64,000 nucleotides of DNA from Luteibacter flocculans. Its GTDB lineage: Bacteria; Pseudomonadota; Gammaproteobacteria; Xanthomonadales; Rhodanobacteraceae. Within the stretch, counting starts at the first letter, position 1. Each line of letters starts with the position of its first letter. This document shows positions 1-64,000 of the stretch, piece after piece. The position numbers were made by a program, and so were the translations under genes. The notes beneath the pieces were generated by a model. It worked only from the letters and a program-made list of their open reading frames with translations, did no database searches and was not told where the DNA came from. The stretch lies in contig NZ_CP063231.1 in assembly GCF_023612255.1 (NCBI RefSeq), forward strand, positions 3,578,001 through 3,642,000. Reading direction: 5' to 3'.

Positions 1-2306
1 TGCTTGCCGTTGACCGTGTACGACATCGGGTTGGCCTGCCCACCGGCCGGCAGGCGTGCCTTCCATAGCTCCTTGCCCGTGCGCTCGTCGATGGCGCGCA
101 GGTAGTTGTCCGCGGTGGCGCCGATGAAGACGAGACCGCCGCGGGTCGTCATGTTGCCGCCGATGTTGAAGATGCCTGTCGGCAGCGGCGCGTTGACATG
201 TGTGCCGAACGGACCCGTGTCACGCGTGGTACCGATCGGGCGCTCCCACACCAGCTTGTGCGTCACGAGGTCGATGGCGGCCATCGTGCCCCACGGCGGC
301 GGATTGCACGGCACGTCGAGCGGGTTCAACCACGGGTGCACCTTGCCGACGTACGGCGTGCCGTACTGCGGCGCCAGCCCACCGCCCACCTTGGGTTCGT
401 TGCCCGAGCCATCCCACGGCTTCACCAGCCCCTTGGCCTCCGCGGGACCGCGGGGCGCGAGGCTGATGATGAAGGGGATGTAGTTCGCGTTGGCGATCAA
501 CAGCTTGTTGTACGGATCGATGGATGCGCCGTGCCAGTCGATCACGCCGTCGAAGGCGGGATACACGATCGTGTCCTTCAACTGCGGCGGGGTGAACTGT
601 CCTTCGTATGCAGCGCGGCGGAATTCGATGCGACACATCAACTGGTCGAACGGCGTGGCGCCCCACATCGACGCTTCGGTCAGATCCTTCGGCGCCAGCG
701 ACGGCATGCCGACGGAGAACGGCTGGGTGGGCGAGGTGCGCTCACCGGGGACGGCGTTCTGCGGCACCGGCTTCTCGGTGACCTCGGTCAAAGGCTTGCC
801 GGTACGTCGATCGAGGACGAAGAACTCGCCGCGCTTGGTCGTCTGCACCAGCGCCGGCACCGTACCGCCGTTCGCATCCGGCAGATCGACCAGCGACGGG
901 CCCGTCGGCACGTCCATGTCCCACAGATCGTGATGCGTGTTCTGGTACACCCACTTTGGTGCGCCGGTCTCGATATCCAGCGCAACGGTGGAACTGGACA
1001 CCTTCTCGTCGAAGGGACGGCGATGTCCGCCGAAGTAATCCGGCGTGGCGTTACCCATCGGAAGGTAAACCATGCCGAGGTCCGGATCGGCGGTGTAGAC
1101 GCCCCACGCGTTCGGCGTGCCGCGGGTCAATTGGTCGTTCGGACCGGGCGTCCAGTTCTGCGGATCGTGGCCCACGTCCCACGCCCAGACGAGTTTGCCC
1201 GAGAGCGGATCGAACGCGCGCACCGCGCCGGAGGGTTCGTTCTCCGCCTGGTTGTCGTAGACCCAGCCACCCAGGATGACGCGGTCCTTCATCACCAGCG
1301 GCGGCGACGTCACGAAATGAAAGCCTGCCGGCACGTGGCCGAGGTACTGCGTGAGCGAGATGAAACCGTGCTCGCCAAAGTCCTCGCACGGTTTGCCCGT
1401 GTCGGCGTTCAGCGCCATCACCCGGGCATCGAGCACCGGCGCAATGATCCGTCGCGGACAATCGGTCTGCGTGCCCGGCGGCGCCTGGTAATAAGCCACG
1501 CCACGGCAGGCGAGATAGACGTCCGCTTCGGTGTTTGCCTTCGGATCGAAGGTCCATTTCTTCTGGCCGGTCGCGGCATCGAAAGCGACGACCCAGCTAT
1601 GCCCCGTGCAAACATACAGCGTGTCGCCCACCTTGATCGGCGTGTCCTCGAAATTGAACTCGTGGCCCGCGTCCGTGCCGCCTTTGTCTTCGCCAGGACG
1701 CATCGTGTCGCCCGTATGTGCCGTCCATGCGACCTTGAGGTTCGTCACGTTGTGCGTGTCGATCTGGTCCAAGGGCGAGAAACGATCGCCGCGCGGTGTG
1801 CGGCCATAGAACCACCAATCACCATCGGGGACGGAGGTGTCGTGACCGTCCGCCGCATTGCGCACCACCGCTTCGCCCCGCGTGCCCACCGGCTGCACGA
1901 ATCCGGCCACGCCGACGCCGACACCCACCACGATTGCGACGATCAGTGCCAAGGCGGCGCCTCGTCGCGGCGACAGCCTGCGCGTGATCCATGGCATCAG
2001 CAGGTATATGCCCAGCAGCACAGGCACGAGCAGCCGGGGTTCGAGCTGCCAACCGATGAATCCGACTTCCGCCACGGCCCACAGCACCGTGCCGAGCAGC
2101 ACGATTGCGTAAAGCCATAACGCGGCTCCGGAACCGCGTGCCAGCAAGATGCCGGTGACACCCACCGCCGTGCCAGCGATCAGGTAGTAGAGGCTGCCGC
2201 CGAGGACGGCGAGCCACACACCGCCAAGCGCCAAGGCAAAACCGAGCACAGCGACGACCACGCCACTGATGCTTGGCGCGCGAGGTGATGAGAGGGTGGA
2301 CGACAT
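1..2306 (-). CDS. gcd: Membrane-bound PQQ-dependent glucose dehydrogenase, 3' end cut by the window
   Basis: Oxidises glucose (and other aldoses) to gluconolactone in the periplasm and passes electrons to ubiquinone. About 768 codons are present; the E. coli enzyme is near 796 aa, so only about 30 C-terminal residues are missing beyond position 1. Residues 1-135 hold about five hydrophobic segments (the membrane anchor typical of mGDH), followed by a periplasmic quinoprotein beta-propeller with DGDWWFYGRTPRGDRFSPL, YQNTHHDLWDMDVP and NPLDVPCNPPPWGTMAAIDL, all characteristic of the PQQ-binding domain. The ATG at 2306 gives MSSTLSSPRAPS followed directly by the first membrane segment. It is divergent from yajO across 129 bp. 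No PQQ synthesis genes are in the window. Family assignment is firm. Confidence 0.95.
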   Translation of the reverse strand, partial: MSSTLSSPRAPSISGVVVAVLGFALALGGVWLAVLGGSLYYLIAGTAVGVTGILLARGSGAALWLYAIVLLGTVLWAVAEVGFIGWQLEPRLLVPVLLGIYLLMPWITRRLSPRRGAALALIVAIVVGVGVGVAGFVQPVGTRGEAVVRNAADGHDTSVPDGDWWFYGRTPRGDRFSPLDQIDTHNVTNLKVAWTAHTGDTMRPGEDKGGTDAGHEFNFEDTPIKVGDTLYVCTGHSWVVAFDAATGQKKWTFDPKANTEADVYLACRGVAYYQAPPGTQTDCPRRIIAPVLDARVMALNADTGKPCEDFGEHGFISLTQYLGHVPAGFHFVTSPPLVMKDRVILGGWVYDNQAENEPSGAVRAFDPLSGKLVWAWDVGHDPQNWTPGPNDQLTRGTPNAWGVYTADPDLGMVYLPMGNATPDYFGGHRRPFDEKVSSSTVALDIETGAPKWVYQNTHHDLWDMDVPTGPSLVDLPDANGGTVPALVQTTKRGEFFVLDRRTGKPLTEVTEKPVPQNAVPGERTSPTQPFSVGMPSLAPKDLTEASMWGATPFDQLMCRIEFRRAAYEGQFTPPQLKDTIVYPAFDGVIDWHGASIDPYNKLLIANANYIPFIISLAPRGPAEAKGLVKPWDGSGNEPKVGGGLAPQYGTPYVGKVHPWLNPLDVPCNPPPWGTMAAIDLVTHKLVWERPIGTTRDTGPFGTHVNAPLPTGIFNIGGNMTTRGGLVFIGATADNYLRAIDERTGKELWKARLPAGGQANPMSYTVNGK

Positions 2307-2435
2307 GGTTTGCTCCGCTGACGTGATGCGACGGGCGCACCGCGTCCGGGTCGCGAATACCTAAAGATAACCATGGCAGGTATATGTAACGTCTACGCCT
2401 TATCGGCAACGCTTGCTTTCATCCATGGAGTTCTT

Positions 2436-3416
2436 ATGCGCTACGTGAAACTCGGCCGCACGGGCCTGGAAATATCGCCGCTGGTCCTGGGTTGCATGAC
2501 CTACGGCGTACCCGATCGCGGCAACCATCAATGGACGCTGGACGAGGAAACGAGCCGCCCCTTTATCCGCAAGGCGCTGGATCTCGGCATCAACGTGTTC
2601 GACACGGCGAATGCGTACTCCGACGGTACGTCGGAAGAAATCGTCGGCCGCGCGTTGAAGGATTTCGCGCGCCGCGACGAAGTCGTCATCGCGACCAAGA
2701 CGTTCTTCCACTGGCGCAAGGGACCGAACGGCGGCGGCTTATCCCGCAAGGCCATCTTTCACTCGGTGGACGACAGCCTCTCCCGCCTCGGCACCGATTA
2801 CATCGACCTGCTGCAGATCCACCGCTTCGACGAAACGACGCCTGTCGAGGAAACGATGGAAGCGCTGCATGACGTGGTGAAGATGGGCAAGGTGCGCTAT
2901 CTCGGCGCGTCGTCGATGTACGCCTGGCAGTTCGCGAAGATGGTCTATACCTCGCGACTGCATGGCTGGACCGAGTTCGTCAGCATGCAGGATCACTACA
3001 ACCTGCTCCAGCGCGAGGAAGAGCGCGAGATGATCCCGTTCTGCATGGATCAGGGCATCGCCGTGCTGCCCTGGAGCCCGCTGGCACGGGGCCGCCTGAC
3101 CCGCGATTGGGACGAAAGCAGCGAACGGCAGGCCACCGACGTGTTCGGCAGCACCCTCTACAAGGCCACCGAGGATTCCGACCGTGCGATCGTCGCCGCG
3201 GTGAAGAAAGTGGCGGAGGCGCGCGGCGTGCCAAGGGCGCAGGTGGCGTTGTCCTGGGTGGCGCACCGGTCGGGCGTGACCGCACCGATCGTCGGGGCGT
3301 CCAAGCCCCACCACCTGGACGACGCGGTCGCCGCGCTCGACCTCGTACTCACGGACGAGGAGACGGCGACGCTCGAAGCCGCCTATGGGCCGCATCCGGT
3401 GGCAGGCTTCTCCTGA
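2436..3416 (+). CDS. yajO: Aldo/keto reductase, YajO family
   Basis: NADPH-dependent aldo/keto reductase of 326 aa, close in length and sequence to E. coli YajO (324 aa), which has been linked to 1-deoxyxylulose 5-phosphate formation. The conserved runs are LGCMTYGVPDRGNHQWTL, FDTANAYSDGTSEEIVGRAL, QDHYNLLQREEEREM and PWSPLARGRLTR; the last two belong to the NADPH-binding C-terminal half of the TIM barrel. The catalytic Tyr (ANAY) and Lys (ATK) are present. The ATG at 2436 is chosen over an upstream in-frame ATG at 2373 because GGAG lies 5 nt before it and the family starts at this point. A short GC hairpin follows the stop, then metK on the same strand. The physiological substrate cannot be read from sequence. 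Confidence 0.9.
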   Translation: MRYVKLGRTGLEISPLVLGCMTYGVPDRGNHQWTLDEETSRPFIRKALDLGINVFDTANAYSDGTSEEIVGRALKDFARRDEVVIATKTFFHWRKGPNGGGLSRKAIFHSVDDSLSRLGTDYIDLLQIHRFDETTPVEETMEALHDVVKMGKVRYLGASSMYAWQFAKMVYTSRLHGWTEFVSMQDHYNLLQREEEREMIPFCMDQGIAVLPWSPLARGRLTRDWDESSERQATDVFGSTLYKATEDSDRAIVAAVKKVAEARGVPRAQVALSWVAHRSGVTAPIVGASKPHHLDDAVAALDLVLTDEETATLEAAYGPHPVAGFS

Positions 3417-3434
3417 CCGCCCAGGCCAGGGCGG
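3417..3434 (+). terminator. Small GC hairpin after yajO
   Basis: CCGCCC-AGGCCA-GGGCGG forms a 6-bp stem immediately after the yajO stop codon. No T tract follows, so this may be only a weak terminator or mRNA 3'-end structure. Confidence 0.3.
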
Positions 3435-3521
3435 GCTCCGGGGCACCGTCGGCCCTGAATACCCATGCAATCGTCATCCCCCGGGCGTACCCTGGCCGCT
3501 GCAAACCGGGACAAGGGCGTG

Positions 3522-3566
3522 TATCATGGCGCGCCCTTTTATCTCTTTATCCGTAAAGAAGGATAT
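3522..3566 (+). promoter_or_regulatory. metK promoter -10 and candidate operator
   Basis: TATCAT at 3522-3527 is a likely -10 box; no good -35 is visible. Downstream, 3541-3566 contains an imperfect inverted repeat (ATCTCTTTATCC, then TAAAGAAGGAT; inner CTTTA-TCCG-TAAAG) that resembles the element over the metF promoter at 23773-23798. It lies between the probable transcription start and the ribosome binding site (AAGAAGGA), where a repressor could block elongation. Confidence 0.4.
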
Positions 3567-3575
3567 ATCACCGCG

Positions 3576-4796
3576 ATGAGCAGCTACCTCTTCACCTCCG
3601 AGTCGGTCTCCGAAGGCCACCCGGACAAGATCGCCGACCAGATCTCCGACGCAGTTCTGGACGCCATCCTGGCCCAGGATCCGCGCGCGCGCGTGGCCTG
3701 CGAGACGCTGGTGAAGACCGGCGTCGCCATCGTCGCGGGTGAAATCACCACCAGCGCCTGGATCGATCTCGAAGCGCTGACCCGCAAAGTCATCCTCGAT
3801 ATCGGCTACGACTCGTCCGACGTCGGTTTCGACGGCGAGACCTGCGGCGTGCTGAACCTGATCGGCAAGCAGTCGCCCGACATCAACCAGGGCGTGGACC
3901 GCAAGAAGCCGGAAGAACAGGGCGCTGGCGACCAGGGCCTGATGTTCGGCTACGCCACGAACGAGACCAGCGAGTACATGCCGGCCGCGATCCACTACGC
4001 GCACCGCCTCGTGGAGCAGCAGACCAAGGTCCGCAAGAAGAAGAACTCGCCGCTGCCGTGGCTGCGCCCGGACGCGAAGAGCCAGGTCACCCTGCGCTAC
4101 GAGAACGGCGAAGCCGTCGCCATCGATGCCGTGGTGCTGTCCACCCAGCACGATCCGGACGTGAAGCAGAAGGATCTCATCGAAGGCGTGCGCGAGCTGA
4201 TCCTGAAGCCCGTGCTGCCGGCGAAGCTGCTGCACAAGGGCACCAAGTTCCACATCAACCCGACCGGCAAGTTCGTGATCGGTGGCCCGGTGGGCGACTG
4301 CGGCCTGACCGGCCGCAAGATCATCGTCGACACCTACGGCGGCTGGGCCCGTCACGGCGGTGGCGCGTTCTCGGGCAAGGATCCGTCGAAGGTCGACCGC
4401 TCGGCCGCCTACGCCGCACGCTACGTCGCGAAGAACATCGTGGCTGCCGGCCTGGCCGACCGCTGCGAGATCCAGGTCAGCTACGCCATCGGCGTCGCCG
4501 AGCCGACCTCGATCTCCGTGACCACCTTCGGCACCGGCAAGATCGCCGACGACAAGATCGAGAAGCTGATCCGCAAGCACTTCGACCTGCGTCCGTACGG
4601 CATCATCAAGATGCTCGACCTGGTGCACCCGATGTACCAGCCGACCGCGTCCAACGGCCACTTCGGCCGCAAGCCCTATGAGATCACCGATAAGAACGGC
4701 AACACGTTCACGGCGTTCTCCTGGGAGAAGACCGACAAGGCCGACATCCTGCGCGATGCCGCCGGTCTCGGTGCGACGGCTGCCCGCCGCAAGTAA
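3576..4796 (+). CDS. metK: S-adenosylmethionine synthetase
   Basis: Makes SAM from methionine and ATP, the entry step of the activated methyl cycle. 406 aa; E. coli MetK is 384 aa. Signature motifs are present in order: GHPDK near the N-terminus (ATP/methionine site), [12 protein letters not shown] in the middle, and [19 protein letters not shown] (the P-loop-like glycine-rich motif). The extra length includes a lysine-rich insert [19 protein letters not shown] near residue 150. The ATG at 3576 is preferred over an in-frame ATG 37 codons upstream: AAGAAGG precedes it and the family begins [10 protein letters not shown]. ahcY and metF lie 17-20 kb downstream on the same strand, with the xylose block and ppc between them. 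A strong terminator follows. Confidence 0.98.
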
Positions 4797-4818
4797 GCGG
4801 ACTTCCAGCAAGGTATGG

Positions 4819-4846
4819 AAACGGGCGCCCAGGCGCCCGTTTTCTT
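4819..4846 (+). terminator. Rho-independent terminator of metK
   Basis: ACGGGCGCC-CA-GGCGCCCGT is a perfect 9-bp stem, extended by A-T pairs, followed by TTTTCTTTT. Confidence 0.9.
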
Positions 4847-4864
4847 TTGCGAAGCCAGCCATTG

Positions 4865-4950
4865 GTGGGAGCCGACCCTGTCGGCGATGGGTGCTTGCCG
4901 AACCGGCCCGCTGCCACGGGATCGCGGATAGGATCGGCTCCCGTCAGGCA
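4865..4950. repeat. REP element pair (one intact, one degenerate inverted copy)
   Basis: A REP begins at 4865 with head GTGGGAGC, stem CCGACCCTGTCGG and tail CGATGG. A degenerate inverted partner (GGATCGGCTCCCGTC) lies near 4935-4950. The same family recurs at 5392-5461 and elsewhere in the window. Confidence 0.7.
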
Positions 4951-4976
4951 GCGCCCCGCTGGCTGATGGGAAGAAT

Positions 4977-5351
4977 TTAGACGCGGTGCCTGACGAACCC
5001 GCGGAGGGTCAGCCCTGGCGAGGTGGCAAATACGAGCGAACGAGGCATGCCCTCGTCCGATGCGATGAAAACGAACTCATCATTGCTCAGCCTGTACGTG
5101 GCAGGGAGCAACTTTCCCGCGTCATCGCCCATGCTGTCGATCCAGGTGATCGACTTCGGGTGCGCCGTCGGATCGAGGATAAAACGACCGGCAAGGAGGA
5201 GTTCGCCCATGGGCGACCTGACCGCGAAGCGATCTCCATCGATGGTGGTAATCCTGCCGTTGCCGCCGTGGATATCGGTCGGTTCGATGACGCCATTCTC
5301 TTCGAAGCGGACCTGCTTCCAGGCTCCCTGAAGCATTTGCAGGTCGTCCAT
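4977..5351 (-). CDS. TIGR03067-like small domain protein
   Basis: 124 aa with no signal peptide or membrane segment. The N-terminus LQMLQGAWKQVRFEENG, followed by an ITTIDGDRF strand and later KSITWID, matches the pattern of the TIGR03067 family (LQGxW..., lipocalin/avidin-like beta-rich domain, function unknown). AAGGAAAAGGAAG directly before the ATG is a strong ribosome binding site. It lies downstream of xylH on the same strand but is separated by 133 bp containing an inverted REP pair, so it is probably not part of the xylose operon. REP pairs flank it on both sides. Family assignment is from memory of the motif pattern and is moderate. Confidence 0.7.
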   Translation of the reverse strand: MDDLQMLQGAWKQVRFEENGVIEPTDIHGGNGRITTIDGDRFAVRSPMGELLLAGRFILDPTAHPKSITWIDSMGDDAGKLLPATYRLSNDEFVFIASDEGMPRSLVFATSPGLTLRGFVRHRV

Positions 5352-5391
5352 GATCTTCCTTTTCCTTTCGTTCTGACGTTATCCCAAGCAA

Positions 5392-5461
5392 CCATCGCCG
5401 ACCGGGTCCGCTCCCACCAGGTTGCGGCTACTGGGTGGGAGCCGACCCTGTCGGCGATGCT
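5392..5461. repeat. Inverted REP pair (BIME-like) between xylH and the TIGR03067 gene
   Basis: Two REPs face each other: the inverted copy at 5392-5418 (ends CGCTCCCACC) and the direct copy at 5435-5460 (GTGGGAGC head, stem CCGACCCTGTCGG, tail CGATG). The two arms match at about 24 of 26 positions and could form one large hairpin. It lies just 3' of the xylose operon and may terminate or stabilise that transcript. Confidence 0.75.
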
Positions 5462-5484
5462 TTGGAACCAGGTGATGCGCGGAA

Positions 5485-6630
5485 TCAGCCGTTGCGGTTG
5501 GAGCCCGAGAGCACGTCCACCCACACGGCGAGGGCCAGGATCACGCCCTTGATGATCATCTGCCAGGAGTTGTCGACGTCCATCAGCTGCATGCCGCTGT
5601 CGAGGCTGGCCATGACCAGCGCACCGATGAGCGCGCCGTAGACCGTGCCCGAACCGCCGCGCATCGAAGTGCCGCCGATGAAGCAGGCGGAGATGGCGTC
5701 AAGCTCGCCGCCCGTGCCCGCCGACGGCGAACCCGAGCCCGTGCGGGCTACCGTGATGATGCCGGCGAAGGCGCACATGAGGCCCATCAACGCGAACACC
5801 ACCAGCTTCACGCGGGCCACGTTCACGCCCGACAGGCGGGTCGCCTCCATGTTGCCGCCCACGGCGTAGATGTGTCGGCCGAACACGGTCTGCGTCGAGA
5901 CGTAGGTGAACACGGCAAGCAGGCCGAGCAGGATCATCACCGGAATGGGAATGCCGTTGGCGTCGTTCAGCATGCGCACGAAGGCGAAGATGAAGGCGCC
6001 GATGGCAACGAGACGCGCCACGTCGATCCACATCGCGCCCTGCTGCAGGCCGAGCTTCGAGCGACGCATGCGACGACGGACCGTCAACGCGATCATCGCC
6101 AGGAAGATCACCGCACCGATCCAGCGCGACAGCATCGGCGGCACGAAACCCTGACCCAGCGCGATGAGATCGTCAGGCGCGGGGGCAATGGTGGAGCTGC
6201 CCGTGATGTAGAGCACGATGCCGCGGAAGGCGAGCATGCCGCCCAGGCCCACGATGAACGACGGCACACGCATCTTCGTCACGACAAAGCCGTTGAAGGC
6301 GCCGATCACGAGACCCAGTGCCAGCACGGCAAAGATGGACGGCCACGTGCCCCAACCCATGTTGACGGTGAGGATCGCTACCACGCCGCCAAGCAGGCCG
6401 AGCTGTGAACCGATCGAGAGGTCGATCTCACCGGCAATGATGATGAACACCATGCCGCAGGCGAGCATGCCGGTGATCGCCATCTGCCGGAACAGGTTGG
6501 ACAGGTTGTTCGGCGTGATGAAGGTCTGGTCGGTCTTTACATGGAAGAACACCCATATGACCGCCACCGCGATGAGCAGCGCGAGGATCTTGTAGCGAAC
6601 GAACAGTTGCTGGACTTTCTGGGCCTGCAT
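5485..6630 (-). CDS. xylH: D-xylose ABC transporter permease XylH
   Basis: Inner-membrane permease of the high-affinity xylose importer, 381 aa (E. coli 393 aa). It has about ten hydrophobic segments and the conserved sugar-permease stretches MVFIIIAGEIDLSIGSQLGL, VPSFIVGLGGMLAFRGI, GGNMEATRLSGVNVARVKL and CFIGGTSMRGGSGTV, all diagnostic for the branched-chain/sugar BPD_transp_2 family. It is the last gene of xylA-xylB-xylF-xylG-xylH, 40 bp after xylG. A large REP hairpin lies 3' of it. Confidence 0.95.
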   Translation of the reverse strand: MQAQKVQQLFVRYKILALLIAVAVIWVFFHVKTDQTFITPNNLSNLFRQMAITGMLACGMVFIIIAGEIDLSIGSQLGLLGGVVAILTVNMGWGTWPSIFAVLALGLVIGAFNGFVVTKMRVPSFIVGLGGMLAFRGIVLYITGSSTIAPAPDDLIALGQGFVPPMLSRWIGAVIFLAMIALTVRRRMRRSKLGLQQGAMWIDVARLVAIGAFIFAFVRMLNDANGIPIPVMILLGLLAVFTYVSTQTVFGRHIYAVGGNMEATRLSGVNVARVKLVVFALMGLMCAFAGIITVARTGSGSPSAGTGGELDAISACFIGGTSMRGGSGTVYGALIGALVMASLDSGMQLMDVDNSWQMIIKGVILALAVWVDVLSGSNRNG

Positions 6631-6670
6631 GAAGGAGCTTCCCTGGTGACGCGATGAATGGGTGGAGGAA

Positions 6671-8218
6671 TCAGGCCGCGTGTGCGGGGCCTTCGGCGGC
6701 GTGCGAGATCGCCGCAGCGAGCACCTGCTCCTGCGTGAGGCCGACGTTCTGGAAATCGCCGCGGAGCTTGCCCTCGCCCACGACGAGGACGCGATCGCTG
6801 ACGCCGAGCACTTCCGGCATCTCGGACGAGACCATGATGATGGCGACGCCCTTCGCTGCCAGCTCGAACATCAGCTTGTAGATGTCGTACTTGGAACCGA
6901 CGTCGACACCGCGGGTCGGCTCGTCGAGGATCAGCACCTTCGGATTGGGCAGCAGCATCTTGGTCAGCACGGCCTTCTGCTGGTTGCCGCCGGACAGGCC
7001 GACGATGGCCAGTTCGGGACTTGCCGTCTTCACCCGCAGCCGTTTGATCTCGGCGTCCACCGTCTGCAGTTCCGCCTGACGGTCGATCTGGCCGGCACGT
7101 GCGTAATGCGAGAGCGTCGCCAGGGTGATGTTGTCGCCCACGCCCAGCATCGGCACGATGCCCTGGCGCTTGCGATCTTCCGGCACCAGCGACAGGCCCG
7201 CCTTGATCGCCTGCTCGGGCGAACGCACCTTGATCGGCTGGCCGTCGAGGACGAGCTCGGCCTCGTAGCGGCCCGGATAGGCGCCGAATACGGCCGAGAC
7301 CAGCTCGGTGCGACCCGCGCCGACGAGACCGGCCACGCCCAGGATTTCGCCGCGGCGCACCTGGAAGGAAATGTCGTCGACGCGCTTGCGGTTCGGGTTA
7401 GCCACGTCCCAGCAGGTGACGTGCCGTGCCTCGAAGATGACCTCGCCGATGTCGTGCTCGACTTTCGGGAAGAGGTTCTCGATCTCGCGCCCGACCATCG
7501 CGGTGATGATGGAATGGGTGGTCATCTCGCTCATCGGCTTGGTGACGATGTGCTTGCCGTCGCGAATCACGGTGACGGTGTCGCAGACGCGAGCCACTTC
7601 GTCGAGCTTGTGCGAGATGTAGACGCAGGCCACGCCGTCGCGCTTCAGATCCTCGATGATCGACAGCAGCGTGTCGGTCTCCGAGGAGGTCAGCGACGAT
7701 GAGGGCTCGTCGAGGATCAGCAGGCGCGCGTTCTTCGCCAGCGCCTTCGCGATCTCGAAAAGCTGCTGGTAGCCGCCGCCGTAGTTCATCACCGGCGCAG
7801 CCACGTTCACGTCCTTCAGCTTCAGCCGTGCGAGCAGCGCCTCGGCCTTGGCATACATGGCGTCGTAATCCATCACGCCGCCGAATTTCCGGATCTCGTT
7901 GCCGAGGAAGATGTTCTCGGCCACGGAAAGCTGCGGCACCAGCATCAGTTCCTGATGAATGATGACGATGCCGGCATCCTCGCTGTCGCGCACCGAGTGC
8001 GCCCTTAGCGGCTTGCCGTCGAACAGGATCTCGCCTTCCCAGGTGCCGTACGGATAGACGCCCGAAAGGACCTTCATCAAGGTGGACTTGCCGGCACCGT
8101 TCTCGCCGCACAAGCCAACGCATTCGCCTGGCCGTACGGCCAGGTTGATGCCATTGAGTGCGCGCACGCCAGAAAACTCCTTGACGATGTCACGCATCTC
8201 GAACAGGTATTCGCTCAC
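6671..8218 (-). CDS. xylG: D-xylose ABC transporter ATP-binding protein XylG
   Basis: 515 aa with two ABC modules, as in XylG/RbsA-type sugar importers. Module 1 (residues 1-240) has Walker [10 protein letters not shown] and Walker [12 protein letters not shown]; module 2 has the degenerate A site [10 protein letters not shown], the signature-like [11 protein letters not shown] and Walker [17 protein letters not shown]. This asymmetry is normal for the family. It would energise XylH for uptake of xylose delivered by XylF. It sits 55 bp after xylF, with a strong hairpin in the gap, and 40 bp before xylH. Confidence 0.96.
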
Positions 8219-8237
8219 CTGGTAATTCCTTCGTCGT

Positions 8238-8261
8238 GGCGGCGCCCGGACGGGCGCCGCC
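8238..8261 (-). promoter_or_regulatory. Intercistronic hairpin between xylF and xylG
   Basis: GGCGGCGCCCG-GA-CGGGCGCCGCC is a perfect 11-bp stem just 3' of the xylF stop on the minus-strand transcript, without a T tract. In binding-protein transport operons such hairpins protect the upstream mRNA or reduce read-through, keeping the periplasmic protein in excess; that role here is inferred. Confidence 0.55.
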
Positions 8262-8273
8262 TGATCTTACGGC

Positions 8274-9290
8274 TTACTGGCCGACCTGTGCCTGGGTATA
8301 GAACCCGTCCTGCACCACGATGTCGACATTCTTCTTGGTCAACAGGGTCGGGGTGAGCAGGATGGTATCGACATCCTTCTTGCCGTTGTTCATCTTCGAG
8401 GTGAACTTGGCCGGGGTGCCCTTGGCCAGATCCACGGCAAGATTCGCCGCATCGGTGGCGATCTGCTTGATCGGCTTGTACACCGTCATGGTCTGCGTGC
8501 CGGCCTTGATGCGCTTGATCGCGGCGAGGTCGGCGTCCTGACCGGACACGGCCACCTTGCCGGCCAGCTTCTGGCCGTTCAACGCAGCGATGGCGCCACC
8601 CGCGGTGCCGTCATTGGAAGCGACGATACCCTGGATGTTGTTCTTGTTGGCCGTGAGCGCGTTCTCGATGATCGACTGCGCGTTGGAAGCCAGCCACTCG
8701 TTGGTCCACTGCTGGCCCACGATCTTGACGGCACCGCTCTTGACCAGCGGGTCCAGCACCTTCATCTGGCCTTCCCGCAGGATCTTGGCGTTATTGTCGG
8801 TCGGCGCGCCGCCGAGCAGGAAGTAATTGCCCTTGCCGCCCGTGGCGTCCACCACGCCCTGCGCCTGCATCTGGCCGACCTTGTCGTTGTCGAACGAGAT
8901 GTACGCATCGACGTCGGCATTGAGGATCAGGCGATCGTAGGAAATGACCTTGATGCCGGCCTTCTGCGCCTCGGCCACCACGGTGGTGAGCGTCTTGGCG
9001 TTGAACGGCACGATCACGATCACGTCGACCTTGCGGGAGATCAGGTTCTCGATCTGCTGGATCTGCTTCTGCTCGTTGGCATCGGCCGACTGCACCGACA
9101 CGGTGGCACCCTTGGCCTCGGCGGCCGCCTTGAAGTAATCGCGGTCGCGGGTCCAGCGCTCGACGCGAAGGTCGTCGATGGAGAAGCCGATCACCGGCTT
9201 TTCCTTGCTCGCGTGTGCCTGCGGGGTCGCAAAGACACCGGCCGCGACCATCGATACGGCCAGCAAAGTGTGTAGAGCCTTCTGCTTCAT
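8274..9290 (-). CDS. xylF: D-xylose-binding periplasmic protein XylF
   Basis: Periplasmic receptor of the xylose importer, 338 aa. It has a clear Sec signal peptide (MKQKALHTLLAVSMVAAGVF, then an ATPQAHA cleavage region), followed by a type I sugar-binding fold: VIGFSIDDLRVERWTRDRDY, ISYDRLILNADVDAYISFDN, GGAPTDNNAKILREGQM and VASNDGTAGGAIAALNGQ, very close to XylF. The ATG at 9290 is preferred over the one at 9302, because GGAG at 9300-9297 gives 6-nt spacing to 9290 and a standard signal peptide. It sits 30 bp after xylB and is followed by the hairpin at 8238-8261. Confidence 0.96.
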   Translation of the reverse strand: MKQKALHTLLAVSMVAAGVFATPQAHASKEKPVIGFSIDDLRVERWTRDRDYFKAAAEAKGATVSVQSADANEQKQIQQIENLISRKVDVIVIVPFNAKTLTTVVAEAQKAGIKVISYDRLILNADVDAYISFDNDKVGQMQAQGVVDATGGKGNYFLLGGAPTDNNAKILREGQMKVLDPLVKSGAVKIVGQQWTNEWLASNAQSIIENALTANKNNIQGIVASNDGTAGGAIAALNGQKLAGKVAVSGQDADLAAIKRIKAGTQTMTVYKPIKQIATDAANLAVDLAKGTPAKFTSKMNNGKKDVDTILLTPTLLTKKNVDIVVQDGFYTQAQVGQ

Positions 9291-9320
9291 CGTCTTCTCC
9301 ATGCGTCTAGGGTTCGCCCC

Positions 9321-10838
9321 TTACGAGGGGCGGAAATCGTCGCCGCGAGCGGCGTCGGAATACAAGGGTTTCAAGCGGTCGTACGAAAGGCGGAACAAAG
9401 GGTGGCGCGTTTGCAGAAAATAAGCATGACGCGCTGCATCGGGCTCGCGCGCCGCGGTGATCGCCGGCATGGGGCAGACCTCTTCCAACGAGGCGCCCGG
9501 ATCGCTGGCGAGACGCGCCAGACGAGCCGCGCCGAGTGCCGGCCCGACCTCGCTGCCGCTGCGAAGCACCAGCCGCTTGCCGAGAATGTCGGCAAGCATC
9601 TGCGTCCAGTAGGCACTGCGCGAACCGCCGCCGATGACGGTGATTTCTTCCGCGACGAGCCCCGTGGATTCCACCGCCAGCAGGCCGTCGAGCAAGCCCA
9701 GCCCCACACCTTCGAGCGTGGCGTTGGCGAGATCCGCCCGGTCGGTATCTGGACCGAGATGCGTGAAGGAACCGCGAACGCGCGGGTCGTTATGTGGCGT
9801 CCGCTCGCCGGTGAGGTACGGCAGGAACATCGGCCCATCCTTCAACAGCCCGCGGTCTTCGGCTTCCGCCAGCAGTGCCGGCACGTCGCGCTGGCCGGTC
9901 AGGCGGGCGGTGAAGTCGAGGCAGCTCGCTGCGTTGAGCATCACGGACATCAGGTGCCAGGTATCGGGCAAGGCGTGGCAGAAGCTGTGCACTGCCTGCT
10001 CGGGACTGGAACGAAAACCGTCGGACACGGCGAAGTACACGCCCGAGGTGCCCAGCGAGAGCATCGCCTGGCCACCGCGAACGATGCCCACGCCTACCGC
10101 GCCGGCCGCGTTGTCGCCGCCGCCTGCCGCGACCGGCACCGTATCCATGCCCCAGCGCTCCGCCAGTTCGCGACGCAGGCGCCCTGCCTGCTGCGTGCCT
10201 TCGAGCACCTGTGGCATGTGTGAGCGATCGAGCCCGGTGGCCGCAAGCATCGCGTCGCTCCAGCGGCGCTGCTCCACGTCCAACCACAGGGTGCCGGCAG
10301 CATCCGAGGCGTCGGTCATGTATTCGCCGGTAAGCCGCAGGCGCAGATAGTCCTTCGGCAGGAGCACCTTCGCCACGCGATCGAACACGTCGCGCTCGTG
10401 ACGTCGTACCCAGGCCAGCTTGGGTGCGGTGAAGCCGGGCATCGCGAGATTGCCTGTGATGGCGCGGAAGCCGGGCACGCGTTCAAGCTCGGCGCATTCG
10501 ACGTCCGAGCGGCCGTCGTTCCAGAGAATGGCGGGGCGCAGGACGCGATCGGAGGCGTCGAGCAGCGTCGCGCCATGCATCTGTCCGGAGAGCCCGATGC
10601 CCGCCACGCGGCGGGCGTCGGTGCCGGCGAGCACCTCCGCAACGGCGGCCTCGGTGGCGGACCACCAGGCTTCCGGGTCCTGCTCGGACCAGCGCGGATG
10701 GGGATGCAAAATGGCCAGGGGTTGCGTGGCACTCGCGCACACGCTCCCCGCCTCGTCCATCAGGATGGCCTTGACCGAGGACGTACCCAGGTCGATGCCG
10801 AGCCAGGTACGTCCCCGTGCTTCCATGTCAGGTCTCAT
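9321..10838 (-). CDS. xylB: Xylulokinase
   Basis: Phosphorylates D-xylulose to xylulose 5-phosphate for the pentose phosphate pathway. About 505 aa, FGGY kinase family: WLGIDLGTSSVKAILMDEAG at the N-terminus (phosphate-binding loop), IGLSGQMHGATLLD, and the C-terminal GGGSRSAYWTQMLADILG ATP-site motif. Start choice is not decisive: ATGs lie at 10847 (overlapping xylA), 10838 and 10826. I give 10838, which nearly abuts the xylA stop at 10840-10842 and implies translational coupling. It follows xylA and precedes xylF by 30 bp. Confidence 0.95.
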   Translation of the reverse strand: MRPDMEARGRTWLGIDLGTSSVKAILMDEAGSVCASATQPLAILHPHPRWSEQDPEAWWSATEAAVAEVLAGTDARRVAGIGLSGQMHGATLLDASDRVLRPAILWNDGRSDVECAELERVPGFRAITGNLAMPGFTAPKLAWVRRHERDVFDRVAKVLLPKDYLRLRLTGEYMTDASDAAGTLWLDVEQRRWSDAMLAATGLDRSHMPQVLEGTQQAGRLRRELAERWGMDTVPVAAGGGDNAAGAVGVGIVRGGQAMLSLGTSGVYFAVSDGFRSSPEQAVHSFCHALPDTWHLMSVMLNAASCLDFTARLTGQRDVPALLAEAEDRGLLKDGPMFLPYLTGERTPHNDPRVRGSFTHLGPDTDRADLANATLEGVGLGLLDGLLAVESTGLVAEEITVIGGGSRSAYWTQMLADILGKRLVLRSGSEVGPALGAARLARLASDPGASLEEVCPMPAITAAREPDAARHAYFLQTRHPLFRLSYDRLKPLYSDAARGDDFRPS

Positions 10839-10839
10839 A

Positions 10840-12156
10840 TCATCCATAGATATAGCGATTGACGATGTTCTCGAGCAGTTCCTGACCGCCCGACACGTGC
10901 TTCGGGTGGAGGTCGCGCGAGAGCGCTTCATCGGCGAGCGAGGCGAGCGTGTAACCGCCGCTCAGGATCTTGCTGCCGAAGTCGGCGTCCCATCCGGCGT
11001 AACGCTTGGCCTTGAAGTCGGCGAGCGCATCGCGCTCGATCATCTTCGCCGCGCGCTCCAGGCTGAGTGCCAGGGCGTCGATCGCGCCGATGTGACCGTG
11101 GAAGAGGTCTTCCGGCGCGCTGCTCTGGCGGCGCACCTTGGTGTCGAAGTTGAAACCGCCCGTGGTGAAACCACCGGCCTTCACGATCTCGTAGACCACC
11201 AGGGTCAGCTCTTCCACGCTGTTCGGGAACTGGTCGGTGTCCCAGCCGTTCTGCGGATCGCCGCGGTTGGCGTCGATCGAACCGAACAGGCCGAGCGCGA
11301 TCGAGGTGGCAACCTCGTGGTGGAACGAGTGGCCCGCCAGCGTGGCGTGGTTCGCCTCGAGGTTGGTCTTCACCTCGTTCTCGAGCCCAAAGTCCTTGAG
11401 GAAACCGTAGACCGTGGCCGTGTCGTAGTCGTACTGGTGCTTGGTCGGCTCCTGCGGCTTCGGCTCGATGAGGATCGTGCCCTTGAAGCCGATCTTGTGC
11501 TTGTGCTCGACCACCATCTGGAAGAAACGACCGAGCTGGGCGCGCTCACGTTTCAGGTCGGTATTGAGCAGCGTGTCGTAGCCCTCGCGGCCACCCCACA
11601 GCACGTAGTTGGCCCCGCCGAGGCGATGCGTGGCTTCCATCGCATGACGTACCTGGGTCGCCGCATAGGCGAAGACCTCCGGCTGCGGATTGGTCGCGGC
11701 ACCCGCGGCATAACGCGGGTTGCTGAACACGTTGGCCGTGCCCCAGAGAAGCTTCACCCCGGTCTCGGCCTGCTTCTTCTCGAGCACGTCGACCATCGCG
11801 GCGAAGTTGTTCTTGTACTCGGCAATGCTGTTGCCTTCCGGCGCCACGTCGGTGTCGTGGAAGGTGTAATAAGGCGTGCCGAGGCGGGAGAAGAAATCGA
11901 ATGCCGCATCGGCTTTCTCGCGCGCCTTGGCCATCGGCTCGCCGGCCTGCTGCCAGGGACGCTCGAACGTACCGGCACCGAACACGTCGGAGCCCGGCCA
12001 GACGAAGGTGTGCCAGTAGCAGGTCGCGAGGCGCAGGTGCTCGGCCATGCTCTTGCCCAGCACCAGCTTGGTCGGATCGTAGTGGCGGAAGGCCAGAGGA
12101 TTCTCGCTGCCGGTACCTTCGTAGCGGATGGCGGGGATGCTGGAAAAGTACGACAT
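10840..12156 (-). CDS. xylA: Xylose isomerase
   Basis: Converts D-xylose to D-xylulose, the first step of this operon's pathway. 438 aa (E. coli 440 aa, class II). Catalytic and metal-binding motifs are intact: [19 protein letters not shown] (the FHD histidine/aspartate pair), [30 protein letters not shown] (metal-binding Glu), [15 protein letters not shown] and [18 protein letters not shown]. The ATG at 12156 is chosen over a longer upstream frame because AAGGAATTGTT precedes it and the protein aligns from [14 protein letters not shown]. First gene of the operon, divergent from xylR across 197 bp. Confidence 0.98.
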
Positions 12157-12353
12157 AACAATTCCTTGACAAACGTGGGGACGAATCCCGACGATGCTGA
12201 CGAGGGGGGCACCCGACATGCAATTGCGATATCCCTCGGCGCCCGCGTCTTTTTCGATGCCGCGCCGCGTCATGGTCAGGCGCGGTGAAGCCTGTTAGCT
12301 TTTCGCGGGGTGGTATACACCATAGCGCGCGTCGACCGTTGTCCCGGAAACCC
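12157..12353. promoter_or_regulatory. xylA/xylR divergent control region
   Basis: 197 bp between the divergently read xylA and xylR, the expected site of XylR action. A near-perfect palindrome TGGTATACACCA (5 of 6 pairs) lies at 12311-12322, 32 bp before the xylR start. AraC-type XylR proteins usually bind direct repeats, so this palindrome may be an autoregulatory or unrelated site. I could not define a confident -35/-10 pair. Confidence 0.45.
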
Positions 12354-13532
12354 ATGGCTCCCCATCGCATCGCCCTGCTGTTCAATGCCAACAAGGTGTA
12401 CGACCGTCAGGTCATCGCCGGCATCGGTCACTATCTCAACAGCACGCGCGTGGAATGGGACCTCTTCATGGAAGAGGATTTTCGTAGCCGCATGCGCGAC
12501 ATCCACCAGTTTCGCGGTGACGGCGTCATCGCCGACTTCGACGACCCGGAAGCACCGGAAGCCCTGCGCGACCTGCATATTCCGGTCGTGGCGGTGGGCG
12601 GCTCGTACCACGATCCGGCCGCCTACCCGGCCGGCGTGCCGTACATCGCCACCGACAATCCACGTCTGGTACGGCTCGCCTACGATCATCTGATCGAGCA
12701 GGGCCTATCCCGTTTCGCCTTCTACGGCATCCCGCCCCACCCCGGCAGCCGCTGGGCGCAGGAACGCGAACACGCGTTCCGGGCCATCGTGGACGATGAG
12801 TCGGTCGAAGGCCTCGTCTACGAGGGCTCGCCGACCAGCGCGGGCGGCTGGGGCGCCGCCGTCGAGGAACTGGTGACCTGGCTGGCCGAGCTGCCGAAGC
12901 CCATTGGCATCATCGCCGTCACCGACGCCCGCGCGCGGCAGTTGCTGCAGGCGTGCGTGATGGGCGGCTTCGCCGTACCCGAGCAGATCGCGATCGTGGG
13001 CATCGACAACGACCCGATGGCGCAACTGCTGACGCGCATCCCGCTGACCTCGGTGATCCAGGGCGCCGAAGAAATGGGCCGTACCGCAGCGCATCTGCTG
13101 CACCAGATGCTGCGCGGTATCGATTGCTCGTCTACGCGCGTGCTGGTGCCACCGGTCGGCATCAACGTGCAGGTCTCCAGCCGTTATCAACCCATGCGCA
13201 GCCCGCACGTGATGCGTGCGAGCCACTACATCCGCCAGTACGGCTGCCTCGGCATCAAGACCGAGCAGGTCGCCGACTACGTCGGCGTGTCGCGCACTGT
13301 GCTCGAAGAACACTTCAAACGTGAGCTGAAGCAGACCGTGCATCAGGTGATCCTGAAGCACAAACTCGACACCGCGTGCGATCTCATCGCCAACACCGAT
13401 ACGCCGCTGGCGGACGTCGCGCTTCGTTGCGGCTTCACTTCGCTGCAATACATGTATGCGGTATTCCGGCGTGAGTACGACTGCACGCCGCGCCAGTACC
13501 TCGACCTCCACCGCAAGACGGCCGCGACCTGA
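12354..13532 (+). CDS. xylR: Xylose operon activator XylR (LacI-like sensor with AraC DNA-binding domain)
   Basis: 392 aa, the same length as E. coli XylR. Residues 1-280 resemble a periplasmic-binding/LacI sensor domain (MAPHRIALLFNANKVYDRQV, then FRGDGVIADFDDPEA, PYIATDNPRLVRLAYDHLI, IAIVGIDNDPMAQLL). Residues 290-392 carry two helix-turn-helices of the AraC type (TEQVADYVGVSRTVLEEHFK and LADVALRCGFTSLQYMYAVF). It should bind xylose and activate the divergent xylA operon. The ATG at 12354 is chosen because it gives the E. coli-like N-terminus; upstream in-frame codons add a non-homologous extension. galM follows after 23 bp, likely co-transcribed. Confidence 0.95.
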   Translation: MAPHRIALLFNANKVYDRQVIAGIGHYLNSTRVEWDLFMEEDFRSRMRDIHQFRGDGVIADFDDPEAPEALRDLHIPVVAVGGSYHDPAAYPAGVPYIATDNPRLVRLAYDHLIEQGLSRFAFYGIPPHPGSRWAQEREHAFRAIVDDESVEGLVYEGSPTSAGGWGAAVEELVTWLAELPKPIGIIAVTDARARQLLQACVMGGFAVPEQIAIVGIDNDPMAQLLTRIPLTSVIQGAEEMGRTAAHLLHQMLRGIDCSSTRVLVPPVGINVQVSSRYQPMRSPHVMRASHYIRQYGCLGIKTEQVADYVGVSRTVLEEHFKRELKQTVHQVILKHKLDTACDLIANTDTPLADVALRCGFTSLQYMYAVFRREYDCTPRQYLDLHRKTAAT

Positions 13533-13555
13533 TCGCCATCCGTTCGGAACGTTTC

Positions 13556-14599
13556 ATGCCCGTATCCAACGCCACCGCCTGGGGCCAACACCCCGACGGC
13601 CGCCCGCTTCACCGCTGGACCCTGCGCAACGCCCGCGACACCCAGATCGACGTCAGCGACCTGGGTGGCACACTGCTTTCCTGGCAGACGCCCGATCGCC
13701 ATGGGAGGAGGGGCGAAGTGCTGCTCGGCCATGCCGACGCGTCGCAGTACATCGACTCGAACGCCTATATGGGCGCCATCGTCGGACGCTGGGCGAACCG
13801 CATCCGAGGCGGACGTTTCCGCCTCGATGGCATCGACTACAAAGTGGACCGCAACGACGGCGGCAATCACCTCCACGGCGGCCATGACGGATTTCACCTC
13901 CACCGCTGGGACGTGGAGCCGGAGGGCGACGACCTCGTGCTGCGTCTCGTGTCGCCGGAAGGCGACGGCGGCTTCCCTGGCGAGGTCGATGTGGAGCTGC
14001 GCATGCGGCTGGAGGACGACGGCACGCTCGACCTGCGCTATGAGGCACGCACCAACGCGCCCACGCCGCTCAGTCTCACCGCGCACCCGTATTTCAATCT
14101 CAACGATCGCCGCCCGGATATCCGCGACCACCTGATCCACATCGACGCCGACGAATTTCTCGCGATCGATGCGGGGGCGATACCGACCGGCCGCGAGCCG
14201 GTGGCGGGCAGCGCGTTCGACTTCCGCGAACCCGCACCGATCGGAGCGCGCCTGCACTGGCCCGACCCTCAGTTGCGACTCGTGGGCGGCTTCGATCACT
14301 GCTACGTGCCGCGCCGGACGGCGGACGGTGCGCTTCGCGTGGTGGCTGTGGTGACCGAGCCTTCCAGCGGCCGCCGCCTCACCGTGGAGACCGACCGCCC
14401 CGGCCTTCAGTTCTACAGCGGCCAGAAGCTGACCGGTCAACCCGGGCGGCACGGGGAAAGCTATGGTCCGTTCGCGGGTTTCGCCCTGGAAACCCAGGCG
14501 TTTCCGGACCAGGTGAACGGGCCGGATGCCGAGGCCGCGATTCTGCGTCCCGGCACGATATGGCGGCAGCACACGCGCTACCGGGTGGACACTCTCTGA
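13556..14599 (+). CDS. galM: Aldose 1-epimerase (mutarotase)
   Basis: Interconverts alpha and beta anomers of aldoses and would feed the right xylose or glucose anomer to downstream enzymes. 347 aa. Family motifs: GAIVGRWANRIRGGRF, GGNHLHGGHDGFHLHRWDV, the catalytic-base region SLTAHPYFNLND (His), GGFDHCYV, and the C-terminal VETDRPGLQFYSGQKLTG containing the catalytic Glu. It sits 23 bp after xylR and only about 13 bp before the left boundary inferred for the IS110 element, so insertion just missed the coding region. The exact sugar is unproven; context suggests pentoses. Confidence 0.93.
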   Translation: MPVSNATAWGQHPDGRPLHRWTLRNARDTQIDVSDLGGTLLSWQTPDRHGRRGEVLLGHADASQYIDSNAYMGAIVGRWANRIRGGRFRLDGIDYKVDRNDGGNHLHGGHDGFHLHRWDVEPEGDDLVLRLVSPEGDGGFPGEVDVELRMRLEDDGTLDLRYEARTNAPTPLSLTAHPYFNLNDRRPDIRDHLIHIDADEFLAIDAGAIPTGREPVAGSAFDFREPAPIGARLHWPDPQLRLVGGFDHCYVPRRTADGALRVVAVVTEPSSGRRLTVETDRPGLQFYSGQKLTGQPGRHGESYGPFAGFALETQAFPDQVNGPDAEAAILRPGTIWRQHTRYRVDTL

Positions 14600-14616
14600 G
14601 TACTGTGTGGGAGATC

Positions 14617-15570
14617 CTATGTTGAGGCGCAAGCGGCAGCGAAGCGTTCGGGGTCGAAGGGCTGACCTTTAGTGAGGATGGCGTGGGCGAGTCGGATGAT
14701 CTTCCGAGCCAGGATCACGAAGACGGCGGTGGCACTGAGTCCGCGCGCGCGGTAGCGCGCGTAGAGTGCTTGGCCGACCGTATGCCGAGCGAAGGTGGCC
14801 GCCGCCATGTAAGTCAGTCGTCGAAATTCCGCCTCGCCCCGCTTGGAGAGCTTACGCGTGCCGCGGTAGCTGCCGGACTCCCGGGGCCGAGGGTCCAAGC
14901 CGATATAGGCAATCAGCGCCTCGGCGCCAATGCCTGGCAGGCGCCAGAAAAGGCTCAGCAAGGCCGCACTGCTAAGCGCCCCCACGCCGGGAATGGTGCG
15001 CAGCAGTTCGCGTTGTTGTTGGCGCGCCCGATCGGCGGCGACCTGCTCATCGATGAGTCGGTCGATCTGGGCCAGGGCGGCTTTGTACTGCGCCAACAAG
15101 GCATCGATAGCGGGCAGCGGCGCGTCCTGGAAACCTAACCGCAGGCTGCCTTGCTGCCTCACCAGCAAGGCCCGTCGCCGCAGCAGCCATTCCAGGCTGG
15201 CCGCATGCTCTTCCGGCGCGGTATAGCGTCGTAAATGGTCCTGCTCGCGCTCCAGATAACGGGCAATGACTTGGGCGTCGACCCGATCGGTCTTGGCCCG
15301 TCGCCGCAGGCTCTCCGCGTAATGGCGCACGTCCCGCGGATTGAGCAGGTAAATGGCCACCCCCTTGGCCACCGCACGCTGCAACAACGTCTGATGGCAG
15401 GCGCCGCTGGCTTCCACGGCCAGCACGCTGCGCGGCGGCAACTCATCCAGCCACGCATCAATGGCCGGCGGGTCGTTGCCGATCCGCCGCGTCTGACCCG
15501 GCACTTGGTGGCAAGCCACCGTCAGAGCCGCCTTGTCGATATCGATCCCGAAATGACGTACTGGCTTCAT
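14617..15570 (-). CDS. IS110-family transposase (RuvC-like DEDD plus Transposase_20 domains)
   Basis: 317 aa recombinase. The N-terminal DEDD/RuvC-like domain has FGIDIDKAALTVACHQ (first Asp), VLAVEASGACHQTLL (Glu) and RRAKTDRVDAQVIARYL (Asp pair). The C-terminal Transposase_20 domain has LLRTIPGVGALSSAALLS and RPRESGSYRGTRKLSKRGEA, the latter holding the candidate catalytic serine. A GGAG box sits 8 nt before the ATG at 15570; upstream in-frame ATGs exist but would run through the non-coding end. All key residues are intact, so the element may still be active. The stop codon is only about 4 nt from the inferred element end, as in IS110-group elements. Confidence 0.93.
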   Translation of the reverse strand: MKPVRHFGIDIDKAALTVACHQVPGQTRRIGNDPPAIDAWLDELPPRSVLAVEASGACHQTLLQRAVAKGVAIYLLNPRDVRHYAESLRRRAKTDRVDAQVIARYLEREQDHLRRYTAPEEHAASLEWLLRRRALLVRQQGSLRLGFQDAPLPAIDALLAQYKAALAQIDRLIDEQVAADRARQQQRELLRTIPGVGALSSAALLSLFWRLPGIGAEALIAYIGLDPRPRESGSYRGTRKLSKRGEAEFRRLTYMAAATFARHTVGQALYARYRARGLSATAVFVILARKIIRLAHAILTKGQPFDPERFAAACAST

Positions 15571-15795
15571 GGTCCCACTCCTCGTAGTCTCAAGGACGGC
15601 TGGGGTGAAGCCCATCGACGCGTTAGCTTGTTCATCGGCGATCGGATCGCCAGATCCTTCATCGACGCTCACGATGGGTCGGGATGTCTCTCACTGTCGG
15701 TCTCGTTGGTCGAGCCGATACCACTAGCGTCCCTCACCCCAGCCCCTTATCCCTCGCCTTGCCGGCGAGAGAAAGGGGCGGACACAACATACAAG
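15571..15795 (-). ncRNA. Candidate bridge RNA region of the IS110 element
   Basis: IS110-group elements such as IS621 encode a structured guide RNA in the non-coding end 5' of the transposase. Here that segment can fold: 15598-15608 (GGCTGGGGTGA) pairs perfectly with 15734-15744 (TCACCCCAGCC), enclosing about 125 nt. Inside, CCCATCG (15611-15617) pairs with CGATGGG (15672-15678) around a small hairpin at 15637-15651. A further hairpin (GCCCCTT...AAGGGGC, CTCGCC...GGCGAG) lies at about 15743-15780. RNA ends and guide loops were not resolved. Confidence 0.5.
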
Positions 15796-15855
15796 CCGCT
15801 ATGGCGGCGAGGTTCGAGGGACCACACTGTCCGGCATCGCCGCTCCGGCGGCTTC

Positions 15856-15878
15856 TCGCCGCTATAGCGGCTCCCACA
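15856..15878. repeat. REP element upstream of uup
   Basis: Inverted-orientation REP: stem CCGCTATAGCGG followed by CTCCCAC (complement of the GTGGGAG head). It is a separate copy from the REP split by the IS110 element. Confidence 0.65.
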
Positions 15879-15918
15879 GTCGGGCCGCCGGTCCCGCCGT
15901 TGGTTTCGGGTGCTCGGG

Positions 15919-15924
15919 TACAAT
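15919..15924 (+). promoter_or_regulatory. uup -10 box; transcript may be leaderless
   Basis: TACAAT ends 6 nt before the uup ATG. With usual -10 to start spacing, transcription would begin at or next to the A of the start codon, and no Shine-Dalgarno sequence is visible. No convincing -35 is seen. Confidence 0.4.
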
Positions 15925-15930
15925 GGCGGC

Positions 15931-17793
<1,863 letters not shown>

Positions 17794-17817
17794 GGGCAGG
17801 CGCACGCTGAGGACCCC

Positions 17818-18625
17818 TGCCTCGCCGGCATGCCGGCTCCTACAACGGCATCGCGCACCCTGTGGGAGCCGCTATAGCGGCGAGACAATCCAACCGCCGT
17901 CTGCACACCCAACGTTCGCGCGGCGGGAAGAACTGGAAGGTTGAGGGTACCGCCACACTGAGGCGCCCCCATCGCCAGCAGGCTGGCTCCCACCGCAGCA
18001 CACCCTGGCTCATTAGCTGCCCCCATCGCCAGCAGGCTGGCTCCCACCACAGCACATCCTGGCTCACTAGCTGCCCCCATCGCCAGCAGGCTGGCTCCCA
18101 CCACAGCACGCCCTGGCTCACTAGCTGCCCCCATCGCCAGCAGGCTGGCTCCCACCGCAGCAGACCATGGCTCACTAGCTGCCCGTCGCCAGCAGGCTGG
18201 CTCCCACCACAGCACACCCTGGCTCACTAGCTGCCCCCATAGCCAGCAGGCTGGCTCCCACCACAGCACACCCTGGCTCACTAGCTGCCCCTATCGCCAG
18301 CAGGCTGGCTCCCACCGCAGCAGACCATGGCTCACTAGCTGCCCGTCGCCAGCAGGCTGGCTCCACCACAGCACGCCCTGACTCACCAGCAGGCTGGCCT
18401 GGCCTCGGTACTGGCGGTGGGAGCCAGCCTGCTGGCGATGGGGATAACAGCAACCCAACAGCCGGTTCGAACGGCGATGGCGGCGAGAAAAGCCGTCCGC
18501 AGTCTGCAAAGCCTGCACACGTCGTTTTGGTAACCGCGCACCGCGGCAACCTGCCTCGCCGGCATGCCGGCTCCTACGACGGCATCGCACCCCTGCTTGT
18601 GGGAGCCGCCATGGCGGCGAGACAA
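17818..18625. repeat. Tandem REP array between uup and ppc
   Basis: An 890-bp gene-free interval filled by REP units. From 17974 the palindrome GCCAGC-AG-GCTGGC recurs at 18028, 18082, 18136, 18188, 18242, 18296 and 18348, with spacings 54, 54, 54, 52, 54, 54 and 52 bp. Each is followed by TCCCACC and an almost invariant CAGCA...CCTGGCTCACTAGCTG stretch. Segments 18136-18187 and 18296-18347 are identical, indicating a 160-bp higher-order duplication. Degenerate units follow to about 18400; an opposite-facing copy is at 18417-18441. Related REPs with stems CCGGCATGCCGG (17821, 18554), CCGCTATAGCGG (17861) and CCGCCATGGCGG (18599) flank the array. The peptide repeats encoded on the minus strand are a by-product. 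Confidence 0.9.
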
Positions 18626-18684
18626 TCCAACCGCAGTCTGCACATCCTGCGACACGCCGCTTCGATCACCGCGCGCTGAGACAA

Positions 18685-21390
18685 TCAACCCGTGTTCTGC
18701 AAACCCTGCGACACGCCGTTGACGCATGCGACCAGCGCGTTGAGCAACGCGTCGTCTCTGCCGTCCGTCGCGCGCCAGCGACGCAGCAGGTCGACTTGCA
18801 GCAGGCTCATCGGGTCCACATACGGATTGCGCAGCCGAATCGACGTTGCGAGGCGCGGGTCGCCTGCCAGCAGCTCACTCGCACCCTTCAGCTTCAAGAC
18901 CCAGCGCACGGTACGCTCGAATTCGTCGCGCACCATGGGGAAGAAACGGTCGTGCAACGGGCCGGCCAGGGTCGAGAACGCCTCGGCGATGTCGATGTCG
19001 GCCTTGGCGAGCACCATTTCCACGTCGTCCAGCATCGTGGAGAAGAACGGCCACTCGCGTGCCATGCGGACCAGCGCCTCTTCGCCGCAGTCCTTCGCCA
19101 CCGCGTCCAGGCCCGTACCGAGCCCGTACCAACCCGTGAGCACCGCGCGGCACTGCGTCCAGGAGAACACCCAGGGAATGGCGCGAAGATCTTCCACACC
19201 CTTCATGCTGCGCCGACGTGCCGGGCGCGAGCCGAGCGTCATCCGCTCGATCACGTCGATGGGCGTGGCGCCGCGGAAGTAATCGACGAAGCCCTCGGTT
19301 TCGACAAACGCGCGATACGCCTTGCGGCTCGCATCCGAGAGCGCGGCCATTGTTTCCTTCCAGGTCGCTTCGCGCACCTCGGCTTCGCGCGGGCGCAACG
19401 ACGCGCGCATGACGGCACCGAGCGTCTGTTCGAGATTGCGCAGCGCCAACGCACGGATGCCGTACTTGCGGTGGATCACCTCGCCCTGCTCCGTCACGCG
19501 CAGCACGCCACCGACCGAACCGCGCGGCGACGCCATCAGCGCAGGCGTGATGCGTGACCCGCCGCGGCTGGCCGAGCCGCCGCGACCATGGAAGAACGCA
19601 ATGCGGATACCCGCCTTCGCAGCCACTTCGAGCAGTTCCACCTGCGCCCGTTGCAGGCTCCACTTCGAGGCGACGGTGCCGCCGTCCTTGCCGCTGTCGG
19701 AGTAACCGAGCATCACCCACTGGCGATCCCCGCGTGCCTTGAGATGCGCGCGATACACCGGATCGTCGAGCAACGCTTGCAGGGTCTCGGCGCCGCCAGC
19801 CAGATCGTCGATGGTCTCGAACAGCGGCGCTACGTCGAGCGGCACCCGGCCTTCGTGTAGCAGGCCACCGCGCCGCGCGAGCGCCAGCACGGCCAGCACG
19901 TCCGCCGCGGTCTCGGCCATGCTGATGATGTACAGGCCGGTAGCCTCGTGGCCGTAGCGCGTGCGCGCGTCCGCCAGCGTAGCGAACACGTCGCGCAGCA
20001 TGCCGGCCGCCTCGTGGTCGTCTCCGGCGACGAAGCTTCGTTCGCCCGCGGCATACGGGCGCAAGGTCTGGACACGCGCGGCAGTATCGCGCTGCGCCCA
20101 GTCGACATCGCCAAGCAATGCGGCCAGCGCTTCGTCGTGCACACGCGCGTCCTGACGCACATCCAACCGCGCAAGATGAAAGCCGAAGGTGCGCGCACGC
20201 CAGAGCACCCGGCCCACGGCATACGCACCGGCATGGCGGCCACCGTGTTCTAGCAAGCTGGTTTCGACGAGGGCGATATCGTCGATGAATTCACTCGCTG
20301 TGGCATACGCCTCCGCCTGCTCGTGCAAGGTGGCTTCCAACCGCGCGGCGACAAGGGTGAGAAAGCAGCGATAGGGCATGTCCGCATGCCGCGGTCGGAT
20401 GCGCGCCGCAGCGTCGGGCAGGCGTTCGCGATACGCATCGATACGCTCGCGCAGGCGCGTGTCCAATTGCACGCGATCCTCCGTCTGGCTCAGCAGGCGA
20501 CCAAGCGCGTCCACGTCTTCGATATAGCGTTCCAGCACGAGCGACCGCTGCGCCGAGAGCGTCGCGGCGATGGTGTCGGCGTTGACGTTGGGATTGCCGT
20601 CCATGTCGCCGCCCACCCATGTCGCGAAGCGCAGCACGCGGGGAATCGCGACGTCGTCGCCATAGGCCGCCGAAATGGCTTGCTGCAGAGACTCGTAGAG
20701 CGCCGGCAACACGCGATAGATCGGACGGGCGAGGTAGAAACCCACGTGATCGAACTCGTCCTGCACGCTCGGGCGCACCGGCGAAGCTTCGGCGGTCTGC
20801 CATCCGGCGGAGAGCGCCATGAGAATGCGTGCGTCGTCGTCGCGACGTTCCTGCGGCGTGCGCGACGGGTCGAACTCGTCCACCAGCGCGCGCACGATCT
20901 CCTGTTCCTTTTCCAGTAGCGAGCGACGCACGGCCTCGGTGGGATGCGCAGTGAACACAGGCTCCACGTCCAGGCGACCGAGCAGGTGAATCAATTCCTC
21001 CCGGCTCACGCCATCGTCTTTCAACAGGGCGAGCACGGCCGCCAGCGATTCCGGCTGGGACGCACCGCCCTCGCGCTGGTAATCGCGGCGGCGGCGGATG
21101 CGGTGGACGCGCTCGGCGGTGTTGACCGCCTGGAAGTACGCGGCGAAGGCACGGGCCAGCCCCTCGGCGTCGGCGGCGTCCAGGCCGGTCAGGGATTCGG
21201 CCAGGGCATCCACCGCCGCGCCACTGCGGCGGCGGTGGATGGCGGCCGTCCGCACGTGCTCCACCCGATCAAAGAAGCCTTGCCCGCCCTGCTCCGCCAG
21301 CATCTGGCCCACCAGCGCGCCAAGGCGGCGCACGTCTTCCCGCAGGGGATCGTCATGAGGGAGGAATTCGGGATCGCGGGCAGCTTCCAT
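18685..21390 (-). CDS. ppc: Phosphoenolpyruvate carboxylase
   Basis: Anaplerotic enzyme making oxaloacetate from PEP and bicarbonate. 901 aa (E. coli 883 aa). Active-site motifs are intact: [15 protein letters not shown] (catalytic His), [13 protein letters not shown], and [15 protein letters not shown] (catalytic Arg loop); the C-terminal NTG ending is typical. The ATG at 21390 ([16 protein letters not shown]) is chosen; upstream in-frame ATGs would run into the ahcY leader. It is transcribed away from the SAH riboswitch-ahcY unit. No terminator beyond the REP array is seen at its 3' end. Confidence 0.97.
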
Positions 21391-21465
21391 CGGGCTCTCG
21401 GTCTGGGTCGAAAGACCCCAGGGTACCCAAAAAAGTGTGTTCATCCCTGCATCCGGATTCCGCGA

Positions 21466-21471
21466 TACAAT
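21466..21471 (+). promoter_or_regulatory. ahcY -10 box
   Basis: TACAAT at 21466-21471 lies about 17 nt upstream of the riboswitch, so transcription would start just before the aptamer. The -35 region is weak. Confidence 0.5.
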
Positions 21472-21487
21472 ACCCGGACCGTTTTGC

Positions 21488-21566
21488 CCGCCGAGGGGCG
21501 CTGCGACCGTGGGGCATCCGTCCAATAGGCCAGGCTCGGCGCGGCGTCCCACCGAACGGCGCCCCC
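21488..21566 (+). promoter_or_regulatory. S-adenosylhomocysteine (SAH) riboswitch
   Basis: The leader carries the conserved SAH-riboswitch blocks in order: CCGAGGGGCGCTGCGACCG (21491-21509), GCCAGGCTCGGC (about 21529-21540), and ACGGCGCCCC (21556-21565). CCGAG pairs with CTCGG, and GGGGCGC pairs with the 3' GCGCCCC to close the pseudoknot-like fold. It lies 25 nt before the ahcY start, with GGAG at 21578-21581, so control could act on translation or transcription. SAH binding is known to turn ahcY on in this class. Confidence 0.93.
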
Positions 21567-21590
21567 GTGCTTACTCCGGAGCTACGCCAG

Positions 21591-23024
<1,434 letters not shown>

Positions 23025-23042
23025 TCCATTCGCTGTCGAAAC

Positions 23043-23075
23043 GAAGAAGGCCGCCCATGGGCGGCCTTCTTTTTT
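23043..23075 (+). terminator. Rho-independent terminator of ahcY
   Basis: AAGAAGGCCGCCC-AT-GGGCGGCCTTCTT is a perfect 13-bp stem followed by TTTT. It could also serve the opposing lipoprotein gene, which ends at 23084. Confidence 0.92.
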
Positions 23076-23083
23076 GTTGGGTA

Positions 23084-23440
23084 TCAGTTGCGGGCCCAGT
23101 AGCCCTCGTGCAGCCACCATTGACCATCGCGATGTTCCCAATATGCATGCACGTAATGGTGGCCCTCGATGACCCGCTCCCAGTGCCCAGGCACGGCGAC
23201 GTAGTGATCGCCTTCCCATTTCCAGTAGCCGTGCGCCCAGACCCAGCCTTCCCGCGGCGGGGGCTCCACCTCCACGACCCGCGGCGGCGGTTCGTGAGTG
23301 ACACGTACGACATACATGCGCGGCGGCGGCGGCTCGACGACCACCACTCGCTCAGGCGGGCGACGCGGAGGAGGCGGCGGAGCGCACCCCGCCACGACGG
23401 TCAGCAGGCACAACGGCAACGCGTACGAAAGACGAATCAT
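23084..23440 (-). CDS. YXWGXW-type lipoprotein
   Basis: 118 aa predicted lipoprotein. MIRLSYALPLCLLTVVAGC ends in a lipobox (VAGC), followed by a Pro-rich stretch (APPPPPRRPPE) and then repeated aromatic motifs: WVWAHGYWKWEGDHYVAVPG, PGHWERV, YWEHRDGQWWLHEGYW. These are the short W-x-x-G-x-W repeats of the YXWGXW family, cell-envelope proteins of unknown function. The ATG at 23440 is chosen because AGGAGA lies 7 nt upstream and the lipobox falls at the right place. It is convergent with ahcY across the shared terminator. Confidence 0.85.
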   Translation of the reverse strand: MIRLSYALPLCLLTVVAGCAPPPPPRRPPERVVVVEPPPPRMYVVRVTHEPPPRVVEVEPPPREGWVWAHGYWKWEGDHYVAVPGHWERVIEGHHYVHAYWEHRDGQWWLHEGYWARN

Positions 23441-23772
23441 CGAGCATCTCCTGGGGAGGGCGCGCCCATCTGACCGCATGCAACTTTCGCCGGGGTTTCC
23501 TGCGTGCCGTTGCCCCTGAACGAGCGTCCTCGATGGTTCTGCAACTTCGCAACATCACCGTGCGACCCGCTCTCCTCCGCGCCTGCGAGACATCCGACGG
23601 AGGCGGCGGGTGCGGTTTGCGGAGCGGCTCCGCAGGGAGGCGAAGGCCGGACGAGGACTCAGCGACGCAAACTGCAGCCGCCGCCTCCTGCCCGCCCCTC
23701 GCAAAAACAGGCCCACAGCGATGGCGAAGCCGAGCCCTCACGGCGCAACTAAGGACGAAACGACGAATAGCC
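23441..23772. other. Intergenic stretch upstream of metF, no gene recognised
   Basis: About 330 bp between the lipoprotein gene and the metF control site. Open frames here (for example minus 23352-23774) are Arg/Pro-rich, lack family resemblance and overlap the lipoprotein start, so I do not call them. A GC-rich inverted stretch (GCGGAGCGGCTCCGC) lies near 23619-23633. Confidence 0.5.
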
Positions 23773-23805
23773 ATCTTTCCATCTGGATAGAAAGATATCT
23801 ATACT
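23773..23805 (+). promoter_or_regulatory. metF promoter with overlapping candidate operator
   Basis: ATCTTTC and GAAAGAT (23773-23779 and 23790-23796) form a perfect 7-bp inverted repeat with inner TCCA-TC-TGGA. TATACT at 23800-23805 is a likely -10, so the repeat covers the -35/spacer region. The 26-mer resembles 3541-3566 upstream of metK at 17-19 aligned positions, suggesting one regulator for both genes. Confidence 0.45.
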
Positions 23806-23830
23806 GCGAGCCAGTCCGACGAGATCGCCC

Positions 23831-24652
23831 ATGGCCGCCATCAGCTTCGAGTTCTTCCCGCCCAAGACCGACGAACAGCGCGAGCAGCTCGATGCGGCCG
23901 TTCAGCGCCTCAAGGCACATGCACCGGAATATGTATCGGTGACGTTCGGTGCGGGTGGCTCGACGCTCAGCTACACCGACGAAACCGTGCGGCGGCTGCG
24001 GGCAGAACACGCGCTCTCCGTCGCACCGCACCTCTCGTGCATGGGCGGTACACGCGCCGAGATCGCCGCTCTTCTGGACGCGTACAAAGCCTCCGGCTGC
24101 CGGCGCATCGTGGCATTGCGCGGCGACCTGCCCTCAGGCATGGCCACGCCAGGCGACTTCCGCTACGCCGCTGAGCTGGTGGCCTTCATCCGCGAACACA
24201 GCGGCGACCATTTCCATATCGAAGTGGCGGCGTATCCCGAGACTCACCCCCAGGCGGAAAACGCCTTGGTCGACCTGCGCCACTTCAAGGCCAAGGTCGA
24301 TGCCGGCGCCAATGGCGCGATCACCCAGTACTTCTTCAATCCTGACGCCTATTTCCGCTTCATCGACGACGTGGCGAAGCTCGGCGTGAACGTGCCGATC
24401 GTGCCGGGCATCATGCCCATCGCGAATTTCAGCCAGTTGCGCCGCTTCTCCGAGCAATGCGGCGCGGAGATCCCGCGCTGGATCGTGAAGCGTATGCAGG
24501 CTCACGGCGACGACGCGGCAGCGGTGCGCGAACTCGGCGCCGACGTCGTCGCAGAGCTTTGCCGCCGCCTGCTGGCCGGGGGGGCGCCGGGCCTGCACTT
24601 CTATACGATCAATCGCGCACGGGCGACGGTGTCGGTCCTGGAACGTCTCTGA
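23831..24652 (+). CDS. metF: 5,10-methylenetetrahydrofolate reductase
   Basis: FAD-dependent enzyme that makes 5-methyl-THF, the methyl donor for methionine regeneration. 273 aa (E. coli 296 aa). Motifs: FEFFPPKTDEQREQL at the N-terminus, VSVTFGAGGSTLSYT, APHLSCMGGTR, VALRGDLPSGM (FAD/folate region), ITQYFFNPDAYFRF and VPGIMPIANFSQL. Together with metK and ahcY it completes the activated methyl cycle seen in this window, and its promoter carries a metK-like inverted repeat. Confidence 0.97.
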   Translation: MAAISFEFFPPKTDEQREQLDAAVQRLKAHAPEYVSVTFGAGGSTLSYTDETVRRLRAEHALSVAPHLSCMGGTRAEIAALLDAYKASGCRRIVALRGDLPSGMATPGDFRYAAELVAFIREHSGDHFHIEVAAYPETHPQAENALVDLRHFKAKVDAGANGAITQYFFNPDAYFRFIDDVAKLGVNVPIVPGIMPIANFSQLRRFSEQCGAEIPRWIVKRMQAHGDDAAAVRELGADVVAELCRRLLAGGAPGLHFYTINRARATVSVLERL

Positions 24653-24747
24653 GCACATCAGGCATCCGCAGTTAACGTGCGCGCCATCACTCTTCGTGGG
24701 CTCGCGGCCGGTGATGATGACGCACCGTTCGCCACCCTCTGCCGCCC

Positions 24748-25254
24748 GTGATCCGCGCCATCGCCCTGCTCCTCCTGCTCGCCCTCGTCGCCACCCTCCC
24801 CGCCCACGCGCAATCCGCCATCCATCGCTGCATCGGTACTGACGGGCGGCCAGTCTTCAGCGACCAGCCCTGCGCCAGCGTCGGCGCGACCTCCGTGCTA
24901 CCCGCGCCCGCCGGCAGCGCTCCGACGCGATCCGACGGCGCGCCATCGACCGGACTGCTGTGCGCGAAAGACCTCACCGAGTTGCGTGAAGGCTTGGCGC
25001 AGGCCTTCGCGGCACGCAGTGCCAACCGCGTCGGCGGACTCATCCTCTGGAACGGCTACGGAAGCAGCGGCGCCGTGGACAACCTGAGGCTGATGGAGGC
25101 CCTCGTCCGCCAGCCGCTTGTGTCGCTGGAAGGCAACGAAGGGGCTGGCATCGACGCGGTCACCTCGGCGCCGGGCGGCGACGGCGGTACGCGGCGGATG
25201 CACTTCGGCGTCGTTCGGGATTCGGGCTGCCTCTGGCTGCGCCCGCCCGGCTAA
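24748..25254 (+). CDS. Secreted DUF4124-type protein
   Basis: 168 aa starting at GTG. A Sec signal peptide (MIRAIALLLLLALVATLPAH, then AQS) is followed by IHRCIGTDGRPVFSDQPC, the pattern of DUF4124 (two Cys around a G-x-P-V/T-F-S-D-x-P-C core). The remaining 120 residues are not recognised; two further Cys (LLCAKD and SGCLWL) could form a second disulphide. Function unknown, likely periplasmic. It lies between metF and ilvE with a promoter-bearing gap after it, so it is probably its own unit. Confidence 0.75.
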   Translation: MIRAIALLLLLALVATLPAHAQSAIHRCIGTDGRPVFSDQPCASVGATSVLPAPAGSAPTRSDGAPSTGLLCAKDLTELREGLAQAFAARSANRVGGLILWNGYGSSGAVDNLRLMEALVRQPLVSLEGNEGAGIDAVTSAPGGDGGTRRMHFGVVRDSGCLWLRPPG

Positions 25255-25328
25255 GGCCTGTTTACCCCATGCACGCCATCCGCACGCGCACTGACGCATC
25301 GCGCCATGTGGGCGCCAGCACGACCCGG

Positions 25329-25334
25329 TATCAT
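25329..25334 (+). promoter_or_regulatory. ilvE -10 box
   Basis: TATCAT in the context CCGGTATCATGG, the same -10 form seen before metK. CCGGAG at 25347-25352 is the ribosome binding site, 7 nt before the ATG. Confidence 0.4.
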
Positions 25335-25359
25335 GGGCGGTCCCCTCCGGAGCGCTCAC

Positions 25360-26277
25360 ATGTCGCAGAACTACCCCGAATGGATCTGGCAGAACGGGCA
25401 GATCAAGCCCTGGCGCGAGGCCACCGTCCACGTGATGGCGCATGCGCTGCATTACGGCTCATCGGTATTCGAAGGTATCCGCAGCTATGAAACACCCGAT
25501 GGCGCGGCGATCTTCCGTCTTACCGACCATCTGAAGCGCCTGTACCTCTCGGCCAAGATCTACGACATCTCCATTCCCTACTCGCTGGACGAACTGGCGG
25601 AAGCCTGCCGCGAGGTGGTGAAGAAGAACGACCTGAAGACGGCCTACCTGCGCCCGGTGGCCTTCCGCGGCCTGGGCGGCTTCGGCCTTTCCGCCGAATG
25701 CCCCACCGACGTCGCCGTGGCGACGTGGCCCATGGGCCCCTACCTCGGGCCCGAGGCGCTCGAAAACGGCATCGACGCGTGCGTGTCGAGCTGGCAACGT
25801 TTCGCCCCGAACACGATTCCGGCCGGTGCCAAGGCCGGCGGCAATTACCTCTCCGGCCAGCTCATCGCGCGCGAAGCGCGTCGCCTCGGCTTCGGTGAAG
25901 GCATTGCCCTTGCATCCACCGGCCTGCTCAGCGAAGGCGCGGGTGAGAACCTGTTCCTCGTCTTCGACGGCGCGCTGCACACCACGCCGGCAAGCGCATC
26001 GATCCTCACGGGCATCACCCGGCATACGTTGATGACGCTCGCACGCGAGGAAGGCATCGACGTGGTCGAACGCGACCTGCCGCGCGAGTACCTGTATCTC
26101 GCCGATGAGATCCTGATGTGCGGCACGGCGGCGGAAGTCACGCCCATCCGTTCGGTGGACGGCAAACAGATCGGCAGCGGCAAGGCCGGCCCGATCACGC
26201 GTCGTCTGCAGGAATTGTTCTTCGGCCTGTTCAACGGCAAGACGGCCGATCGCTGGGGCTGGCTGGAACCGCTCTGA
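25360..26277 (+). CDS. ilvE: Branched-chain amino acid aminotransferase
   Basis: PLP enzyme for the last step of Ile, Leu and Val synthesis. 305 aa (E. coli 309 aa), fold type IV. Conserved runs: HALHYGSSVFEGIRSYET, YLRPVAFRGLGGFGL, AKAGGNYLSGQLIAREARR (PLP lysine region), GLLSEGAGENLFLV, and EILMCGTAAEVTPIRSVDG (phosphate-binding). The ATG at 25360 fits the family N-terminus and the CCGGAG ribosome site. A shared hairpin separates it from the convergent gene. Confidence 0.96.
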   Translation: MSQNYPEWIWQNGQIKPWREATVHVMAHALHYGSSVFEGIRSYETPDGAAIFRLTDHLKRLYLSAKIYDISIPYSLDELAEACREVVKKNDLKTAYLRPVAFRGLGGFGLSAECPTDVAVATWPMGPYLGPEALENGIDACVSSWQRFAPNTIPAGAKAGGNYLSGQLIAREARRLGFGEGIALASTGLLSEGAGENLFLVFDGALHTTPASASILTGITRHTLMTLAREEGIDVVERDLPREYLYLADEILMCGTAAEVTPIRSVDGKQIGSGKAGPITRRLQELFFGLFNGKTADRWGWLEPL

Positions 26278-26302
26278 CTAACGATAGTCGTCCATACGGA
26301 CG

Positions 26303-26334
26303 GTGCCGCTCCTGCCCGAAGGCAGGAGCGGCAT
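26303..26334. terminator. Hairpin between convergent ilvE and a secreted-protein gene
   Basis: GCCGCTCCTGCC-CGAA-GGCAGGAGCGGC is a perfect 12-bp stem with a tetraloop. No T tract on either side, so it is a 3'-end structure or weak bidirectional terminator. Confidence 0.55.
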
Positions 26335-26338
26335 GTCG

Positions 26339-27214
26339 TCAGTTGCAGAACCCGTTCGGATACGACGAGGAACGGTAGGCGTAGAGCCAGCTCGTCTTGC
26401 CGCCGTCATTCGCGATGTTCCAGCCGTTGCCGATGGAGCCGATGGCGGTATTGAGCACCTGCGAGCGAGTGAGCACCGGCGTCGTGAAGTAGCTGTCCTC
26501 GTCGGCTTCAACGCGGAACGACAGTTCGGCCAGTGCAGGCGTGGCGGCGCCATTGACGTACCACAGCGTGAGGGTGAACTCGGCTACCGATTGGCCGATG
26601 TCCGACTGCGGACCGTCGTACTCCTGCTGGGTCACCGTGACACCAGCCACCGGCGCCAATCCGGCGCTCGAGATATCGGAGAGCGCAGACGCTCCCGGGA
26701 ACTGCTTGATCAGCGCGGCCACCGTCGTCGGCGTGGTGGTCGCGTCCTGCTTGGTGGAATGCGCGAGCACGAGGTTGCCCGGCGTCACGTCCGTTTCGAA
26801 TTTCGTTTCCTTGTTCTTGCCAGCGCCGGACACATCGGTCCAGTACGACAGCTCCTCGTCCGGATGGCGGAACTTGAACTGGATGTCCGAATGATCGCCG
26901 GCGCGCGTGCGCACGGTGTAACCACGGTTGATCAGCGAGCAACTGTGCGGCGTGTCGTAATACGCCAGCGTGTCGCGGTCGCCGGCACTGAAGTTACCCG
27001 TGATGGTCTTGTCGAAGCCGAGCGCGGACAGACGCGAGGACAGGTCGTGCAGCAGCGTGGTCGCGGCGCTCGACGGGTTGCTGGCAAAGCGCGAGGCATC
27101 CAGCAGCGCCTTGTACTCCTTGCTGTCGACGTAGGCCGGCGAATTGGCGTGGCTGGCCGTGGCGCCGAGCAGGAGCGTGGCGGACAGCAGCGAGAGAGCG
27201 GTACGTTTCATCAT
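26339..27214 (-). CDS. Secreted protein of unknown function
   Basis: 291 aa from the ATG at 27214. Signal peptide (MMKRTALSLLSATLLLGATA, then SHA). The mature part alternates charged and aromatic strands: NRGYTVRTRAGDHSDIQFKF, NKETKFETDVTP, AEFTLTLWYVNG and ALAELSFRVEADEDSYF. The repeated Arg/Lys/Glu-rich strands loosely recall CYTH-type beta barrels, but I see no convincing ExExK motif and do not claim it. Three clustered ATGs (27220, 27214, 27211) exist; AAGGG spacing favours 27214. It lies 12 bp downstream of the esterase-like phytase gene on the same strand, so the two may be co-transcribed. Confidence 0.7.
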   Translation of the reverse strand: MMKRTALSLLSATLLLGATASHANSPAYVDSKEYKALLDASRFASNPSSAATTLLHDLSSRLSALGFDKTITGNFSAGDRDTLAYYDTPHSCSLINRGYTVRTRAGDHSDIQFKFRHPDEELSYWTDVSGAGKNKETKFETDVTPGNLVLAHSTKQDATTTPTTVAALIKQFPGASALSDISSAGLAPVAGVTVTQQEYDGPQSDIGQSVAEFTLTLWYVNGAATPALAELSFRVEADEDSYFTTPVLTRSQVLNTAIGSIGNGWNIANDGGKTSWLYAYRSSSYPNGFCN

Positions 27215-27226
27215 GCGCATGACCCT

Positions 27227-28735
27227 TCAGCGGTGGTGGGAAGCGTTGGTGGAACGTGTGTCCGGCAGGCTCAGCCGATACACGAGGATGCGGTTGTCGT
27301 TGTCGAAGTCCGAATCGCAGCGCTTGCCGTCCATGACGCAATGCGTCGCGATGAAGTCGTTGTCGTTGCCGACGAGGAGAAACCAGTCGCGCGGATGTGT
27401 CGGATCGAGCACGGGCACGAGGTCCATGGCCTCCCATTTTTCCGAGAGCAGCGTCTTGCCTTCCGCATGAGGGTCAAGGGTCAGACCGAAACGGGCGAGG
27501 TCGACCGGATCGAGCATGTTGACCAGCGGCTGCCATGGCGCGCCGCGAATGTCGGACCGCAGCTCGCCGTCCGTCCCCAGGAGCGACTTTGTGCCGGTCT
27601 CATAAGCGGTGCCCGCAAGATTGGTCGCATCCGTGGTGTCGACCAGCAGCACGGTCTTGAACATGATCGGCTTGCCACCTTCGGCGCCCAGCCCGGCACC
27701 ATCGCGCGCGAGCATGAGGAAGCGATGGTCGTCCAGCACGCGGATCTCGCTCTGGGCAGCCGTCCGGTTTGGCGTGCCGCCCGCGCCGTCTGCGTCGTAC
27801 GTGGGGAGGCGAACTACGTAGTGCGCGATCGGCCGCTGTGGCACGGCGTTGCGGCTTACGTTGTAGACGAGCACGCGAGTCAATGTGCGACCGGCGGCGT
27901 TGCCGGGCTGCGTGTCCTGCACTAGCGCACTCTGGAGCGCGACGAACAGGCGCGTCCCGTCCGGCGACAAGGCCATGCCTTCCACGCCCTGATTGTTGCG
28001 ACGCCCGCTCGCTGGAGGGCGTAGGGAGGTGAAGTCCGGCTTGCCGCTCTCATCCAATGGACGTACTGCGCGCGGGGGCACGATCACGCCGGTCAAGCGG
28101 CCGTCCTTGTCGAACCGATAGACGTTGGCGGCGTACTCGTCACCGATATAGAAACCGCCATCGCGGGTGAATTGCAGCGATTCGGCGTCGAGGGAAATCT
28201 TCCTGGCGCCGATGCCTTTCACTGGCGACGGCAAGACGATGCCACGTTCGATGCGGGTGCCGCCACCGGGCTCGGCGCCCGTGAACGGCTTGCCGTCGAA
28301 GTCGGCAAGCACGCGCCCGCTGTCTGGCGTCAGCACGATATTCGGGCTCTTGCCAGGAGCCGATGGCACCGTCATCCGGAAGCGAAAGCGGTGCAACCGT
28401 CCCTTGTAGTCGAAGAAGACGCCATGCTCCGGATCGTTTCGACCGCGATCCGGCAAGGTCCAGAGCACGCCGGTATAGGTGTCTCCTTCGCGCTTCCACG
28501 TACCGGGCTCGATCATCAGCGACGAGAACGAGCCCAAGGTGTCGCCGAGAAAGTCGATCGTGCCCGCTGGCAGTGCACCCGTCGCGACGAGGCCCTTGTC
28601 CACGTACTCGGCGCCGCCGATCTCGACCTTCCGTGGCAACGGGGTCGTGACGATGTCAGGCGCAAGCACCGTGCCCTGCCCTGCGACGGCGCTGCCGATC
28701 AGGAGGGCAGCGGCGAGACCGCTAAGCCGACGCAT
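27227..28735 (-). CDS. Esterase-like activity of phytase family protein, secreted
   Basis: 502 aa. Signal peptide MRRLSGLAAALLIGSAVAG. Then a beta-propeller-like body: GTRIERGIVLPSPVKGIGAR, LQFTRDGGFYIGDEYAANVY, NNQGVEGMALSPDGTRLFVA, LMLARDGAGLGAEGGKPI and WFLLVGNDNDF. The SPDGxxL and GDEYxxxV patterns fit the phytase-like esterase domain (Phytase-like, PF13449), often paired with TonB receptors in Xanthomonadales. The ATG at 28735 lies 2 nt after the receptor's stop codon, which indicates tight coupling. Likely hydrolyses a phosphorylated or esterified ligand in the periplasm or outside; substrate unknown. Confidence 0.85.
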   Translation of the reverse strand: MRRLSGLAAALLIGSAVAGQGTVLAPDIVTTPLPRKVEIGGAEYVDKGLVATGALPAGTIDFLGDTLGSFSSLMIEPGTWKREGDTYTGVLWTLPDRGRNDPEHGVFFDYKGRLHRFRFRMTVPSAPGKSPNIVLTPDSGRVLADFDGKPFTGAEPGGGTRIERGIVLPSPVKGIGARKISLDAESLQFTRDGGFYIGDEYAANVYRFDKDGRLTGVIVPPRAVRPLDESGKPDFTSLRPPASGRRNNQGVEGMALSPDGTRLFVALQSALVQDTQPGNAAGRTLTRVLVYNVSRNAVPQRPIAHYVVRLPTYDADGAGGTPNRTAAQSEIRVLDDHRFLMLARDGAGLGAEGGKPIMFKTVLLVDTTDATNLAGTAYETGTKSLLGTDGELRSDIRGAPWQPLVNMLDPVDLARFGLTLDPHAEGKTLLSEKWEAMDLVPVLDPTHPRDWFLLVGNDNDFIATHCVMDGKRCDSDFDNDNRILVYRLSLPDTRSTNASHHR

Positions 28736-28737
28736 GC

Positions 28738-31083
28738 TCAGAAGCGCACGTCGAGCGTGGCGAAGAACTGGCGCGGCGCCGATGCGTGGAACACATAAGC
28801 GGTGCCGGCCGGATCGCTTGGCACGAACGCGCTGGAATCCAGGTTGCTGGCGTAGCGCTTGTCGCCAAGGTTGGTCACGTTGAGCGAAAGCCGCACGTCC
28901 TTCGCTATCGACACGGGGCCGAAGTCGTAGCCGCCCGACAGATCCCATACGGTGAAACCACCAAAACCGCGATCGTTCGTATACGTGTAGTAACGCTTTC
29001 CCGTGTACTTGCCGCGGAGCGACGCGAACCACGGGCCTTGCGACCAGTCGATTTGCGAGGCGAAGAGCTTGGTCGGCGTGTCCGTCTGGATCTTGCCCTT
29101 CGTCGCCTGGATCACGCCCGCCTGCACGTAGTCGCTGGCATAGGTGGAGCGGTTGTACGACGCGGAGTTGTACCAGCGCAGATGGTCCGTCGGCGTCCAG
29201 ACGAAGGTCAGTTCCACGCCGTGGCTATCGACGCCGCCCACGTTGTAGAAGCGGTTGCCGCACGTCGGGCCCACGGGCTGGCGCGAGTCGCACGGGTTGT
29301 ACTGCAGCAGACGATTGTCGAAGCGCACCGAATACGCTGCGACCGAGGCGGCGATCGGGCCAGTCTCGATGCGGTAACCGGCTTCGAGGCTGCGCGACTT
29401 CTCGGGCTTCAGGTCGGCCTGCGTGTCCCAGATCGCCTGGCTGACGGCCTGCGGACCCAGCTTGAATCCGCCCTGGAACATGGCGATGTTCTTCGCGAAG
29501 CTGGCGAACGTTTCCTGTCCATCGGCGATGCGGTAGCGCACACCGAACTGCGGAAGAATGGCCTTGCTCGCGCTGAGCTTGCCGCTGGCGAACTGATTGT
29601 TCGAGGTCGGCTTGATCGGTTGCACGGCGTCACCCGGAAGCGCGGTGGCCTGCGACGTCACATGCGGGCTCTTCACACCCACGTCGACGGTCAGCGCGTC
29701 ATCAAGGAAACGGATCGTGTCCTGCAGGAACGCCTGTCGCGTGTTCCACACGGTGCGCTGATCGAAGACTCCGAGGTCCGGCGTGGTATCGATCGGCCCA
29801 CTGAGATCACGTGGACCGGTGACGTAGCTGCTGTAGCGGGCTGCACTGGATACGTTGTGCTCGTACCACACGCCGCCCTCGATGTGCTGATTGTCGACGT
29901 CCCACGACGCCGACAGGATCGCGCCAGAGCGATTGATCGTGTAGAGCGTGTTGCGGAAGATGATCGGCAACTGCTGCGGCGTACCCGGATAGGAATACGT
30001 ACCGCTGTTCCAGTTATGGCCTTCGCCCGCGTCCTCGTGGTGATAGACCTGCGTGTGGATCGTTACCGTGTCACTGGGGAAGAAGTCGCCAGCGAGGTAA
30101 TACAGGTCGTCGCTGCGGAGAATCTGCCCGGCAGTGAACGCACCATCCGCGTCCTTGTCGGGACCGCTCTTGTCGCACAGCTTCGCGTTGAGCGTGCCCG
30201 CGTTGCAGTAGGCCTTGCCGACTGCACGCTGCCAATCCGGCGCATAGCCGCCCCAATCCCAGCCGAGGCCACGCGCCATCTCGCTCTTCGAGAGATAGAA
30301 GTAGTCGGCCTGCGACGTGCGCGAGGTATCGGCGAAGCCGGTAATGCGGCCACCGTCGAAGTCCCATACGGCCTTGCCGTTGAACTGCTTCGTCGTGGAG
30401 CCGTTGTACGCGTCCTGGTTGTTGAACAGGTCGGACGTGGTACGCGCGCCGGACAGGTACATCGAGAAGCCGTGGTAGTCGCCGGTATCGAAGCGCGCAA
30501 ATGTGCGGCGATTGTTGTCGCTACCGAAGCTCTGCACGACGCGGCCGCCCATGGTCTTGGCGGGATCGTTCGAGGTGTAGGCGATGGTGCCACCCAGGTT
30601 GCTGGTGGACGGCGTGCCAAGGTTGCCGATGCCTTCGGAAAGCTCGGCGCCTGCAAAGTTTTCCGAGATCAGCGCGCGATTGATCGAGAGACCGTTGTAG
30701 TTGTTGCAGGCGCTGTCGCCGAGCGGCATGCCGTCGAGCGTGTAACCCAGACGTGTGCCGCTGAAACCGCGCAGGCTCAACGTCATCGACTGCTCGTTCG
30801 TACCCAGCGCGTCCACCGATTGCGCGTTCACGCCCGGCAAGGTGTTCAGCGCCTTCTGCAGGCTGGTGCCCGGCGGCAACACCTTCTGATCGGCGGGACG
30901 CAGACGCTGCACCTGCCGCGTCTCGCCACTGCCGATGACCGATACGGCGTCGAGATCCTGCGCCTTGGCGCGGTTGGCAGCGGCGTTATCGCCCTCGGGA
31001 GTGGTCGCCGTGTCGTCGGTCGCCCATGCCACGGGCGCAAAGGCCATGCCGAGAGCGGCGGCCAGAAGAGTCTGCTTGAACAA
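28738..31083 (-). CDS. TonB-dependent outer-membrane receptor
   Basis: 781 aa. The likely start is TTG at 31083, because GGGAAGGA lies 7 nt upstream and it gives a standard signal peptide (FKQTLLAAALGMAFAPVAWA); ATG-start readings need a long non-family extension. Plug domain: DLDAVSVIGSGETRQ, TSLQKALNTLPGVN, SMTLSLRGFSGTRLGYTLDG. The barrel ends in RQFFATLDVRF with the C-terminal Phe required for outer-membrane assembly. Paired with the esterase-like gene 2 nt downstream; ligand may be a phosphate- or ester-containing compound. Three REPs lie between it and the two-component system. Confidence 0.93.
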   Translation of the reverse strand: MFKQTLLAAALGMAFAPVAWATDDTATTPEGDNAAANRAKAQDLDAVSVIGSGETRQVQRLRPADQKVLPPGTSLQKALNTLPGVNAQSVDALGTNEQSMTLSLRGFSGTRLGYTLDGMPLGDSACNNYNGLSINRALISENFAGAELSEGIGNLGTPSTSNLGGTIAYTSNDPAKTMGGRVVQSFGSDNNRRTFARFDTGDYHGFSMYLSGARTTSDLFNNQDAYNGSTTKQFNGKAVWDFDGGRITGFADTSRTSQADYFYLSKSEMARGLGWDWGGYAPDWQRAVGKAYCNAGTLNAKLCDKSGPDKDADGAFTAGQILRSDDLYYLAGDFFPSDTVTIHTQVYHHEDAGEGHNWNSGTYSYPGTPQQLPIIFRNTLYTINRSGAILSASWDVDNQHIEGGVWYEHNVSSAARYSSYVTGPRDLSGPIDTTPDLGVFDQRTVWNTRQAFLQDTIRFLDDALTVDVGVKSPHVTSQATALPGDAVQPIKPTSNNQFASGKLSASKAILPQFGVRYRIADGQETFASFAKNIAMFQGGFKLGPQAVSQAIWDTQADLKPEKSRSLEAGYRIETGPIAASVAAYSVRFDNRLLQYNPCDSRQPVGPTCGNRFYNVGGVDSHGVELTFVWTPTDHLRWYNSASYNRSTYASDYVQAGVIQATKGKIQTDTPTKLFASQIDWSQGPWFASLRGKYTGKRYYTYTNDRGFGGFTVWDLSGGYDFGPVSIAKDVRLSLNVTNLGDKRYASNLDSSAFVPSDPAGTAYVFHASAPRQFFATLDVRF

Positions 31084-31208
31084 GGGGCGGTCCTTCCCTG
31101 CATTGACACGCCGCAGCACTCCTCCCCTGAGGCAGCCCGGCACGCGTCGTGAAGCGATGCATGTTCGGACGTCTGAATGAAGATCTTATGACAGTGAAGA
31201 TGACAGGG

Positions 31209-31361
31209 TGTGGGAGCCGCCATGGCGGCGAGAAGCCAACGAAGCGGTGTAGCAGCGAGGCAAATTGCCATCGCCAGCAGGCTGGCTCCCACCGGCAAGC
31301 TCATCACCACCAAGCTGGCTTCCACCGGCAAGCTTCCCTCGCCGCCATGGCGGCTCCCACA
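31209..31361. repeat. Three REP elements between the TonB receptor and the histidine kinase
   Basis: Copies at 31209-31232 (GTGGGAGC head, stem CCGCCATGGCGG), 31269-31292 (inverted, stem CCAGCAGGCTGG) and 31337-31361 (inverted, stem CCGCCATGGCGG). Two different stem types sit within 150 bp. The whole gap 31084-31377 has no gene. Confidence 0.8.
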
Positions 31362-31377
31362 CCACAGGGTGGCGCGG

Positions 31378-32661
31378 TCAGCGGAAGTCGATGGTGGAAA
31401 TGGCGCCGGCCATTTCGGGGCGCGGACGCAGCGAGACGTCCCAGCCATACAGCTCGCACAGGCGGCGCACGATGGCGAGGCCGAGACCCGCACCACCGCC
31501 CGTGGCGCTTTCACCGCGAATGCCACGCTGGAAGAGTTTCTCCGCGTCTTCCGGTTTGATGCCGGGCCCCGTGTCGATCACGTCGATGCGACCCTCGAGC
31601 ACGCGTACCGTCACCATGCCTTCCATCGTGTACTTGATCGCGTTGCCGATCAGGTTGGTGAGGGCGACCGACACGACCGAGGCCGGTGCGTTTACAGTGA
31701 CCGAGCCGTCGGCGATCAATTCGATCTCGATCGGCTTGCCGCCCATCTGCGGACGCTGGCTCTCGATGACATCGGCAGCGACCTTCGCCACATCCGTGGT
31801 CTCGCCGCGCGTGGGTCCGCGGCGCTCAGCGCGGGACAGCAGCAGCAACGCTTCGATCAGTTCGGTGGCCTGACGCGATGCGCGCTCGATGCGCTTGAGG
31901 CGCTCGCGCAGCTTGTCGGTGAGATCCGGCGATCCCTGCAGTAGCTCGGTCGTACTGGCAATCACTGCGAGCGGCGTACGCAGCTCGTGGCTGACGTCGG
32001 AATTGAATTCGCGATCGCGCTCGACGACCGAGGTCAGACGCATCGCGTATTCGTCCAGCGCTACCGCCAGCTCGCCCACTTCGTCGTCCGCGAAATGCGG
32101 GGCCAACGCCTCGGCCTTGCCCACGCGGCGGAAGTCGCGCAGACGGCGCGCGAGGTCGGTCACCGGGCGCAACACGCGCGACGACAGCCACACACCGAGT
32201 ACCAGCGACATCAACCCGAACAGGAACACCGCAGCGATCACGCTGGTCAGCAACTGGCGCTTGCCCAGTTCGTCGCGCGACACGTCGAACTGGAGGAAGT
32301 TGATGATGCCGCCCTTACGGCGAACGGCCACCTTGTAATGGTGGTTCTTGCCGTCCTTGCCGACCTCGTAGATGTCGTGCACGCCCGTGTCGAGCGACTG
32401 CCACGCGAGCGGCGCCTTGTAGATCGTGCGATCGCTGAAGGTGGCGCCCTTCACGATCTCGATCGGAGGCGCTTCATTCGGATTGGCGAGCACCTTCTCG
32501 TTGATCGAGTCGACCTCGTCCTGCATGGCCGAATTGATCAGCTGCTCTTCCACGCGCGCACGGATGTTCAGCGCCGCGAACGCGAACAGCGCGCTCAGGC
32601 CAAACCCGAACAGCGTGAACGTGACGATCAGTCGGAAACGGAGCTTACGTCTGGACCGCAT
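31378..32661 (-). CDS. Two-component sensor histidine kinase
   Basis: 427 aa. TM1 about residues 11-31, periplasmic sensor about 32-138, TM2 about 139-160, then a HAMP-like linker. The phosphoacceptor is His225 in FNSDVSHELRTPLAVIAS; ATP-binding boxes: VALTNLIGNAIKYT (N), DVIDTGPGIKPED (G1), GGGAGLGLAIVRRL (G2). The ATG at 32661 overlaps the response regulator's 3' end by 17 nt; an in-frame ATG at 32685 is less likely. The sensor has no recognised fold, so the signal is unknown. The next gene downstream is the TonB receptor, separated by REPs. Confidence 0.93.
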   Translation of the reverse strand: MRSRRKLRFRLIVTFTLFGFGLSALFAFAALNIRARVEEQLINSAMQDEVDSINEKVLANPNEAPPIEIVKGATFSDRTIYKAPLAWQSLDTGVHDIYEVGKDGKNHHYKVAVRRKGGIINFLQFDVSRDELGKRQLLTSVIAAVFLFGLMSLVLGVWLSSRVLRPVTDLARRLRDFRRVGKAEALAPHFADDEVGELAVALDEYAMRLTSVVERDREFNSDVSHELRTPLAVIASTTELLQGSPDLTDKLRERLKRIERASRQATELIEALLLLSRAERRGPTRGETTDVAKVAADVIESQRPQMGGKPIEIELIADGSVTVNAPASVVSVALTNLIGNAIKYTMEGMVTVRVLEGRIDVIDTGPGIKPEDAEKLFQRGIRGESATGGGAGLGLAIVRRLCELYGWDVSLRPRPEMAGAISTIDFR

Positions 32662-33331
32662 CCGGATCGACCATGCGGTATCCAATACCGTGACGCGTGT
32701 GGATCAGCGGCTTCTCGAACGGCTTGTCGATGGCTGCGCGAAGACCGTGGATATGCACGCGCAACGAATCGGAGTCAGGCAGTTCCTCGCCCCACACGCG
32801 CTGCTCCAGGTCCTGGCGGGTGACCACCGAGGGGCTGGCTTCCATCAGCGCTTGCAGGAGCTTGAGGCCAATGGGGTTCAACTGGATCGACTTGCCTTCG
32901 CGAGTGACCGTGAGCGTGTCGAGGTTGTAGGTCAGGCCACCGACCTTCAACACACGGCTCTGCGGACCCTTGCCGCGGCGCGCCAGCACTTCCAGGCGCG
33001 CGGCCAGTTCCTGCAGCGCGAAGGGCTTGGTCATGTAGTCGTCCGCGCCGGACTCGAAGCCGGTGAGCTTGTGCTCCAGCGAGTCGCGGGCGGTGAGCAT
33101 GAGCACGGGGGTCTGCTTGTGCGCCTCGTGACGGAGCTTTTTCGCCACGTCCAGCCCGTCCATACCCGGAAGGGTCAGGTCGAGCACGATGACGTCGAAA
33201 TCGTGCACGACGGCCAGGTGCAGCCCGGTGACGCCGTCGCCGGCGAAATCCACCACGTGGCCCCGGTCTTCGAGGTAATCCCCGATGTTGGTCGCGATGT
33301 CTGTGTTGTCTTCGATGACCAGAACGCGCAT
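32645..33331 (-). CDS. OmpR-family response regulator
   Basis: 228 aa. The receiver domain has Asp8, phosphoacceptor Asp51 (VIVLDLTLPGMDG), Thr80 (MLTA) and Lys102 (YMTKPF). The C-terminal winged helix includes LNPIGLKLLQALMEASPSVV, DSLRVHIHGLRAAID and HTRHGIGYRMVDPD. Partner of the overlapping kinase gene downstream. No target site can be proposed from sequence alone. Confidence 0.95.
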   Translation of the reverse strand: MRVLVIEDNTDIATNIGDYLEDRGHVVDFAGDGVTGLHLAVVHDFDVIVLDLTLPGMDGLDVAKKLRHEAHKQTPVLMLTARDSLEHKLTGFESGADDYMTKPFALQELAARLEVLARRGKGPQSRVLKVGGLTYNLDTLTVTREGKSIQLNPIGLKLLQALMEASPSVVTRQDLEQRVWGEELPDSDSLRVHIHGLRAAIDKPFEKPLIHTRHGIGYRMVDPDAVQT

Positions 33332-33413
33332 GCGGCACTCCGTTGTGCGGTCGCTTTGAGTCTTACAAGTATTGCGACTGCAAGCTTAACGGGGAAATCG
33401 TGAAGCGGACAGC

Positions 33414-33452
33414 AGCAAAAGAGAGGCCCGGGCGGGAGAACCCGCCCGGGCC
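33414..33452 (-). terminator. Terminator of the rimB-rimK unit
   Basis: GGCCCGGGCGGG-AGAA-CCCGCCCGGGCC (33425-33452) is a perfect 12-bp stem. On the minus strand it is followed by TCTCTTTTGCTG, fitting a rho-independent terminator downstream of rimK. Confidence 0.8.
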
Positions 33453-33525
33453 GAAAGAACTACTGCCCCGATACCGTTACCCCGCCTCGCGGAATCACAG
33501 TGGGACCTTTATAGGGGAGCACCCT

Positions 33526-34461
33526 TTAAATCGCTGTTAACCCCTTGCGGGCCCTGGCGCGGCGCACTTTCGGCACGACTGGGCGCTCGGCCAGCCTCGC
33601 CTCGCAGTGGGCAATGATGGCGTCCGCCACGTCCACGCCCGTGCTGCCCTCGATGCCTTCCAGCCCGGGGGACGCGTTGACCTCCAGCAGCAGCGGGCCG
33701 CGCGACGAGCGCAGCAGATCCACGCCCGCCACTTCCAGGCCCAGGGCGGAGGCGGCCTCGACGGCCACCCTGCGCTCGTCATCGGACAGGGCGACCGAGG
33801 CGGCACTGCCCCCGCGGTGCAGATTGGCGCGGAACTCGCCCGGTGCGGACGACCGCTGCATGGAGGCCACCACCTGGTTGCCCACCACGAAGCAGCGCAA
33901 ATCCTGGCCGTTGGCCTCGCGGATGAATTCCTGAACGAGGAAGTTGGCGTAGAGACCACGGAAGGCCTCGATGACGCTCTGCGACGCCGAGCGCTTCTCG
34001 GCCAGCACCACGCCGGCACCCTGGGTACCTTCGTTCAGCTTGATGATGTGCGGCGGGTCGCCAAGCATGGCCATGAGGTCGGCGGTGTCATCGGGGTTGT
34101 CGCCGATGGCAGTCAACGGCATGTCCACGCCGCGCGCTGCCAGCAATTGCAGGCAGCGCAGCTTGTCGCGCGCGCGCAGCACCGCATCGGACGGGTTCGG
34201 CGTAAACACCCCCATCAGTTCGAGCTGGCGCAGCACCGCCGTGCCGTAGAACGTGCTGGACGCGCCGATGCGGGGGATCACGCAATCCATGGGCCCCAGT
34301 GGCTTGCCCTTGAAATGAATGGCGAAGGACTGCGGCGCGACGCTCATATAGCAGCGCAGGGGATCAATCACCCTCACGGTGTGCTTGCGCTTGCGCGCGG
34401 CCTCCACCAACCGCTGCGTGGAATAAAGTCGCGCATTGCGCGACAGGATGGCGATCTTCAT
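33526..34461 (-). CDS. rimK: ATP-grasp glutamate ligase RimK
   Basis: Adds glutamate residues to the C-terminus of ribosomal protein S6. 311 aa (E. coli 300 aa). Starts [20 protein letters not shown], the RimK N-terminus. ATP-grasp motifs: [38 protein letters not shown], and [18 protein letters not shown] (metal-binding Asn/Glu). The ATG at 34461 overlaps the rimB stop by 4 bp (ATGA). Together the pair suggests ribosome-modification control, as described for rim operons in Pseudomonas. Confidence 0.96.
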
Positions 34462-34907
34462 GACGATTCCCGGACGGCGCGGCGCGGCGTCTGCGAGTAG
34501 GAGAGCGAAGGATCGACCGCAAAGCGCCCAAGGAGCGCGGTGCGGCCGAGCAGAAGGGGAAACAGCATGTGCCGCCGATCGGTGAGGTTCACCTCGGCCA
34601 TGAAGCGATGGCCGGCCAGTTCGATCTCGGTAAGGATGAACCAGCGCGTGGTGGTATGCCCGCCCGAGTCGGTCACCGAACGCCGCCCCGTGGCGCGCGC
34701 CTCGCATGGCTCCGACAACGCCCCCTTGCGCGTGACGCGGACCTGGAAGCGCAGCCACGTGCCGTCCGCGCGCTCGTCCACCTCAAGCCACTCCACGTGC
34801 AGCGACGACGAACGCGCGCCCGTATCGAGCTTGGCTTTAAGAACAGGGACGCCGAGTGACGGCAGTGCGAGCCGTTCACGCCAGCCTAGGGTGATGACGT
34901 CAGTCAT
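34458..34907 (-). CDS. rimB: RimB/retropepsin-like ATP-dependent zinc protease domain protein
   Basis: 149 aa aspartyl-protease-like domain (PF05618, annotated as ATP-dependent zinc protease). The core [20 protein letters not shown] has the DTGA catalytic motif; [20 protein letters not shown] matches the conserved C-terminal hydrophobic-Gly segment. In Pseudomonas the product next to RimK is a protease acting on glutamylated S6; that role is transferred by synteny. The ATG at 34907 ([13 protein letters not shown]) is favoured over a start 40 codons upstream that lacks family similarity. 4-bp overlap with rimK. Confidence 0.85.
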
Positions 34908-35088
34908 GGTCTGGAGCGACGGTTGGGGGGCGACGATGGCGCGCGGGGAACGCGCCGTGTTCGCGGCGGCTGCCACGATGGGAAAAGGATGCCGAAGCGG
35001 CGGGGCCGACGCAACAGGATCATGCAAACCCTTCAGCTTGCACTCGTCACGCGCATGAAAAACGCGTGAAACGTTTACCGTGGCCGAC

Positions 35089-36393
35089 TTATGCGCCGAA
35101 CCACCGGCGTGAGCGCAGCATGTAGATCGCGCTGGCCACGCCGACCAGGCTCACCAGAGCGACATAATGCGCCGGCCCTAGCCCACCGGCCGTCTTGGCG
35201 AGGTAGCCCACCACGACGGGCGTTGCCGCGCCGCAGATGGCATAGGCCACGTTATAGGACAGCGAGATACCGGAAAACCGGATCGCTGCCGGAAACGAGG
35301 CCACCAGCACCGAAGGCACGATGCCCGCCACGCCCGCAAAAAGACCTGCGAGCGGATACAGCGCGAACAGGAGTGCGCCGCCCGACTTCAAGTCCACGTA
35401 CAGCGCATACGTGCTGACGCCAAGTCCGATGGACGCGACCAGCATCGCTCGCGCCTTGCCCTGCCAATCGACGAGCAGCCCACCGAGCAGGCAACCGACG
35501 CACAGCGCGAACGCCGCAAGGCTGCCGCTTGCGAAGGCGCGATCCGGTGCGACATGGAACGCCGTCTGCATGAGCGTAGGCGTCATCAAAATCACGACGA
35601 CGATAGCAGCGGTGAGTACCCAGGTCACAATCATCGACAAGGCAACGCCCGGCAGGTGATCGCGCAACACGACCCACGCAGGCAGTTCGGTCGTCAACTG
35701 CTCGCGCTCGCGCAGGCGCGTGAACACCGGGGTTTCGCTCAACCAGCGGCGCAGGTAGACCGCGAAGAAACCAAAAACACCGCCGAGGACGAAGGCAATA
35801 CGCCAGCCGTAGGCAAGCATGGCCGCTTCGGACAGGTACGCATTCATGGCGGCCGCCACCAGCGAGCCGATGAGGATACCGACGGTGAGCCCGCAACTCA
35901 GACTGGCGCAAGCCAGGCCGATGCGATGCCTCGGCACGTGCTCGGCGACGAATACCCAGGCGCCGGGCACTTCGCCACCAATCGCGATGCCTTGCACGAT
36001 GCGCAGCAAGGTCAGCAGCACCGGAGCGAATACGCCGATCGTGCCGTAAGTGGGGAGCGCGCCGATGAGCAAGGTGGGCACCGCCATGAGGAACACGCTC
36101 AGCGTGAACATGCGCTTGCGACCGACGCGATCGCCGAAGTGCGCCATGACCAGACCGCCGATGGGGCGCGCGAGATAGCCCACCGCGAAGATGCCGAACG
36201 CTTGCAACTGCGCCAGCCAGTCCGACGTACCGGGCGGAAAGAACAGATGGCCGAGAGTCTTCGCAAAGTACGCGAAGATCACGAAGTCATAGAACTCCAG
36301 CGCACCGCCCAGTGCCGCCAGAAGCAACGTCTTGGCGTCGCCACGGGTCAGTGGCCGGCGTTCGGTGAGATCGGACTCGGGGATGACGCTCAT
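35089..36393 (-). CDS. MFS transporter, metabolite:H+ symporter (MHS) type
   Basis: 434 aa, about 12 membrane segments. The N-terminal GALEFYDFVIFAYFAKTLG and the loop GDRVGRKRMFTLSVFLM, plus RIVQGIAIGGEVPGAWVFVA (R-x-x-Q-G-x-x-x-G-G-E), are typical of the MHS family (citrate, proline/betaine, shikimate and alpha-ketoglutarate symporters). Substrate not predictable. It is followed by rimB-rimK on the same strand after 181 bp, and the AraC-type gene ends 193 bp upstream; no operon is obvious. Confidence 0.88.
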   Translation of the reverse strand: MSVIPESDLTERRPLTRGDAKTLLLAALGGALEFYDFVIFAYFAKTLGHLFFPPGTSDWLAQLQAFGIFAVGYLARPIGGLVMAHFGDRVGRKRMFTLSVFLMAVPTLLIGALPTYGTIGVFAPVLLTLLRIVQGIAIGGEVPGAWVFVAEHVPRHRIGLACASLSCGLTVGILIGSLVAAAMNAYLSEAAMLAYGWRIAFVLGGVFGFFAVYLRRWLSETPVFTRLREREQLTTELPAWVVLRDHLPGVALSMIVTWVLTAAIVVVILMTPTLMQTAFHVAPDRAFASGSLAAFALCVGCLLGGLLVDWQGKARAMLVASIGLGVSTYALYVDLKSGGALLFALYPLAGLFAGVAGIVPSVLVASFPAAIRFSGISLSYNVAYAICGAATPVVVGYLAKTAGGLGPAHYVALVSLVGVASAIYMLRSRRWFGA

Positions 36394-36586
36394 AGGATGG
36401 GCTTAGCCGTAAGAGGACGGGCGATGTCGCCAAGACCGCTATTAATGAGCACCGGCACGACACGGTCAAGCGACATGGACGCGAGCCGACTGCCCCGGTG
36501 AACACACGCACGGAATGCGTATGCACGTGTCGAACGTGCAAGGCTGTGTGTTCGTCGATGCGCGAGACTGTGCGGTCGTTCTGCAA

Positions 36587-37537
36587 TCACGCCGCCGCAT
36601 CCGCACGATATTGTCTGCGCCACGCGCCGGGCGTCACACCGGCCCATTGGGCGAAGACGCGGCGGAATGCGGAAACGGACTGATAACCCACGGCTTCGGC
36701 CACCGCCTCGGTCGATTGCGCCGGGTTCTTCAACGCATTGGCCGCCATGCTCATGCGGATGTCCTGCAAGAAATCGCTGGCCGAACGCCCGAGACCGTCC
36801 TGAAAGTGACGCATGAAGGTCGCGCGCGACATGCTGCACAGAGCGGCGAGCTCCGGGATCGTCCATGCCCGCGCCGGATCGGCGAGCATCGCCGTGATGG
36901 CCGGCGCCAGACGCGAATGCGCCGCCAAAGCGAGCAGCCCGGGTGGCGGCGCCTCGGCATCGCTTGCCACGCGAAGCACCAGAGCGAACAGCGCGGCGGA
37001 CAACGCGTTCAACATGGCATAACCACCGAGGCGTTCGTTCACCGACTCCGAACGCATCAACTCGATCAGGTTCGCCAGATGCAACGCGGCCGACCCAGAT
37101 CCAGCATCGCGCCCGGCATGGACGACCAGCGTCGACGGGAGGTAGCTACGCAGCCAGCGATCATGCGGCGCGGCGATGGTGAAGCGACCGCAAAGCATGT
37201 CGACCCGTTCGCCCTGCCCTTCGTTTTCACTGAGCAGCACGTTGAGCGTCTCGCGCTCGCGCGTCGGCGCGGGAGGCATACCGCTGCCGTCCACGAAGAC
37301 ATGCTCCGAACCATGCGGGAAAAGCACGATGTCGCCTGCCTGCAGGGCGATCACGCTGCCATCCGGCGCATTCAGGCGGGCGGTACCCCGAGCGAGTACG
37401 TGATACGGCATCTCGCCCGGCAATGACGCCTCCTGGGCGATCCGCCACGGCGCGCCATACGCGCAGCGGATCTCCAGACGGCCAGCCACCGTCACGATCC
37501 CCAGAAAGCGGCTGAGCCAATCGATATCGGTAGGCAT
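36587..37537 (-). CDS. AraC-family regulator with cupin sensor
   Basis: 316 aa. N-terminal cupin domain (PYHVLARGTARLNAPDGSVI, then QAGDIVLFPHGSEHVF), a long middle helix bundle, and a C-terminal pair of helix-turn-helices: WTIPELAALCSMSRATFMRH and STEAVAEAVGYQSVSAFRRV, ending WRRQYRADAAA. This is the Cupin_6/AraC layout that often regulates a neighbouring oxidoreductase or peroxidase-like gene. It is divergent from the AhpD-like gene across 111 bp, the probable target. Confidence 0.92.
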   Translation of the reverse strand: MPTDIDWLSRFLGIVTVAGRLEIRCAYGAPWRIAQEASLPGEMPYHVLARGTARLNAPDGSVIALQAGDIVLFPHGSEHVFVDGSGMPPAPTRERETLNVLLSENEGQGERVDMLCGRFTIAAPHDRWLRSYLPSTLVVHAGRDAGSGSAALHLANLIELMRSESVNERLGGYAMLNALSAALFALVLRVASDAEAPPPGLLALAAHSRLAPAITAMLADPARAWTIPELAALCSMSRATFMRHFQDGLGRSASDFLQDIRMSMAANALKNPAQSTEAVAEAVGYQSVSAFRRVFAQWAGVTPGAWRRQYRADAAA

Positions 37538-37648
37538 AAAGGGGCGTCCGTGAGCTTTTTGAGCACTTTATTGATTTCTTTCGACCTCGTCGAGATCAAT
37601 CCGGGCGAGCAGACTAGTCCCATATTCAAACCCACCCGGAGACACCCC

Positions 37649-38188
37649 ATGAGCCGCATCGCCACTCCCACCGTCGATACCGCCACCGGCGCCACTGCCG
37701 AGGTCTATGCCAAAGTCCGCAAGGGAACCGGCGGCAAGCTGCCCAACGTATACGCCACCCTCGGCCAGCTCGCGCCCGCCGTGCTCGACACCTACCTGAA
37801 CGCCGACGCCGTGCTTGCCAGTGCCGGCCTGGCCCGGAAGGACCTGGAAACGATCAAGCTGGTGGCGAGCGCGCAGAGCGGCTGTGACTACTGTGTGGCC
37901 GCACACAACATGCTGGGCAAGCTGGCCGGGCTTACCGCGGAAGACGTCCGCGCCCTGCGCCATCTCGAGCCTACGGGCGACGCGAAGCGCGATGCGTTGA
38001 CCCGCTTCGTGCTGACGCTGATGCAGACGCGCGGCACGCTCCCGGCGGAAGCGGTGACCGCCATCCGCGAGGCTGGCTATAGCGATGCGCAGCTTGTCGC
38101 GATTGCCTTCGCGATCTCGCAGATCACCTTCACCAACACGTTCAATCGCATCAACGATACGGACGTGGATTTCCCGGCGGCTGAGTGA
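37649..38188 (+). CDS. AhpD-like carboxymuconolactone decarboxylase family protein
   Basis: 179 aa alkylhydroperoxidase-like protein. The signature is SAQSGCDYCVAAHNMLGKLA: a CxxC redox pair followed by His three residues later, as in AhpD/CMD peroxidases. TFTNTFNRINDTDVDFPA is the conserved C-terminal segment of this subfamily. The ATG at 37649 is preferred over a start 33 codons upstream because the family begins with MSRIATPTV and CCGGAGA precedes it. Likely activated by the divergent AraC regulator. Role: probably oxidative or electrophile stress; substrate unknown. Confidence 0.88.
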   Translation: MSRIATPTVDTATGATAEVYAKVRKGTGGKLPNVYATLGQLAPAVLDTYLNADAVLASAGLARKDLETIKLVASAQSGCDYCVAAHNMLGKLAGLTAEDVRALRHLEPTGDAKRDALTRFVLTLMQTRGTLPAEAVTAIREAGYSDAQLVAIAFAISQITFTNTFNRINDTDVDFPAAE

Positions 38189-38195
38189 TCGTTGG

Positions 38196-38227
38196 GTGCG
38201 GTGCGCTCGGCGACGAGCGCACCGCAC
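38196..38227. terminator. Hairpin between convergent AhpD-like and GH13 genes
   Basis: GTGCGGTGCGCTCG-GCGA-CGAGCGCACCGCAC is a perfect 14-bp stem. No T tract, but its place between two converging genes suggests a shared 3'-end structure. Confidence 0.55.
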
Positions 38228-38244
38228 GGTCTGGAACGGTGCGA

Positions 38245-39993
38245 CTACCGCTTGAAGGCGACGATCCACGCGGAGTACGGCGGCAGCATCGTGCCGTCGA
38301 GCGAGTGCGCCGCCTTCAGCGCGTCGTCGCTGGCAGCCAGCGTACGGACAGCGCTGGCCTTGATCCCAGAGGCCAGCGGACGCGGCTCGCCGCTGAAATT
38401 CATCGCGACAAGCACCGGCTCCGCGCCTTCACGGACGTAGGTCAACACGTTCGGGTTCTGGGTATCGACGAAGGTCATGGCGCCGTCGTGCAGTGACGGG
38501 TTACTGCGACGCAGATCGATCAAGGTGCGATACCACTGCAGTAGCGATCCGCTATCGGCCATCTCGCTCGCGACATTGACGGTGCGATAGTTCGACGCCA
38601 CCGGCAACCACGTCGTTGGATTCGTCGAAAAACCGGCCTGAGGTCCAGCTGTCCATTGCATCGGCGTGCGCTCGCCGTCACGCCCCTTGTCCTTCGGCCA
38701 CCCGGTGATGCCCACCGGGTCGCGCACGTCTTCCTTGCGCGTAGGCGTGCTGGTGGTCATGCCGATGGGGGCGCCGTAATAGGTAAGCGCCACGCCGCGG
38801 TTGGTCAGCAGCATGGCGGCGATCACCTTCGCGCGCGCCAGGTCATGCTTGCCGTCGCCAAAGCGATCGATCGAACGCGGGTTGTCGTGATTATCGAAAA
38901 CCAGCAGCGGCGGCTCCCCAAGCAGATCCGTCTGCGCGTCGCGCAGGTGCTTCCGGAACCAGTTGTCGTCGAACGCGGCCTGCCAGCCAAAGCCAGGAAT
39001 CAAATCCATCGGCAGGTGCAGCTCGTCTTTCTGCGCGCCACCGTACCAAGGCACGAGGTCGGCGGTCTTCGGTGTGTAGGTCTCGCCGATCAGCACGCGA
39101 TCGCCTGGATAACCGTCTACCATCTTGCGCAGGCGACGCATCACGTCGTGCACCTCCGGCAGGTTGTCGCTGTATTGGGTGTGCAGGTTCGGATCGCCAT
39201 AGGCATTGGTACCGCCGCGCTCGGGGTCGTTACGCAACTGCGGGTCCTCGAACAGCGTGGAGATCGCATCGAGCCGGAAGCCGGCCACACCGCGGTCGAG
39301 CCAGAAGCGCATGGCGTCGAACATGGCCTTTTCCACGGCCGGATTGCGCCAGTTGAGGTCGGGCTGCTGACGGTAGAAGCGGTGGTAATAGAACTGCTTG
39401 CGAGCCGGCACCCATTCCCACGCGGAACCACCGAACACCGATTCCCAATTGTTCGGCGGCACCTTGCCGTCATGCACGAAGCGCTTCTGGAACGGCGTGA
39501 CGCTCGCCCCATTTGCATCGACGCCGTCGTTCCACACGTACCAATCAGCCTTCGGGTTGTCGCGCGACGACGCAGACTCTACGAACCATGCGTTTTTATC
39601 CGACGTGTGGTTGAGCACCATGTCGAGCAGGACACGAATGTGCTTCTGCTTCGCGTCGGCCATCAGCCGATCGAAGTCCGCCAGCGTGCCGTAGGTCGGA
39701 TCGACGGCGCGATAATCCGCGACGTCATAGCCGAAGTCGACCTGCGGGGATGGGTACATCGGCGTGATCCAGATGGCATCGGCACCCAGTTTTTGCACGT
39801 CGTCGAGGTGCTGGCGGATGCCTTCAAGGTCGCCCACGCCATCGCCATTGCTATCGCCATAGCTGCGTGGATAAACCTCAAGAATGAGGGCGTGCTTCCA
39901 CCAGGGGGCGGCGGGTTCAGGAGCGGCCAGGCTGCTGCCGGCGGCAAGGGACAAGGCCATGCCGGCCAGGAGACGACGCATGCGCAAGGACAT
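38245..39993 (-). CDS. GH13 alpha-glucosidase (oligo-1,6-glucosidase type), secreted
   Basis: 582 aa from the ATG at 39993. N-terminal signal-like segment (RRLLAGMALSLAAGSSLAA). GH13 motifs in order: DAIWITPMYPSPQVDFGYDV, LLDMVLNHTSDKNAWF (region I), GVAGFRLDAISTLFEDP (region II, catalytic Asp), LIGETY (region III, catalytic Glu), and LVFDNHDNPRSIDRFGDGKH (region IV). GERTPMQWT is typical of the alpha-glucosidase subfamily. Likely periplasmic release of glucose from short alpha-glucans. The 40097 gene upstream is on the same strand with a 103-bp gap. Start is moderately certain: no strong ribosome site. Confidence 0.9.
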   Translation of the reverse strand: MSLRMRRLLAGMALSLAAGSSLAAPEPAAPWWKHALILEVYPRSYGDSNGDGVGDLEGIRQHLDDVQKLGADAIWITPMYPSPQVDFGYDVADYRAVDPTYGTLADFDRLMADAKQKHIRVLLDMVLNHTSDKNAWFVESASSRDNPKADWYVWNDGVDANGASVTPFQKRFVHDGKVPPNNWESVFGGSAWEWVPARKQFYYHRFYRQQPDLNWRNPAVEKAMFDAMRFWLDRGVAGFRLDAISTLFEDPQLRNDPERGGTNAYGDPNLHTQYSDNLPEVHDVMRRLRKMVDGYPGDRVLIGETYTPKTADLVPWYGGAQKDELHLPMDLIPGFGWQAAFDDNWFRKHLRDAQTDLLGEPPLLVFDNHDNPRSIDRFGDGKHDLARAKVIAAMLLTNRGVALTYYGAPIGMTTSTPTRKEDVRDPVGITGWPKDKGRDGERTPMQWTAGPQAGFSTNPTTWLPVASNYRTVNVASEMADSGSLLQWYRTLIDLRRSNPSLHDGAMTFVDTQNPNVLTYVREGAEPVLVAMNFSGEPRPLASGIKASAVRTLAASDDALKAAHSLDGTMLPPYSAWIVAFKR

Positions 39994-40096
39994 CGGGCGG
40001 GGAATCCAACGGGGACGAATCCCGATGAAAGCGCGGCACGCGATCAACGTCAACCGAAACGATGCGTTTATGCGAACCCGATCGTCATAGGCATCC

Positions 40097-41392
40097 TCAT
40101 TCCCGACGGAGCGCCGGAAGCAATGACTTGTCCAGTTTCGCCGCCACGCCGACACTTCGCCCGGCCAGGTTAGCCACCGTGAAATGGACGGCCGAACCCA
40201 TCACCTGCGCAGCCTGCGAGAGGGTCATGCCGTAGTCCTGCTGCAGCCACTGGATCATTCCCGTGCTGGCAAACTTCAACGCCTCGTCGAGCGAACCCGC
40301 CTGCCCCAGCACCATGATCTGCGACGGCGATTCGACGCGAGGCATGGACACGCTGCGCCCGTGAATGACGTCGACGGTCACCGTTACGTCCATCGACGTT
40401 TCCAGTGCGTACTGCGATGTCTCCCCGTCGCCCTGTAACGCATGCGCGTCGCCCATGTAGAGCAGCGCGCCCGGCTGCTGCACGGGAAGATAGACGGTAT
40501 TACCTTCGACCACCTCGTTGAAATCCATATTGCCGCCGAAGCGCGCCGTGTCGCCCGTGGATATCGGCGGCATGCCGAAGCCGGGCGCCACGGCGAGGCC
40601 ACCGAGCATCGGTTTCACTGGGACGGCAAAGTCAGCGAGCGCGCCCGTGGCGCCTTGAGGACGGGCGAGGCCCTTCTCGCGATCGAGCGTCCAGCGCACC
40701 GGCTTGCCCAGCGCGGCGGCACCGCTGGCAAGCGACATACCGAGCGCTCGCCCCACCACCGTATCGAGGCTGTCCGCGTAATCACGGTTCAAATGCAATC
40801 GGCGGATATGCACGACCAACGTGTCACCCGGCTCTGCATCGGCAACGAAGAACGGGCCCGTCTGCGGGTTGCCGAACAGCGCTTGCGTCTTGCCGTTCTC
40901 GTCGACGCCGCCCGAGTCGATCGTCGTGGTGTGGATCGTGTCGCCAGGCCATACGACGAGCACGGGATGACGGTCGGCGTCCCAGGTATTGGAGTAATCG
41001 GTGGGATGGTAATCGATGGTCCGCGACGGCCCCTTCCGCTCGGGCAGTTGCCAGCCGGTGACCGCATGCGTCGCGCGCCGCGTGGCGTCGTTGGGGTCCG
41101 GCAGGTCCGCCGTGCCCGTGACGGACGCGCCCATCCGTTGAAGCCGATAGCGCGACACCTGGCCTTGCTTGTCCGTGCTGGCGATCGATAACCAGTCCTT
41201 CTCCACCTTACCCTTGATGGCATCCCCGTCCAGCGTGCCGCTCAATCGGCTCGCGTCCTCATGCACGCGCAGCGTCGAAAAGGCCGGCGAGCGCCACAGG
41301 TCGGTACGGAGAATCCAGACCTCATCGGCCTGCGATACGGCGGAAGCGAATACCGATAGCAAGACGAGCAAAGCTGTGATTACGCCGCGCAT
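40097..41392 (-). CDS. Secreted acetamidase/formamidase family protein
   Basis: 431 aa. Signal peptide (MRGVITALLVLLSVFASAVS, then QADE). Residues 1-130 form a small extra beta-rich region (LWRSPAFSTLRVHEDASRLS); the rest matches FmdA/AmdA (PF03069): HPVLVVWPGDTIHTTTIDSG, GPFFVADAEPGDTLVVHIRR, NMDFNEVVEGNTVYLPVQ, GALLYMGDAHALQGDGE. The DAHAxQGDGE run is the family's metal/active-site signature. Export is unusual for this mostly cytoplasmic family. The ATG at 41392 is chosen over GTG at 41398 because AAGGGC sits at proper spacing. Substrate amide unknown. Confidence 0.85.
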   Translation of the reverse strand: MRGVITALLVLLSVFASAVSQADEVWILRTDLWRSPAFSTLRVHEDASRLSGTLDGDAIKGKVEKDWLSIASTDKQGQVSRYRLQRMGASVTGTADLPDPNDATRRATHAVTGWQLPERKGPSRTIDYHPTDYSNTWDADRHPVLVVWPGDTIHTTTIDSGGVDENGKTQALFGNPQTGPFFVADAEPGDTLVVHIRRLHLNRDYADSLDTVVGRALGMSLASGAAALGKPVRWTLDREKGLARPQGATGALADFAVPVKPMLGGLAVAPGFGMPPISTGDTARFGGNMDFNEVVEGNTVYLPVQQPGALLYMGDAHALQGDGETSQYALETSMDVTVTVDVIHGRSVSMPRVESPSQIMVLGQAGSLDEALKFASTGMIQWLQQDYGMTLSQAAQVMGSAVHFTVANLAGRSVGVAAKLDKSLLPALRRE

Positions 41393-41501
41393 GGTCACGC
41401 CCTTCGATTGCCTACATGTGTAGTCAGGCTACAGGTGGCAGCGTGTCGTGCCAACGTGACCTATGGGCTACAACCCAATGTATTGGCGCACATGTGGGCG
41501 C

Positions 41502-41747
41502 CTAGCCGAAGTAGAGAAGAACGATGGCGAGAGTCGCAAGCTCTACCAAGAGGAACGTCACCAATCGCACCACCAGAATGTGGCCGTCCGTCTGGCAGAG
41601 CCTATAGGCGAGAGCGATGTTCGCGATCGGCCAGGCAATGAAAAATGCATAGCTGGCGAGCGTTCCCTCCTTGAACCACAGCGCGCCAAGCACGTGGCCG
41701 AGAACGATCATCGGTAGCCACATGGCAACTAGCAGAATCGTTTTCAT
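41502..41747 (-). CDS. Small membrane protein
   Basis: 81 aa with three hydrophobic segments (MKTILLVAMWLPMIVLGHVL, YAFFIAWPIANIALAYRL, LVVRLVTFLLVELATLAIVL). Local GC is lower than in surrounding genes. No family recognised and the ribosome binding site is weak. Confidence 0.6.
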   Translation of the reverse strand: MKTILLVAMWLPMIVLGHVLGALWFKEGTLASYAFFIAWPIANIALAYRLCQTDGHILVVRLVTFLLVELATLAIVLLYFG

Positions 41748-41838
41748 TCGCGCCTACAAGCACGCGCGAACCGTCCCAACGTCTCGACCGAGTTACTCCC
41801 TTCGCTTCGGCTCCGCTCGTCGTAACGCGAGCCGGCTG

Positions 41839-42153
41839 CTAACGAGGCGTGCATTGATAACGCGCTACGCCTGATCGCATCGAACCCGCCACCGGAAATC
41901 CGGTCTTGGGGTCAGATTGAGGAGCCCCGAAGCTCGACTCCAGCAACAACGCCGGTCCATCGCATGCCTCCTGCGCCTTCTGGTCACAGAAAGCCATCTC
42001 GTCAGACCCTCCCCCACTCATCATGCTGCAACCGACGCGAACGGCGCCGGTCGCGTCAGGCTCGGCCGGTGTGACGTCGAAGAAGCTGCATGCAGAGATA
42101 GCGAAGACGATCGTCATGATCGAAACGACCTGTAGCGTGCCGCGACCGCTCAT
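41839..42153 (-). CDS. Small lipoprotein of unknown function
   Basis: 104 aa with a lipobox (VFAISAC) after a hydrophobic segment, then a Cys-containing mature region (VGCSMMSGGGSDEM, FCDQKAQEACDGPALLLE) and a C-terminal YQCTPR. Four Cys in the mature part could form disulphides. A run of G upstream can act as ribosome site. No family recognised. Confidence 0.65.
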   Translation of the reverse strand: MSGRGTLQVVSIMTIVFAISACSFFDVTPAEPDATGAVRVGCSMMSGGGSDEMAFCDQKAQEACDGPALLLESSFGAPQSDPKTGFPVAGSMRSGVARYQCTPR

Positions 42154-42483
42154 CCGCCCCCCAATCGTTCATTGACCCTCACGCGTGCGCCCACTGCCAG
42201 CCACTGATATCGAACGATTCACACATGCGGTCAGTGCGAGGAGCAGCAAACCCACCCGTCAGCGGTAACGAATCACCAAGCCACGTCCTGACGACCGATT
42301 TATCTCATAGTGATCAAGTTGTGGCCAGATCAGTGTTCCAAATTCACTTTCCCAAACGCACCGGCACGCGGCCGGGGATCGTGAAGTACATGCGGGAGTC
42401 CGTCTTGCATTGTGCCGCTCCCGTGCACCATTACCCGTTGCAGAGAATCAACGTTTGGCCGATAAAGACCAGGGAGGGAGCGC
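42154..42483. other. Gene-free stretch before the hydrolase gene
   Basis: 330 bp of lower-GC DNA. I see no RNA gene, repeat or convincing promoter; only the Shine-Dalgarno GGGAGGGAG at its right end, which serves the hydrolase at 42484. Confidence 0.4.
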
Positions 42484-43230
42484 ATGCATACACCGGTTGT
42501 TTATATCCATGGATTCATTGGACACCTGCGCTTTCCGGAGCTGTCGACGGGGTTGCCTCATGGGTACGTCCACGCCCCCGATCTTCTAGGCTATGGACCC
42601 TTCGCGGATGCTGCCCCGTCGCGGATGAGCATCGCTCACCAAGCTGATCACCTGGCTCAATGGATCGATCGAGAACTCGGTGGCAAGCCTCCGGTGCTGG
42701 TCGCTCATTCCGCCGGCGCCGCCGTTGCCATTACCTATGCGCGCAAGTATCCGCATCGCATCGCTGCGCTGGTCAGCGCCGAGGGCAATCTCGCGCCGAG
42801 CGATGCGTTTCTCTCCTCTCGCCTCGCGCCCATGACGGTGCAAGGTGTTTCGGAATGGCTCGAAGGCGCCAGACGCGATCCCGGCAGCCTGCTCACCTCA
42901 GACGGATACCGCTTGACGGGTAACGCCCTCGATCGCCTGAGCGAACTGCTCAATCATCAAAACGCCCAGACGATCCACGCCGCGGCACGCGCGGTATTGA
43001 TGGAAACGTTACGCCCTGGATATTCGGCAGACGTCATGATGGTCATGGCCCACGTCCCCACCTTCCTCATCTACGGCGAGCGCACCCCTCAGGGGATGGG
43101 CGTACCGCCACGGCTACGCGACATGGCAGAGGGCGAATTCATCATCGAAGGCACCGGTCACGCGATGGTGATCGAACGGCCGGAAGCGGTGGCGGATGCT
43201 GTTGCAAAGGTGCTGGCGCGGGTTCAGTAA
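42484..43230 (+). CDS. Alpha/beta hydrolase
   Basis: 248 aa alpha/beta-hydrolase fold. VVYIHGFIGH supplies the oxyanion HG motif, VLVAHSAGAAVAITYARKYP the nucleophile elbow (S in H-S-A-G), THVPTFLIYGERTP-like segment (AHVPTFLIYGER) the acid strand, and GTGHAMVIERPEAV the catalytic His. No signal peptide, so cytoplasmic. Strong ribosome site GGGAGGGAG. Specific substrate not recognised. Confidence 0.88.
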   Translation: MHTPVVYIHGFIGHLRFPELSTGLPHGYVHAPDLLGYGPFADAAPSRMSIAHQADHLAQWIDRELGGKPPVLVAHSAGAAVAITYARKYPHRIAALVSAEGNLAPSDAFLSSRLAPMTVQGVSEWLEGARRDPGSLLTSDGYRLTGNALDRLSELLNHQNAQTIHAAARAVLMETLRPGYSADVMMVMAHVPTFLIYGERTPQGMGVPPRLRDMAEGEFIIEGTGHAMVIERPEAVADAVAKVLARVQ

Positions 43231-43295
43231 CTTCACGTCCGACCGATGGTGCCGGAAGTCGCTTGTACTGCCGAAGCCATCTTGTCTTCGCGCCC

Positions 43296-43421
43296 TTATC
43301 TTCGCGCTAACCATGTGCAGGTCGGGCTTGCGTGGTTCCGGTCAAAGGCTTCCTCGATGACGCACCTTCCGGTCGATCCCGTTACACCGAGCAACGCGAT
43401 CTTTTTCGACCGTGAGGTCAC
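43296..43421 (-). pseudogene. Truncated NmrA/SDR-like NAD(P)-binding gene remnant
   Basis: GTG at 43421 overlaps the azoR stop (GTGA). It reads 41 codons: KKIALLGVTGSTGRCVIEEA carries the Rossmann GxxGxxG (GVTGSTG), followed by FDRNHA, where intact NmrA-like oxidoreductases continue. The frame then ends at TAA with no further homology, so only the first strand-helix-strand survives. It marks a once-coupled azoR-oxidoreductase pair. Confidence 0.6.
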
Positions 43422-44035
43422 GCCGCCTTCGCTAACAGCGCCGAGATGGCTGCTTCGGCGTTGGCAACGGCAGCGTTTACCGCATCCGGGCCCAAAACCG
43501 TGCCTTCGACACGCACCACTTGCACGTCGGTCAGGCCGATGAAGCCGAGCAGGTGCAGTAGATAGTTGGTCTGAAAGTCGAACGGTGCCCAAGCACCTTC
43601 CGAGAACACGCCACCAGTAGCGGTGACGAGATAGACCTTCTTACCGGTGAGCAGTCCCTTCGGCCCGGTGTCGCCATAACCGAACGTGACGCGTGGCCAG
43701 GTGACATGATCGAACCACGCCTTGAGCGGTGAAGGCAGGCCGAAGTTGATCATGCCCGAACCGATCACGATCACATCCGCGGCCTTCAACTCATCGATGA
43801 ACTGCTGGGCAATTTCCACCGCCTCCACCTGTTCCGGCGTGCGATCTTCGGGCGACGCGACCCGGCCCTGGATGTACGCCGACGTGATGTGCGGCGGCGG
43901 ATTCGCGGCGAGGTCGCGCACGCTCAACGAACCGCCCGAGCGGGCTTGGATGCCTTCGGCGATGTCGGTGGCGAAACGAGTGGAAAGGCTGTCGGCTTCA
44001 CGCGGACTGGACGTAACAAGCAAGATGTGGCTCAT
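43418..44035 (-). CDS. azoR: FMN-dependent NADH-azoreductase
   Basis: 205 aa flavodoxin-fold quinone/azo reductase (E. coli AzoR 201 aa). [20 protein letters not shown] is the FMN phosphate-binding N-terminus; [20 protein letters not shown] and [12 protein letters not shown] (F-S-x-G) complete the flavin site. The ATG at 44035 is preferred over an upstream in-frame codon. Divergent from an HxlR-type regulator across 109 bp, the usual arrangement in which electrophiles or quinones derepress azoR. Its stop codon overlaps a truncated oxidoreductase remnant. Confidence 0.94.
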
Positions 44036-44144
44036 GAATGCTCCCAGGTATAACGTAAGAACCAAGTAGCTTTTTTATTTTTACTTACCAGCTCATACGA
44101 AGAATCGTAGGGTTCCTGCCCTTTCCTCACAAGAAGGCACACGC
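44036..44144. promoter_or_regulatory. azoR/hxlR divergent operator region
   Basis: 109 AT-rich bp. CGTAAGAACCAAGTAG and TTTTTACTTACCAG carry GTAAG and CTTAC in inverse orientation about 25 bp apart, a plausible site for the MarR/HxlR-type dimer. Promoters in both directions are expected here. Confidence 0.4.
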
Positions 44145-44579
44145 ATGTCACCTGGTCACATTGAGCAGCCTACCGATATGCCTTCCCCAGACGATGGCGG
44201 CTGTCTGGCAACCCGTGAAATCCTGGATCGCATCGGCGATAAGTGGAGCCTCTACATCATCGCCACGCTGGCGAACGGCCCGAAGCGTTTCAATGAATTG
44301 AAGCGTGGCATCGACGGCATTTCACAACGCATGCTGACGCTGACCCTGCGAGGACTCGAACGCGATGGCCTTATCACGCGCACGATGTATCCGACGATTC
44401 CTCCCCGCGTCGATTACGAACTCACTGAATTGGGAAGAACGCTGCTGAAGCCGGTCATGGCGCTGGTCGACTGGGCGAACGAGAACCAAGCCGCTATTGC
44501 CCATGCACATAGACGTTTTGACGAGAAGCCGGATACCGAACAGGTCTTGGTTCAGGGCGTGGTCTACCAGCGTCGATAA
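44145..44579 (+). CDS. HxlR-family transcriptional regulator
   Basis: 144 aa winged-helix protein: [20 protein letters not shown] (with the sensing Cys at the N-terminal end of helix 1), [20 protein letters not shown] and [20 protein letters not shown] are the HxlR signature. The single conserved Cys20 suggests thiol/electrophile sensing as in YodB/QorR. AAGAAGG sits 7 nt before the ATG. Likely represses the divergent azoR. Confidence 0.92.
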
Positions 44580-44696
44580 AGCGATACGTCGATGGCGTGA
44601 GCCTTTGATGAGAGGTCAACCCGTGCGCCATGTCCTACAAAAGCGCGCGAGCTGTTCGTTAAGATGGACCGCCCGCCCGCAAGGCGGCCCACCCGA

Positions 44697-44723
44697 TAGG
44701 AGCCACGGACGATGCTTCGATGA
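44697..44723 (+). promoter_or_regulatory. Shine-Dalgarno plus three-codon mini-ORF overlapping the immunity start
   Basis: TAGGAG is optimally placed for ATG CTT CGA TGA (44712-44723), whose stop overlaps the ATG of the lipoprotein gene (ATGA at 44720). The immunity gene may therefore be translated by re-initiation. TTAAGAT near 44657 could be a -10. Confidence 0.4.
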
Positions 44724-45352
44724 CGCGCCCTGCCACGCTACTGGCTAGCCTTCTGGCCTCGATCTTGGTCGCTTGCGCCACACCGGCCCAGCAAGTCGCG
44801 CCACGCACTGCCAGCACCTCTGCTCCGCTCTCCACCCAGGACCATGCCATGTCGTCTTCCCTTGAAGCCCACGCGCTGCCCGGGGCGCGCGCGGCCGTTG
44901 ACCATTTGCTTGCTTTCCTGACGACCTTGGACAGCACCGATAGACTCAAGCCTGCACCGCTGGGCCATGCCTTCGGTGTGACGCTCGGCCCCGACTCCGA
45001 AAACGGTGCGGGCTGGACGGTCTACCACAGCCCGGATATCGGCCGAGGCTGGACCTACTGGGTGCAGCAGTCCGATGCCCGACCGTCGATGAAGAACGGC
45101 TTCCGTTTCTGGTTCGACCATCCGGACCGGTCGGCTGATGCCACGCCGGTGTGTGCATTGCCCCTTGACCGGTTGCGCAGCACATTGACTGCCCACGGCT
45201 GGGTCGAGCGACCCGTGCCTTCCGAAATCGGAAGCATCCTGGCCATCGAGTTCAGCAAGAACGATGTGGTGTTGACCCTGACCCCGCGGGACGGCACGGA
45301 CATCGACGGCACCGCCTGCGTGCTCGCCATCCAGACCAGCGACGGTCACTGA
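44720..45352 (+). CDS. Predicted immunity lipoprotein (X-Tfi-like) for the downstream T4SS effector
   Basis: 210 aa. TRPATLLASLLASILVAC ends in a lipobox (LVAC), so it should be lipidated and face the periplasm. The mature part (DSENGAGWTVYHSPDIGRGW, KNGFRFWFDHPDRS, DRLRSTLTAHGWVERP) has no family I recognise. It sits 16 bp upstream of an XVIPCD-bearing effector. In Xanthomonadales T4SS systems the cognate immunity protein is usually a periplasmic lipoprotein encoded immediately upstream of its effector. Function is therefore inferred from position and the signal, not from homology. Confidence 0.65.
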   Translation: MTRPATLLASLLASILVACATPAQQVAPRTASTSAPLSTQDHAMSSSLEAHALPGARAAVDHLLAFLTTLDSTDRLKPAPLGHAFGVTLGPDSENGAGWTVYHSPDIGRGWTYWVQQSDARPSMKNGFRFWFDHPDRSADATPVCALPLDRLRSTLTAHGWVERPVPSEIGSILAIEFSKNDVVLTLTPRDGTDIDGTACVLAIQTSDGH

Positions 45353-45368
45353 CCGAAAAAGGATTGCC

Positions 45369-47147
45369 ATGGCAGCACCCCATCCGGCTCTTGATGCGGC
45401 GGTCCAGCAGTTTGCTCAACAGCCCGGCGTCAGCCTCGCCGATGTATCGGCACTTCGCGCTGCGTTGTCCGCCGACCCCGACGTGAGCCAACGTCTGGAT
45501 ACGCAGGCGGCGCGCGGTGCGCTGAACGGGTTTGCACTCGCGGCCGCTGGCACGCCCGATCGCCCCGTGGGCGAATACGACCGCACGACTGGCACGATGA
45601 CCTTACCCATATCCGCTTTCGCCGGCTCGCACCCTGACGTAGGTGCCGTGCTGCGCGTGCAAGCGATGGTCACGGAGTTTGGCGCAAAGAGTTACACCGA
45701 CGCCGCGGGGGTGAGCCAAGCGGTCACCCCGGACATGCTAAATAACTTGCAAGGCACGCTCAACAATTCGCCAGCATTGGCTGAACAAATCAAGCGAGCC
45801 GCCACGACGACCGACCCACTTCAACCGTCGCACCGCATCCTCGAATCCTTTGCGTTCACCGCACCCGGTGCGGGCGTAGGAGGCAGCTTCAACGCCTCCG
45901 ACCACGCCATGAACCTGGTCAGCGAATCGCTGATGACCCGAGGTGCGCACAGTTCGGGCACCTACAACCCGCATGATTTGACCTTCGTCATCGGGCATGA
46001 AGTCCAACACGGATTCAACGCACAAGCTGCCGCGCAAGCAAGGACCGTGTTTGTTCATGATGTGCGCACGATGGCTGCCTCGCCCGGTCCGGTGCATGAC
46101 TACACCGCGTTGGTCGAGCGGCACATTCAGAGTGGGCGTGATGACGAAGCCGGCGCGCAAATTGCCGGATGGAATGCGCTGCGCAGCCGCGTGCAGCACG
46201 ACCAAGGCCACGTCACGCTGACCGACATGGCCAATGCGTTGCCTGCGCGGACGGCTGACTTCATCGAGCCGCATGGGGCGGGGTTCGTCGCCCATGGCAA
46301 TGTTCAGCTCAATCCTGACTTGAGCATGCCCTTCACGCCAGCGAACGTCGCCGCGATGGGCCACAACTATTTCGACCGACCCACGTCCGCACATCGACAG
46401 CCGGGTGACAACCGCAACCCGATGGCCTTGGCACACGGCGGGGTGGAAGACTACCCGAACTATTACGCCGGCTGGGCGGTGGCGACCATTGGCGCCGAAG
46501 AGCGAGCCGCCTCACACGGCAGAGGCCCCGCCCCGCAAATTCAGATCAACATGAAACACGCCGGGTTGTACGAGGACATGATGGAGAAGGCAGGGCTAAA
46601 CCTGGCGCCTTCGAAGCAGTCCATCCCGTATCTGGATAGCAGCATCCAACCGGCCACCCCACACGCGTTCGACCACACGGCGGACGGTCCGCATCAATAC
46701 CAGTATGTGCCCGTGGCGCCACAGCGCCTGGACGACCCGTCGCACCCGGACCATGCGCTTTACCAACAAGCTCGTGGGCATGTTGTCGAGCTAGACCAGA
46801 GCTTGGGCCGAACCCCGGACGTTCACAGTAACCAGCTGGCTTCGGCGGCCGCCGTGCAAGCCCGCGCGGATGGCTTGCAGCGCATCGACATGGTCGCGCT
46901 ATCGACCGACGGCCAGCGGCTGTGGTCGGTGCAGACCCCGCCGGGGCGAACGGACCATTTGTTCGACTTGCGGACGAGCGTGCCCACGGCGGAAGCGATG
47001 ACGCCGATGGAGCAGAGCGGCGCCAAATGGCCACAAGCCATGCAGCAGTTCGAACAAGCGCAACAGCAGGCGCAAGGCCAGCAGGTGACGCAGCAGCAGA
47101 TGCAATCGCAAGGTCCGGTCATGTCTCACGGTGGGCATGGCATGTAG
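45369..47147 (+). CDS. Predicted Xanthomonadales T4SS antibacterial effector (XVIPCD, metallopeptidase-like)
   Basis: 592 aa, no signal peptide. Residues 454-592 read as an XVIPCD, the C-terminal signal recognised by VirD4: DDPSHPDHALYQQARGHVVE, LGRTPDVHSNQLASAAAVQA, DGLQRIDMVALSTDGQRLWS, then a Gln-rich tail (QQFEQAQQQAQGQQ). Residues about 150-290 hold a zincin-like site: DLTFVIGHEVQHGFNAQ (His210, Glu211, His214 of HExxH) and a candidate third ligand Glu260 in RDDEAGAQIAGWNALRSR. The N-terminal 150 residues are unrecognised. AAAGGA precedes the ATG; the partner lipoprotein gene ends 16 bp upstream. Target is presumably a periplasmic or cell-wall component of a rival bacterium. No T4SS structural genes are in the window. 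Confidence 0.8.
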   Translation: MAAPHPALDAAVQQFAQQPGVSLADVSALRAALSADPDVSQRLDTQAARGALNGFALAAAGTPDRPVGEYDRTTGTMTLPISAFAGSHPDVGAVLRVQAMVTEFGAKSYTDAAGVSQAVTPDMLNNLQGTLNNSPALAEQIKRAATTTDPLQPSHRILESFAFTAPGAGVGGSFNASDHAMNLVSESLMTRGAHSSGTYNPHDLTFVIGHEVQHGFNAQAAAQARTVFVHDVRTMAASPGPVHDYTALVERHIQSGRDDEAGAQIAGWNALRSRVQHDQGHVTLTDMANALPARTADFIEPHGAGFVAHGNVQLNPDLSMPFTPANVAAMGHNYFDRPTSAHRQPGDNRNPMALAHGGVEDYPNYYAGWAVATIGAEERAASHGRGPAPQIQINMKHAGLYEDMMEKAGLNLAPSKQSIPYLDSSIQPATPHAFDHTADGPHQYQYVPVAPQRLDDPSHPDHALYQQARGHVVELDQSLGRTPDVHSNQLASAAAVQARADGLQRIDMVALSTDGQRLWSVQTPPGRTDHLFDLRTSVPTAEAMTPMEQSGAKWPQAMQQFEQAQQQAQGQQVTQQQMQSQGPVMSHGGHGM

Positions 47148-47395
47148 CCGTGTAGTGGCCGCGCCGCTCCATAGTCATTGAGCGGCCTGAAGCGATGGTC
47201 GATGCGGTCCGAAGGTGCAGACGTTCGATAACGTCACGTGCAATCGCCTTCGGCCGAGATCGGAATCGAACCCCAGCGCTACTGACGCGGGAGGCGTCGC
47301 AGCCATCCATCGACCGCAGACCATCCGGGCATACAACGCGATGAATTGCCTCATTCCCCAGTTGGATTCGCAGTAAGTGCGATTGTCCACCAGGC
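47148..47395. other. Gene-free stretch after the effector
   Basis: 248 bp. Short minus-strand frames (for example 47175-47426) lack family resemblance. A 12-nt match to the tRNA T-loop occurs at about 47261-47272 but is not enough to call an attachment site. Confidence 0.35.
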
Positions 47396-47971
47396 TCAAG
47401 AAGGTTGCTCTATCCGCTTTTCCCAAATGTCGTAAACCTCCCTAAGCCGGTCTCCCGTCTTAGTCTTACTAACTATGCCGTGCGCCTGGACCAATACGGT
47501 GCCCGCCGGATTGAACGGTACGGAACCGAAGCCAACAATCAACGGTTGGCCGTAAAAAGCGAATCTCTTATCGGAGATGTCTTGCGCCCACTTCAAAGAG
47601 GGGTGATTGGTCATAAACACTTGTCCCAGATACATGCCGATATCCACGGCTACAGAGAAAGTTTTGTGGGTCAGTTGCTCGTCCGGCACAGCATTCGGAC
47701 CATTCTTCTCTCTTATTTTTTGCCTTTCTGTCTCACTAAGACTTCGGGTTTCTACCTGTGTCGCGAACCACTGACCGAGGGGGCCAAGCGATGACGGGGA
47801 GTAGTCTGCACGCCAGCTCTCAAATCCAGGAGTGGTATACACGGCTTCCTCAAGCACGCCGACACGCTTGGGGAGCACGTCTAGGAACCATTGAAAATAC
47901 TGCTTGAGTTCGGCCTTCGCCATGTCCTCGAGATTTTTCTCGAAGGGGGGCTGAATGATTTCGTAGGTCAT
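47396..47971 (-). CDS. Conserved hypothetical protein in the accessory region
   Basis: 191 aa, soluble, no signal peptide. Begins MTYEIIQPPFEKNLEDMAKA; contains QYFQWFLDVLPKRVGVLEEA, LGPLGQWFATQVETRSLSE, FSVAVDIGMYLGQVFMTNHP, WAQDISDKRFAFYGQPL and DRLREVYDIWEKRIEQ. I have an impression of similar stand-alone proteins in Bacillus, but cannot name a family. GC is clearly lower than the flanking core genes, suggesting horizontal transfer. It lies convergent to the effector gene; an immunity-like role is possible but unsupported. Confidence 0.7.
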   Translation of the reverse strand: MTYEIIQPPFEKNLEDMAKAELKQYFQWFLDVLPKRVGVLEEAVYTTPGFESWRADYSPSSLGPLGQWFATQVETRSLSETERQKIREKNGPNAVPDEQLTHKTFSVAVDIGMYLGQVFMTNHPSLKWAQDISDKRFAFYGQPLIVGFGSVPFNPAGTVLVQAHGIVSKTKTGDRLREVYDIWEKRIEQPS

Positions 47972-48023
47972 GGTCTATGTTCGGCAATGCTTATGCCGGT
48001 CTGATGCGGAGCACTCTCGCGAG

Positions 48024-48266
48024 CTAGGACTGGGAAGCGCCCCAATAGAGTGACAGAAGGCATATCCACAGGAGCCAGGCTCGCATGAACCCAGTGGCAA
48101 AACGCAGAATGGTTGGGACGTTGGCACGATGCCGATACCTTAGATGCTGCGCTCTTAAAGGCCCATGGACACCCCTATTTGCAATGTACACCCACCAAGC
48201 CGTCCATATCGGCGCGGCCATTAAGGCAGGGTTGGCACGGAAACAACACAGCGATTGACTGAACAT
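48024..48266 (-). CDS. Possible small membrane protein
   Basis: 80 aa with two hydrophobic stretches (NPALMAAPIWTAWWVYIANR and MRAWLLWICLLSLYWG). No family, weak ribosome site and unusual composition; it may not be a real gene. The rest of the interval 47972-48341 shows nothing else. Confidence 0.3.
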   Translation of the reverse strand: MFSQSLCCFRANPALMAAPIWTAWWVYIANRGVHGPLRAQHLRYRHRANVPTILRFATGFMRAWLLWICLLSLYWGASQS

Positions 48267-48341
48267 AAAGGTCGAGAGCTAGAACTAAGGATAGGCCGGC
48301 CGAAGAATACGAGCTCGTGGAGGAGAGATCGCCCGCGCCAC

Positions 48342-49982
48342 CTATTTCTTCTTCCCCTTCACTTTCCCCGGCGGAAGTTGCGTCTTCTGCTTGAAAATCG
48401 GATCGACGGATATCTTGGCGATGCAGATGTTCGTGTAGCCGATGGACTCCAGGCGTCGGTAGACGTTTTTCAGGGCGACTCTTGCAAAGAAGGGAATGCG
48501 CAGCTTGGGCTCATCGGATTGGCTGATGATGCCGAAGACAATGGTGTATGCACTGACATCCCTCGGCATCTCATCGGCATCGTTGAGCGCATAGGAAGGC
48601 GGCAGTTCCTTGTTGACGAGCTTGACGTACTTGGGATGGTCACGCAGCAGTTCACCGGAGACCAGCCCCTGGTTAAAGAGATGACCAAGGAGGTTCGAGC
48701 CGCCGTAGTGCTTGACGTGTAGAAGCTCCATCCCGGTGCTGTAGGCGTCACAGAACTCGACCTTGTCGTGGACGCCGCCGACCTTGATGTGCTTGAGGTC
48801 CATCAATGCCCAGTAATCCTGATGTGACCCACAAAGCTCCGCGTTGTACGCGCCTTCTTTGGCGTGCTGGTAGTCAGGCAGAGCATGTTCGAAGACCTTC
48901 ATGCCGTCGAAAAACTCATTGACGGTGTCAACGAAGTCCTTCTTGATTTCGAACCATTGCCCGCCGGACAGAAGGTAGCTTTTCCCGTCATATTCCACCT
49001 CGCAGTGGATGCACTTGTAGACGGTCCAGTGCTTGACCTCCATGTGGTCCGCATTTACCGCATACACGTGTCGCATCTTCAGCAGCTCAACGGAGAGCTC
49101 GGTGTTCTTGACCGTGTCGAAGAACCCCGGCAGGTGCATGTCGGTGAGGTAACCATCACCTTTGGCTTGAGTGAACCGGAAGCCCTCGACCACATCCCAG
49201 TCGAGTACGTCTGGCGCTGCCAGCCAGCAATCGCCGCCCTGCCCACCCTGCGACTGGACCGCTTCGAGCTTTCCAATCAGGAGCCCATCGAGCTCAGTTG
49301 CCAGGTGCCCCTTCTTCCTGACCTGGTGAATTTGGTCAACCCAGGCGAAGTGTTCCCGGTAGTCCGTCGATTCGTAGGCCCTGAGGTAGGCTGCCAGTGC
49401 TTTGCGGATGGTCCTGAGGTTGATGTCCCTGCTGACCGTCAGCGCATCGGACCCCGACATCCGGCGTCCGAGCAGATCGGCCTTCTTCCCTTTCGGGTAA
49501 CCCACGATGCCCTTGATGAGATCGCGCTCGATATCAATGCCGAAGTCGGCAGCGGCGCTGGTTAGGCCAACCTGGACCCTGCTGTTTTGGTCGACGGCGT
49601 CGAAGGTGCGTTTGTCGATGCTCCGTAGCGCGTCCGCCTCCAGCGAGTTGAGCGTCGCCAGCAGGCCAAACCGCTCCTCAATCTTGTCTTGGTCGAGGAT
49701 GAAACGCCCCTGTCCAAACGTCAGCGCGAAGTGTCGCCCCTTGGCCTTGACGATGAGCACGCCACCGGTCGACTTGACCATGCCAAGCTCACTGAGGTCG
49801 GCAACATGGTCCTTGAAGATGCTCGCCCACGTCGGTGGCTTCTCCGGCTTGGGCGCCACATACAGGTCCCCGATGTGGCGGATGCCGTCATCGATAGAGA
49901 TATGCTTTGCCGCCGTAAAACCGACAGCATCGGAATGATGCTGGATGCTTTCCCGAAGCAGATGAATGGTCAGGTTCGGCAC
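48342..49982 (-). CDS. TIGR04141/DUF6119 family sporadically distributed protein
   Basis: 546 aa soluble protein. MPNLTIHLLRESI at the N-terminus, followed by LYVAPKPEKPPTWASIF, GVLIVKAKGRHFALTFGQGR, IDKRTFDAVDQNSRVQVGL, RDLIKGIVGYPKGKKADLLG and SGSDALTVSRDINL, is the layout of TIGR04141 (DUF6119), a family with scattered distribution and unknown function that is often found in mobile or defence-rich regions. The C-terminal half contains KYVKLVNKELPPSYAL and DVSAYTIVFGIIS and ends in a Lys-rich tail (KVKGKKK). No catalytic motif recognised. It stands alone between low-GC, partly decayed DNA and tRNA-Gly. Confidence 0.8.
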   Translation of the reverse strand: MPNLTIHLLRESIQHHSDAVGFTAAKHISIDDGIRHIGDLYVAPKPEKPPTWASIFKDHVADLSELGMVKSTGGVLIVKAKGRHFALTFGQGRFILDQDKIEERFGLLATLNSLEADALRSIDKRTFDAVDQNSRVQVGLTSAAADFGIDIERDLIKGIVGYPKGKKADLLGRRMSGSDALTVSRDINLRTIRKALAAYLRAYESTDYREHFAWVDQIHQVRKKGHLATELDGLLIGKLEAVQSQGGQGGDCWLAAPDVLDWDVVEGFRFTQAKGDGYLTDMHLPGFFDTVKNTELSVELLKMRHVYAVNADHMEVKHWTVYKCIHCEVEYDGKSYLLSGGQWFEIKKDFVDTVNEFFDGMKVFEHALPDYQHAKEGAYNAELCGSHQDYWALMDLKHIKVGGVHDKVEFCDAYSTGMELLHVKHYGGSNLLGHLFNQGLVSGELLRDHPKYVKLVNKELPPSYALNDADEMPRDVSAYTIVFGIISQSDEPKLRIPFFARVALKNVYRRLESIGYTNICIAKISVDPIFKQKTQLPPGKVKGKKK

Positions 49983-50159
49983 GCTTTCTCCCCGAGAATC
50001 CCTGCGTCAATCTAGTTCTACGTCGGTCGATGATGTCCTAGCGGAAATTGAACCAAGCGACCAAGCCGCTGCGTTGCACGACCTGACCCATTAGCTACTG
50101 ATCAGATAGCTGACGGGCCAGGATTTAAGCGCGGAGGAGTTCGTCATGCCGCTCGTCGC

Positions 50160-50690
50160 TCAGTTGTTCCCCACCCCGGCCCACTTGTCTCCGTTAATGG
50201 GCTCGATGAGATCGTAGGACTTCGCGCCGCCCACGGCGTCCATGAGCTCGTATAAGTGCCGCTGCTTCTGATCCGCCACCGGCGATCAATGGGGTGTCGA
50301 CGAGGAACGGGACGGACTATAGAAAGCGAAAAAGGCGGAGAACACATGTGCGTCGGCGCTTACGGCAACTGACTTCCCGATGATTTTTCGGGCAAAGCAA
50401 GCAACGTCTGAGGAGCCGAAGTAACGAACCTGCTCATCTACAAACGTGACGAGTTCTTCTTTTTCGTGGAGTCGTTGTCCAACTCCAGGAGAAGCTTTTT
50501 CCTCCTGCTGTCGTCAGTAAAGGAAGCATAGTTTTCTACGAGCCCAGACAGATAATGAAAGTCTTGAGCCGTGCATTTTCAAAGAATGTCTTTCCTTTAA
50601 TCGTCCCTTCAAATGAAATTTTCGGTGCATGACAAAGCCCCTCGGAGCGGCTCAGCGAAGCTCCGTTCTCTTGGACTGCCATTGATGGAG
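50160..50690 (-). pseudogene. Decayed gene, frameshifted
   Basis: Minus-strand frames that read as protein are interrupted at least three times. From 50690 downwards: LRDLAPSMAVQENGASLS and IKGKTFFENARL; after a 1-nt shift DFHYLSGLVENYASFTDD; after another shift EKEELVTFVDEQVRYFGSSD and VACFARKIIGKSVAVSADAH. An in-frame stop occurs at 50286-50288, and MDAVGGAKSYDLIEPINGDK then ends at 50160. About 170 residues in all. The original family is not recognised. GC here is the lowest in the window. Nothing else is seen in 49983-50159. Confidence 0.6.
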
Positions 50691-50723
50691 CCAGATCCCT
50701 CAGAGTGAAGGCTATAGTCCGTA

Positions 50724-50978
50724 TTACGTCGAAGCATCCTTCGCTGCCTTAACGGCAGCCTTTACCGCCTCGGGAGAGCTGCAGATTGCAGCGATGTCTT
50801 CCCACTTGAGTTTCACGCCATGCTTCTTGGTGGTCCTTCCCTTGCACCACACCAGACCGGTCATCGTTGCGTAACAGTCGCCGAGTTGGGAAGACCCGTT
50901 TGGGTTTCTCACTTCGAGCTCAATACCGTTCTGTTTGACTTGCATCTCGACGTCAAAAGACTTGACCCATACTTCCAT
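50724..50978 (-). CDS. Small conserved hypothetical protein
   Basis: 84 aa. MEVWVKSFDVEMQVKQNGIE, then LEVRNPNGSSQLGDCYATMT and GLVWCKGRTTKKHGVKLKWE: a compact beta-rich protein with paired Cys and a Lys/Ala-rich C-terminal helix (AVKAAVKAAKDAST). I recall near-identical short proteins in Pseudomonas and Burkholderia accessory DNA, function unknown. AGGGGA lies about 6 nt before the ATG. Probably intact. Confidence 0.7.
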   Translation of the reverse strand: MEVWVKSFDVEMQVKQNGIELEVRNPNGSSQLGDCYATMTGLVWCKGRTTKKHGVKLKWEDIAAICSSPEAVKAAVKAAKDAST

Positions 50979-51460
50979 GCGACATCCCCTGATTTACAGA
51001 ATTGGCTTTACCCACCCTTGCCGAACGGCAATAGAGCGAAGCGATCTCAGACTACCAGCGACGTTGCGTAATGCTCCCTTCTCGCCGAACTCAGCAATGC
51101 GAAAATTCGGCAAGAAGACGCGGCCACTCGGTGAGAGCCGCGGACAGCATCCAGGGCATTTTCAAGCCCCGCAACATCCCCTATCTGATGTCGCTCGAAT
51201 GCCCAGGTGAATGACACAGGCATGCACTCGGTAACCAGAGGGCACGATCTCGCTTGGTCATATGCAGGGGACGGATGAGACGGCGCCGTCCACGAGTACG
51301 GTTTCGCAGGCACACGAAAACGGGCGTAGAGTCCGACAGGGCGATGCGGAAAGGGGCTTTGGCACGAAGGCCATACCCCAAACGATACCTTTTTGAAGGC
51401 CGTTTCCGGCTATCGCTGATTGCCTGCAACCGTTGTGCCGCAAGGCTGCAAAGGAAATGG
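50979..51460. other. Gene-free stretch between the small ORF and tRNA-Gly
   Basis: 482 bp. Several short overlapping frames on both strands (for example minus 51047-51313) show no family resemblance or ribosome site. No integrase gene is present, so the region is not a simple intact island. Confidence 0.4.
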
Positions 51461-51531
51461 AGCGGGTGAAGGGAATCGAACCCTCGTCAGTAGCTTGGGA
51501 AGCTACAGCTCTACCATTGAGCTACACCCGC
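51461..51531 (-). tRNA. tRNA-Gly (CCC)
   Basis: Minus-strand cloverleaf: acceptor GCGGGTG/CACCCGC, D arm GCTC...GAGC, anticodon stem GTAGC/GCTAC with loop TTCCCAA (anticodon CCC), T arm GAGGG-TTCGATT-CCCTT, discriminator U. 71 nt, no encoded CCA. Its 3' end faces the low-GC accessory DNA. Confidence 0.95.
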
Positions 51532-51664
51532 GTCGGGCCTGGATGGTAATACGAGTGCGGCGATGGGGGGAAGGTGGCGGGCCGCTGAACGTATCCGGTG
51601 GCGGCTGCGCTACGTGTCGGCGGGGCGCGCATAATCTTGCCGGGAATCCCATGAGGGCCGGGGC

Positions 51665-52387
51665 ATGCATCGGATACTTTCGCTTTCCATCGTCGCGGGC
51701 CTGGCGCTTGCCGCGGGTTCGGTCGCTGCGCAATCCCGCAGCGTGTCCACGGCGGACATGCCGAAGCCGGGGGTGAGCTATATCTCGGGGCCGTCGGCGC
51801 CCGTGCGTCGGGAGACGGTGAGCACCGGCACCCTGCCCCAGCCCGCCCGGCTCTATGTCGGCGGGCAAGTCTCCGCGGGTGGCGGTAGCTACCAGCAACA
51901 GGATGACTACGGCGACAGCGGCTACTACGGCGGCGGTTACCCGCCGGGTTACGGCTGGAACGATCGCGATGGGCGCGGCCACGGCCGGCCCGACCATGAC
52001 CACGATCACGATGGCCCGCATGGTCACCATGGCGATAACGACCGCGATCAGGGGCGCCCCCTCAGCCTTGCCGCAGGCAGTGGTGGCGCACCGTCGGCCA
52101 GCGGCGCGGGGGTGAAGCTCGCACCACAGCGCCAGCCGGGACAGTCGGATCGCGACCGCTGGAATCACGGATGGAACCCCGGCTACGGCAACAACCTGCC
52201 CGTGCGGCCGGAGGACGCCGCGCGCGCCGCACAGCCCGGCACTGGCATGACCAACAGCCGCGCGCCGCAGCCGGGCACCGGCCGAACGAACAGCCGCGGC
52301 CCCCAGCCCGGTACAGGCATGGGCTCGGGCAACCAGCCGGGTACCGGCGTTCCTCTGCGTGGCGGCTGGCGCGGCGACGGCCGCTGA
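51665..52387 (+). CDS. Secreted His/Gly-rich protein with QPGTG repeats
   Basis: 240 aa. Signal peptide (MHRILSLSIVAGLALAAGSV, then AAQ). The mature protein is low-complexity: Gly/Tyr-rich (GGGSYQQQDDYGDSGYYGGG), a His/Asp-rich metal-binding-like stretch (RPDHDHDHDGPHGHHGDN), and four C-terminal copies of QPGTG (x-M/R-T-N-S-R). No enzyme domain. Likely a periplasmic or surface protein that binds metals or cell-wall material; this is inference. Opposite strand to the tRNA, 133 bp away. Confidence 0.75.
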   Translation: MHRILSLSIVAGLALAAGSVAAQSRSVSTADMPKPGVSYISGPSAPVRRETVSTGTLPQPARLYVGGQVSAGGGSYQQQDDYGDSGYYGGGYPPGYGWNDRDGRGHGRPDHDHDHDGPHGHHGDNDRDQGRPLSLAAGSGGAPSASGAGVKLAPQRQPGQSDRDRWNHGWNPGYGNNLPVRPEDAARAAQPGTGMTNSRAPQPGTGRTNSRGPQPGTGMGSGNQPGTGVPLRGGWRGDGR

Positions 52388-52706
52388 TCTACGCCGCCAC
52401 CGGCTGCGGCTAGGCGTACCGGCCGTTACAATGCCCCTCTGCTGACGACCCGACACCCAGGCGCGCATGCGCGCCGTTGCGATGTGCTTCCGCCAGGCCC
52501 AGTGCATTGGGGGTGGAAACCCATCGCAGGTCGAGTCTGTCACCGCATTCCGTGCCGATTCCCCCGGATTCGCCACCCAACGATTCACGCCATAGGCAGC
52601 GGCCATGCCGCGCCTTTCGACGGATAGCCCGCATGAACTCACTCTCCCTGCCCCGCATCGACATGCATCGCGTTGCGGAATGCTCATCCTCTTTCGGCGG
52701 AACGGC
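52388..52706 (+). promoter_or_regulatory. trmB promoter and long leader
   Basis: TACAAT at 52427-52432 is a likely -10. The following leader of about 265 nt includes a perfect 16-bp palindrome GGCGCGCATGCGCGCC (52460-52475). Short frames inside it lack family similarity. I do not recognise a known riboswitch. Confidence 0.4.
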
Positions 52707-53438
52707 ATGGTCATGACCCACGACGACGAGACCTCCGGCGACGCGCCGTTCCACCGCCGCATCCGCAGCTTCGTACTGCGCGAGGGACGCATGACGCCCG
52801 CACAGCAGCGCGCGTTCGACGATCACTGGGCGCGCTTCGGCCTCGACTACACCGGCACGGAACGCGACCTCGACGCGACCTTCGGTCGTCATGCACCGCG
52901 CGTGTTGGAGATCGGCTTCGGCAACGGTGAGGCGCTGGCGTGGGCCAGCGAGCACGATCTCGCTCGCGACTACGTCGGCGTGGAAGTCCACGGTCCGGGC
53001 GTCGGCCGGCTGATGAATGCGCTCGCGGCTCGCGATGCGAGCAACGTGCGTCTCTACAAGCACGACGCGGTAGAAGTGCTGGAGCACGAGATCCCTGCCG
53101 GCAGCCTGTCAGAGGTGCGCATCTGGTTCCCCGACCCTTGGCACAAGAAGCGTCACAACAAGCGTCGTCTCGTCCAGCCGGCGTTCGTGGCGCTGCTCGC
53201 GTCGCGCATGGCGCCGGGCGGCCTGCTTCATCTGGCGACGGATTGGGAAGCGTATGCCGAGCACATGCGGGAAACGATGGAAGCGGCGCCGGGCTGGCGT
53301 AACCGGCTTGGGCCGGGGCTGGCAGCGGAGCGTCCCGCATGGCGCGTGGAGACGCACTTCGAGCGTCGCGGCATGCGGCTCGGCCACGGCGTATGGGACT
53401 TCCTCTACGAATGGCATGGCACGACGACGGCACCTTGA
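52707..53438 (+). CDS. trmB: tRNA (guanine-N7-)-methyltransferase
   Basis: Makes m7G46 in tRNAs with SAM. 243 aa (E. coli 239 aa). Class I methyltransferase: [20 protein letters not shown] (SAM-binding), [17 protein letters not shown], and the diagnostic [20 protein letters not shown] (catalytic Asp region). The C-terminal [20 protein letters not shown] is family-typical. The start at 52707 (MVMTHDDE) is moderately certain; an ATG 6 nt downstream is possible. A long leader precedes it. Confidence 0.95.
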
Positions 53439-53483
53439 TCGCGACGGCCGCATAATGGCCGTTCGCGCCCAAGGAGCCTATCG

Positions 53484-55217
53484 ATGTCCATTGCCAACGT
53501 CGCTGACCTGATCGCAGAAACTCTCGAAGAAGCCGGCGTCCGCCGCATTTACGGCGTCGTCGGCGACAGCCTCAACGCCATCACCGAGTCCCTGCGCCAG
53601 CGACAACGCATCGACTGGGTCCACGTGCGCCACGAGGAAGTCGCCGCCTTTGCCGCCGGTGGCGAATCGCAACTCACCGGTGAGCTTGCCGTGTGCGCCG
53701 GCAGCTGCGGTCCGGGCAACCTGCATCTCATCAACGGTCTCTTCGATTGCCATCGCTCGCGCACACCGGTGCTCGCGATCGCAGCGCACATCCCCAGCGC
53801 GGAAATCGGCAACGGCTACTTTCAGGAAACGCATCCGACCGAACTGTTTCGCGAATGCAGCGTGTACTGCGAGATGGTTTCCGACGCGGCGCAGATGCCG
53901 CGCGTGATCGACGCCGCGATTCGTGCCGCCGTCGGCCAACGCGGCGTGGCGGTGGTGGTGATTCCAGGCGACGTCGCGATGCGCAAGTCGCCGGTGAAAG
54001 CCGCAACGCCTGCCGCTAGCCTGTTGCCCGCAGCGCCGCGCGTCGTGCCGGCCGAGCGCCAGCTCGATGCGCTCGCGGCCCTGCTCAACGAAGGCAAGCG
54101 GGTCACACTGCTGTGCGGTCGTGGTACCGCGGGCGCGCATGACGAATTGATTGCCCTGGCCGATGCGCTGAAAGCACCGATCGTGCATGCGCTGGGCGGC
54201 AAGGAATTCGTGGAGTACGACAATCCGTTCGACGTGGGCATGACCGGCCTGATCGGTTTCAGCTCGGGCTACCACGCGATGGAAGACTGCGACACGCTGC
54301 TGATGCTCGGCACCGATTTCCCGTATCGGCAGTTCTATCCCGAAGATGCCAAGATCGCCCAAGTAGACATCCGTCCCGGCAATATCGGCCGACGCTGCCG
54401 CGTCGACCTCGGCATCGTGGGCGACGTTGGCGAAACCCTCCGCGCCCTGCTCCCGCGCATCGAACCCAAGCGCGTGCGTGGTCATCTGGATCGCTGCCTT
54501 GCGCATTACGAGCGCGCCCGTCACGACCTGGACGAACTGGCGCGGATCGAACCCGGCCACGATCTCATCCACCCGCAGCAGGTCACCCGACTGGTAAGCG
54601 AGCTGGCGGAAGAGGATGCCGTCTTCACCTGCGACGTCGGTACGCCCACCATCTGGGCCGCCCGCTATCTGCGCATGAATGGTAAACGCCGACTGTTGGG
54701 CTCCTGGGTCCATGGCTCGATGGCGTGCGCGATGCCGCAGGCGATCGGCGCACAAGCGGCCTATCCGGAGCGGCAGGTGATTTCGCTGTCGGGGGATGGC
54801 GGCTTCACGATGCTGATGGGCGACTTCATCACCCTGGCGCAGCAGAAGCTGCCCGTGAAAGTGATCGTGCTCAACAACGGCACGCTGGGTTTCGTCGAGC
54901 TGGAAATGAAGGCCGCCGGTCTCCTTGAAACCGGCGTCGAGCTGCGTAACCCCGACTTCGCCGCCATGGCGAATGCGATGGGCATCCACGGTCGCCGTGT
55001 TGCCCGCGCCAGCGATCTGCCATCGGCCATCGCCGAGGTCCTCGCCCATGAAGGCCCGGCGTTGCTGGATGTGGTGAGCAACCGCCTCGAGCTGTCGATC
55101 CCGCCGAAGATCAGCGGCGAGCAAGTGAAGGGCCTCAGCCTCTACGCACTGAAGGCCGTGATGAGCGGCCGCGGCGATTCCATCGTGGATCTGGCACTGA
55201 GCAACCTGAGTCGCTGA
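53484..55217 (+). CDS. poxB: Pyruvate dehydrogenase (quinone), pyruvate oxidase
   Basis: Converts pyruvate to acetate and CO2 at the membrane, reducing ubiquinone. 577 aa (E. coli 572 aa). ThDP/FAD family motifs: [37 protein letters not shown] (catalytic Glu), [40 protein letters not shown], and [20 protein letters not shown] with [13 protein letters not shown] (ThDP/Mg site). The C-terminal [14 protein letters not shown] resembles the PoxB membrane-binding peptide. AAGGAG precedes the ATG. Opposite in direction to the mre operon, with only 32 bp between the two 3' ends. Confidence 0.94.
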
Positions 55218-55249
55218 CGAGCAGAGCGGCTTCGCGGTGCTACACGACG

Positions 55250-56365
55250 CTAGTCGTGCAGCTTCCGGTTCGCGTGTATCGACATCAGCACGCCGAAGCC
55301 GGTGAGCAACGATACGGCGGACGTACCGCCGTAGCTGATGAGCGGCATGGGTACGCCTACCACGGGCAGGATGCCAGCGACCATGCCGCCGTTGACCGCC
55401 ACGTAGACGAAGAAGCTCATGCCGATGGCGCCGGCCAGCAGGCGCGAATAGGTGTCGCGCGCATTCATCGCGATCCACAGGCAGCGGCCGATGATGAATG
55501 CGTAAAGCAGCATGATGGCGATGACGCCGACCAAGCCGAACTCTTCGGAGAACACGGCGAAGATGAAGTCGGTCGTGTGCTCAGGCAGGAATTCCAGACG
55601 CGACTGCGTACCGTGCTGCCACCCTTTGCCGAACACGCCACCCGAGCCTACGGCGATCTTCGACTGGATGATGTGCCAGCCATTGCCGAGCGGGTCGGAC
55701 TCTGGGTCCAGCAGCGTACGCACGCGGTTGCGCTGGTATTCGTGGAGGAATTGCCAGGCAACGGGAATGGCAGCACCCACGGCACCGACCAGCAGTCCGA
55801 TGCGCCACCACGCCATGCCGGAAAGGAACAGCGCGAACGCGCCTGCGCCTGCTACCAACAGCGCGGTACCCAGATCGGGCTGCTCGGCGATGAGCCCGGC
55901 AGGCACGGCGATCAACAAACCGACAACGATGATGTCCTTCCAGCTTGGCGGCAATTGGCGCGGATGCAGATACCAGGCCACCATCATCGGCATGGTGAGC
56001 TTGAGCAGTTCGGACGGCTGAAAGCGCATCACACCGAGGTCCAGCCAACGGTACGCACCGCGACCTTCACCGAGCACCGCCACCACCACGAGCAACGCGG
56101 TGCTGCCGAGATAGAGCCACGGTGTCCACGAACGCAGTACCGGCGGCGGAATGCGCGAGATCACAACGAGCAGCAGACCGCCGAGCACGAAGCGCGCCGC
56201 CTGCCCCGTCACCAGCGATAGATTGCCGTTGCCTGCGCTGTACAAGGTCGCCAACCCGGCGCATCCGAGCACGAACAACGCCAGCAACAGGGGCAGGTCG
56301 AGCCGCGGCCGGGTGAGCAGGCGCAGGCCGAAGCGTTTGAGCCGGGCGGAGAGGTTCTGGATCAT
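55250..56365 (-). CDS. rodA: Rod-shape-determining protein RodA (SEDS glycosyltransferase)
   Basis: 371 aa integral membrane peptidoglycan polymerase (E. coli 370 aa) with about ten membrane segments. Motifs: RFQPSELLKLTMPMMVAWYL, AEQPDLGTALLVAGAG, QSKIAVGSGGVFGKGWQHGT, FLPEHTTDFIFAVFSEEFGL and VGVPMPLISYGGTSAVSLL. The ATG at 56365 overlaps the mrdA stop by 4 bp; longer upstream frames are out of register with the family. Last gene of mreB-mreC-mreD-mrdA-rodA. Confidence 0.97.
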   Translation of the reverse strand: MIQNLSARLKRFGLRLLTRPRLDLPLLLALFVLGCAGLATLYSAGNGNLSLVTGQAARFVLGGLLLVVISRIPPPVLRSWTPWLYLGSTALLVVVAVLGEGRGAYRWLDLGVMRFQPSELLKLTMPMMVAWYLHPRQLPPSWKDIIVVGLLIAVPAGLIAEQPDLGTALLVAGAGAFALFLSGMAWWRIGLLVGAVGAAIPVAWQFLHEYQRNRVRTLLDPESDPLGNGWHIIQSKIAVGSGGVFGKGWQHGTQSRLEFLPEHTTDFIFAVFSEEFGLVGVIAIMLLYAFIIGRCLWIAMNARDTYSRLLAGAIGMSFFVYVAVNGGMVAGILPVVGVPMPLISYGGTSAVSLLTGFGVLMSIHANRKLHD

Positions 56366-58368
56366 TGGCCCTGGTCCTCGACGTTGTCGTCGGGCGATGC
56401 CGGCGCACTCGCAGCCGAGGCGGGCGCCGTGCCCTCGCTGGCAGGTGCCGCTTCGGGCAGGGCGTCTGACGTGACGACGTCGGCAGGCGACAGATCGGTC
56501 GGTCGCTGGCCGCCCTCGTCCACGACCCACTGGTCGAGGATCTTGCGGGCGATGGGGCCGGAATCCTTCGCACCCCACGCACCGGCCTCGAGGACCACCG
56601 CCACCGCAATGCGCGGATCTTCCGCGGGCGTATAGGCAATGAACAGCGCACGATGGCGCGTGGCGAGATAGGCCGTGTTCTTGTTTTCGTTGTATGCGTT
56701 GGTGGTGCGCGAGAAGCGCTCCGCCGTACCGCTCTTGCCAGCGATCACGTACGGAAAGCCTTTGCCGAGGCCCTTGCCGGTGCCTTCGCCGTTGATCACC
56801 GCAATCATGCCCTGGTCCACCGCGTCCCAATCCGCCGGCTTCCGGATCAGCGAGGGACCGGTGGGTGGAAACGCCTGCGGCACGCGCGGGCTATCCACGC
56901 CATCCTGCGTGTCGAGCAGGAAGTGCGGCTTGTACGGCACGCCACGACCGGCGAAGGTTGCCGTCGCATGCGCGAGTTGCAGTGGTGTCACCGCCCAGTA
57001 GCCCTGTCCGATGCCGGCGATGATCGTCTCGCCTGGATACCAGCCGGCCTTGCTTCGGGTGGCCTTCCATTCGCGCGAAGGCAGAATGCCTTCGACTTCG
57101 CCGACGAGATCGATACCGGTCTTCTGGCCAAAACCGAAACGCCCCATCCAGTCGGCCAGTCGATCGATGCCCATGTCGAGTGCGAGGCGATAGAAATAGG
57201 TGTTGGTCGATTTCTCGATGGCGCGTTGCAGGTTGACCGTGCCGTCGCCCCCGCGCTTGTCGTCGCGATAGCAGCGCGATTGACCCGGAATGCAGAACTC
57301 TCCCGTGGACAGCACGGTATCGCTGGGCCGACGAATGCCCATCGCCAGGCCACCGAGCGCGAGGAATGGCTTCACCGTGGAGCCGGGCGGATACACGCCG
57401 CGGAGACCGCGGTTGTACAGCGGCTTGTCGGGTGCGGTGGTCAGCGCCTTGTAATCGGCGGAGCTGATGCCGTTGACGAAAAGGTTGGGATCGAAGCTCG
57501 GTTCGCTGGCAAACGCGAGCACCTGGCCGTTGCGCGGATCGATGGCGATGGCGGCACCGGCGCGACCGTTCATGGCTTCTTCCGCGGCCTTCTGCAGGCG
57601 CACGTCGATGCTCAGATAGATGTTCTTGCCGGGCGTGGGCGGCGTGGTGTCGAGCACGGCCTGGGTACGGCCGTCGGCATTGACCTCAACCAGTTCGTAA
57701 CCCGGCTGGCCATGCAGCAGCTTCTCGTAGTAGCGCTCGATACCGATGCGGCCGATATGTGTGGTGCCCTTGTAGCTGGCCTCCTCGTCTTCATCCATGC
57801 GATCGAGGTCGTCCGCGTCGATGCGGCTTACATAGCCGATGACGTGCGCCATCTGCGCACCGAGCGGGTAGCGCCGGGTGAGATAGGGCACCACGTCCAC
57901 GCCGGGGAATCGCCAGCGATTCACGGCGAATCGGCCGATTTCATCCTCGGTGAGCTTGAGCTTGAGCGGCACGCCTTCGAAGCGGCGACTCTGCTTCACC
58001 TGCTTCTTGAAAGCCGTGATGTCTTCATCGCTGATCGGTACGACGGCACCCAGCTCGTGCAGCATGGCGTCCATGTCGGGCACCTGCTCGGGCGTAACCT
58101 CGAGACGGAACGCCGGCACGTTGTCGGCCAGCAACACGCCGTTGCGATCGTAGATGAGGCCACGTGCCGGCGGGATCGCGCGCGGCTTCACGCGGTTCTG
58201 GTCCGAGCGTGCCACGAACTCGTCGTGGTGCAGCACCTGCAGATAGACATAGCGCACGCATACGGCGGCGAGGCCCAGCAGGATCAAGACGAAGCCCGCG
58301 AGCGCACGGCGACGGAACAGCGCCACCTCGCCGCGGACTTCCTTGATCGAGGCGCGCCGCCTGCTCAT
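56362..58368 (-). CDS. mrdA: Penicillin-binding protein 2 (MrdA)
   Basis: Class B transpeptidase for cell elongation. 668 aa. One N-terminal membrane anchor (ALAGFVLILLGLAAVCVRYV), a pedestal domain (PPARGLIYDRNGVLLADNVP), and a transpeptidase with PPGSTVKPFLALGGL (catalytic Ser-x-x-Lys), KSTNTYFYRLALDMG (S-x-N) and GKSGTAERFS (KSGTA). The C-terminus is Ala/Pro-rich (SEGTAPASAASAPASPDDN). 4-bp overlaps with mreD and rodA show tight coupling. Confidence 0.97.
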   Translation of the reverse strand: MSRRRASIKEVRGEVALFRRRALAGFVLILLGLAAVCVRYVYLQVLHHDEFVARSDQNRVKPRAIPPARGLIYDRNGVLLADNVPAFRLEVTPEQVPDMDAMLHELGAVVPISDEDITAFKKQVKQSRRFEGVPLKLKLTEDEIGRFAVNRWRFPGVDVVPYLTRRYPLGAQMAHVIGYVSRIDADDLDRMDEDEEASYKGTTHIGRIGIERYYEKLLHGQPGYELVEVNADGRTQAVLDTTPPTPGKNIYLSIDVRLQKAAEEAMNGRAGAAIAIDPRNGQVLAFASEPSFDPNLFVNGISSADYKALTTAPDKPLYNRGLRGVYPPGSTVKPFLALGGLAMGIRRPSDTVLSTGEFCIPGQSRCYRDDKRGGDGTVNLQRAIEKSTNTYFYRLALDMGIDRLADWMGRFGFGQKTGIDLVGEVEGILPSREWKATRSKAGWYPGETIIAGIGQGYWAVTPLQLAHATATFAGRGVPYKPHFLLDTQDGVDSPRVPQAFPPTGPSLIRKPADWDAVDQGMIAVINGEGTGKGLGKGFPYVIAGKSGTAERFSRTTNAYNENKNTAYLATRHRALFIAYTPAEDPRIAVAVVLEAGAWGAKDSGPIARKILDQWVVDEGGQRPTDLSPADVVTSDALPEAAPASEGTAPASAASAPASPDDNVEDQGQ

Positions 58369-58856
58369 GCCTCGTGGATGCGCAGACGCGCGCGAAGGTC
58401 ATCGAGGATGAGAAAGACGAACGGCCAGAGGGCTGCGCCAACGAACGGCGAGATCCAGTACTCCGGCGGCGGCAACGGATCGCCGCCGAAAACGCGTATC
58501 AGCAGCAACAGGATGCGATCGTTCAGCAGGAAACCCAGCACCGCGAGCGATTGCTGCCACATGGGAAAGAAGCGCAGGCGCGAGCGGAAGCGCAAGGCGA
58601 TGAACACCATGGCCGTGAGCCGCAGCGCCTGTTCGCCGAGCAGTATGCCGTCGAAGAGGTCGGCCGCGACGCCGAGACAGAAGGCGAGGCCCAGCGTGAC
58701 GCGATCCCCGGATTGCAGGCACCAGTAGAGCAACACCAGCGCAGGCCAGTACGGCTTGAACGGCGTCAACGGGCCCGGCAGCGGGATCAGCATCAGGAAC
58801 AGGGAAATCAGCAGCGTGGCGGCGAACCACAACTGGCGAACGCGGACCTTGTTCAT
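58365..58856 (-). CDS. mreD: Rod-shape-determining protein MreD
   Basis: 163 aa (E. coli 162 aa), five to six membrane segments. PGPLTPFKPYWPALVLLYW and FCLGVAADLFDGILLGEQAL are MreD signatures. Overlaps both mreC and mrdA by 4 bp. Confidence 0.94.
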   Translation of the reverse strand: MNKVRVRQLWFAATLLISLFLMLIPLPGPLTPFKPYWPALVLLYWCLQSGDRVTLGLAFCLGVAADLFDGILLGEQALRLTAMVFIALRFRSRLRFFPMWQQSLAVLGFLLNDRILLLLIRVFGGDPLPPPEYWISPFVGAALWPFVFLILDDLRARLRIHEA

Positions 58857-59860
58857 CGTGCGGTCCCCGTCGGGGTGGCGGCGGTCGCCGAGCGTGCCGG
58901 CACCGGCGTCGCCGTGGGCGACGTCACCGACGGCAGGGTCGGTTGGGGCGCGTTGGGATCGGGCGCCAGGGAAGCGGGCGGACCGACATTGGGCGCCGGC
59001 GCGGGCGGCCCATCGACTTCGGCGAGGTCGTGCAGAAGCAGCACGTCCTCGCTACGATCGAGGTCCGCCGCGGGCTTCGCCTGGGCCGACAGGAAGGTGC
59101 CGGATGGCGTCTGTGCGACGTCGCGAACCTCACCCACCGGGAAGCCGGGCGGGAAACGCCCACCCAAGCCGGAGGTGACCAGCTTGTCACCCACCTGCAC
59201 GTCGGCCGAGACGGGGATGTTCGGCAACGTGAGCATGTCGCCCGCACGCGAGCCGTAGGCGATGGTGCGCAGGCCACTGCGCTCGACGGTCACGGGGATG
59301 GCGTGGTTGGGATCGGTGATGAGCATGGCGACCGAGGTGGTAGGCATGACCTCGACGATCTGCCCCATGACGCCCCGGGCGTCGATGACCACCTGTCCCG
59401 GCTTCACCTTGTCACGCGCGCCGACGTTCAGCACGATCCGGTGACGGAAGCTGCCGAGATCGACGCCGATGAGGCGCGCGAGCTGCACATTCAGCGAAAG
59501 GCTGTGCTGGGTGTCGAGCAGTTCCTTGAGGCGCTGGTTCTGCTCGGCTACCGACGCCATGCGATTGAGCTTGGCATTGGCCAGCAGCAGATCCTCGCGC
59601 AATCGCTGGTTCTGCTCGGTGAGGCGCTGCCGATCCGCGAAGGCGACGGTCGCCGCCTGGAACCCCTGCGATGGCAGGCCGGCAATGCGGTAGACCGGCT
59701 CCACGAGAATCGACAGGCCATAGCGCACGTTGGCGAGCCAGCCGCCCCGGTGATCGAGCACCATGAGCACGCAGGCGAGCGCCAGGTAGACGATGAGCCG
59801 CAACGTGCCGGCCACGCCGGGCGCAAAGAGGGGCGACTTGTCGTCGCGATTCAGGGCCAT
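58853..59860 (-). CDS. mreC: Rod-shape-determining protein MreC
   Basis: 335 aa. One N-terminal membrane segment, a coiled coil (DRQRLTEQNQRLREDLLLAN), then a periplasmic beta-barrel with VGVDLGSF-like ARLIGVDLGSFRHRIVLNVG, VIDARGVMGQIVEVMPTTS and TSGLGGRFPPGFPVGEVRDV. The C-terminal tail is Pro/Ala-rich (PPAPAPNVGPPASLAPDPN), longer than in E. coli. Follows mreB after 118 bp without a recognisable gene between. Confidence 0.96.
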   Translation of the reverse strand: MALNRDDKSPLFAPGVAGTLRLIVYLALACVLMVLDHRGGWLANVRYGLSILVEPVYRIAGLPSQGFQAATVAFADRQRLTEQNQRLREDLLLANAKLNRMASVAEQNQRLKELLDTQHSLSLNVQLARLIGVDLGSFRHRIVLNVGARDKVKPGQVVIDARGVMGQIVEVMPTTSVAMLITDPNHAIPVTVERSGLRTIAYGSRAGDMLTLPNIPVSADVQVGDKLVTSGLGGRFPPGFPVGEVRDVAQTPSGTFLSAQAKPAADLDRSEDVLLLHDLAEVDGPPAPAPNVGPPASLAPDPNAPQPTLPSVTSPTATPVPARSATAATPTGTAR

Positions 59861-59978
59861 GACGGGATGCTCTGGGCCGCGCTGTCGGAAGCCGGCCGGC
59901 CCGCCAGGTCACAGGCCGCAGCGAGCGCTTCCTGTGCATCCTTTGCGCGCTCCGGCCTCCGCGCCGTGCGCGCCGCCA

Positions 59979-61268
<1,290 letters not shown>

Positions 61269-61291
61269 TCACCTTCAGGGTTTCCCAACGC

Positions 61292-62227
61292 ATGACTGCC
61301 GTTATCTGCGGATCGCTCGCCTACGACACCATCATGGTGTTCCAGGACCAGTTCAAGAACCACATCATTCCGGATCAGGTGCACATCCTGAACGTGTCGT
61401 TCCTGGTGCCGGCCATGCGCCGCGAGTTCGGCGGTTGTGCTGGCAATATTGCGTACAACCTCAAGCTGCTCGGCGGCGAACCAATGCCCGTCGCGACCGT
61501 GGGTCAGGACTTCGCGCCGTACCGCGCGCACATGGAGAAGTTCGGCATCCGGCTCGACGGCGTGCGCCAGTTCGACGACCAGTTCACGCCGCAGTGCTTC
61601 ATCACCACCGATCTGGACAACAACCAGATCACGGCCTTCCATCCTGGCGCGATGTCGAGCGCGCAGGAGAATCACGTGCGCGACATCGCCGATTGCAGCT
61701 TCGGCATCGTGGCGCCGGATGGTCGCGAAGCCATGCTGCAGCACGTGGACGAGTTCGCCGCGCGTGGCGTGCCCTTCATCTTCGACCCGGGCCAGGCGAT
61801 GCCGTTGTTCAACGGCGACGAATTCCGCGCGATGATCGAGAAGTCGACGTACGTGATCGTCAACGATTACGAGTCGCAGTTGCTGCAGCAGCGCACCGGC
61901 TGGAGCGCGTCCGACATCGCCTCCAAGATGAAGGCGTACATCGTGACGCTCGGACCGCGCGGCTCGCTGATCCACGCCGATGGCGCCACGATCGAGGTGC
62001 AGCCGGCACGCGAGCGTAAGGTCGTCGACCCGACGGGTTGCGGCGACGCTTATCGCGCAGGCCTCATCTTCGGCATCATGAAGGGCTACGACTGGCCGAC
62101 CATCGGACGCATGGCGTCGCTGATGGGCGCGCTGAAGGTCGAGCATCCGGGCACGCAGAACCAGTTCTTCACCTACGAACAGTTCGCGGGCGAGTTCGAG
62201 GAACAGTTCGGTTACAAGCTGGCCTGA
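61292..62227 (+). CDS. PfkB-family kinase, probable adenosine kinase
   Basis: 311 aa ribokinase-fold enzyme. MTAVICGSLAYDTIMVFQDQ at the N-terminus, GGCAGNIAYNLKLLGGEPMP (substrate region), NQITAFHPGAMSSAQ, and the PfkB signature VVDPTGCGDAYRAGLIFGIM with the catalytic Asp. The GGCAGN...NLKLLG and FFTYEQF segments fit the bacterial adenosine kinase subgroup rather than fructokinase or ribokinase. That role would remove adenosine made by AhcY and make AMP. The ATG at 61292 is chosen over an upstream frame without homology. A bidirectional terminator separates it from glpK. Confidence 0.85.
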   Translation: MTAVICGSLAYDTIMVFQDQFKNHIIPDQVHILNVSFLVPAMRREFGGCAGNIAYNLKLLGGEPMPVATVGQDFAPYRAHMEKFGIRLDGVRQFDDQFTPQCFITTDLDNNQITAFHPGAMSSAQENHVRDIADCSFGIVAPDGREAMLQHVDEFAARGVPFIFDPGQAMPLFNGDEFRAMIEKSTYVIVNDYESQLLQQRTGWSASDIASKMKAYIVTLGPRGSLIHADGATIEVQPARERKVVDPTGCGDAYRAGLIFGIMKGYDWPTIGRMASLMGALKVEHPGTQNQFFTYEQFAGEFEEQFGYKLA

Positions 62228-62248
62228 GCCTTCGACATCGCTTAAAAA

Positions 62249-62280
62249 CAAGGGGCGGCGCATCACTGCGCCGCCCTTTG
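62249..62280. terminator. Bidirectional terminator between the kinase gene and glpK
   Basis: GGGCGGCGCA-TCAC-TGCGCCGCCC is a perfect 10-bp stem with AAAAACAAG on the left (U-rich on the minus strand) and TTTGCGTTT on the right. Confidence 0.85.
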
Positions 62281-62306
62281 CGTTTCTGGCATGCGATACG
62301 TGCGCG

Positions 62307-64000
<1,694 letters not shown>

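Follow-up and report, generated by a model that had tools for sequence, protein, structure and literature searches.

The window analysed here, a 64,000-nucleotide stretch of a Luteibacter genome, contains a REP interrupted by an IS110-family element, and the question raised by this locus is what brings such an element to one particular base of a repeat: an RNA encoded by the element, the recombinase alone, the duplication of DNA already carrying a copy, or the shape of the repeat. Judging by sequence comparison, the element is very probably a bridge-RNA-guided insertion sequence of the IS110 group.

The element and the REP that it splits

The junctions, which can be read directly, place the 1,180-bp element, whose recombinase gene is on the minus strand, between two copies of a core dinucleotide, AG (CT on the recombinase strand) (Table 1). 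This bears out the initial annotation, according to which a REP had been cut in two with AG present at both junctions (14612-14613 and 15794-15795). On the recombinase strand the order is ...CATAGCGGCT-TGTATGTTG ... CAACATAGGAT-CTCCCACACAG..., the CT cores being 1,180 bp apart. When the element is removed, TGTGGGAG is joined to CCGCTATGGCGGCGAG and the result belongs to the local REP family. The rebuilt repeat had also been described as a perfect member; its membership stands, but not its perfection, as the rebuilt GTGGGAGCCGCTATGGCGGC is one base off GTGGGAGCCGCTATAGCGGC (15858, 17862). As is usual in the IS110 family, terminal inverted repeats are absent and the dinucleotide core is found at both junctions, in all six genomic copies. 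The inversely oriented TATGTTG/CAACATA noticed earlier near the ends is indeed present, and its 7 bp are at the bottom of the range reported for sub-terminal repeats of the IS1111 group (7-17 bp), those of the IS110 group being 2-3 bp long (PMC11208160); TATGTT is at the same time the -10-like hexamer of the circle junction.

Table 1. Coordinates (window numbering) of the element, its predicted RNA and the flanking REP arms.
Feature	Position	Strand	Remark
Left half of split REP, TGTGGGAG, including core AG (14612-14613)	14606..14613	.	junction; boundary identical in 6/6 copies
IS110-family element, 1,180 bp between core copies; LE at 15793, RE at 14614	14614..15793	-	
DEDD/serine recombinase, 317 aa; candidate catalytic D10, E53, D95, D98, S232	14617..15570	-	domain matches; motif positions, ISCro4 alignment
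-35-like TTGCGC (3/6 to TTGACA) in last recombinase codons near right end; half of possible circle-junction promoter	14627..14632	-	
Donor-binding loop of predicted bridge RNA	15611..15678	-	
Right donor guide ACAAG (partner: CTTGT of core and left end) and putative handshake guide CU	15625..15631	-	hand-counted from loop
Left donor guide AAGGAUCU; its match is AGGATCT (right end with core)	15652..15659	-	
Target-binding loop of predicted bridge RNA	15681..15733	-	
Right target guide GUGAGAG, 6/7 pairs with CTCCCAC	15688..15694	-	
Left target guide UAGUGGU, 7/7 with TAGCGGC of split REP, two G-U wobbles	15720..15726	-	counted from AGTGGTA at 15719-15725
5' hairpin of predicted bridge RNA	15742..15781	-	
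-10-like TATGTT in left end; 17-bp spacing to -35 only in circular form	15786..15791	-	
Second core AG (15794-15795) and right half of split REP, CCGCTATGGCGGCGAG (15796-15811)	15794..15811	.	
Intact opposite REP arm of the same inverted doublet, GTGGGAGCCGCTATAGCGGC, not hit	15858..15877	-	

The recombinase shows matches to PF01548 (E 2.6e-20) and PF02371 (E 5e-15), that is, a DEDD RuvC-like domain and a Transposase_20 domain with a conserved serine, as is characteristic of IS110-family proteins. Among the solved structures, ISCro4 (9t56) was the best phmmer match (E 4.2e-28), with IS621 found at E 7.7e-28. The non-coding DNA amounts to 223 bp upstream of the gene and 3 bp downstream, a layout that distinguishes the IS110 group from IS1111, in that the left end preceding the gene is long and carries the RNA and the right end is short (PMC11208160).

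The corresponding locus of related genomes agrees with an insertion. The interval between galM and the ABC-F gene, 26 to 232 bp long in 22 other genomes of the genus, is free of the element in all 22. A base-exact empty site, the kind suggested as a check in the initial annotation, was not found in this interval because its REPs differ between species; GTGGGAGCC or GGCTCCCAC is present there in 5 of the 22 genomes, as part of other REP types.

Predicted bridge RNA and its guides

A contig scan yielded two related loci, both of Luteibacter jiangsuensis, with 68 and 67% identity. With the host's own genome included, relatives are carried by 3/233 genomes of the family at E 1e-60 and by 6/369 genomes of the class and 7/398 of the order at E 1e-50, and at the latter threshold none is encoded in the plasmid records. 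The set kept for comparison consists of 12 elements with both ends found, from 11 genomes and with 36-68% identity to the window protein: the window element, one of the two of L. jiangsuensis, two different ones of G272 (G272a and G272b), one of the five of G671, and those of G038, G506, G268, G527, G385, G758 and G734. The loci left out are further copies of the same elements (five in the host genome, one in L. jiangsuensis, four in G671). The 12 left ends were aligned with MAFFT blind to the targets, which gave 71 gap-free blocks of 8 columns. Since the relatives are partly clustered by descent, the permutation counts given below are not strict probabilities.

The left end of the window element (15571-15797) has a predicted fold with a minimum free energy of -100.8 kcal/mol (z -3.6), a stability attained by 0 of 200 shuffled sequences. 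RNAalifold analysis of the 12 relatives returned 18 pairs, including 7 that changed on both sides, six of them in the donor loop and one at the base of the target loop. The predicted RNA shares with known bridge RNAs the presence of two internal loops and guides that covary with target and donor, the donor-side covariation coming from one two-state position. In a single copy of G671 (L042), a duplication of a left-end segment has resulted in two target-binding loops in tandem. The Rfam search (E up to 1) produced four hits, all of them below the gathering scores and none a bridge RNA; the sub-threshold match to dauA covers the REP doublet to the right of the element. The 5' hairpin, which we took to resemble a dispersed intergenic repeat of related bacteria, was dropped as a candidate for such a repeat, the derived pattern being found once in the window, inside the element itself.

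The right target guide corresponds to alignment columns 60-67. These columns were first picked after both guides and targets had been seen, a choice that was removed by a later scan of all gap-free blocks: columns 60-67 show 65 of 72 possible non-core Watson-Crick matches to the elements' own right targets, and the next best of the 71 blocks shows 35. When the targets were permuted, the mean was 29.3 and the maximum 56, with none of 20,000 permutations reaching 65. Reduction of the set to one element per distinct target (7) left 37/42 matches against a permuted mean of 16.0; two of 20,000 permutations were as high, which is to be expected, since few permutations restore the true order. All six non-core positions are matched in L. 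jiangsuensis, G038, G506, G527, G385, G734 and G671, five in G268, G272b and G758, and four in the window element and G272a, whose right guides are the poorest of the 12. Eleven of the 12 guides fit no foreign target better than their own, the exception being that of G268, which does better on the L. jiangsuensis target. The guide has to be read at its homologous place for this result to emerge, as a free search over 75 nt with wobbles allowed gives the window RNA 6/8 on its own target and up to 8/8 on those of others. Taken at that place, the covariation of guides with targets across 12 related elements supports, at the level of sequence, the guide-directed insertion into REPs that had been proposed in the initial annotation.

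In all six copies of the host genome the guide is GUGAGAG, with one internal A-C mismatch facing CTCCCAC. The better matching GTGAGAGCC occurs at 16 sites, as against 16 for the reversed control, and none of the six copies is inserted there. Either insertion tolerates one mismatch in the right guide, or the guide acquired the change later than the last insertion and this change then spread.

In the case of the left target guide, a free search within 32 nt gave 68/84 exact matches (permuted mean 53.2, maximum 66, 0/20,000 as high), the best place varying among the RNAs. In the window RNA this place is a segment of the apical stem, UAUCGGC, a rival left guide that reaches 7/8, or 6/7 exact, in free searches; UAGUGGU is preferred as the probable guide because its place matches the layout of the relatives. 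At that fixed place, hand-chosen strings of the seven RNAs of the window clade score 46/56 with wobbles (mean 33.0, maximum 46, 11/20,000 as high), G506 scores 2/8, and two of the five G671 copies, with targets ending in GCATGGCT, fit the guide poorly as judged by eye. Across relatives, covariation of left guide and target is present as well, although loose.

Within the host genome, the left guide forms 6/6 pairs with the targets of the window copy and L004 and 5/6 with the other four, so that all six insertions reach 5 or 6 pairs, versus 43 of 100 sampled GGCTCCCAC sites (the first 100 of 568 such sites, on the forward strand in the first 1.61 Mb, T-first sites excluded). The chance of this, if the insertions were independent, is 0.43^6 = 0.006, or 0.034 for four events, and the support for selection by the left guide within this genome is therefore modest.

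In the seven RNAs of the window clade, out of the 12, the left guide places an A opposite T, the second base of the core; the remaining five RNAs were assessed by eye. In this respect the element differs from IS621, whose left target guide pairs with the core and in which pairing of both core bases is described as strongly preferred (PMC11208160). The structural study describes recognition of this T by the main chain of the protein (PMC11208158), which may account for the tolerated A.

The model of a protein that reads the palindrome predates bridge RNAs (PMC1525189). According to it, the recombinase alone would recognise the sequence or the palindrome of the REP, the non-coding end being merely a 5' leader, and the GTGGGAG that the REP heads have in common would suit such recognition. 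For the present element this seems improbable, as the targets of the relatives differ (CTCGGCTC, CTCGACTC, CTCATCGC, CTCCTACG, CTGAACCC, CTTATTCA) and a fixed segment of the RNA changes along with them, and as one arm of the doublet has been hit while the adjacent opposite arm is intact.

The remaining guides of the predicted bridge RNA concern the donor. In each of the 12 elements the left donor guide contains whichever of GGAT and GAAT is found in the right end. In IS621, the two bases beside each right guide are reported to engage the other DNA by base pairing once strands have been exchanged (PMC11208158). Here, the first such handshake base of the donor loop forms a pair with position 7 of the target in 11 of 12 elements (294/20,000 permutations as good) and tracks the target in G758 and G734, and the second pairs with position 6 in 8/12; the first handshake base of the target loop pairs in 6/12, which lends it no support. 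When the ends of the elements are joined, a -35-like hexamer near the right end comes to lie exactly 17 bp from TATGTT, TATGTC or TATGGT of the left end in 12/12, with 0-3 mismatches (3 in the window element), which is a match to the consensus only. In the integrated state the left flank offers 3-6 mismatches to TTGACA at 17 bp and 2-5 if 16-18 bp are allowed. A junction promoter has been reported for IS621 and its relatives (PMC11208160).

Copies and REPs in the host genome

The host genome, a single contig of 4,299,254 bp, harbours six full-length copies, each inserted at the identical base and in the same orientation, the recombinase strand reading GGCT|element|CTCCCAC. In the five further full-length copies, as in the window, TGTATGTTG immediately follows CT and CAACATAGGAT immediately precedes CT. 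All six copies are found in GTGGGAGCC REPs, and none of the six has its ends elsewhere, which would have contradicted the initial annotation. Occupation of one position of the host REPs by every copy is a trait of REP-targeting IS110 elements. The window copy and three others are identical throughout their 1,180 bp; L005 and L006 deviate by indels, and L006 additionally by two substitutions. The GCCACCAGGGTGGCTCCCAC arm holds L002, L003, L005 and L006, CTACTAGAGTGGCT holds L004, and CGCCATAGCGGCT the window copy. As for the repeats themselves, GTGGGAGCC is present 584 times in the genome and its reversed control 86 times; the window has 16 occurrences, compared with 0.8 expected. REP heads are thus over-represented about sevenfold, yet make up a tiny share of positions, so that six insertions at one base would not be explained by chance. 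Among the 50 matches listed (40 of 180 candidates scored), 44 are confined to the flanking REP and none represents a lone left end.

Repeated guided insertion is not the sole way in which copies could have multiplied, as homologous recombination between REPs or duplication of arrays might have spread them. The flanks of L005 and L006 are in fact identical over 89 and 92 bp, both copies being located within one 118-bp tandem REP array, and 79 bp of the right flank of L004 are common to both of them; the L005/L006 pair may represent one insertion plus a duplication. The flanks of L001, L002, L003 and L004, however, are mutually distinct: identity ends on the left side after 4-17 bases and on the right side after 7-10, so that no fewer than four of the insertions appear to be separate events. 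The distinct flanks make duplication unlikely as a general explanation for the copies, and as a substitute for repeated guided insertion it is very improbable. The least credible alternative, targeting through a hairpin or cruciform formed by REP DNA and independent of sequence, would fit the palindromic targets of the window element and several relatives, but hardly the fixed base and orientation in 6/6 copies or the finding that both L. jiangsuensis copies are in the ATAGCCGGCT arm matched by their left guide, the AGCGGCT arm being also common there (100 of 626 sites listed).

Several further features of the REPs of this genome were recorded. The 118-bp tandem array of REP doublets hosts its two element copies about 450 bp apart (L075 548-1179, 2356-2828, 4009-4326; G000:C1:1918500-1924500). 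In both, indels break the reading frame; one of the indel places is a run of G, hence a sequencing error is possible. An eight-copy 54-bp tandem array of the REP units GCCAGCAGGCTGGCTCCCAC is found at 17965-18390 of the window, just downstream of the ABC-F gene, and GGCTCCCAC units (CCCACCAAGCGGGCTCCCAC and similar) form a tandem run with 15-bp spacing at G000:C1:931718-931932. Five of the GTGAGAGCC sites, none of them with a copy, are clustered at G000:C1:1597131-1597562 amid GTGGGAGCC sites.

Proposed insertion pathway and known systems

In the case of bridge-RNA-guided insertion, the element would excise as a circle, whereby the right-end -35-like hexamer would be brought to 17 bp from the left-end -10-like hexamer. 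The bridge RNA would then be expressed from the circle. By means of this RNA the recombinase would pair the junction of the circle with a REP at its GGCTCCCAC, and recombination at CT would leave the core at both junctions. The recombination target expected under this model is GCGGCTCCCAC or GTGGCTCCCAC. A more speculative proposal, which we put forward tentatively, is that the left guide of this clade leaves the second core base unpaired and makes use of G-U wobbles, which might allow a single RNA to read several arms of fast-changing REPs; the choice of target would be left mostly to the right guide and to a recombinase that accepts a fixed internal mismatch, and the guides would track the host REPs from species to species (Luteibacter sp. 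versus L. jiangsuensis).

The experimentally studied case of an IS110 element in REPs is IS621 of Escherichia coli (PMC11208160). The two elements are alike in the combination of a DEDD and serine recombinase with a long left end and an RNA with target and donor loops (PMC11208160), as well as in the CT core and the REP target, and may be alike in the promoter re-formed at the circle junction (PMC11208160, PMC11208158), for which the present element offers a consensus match only. However, the REP target is ATCAGGCCTAC in IS621 and GGCTCCCAC here (PMC11208160), and the recombinases are distant. The likeness to ISCro4 concerns the recombinase. ISPpu9 and ISPpu10 of Pseudomonas putida also belong to the IS110 family, and 7/7 copies of each are reported in REPs, at one position and with a 2-bp direct repeat (PMC1525189), which in ISPpu9 is AG (PMC8450116); the REPs in question, however, are those of P. 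putida, and in ISPpu9 the gene is flanked by two small RNAs, with orphan ssr9 copies being described as well (PMC8450116). All six copies of ISPa11 are likewise reported in REPs (PMC1525189). In the parts of the literature covered on Luteibacter together with IS110, insertion sequences or REPs, nothing was found on this element.

Since insertion of IS110 elements into REPs has been documented for several of them, the present case, which the initial annotation had regarded as independent, does remain independent but is not new in kind; bridge RNAs are known as well, and the element is a further, well-documented example. The mismatch between left guide and core and the internal one of the right guide could make it a mild variant. 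Together with its relatives it provides a natural set of close and distant bridge RNAs whose targets are known. The left guides of one pair, from a single genus, follow the different REPs of their hosts. Such sets show natural rewriting of guides and tolerated mismatch, and are relevant to the design of bridge recombinases.

The L. jiangsuensis elements of this pair (L021 and L022, with recombinases 68 and 67% identical) have the same ends, RNA scaffold and right target, CTCCCAC, as the window element. In contrast, their right guide, GUGGGAG, is the perfect complement of this target, and their left guide, AUAGCUGGU, matches ATAGCCGGC, an arm of their own REPs, with two wobbles (8/8 computed, the ninth position by eye). 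The L. jiangsuensis genome contains 626 GGCTCCCAC sites, and the 100 listed are mostly of two arm types. Two more distant elements from other families (L034 of G268 and L035 of G527, 36% identity) also target CTCCCACA, their right guides matching 5 and 6 of 6 positions, respectively.
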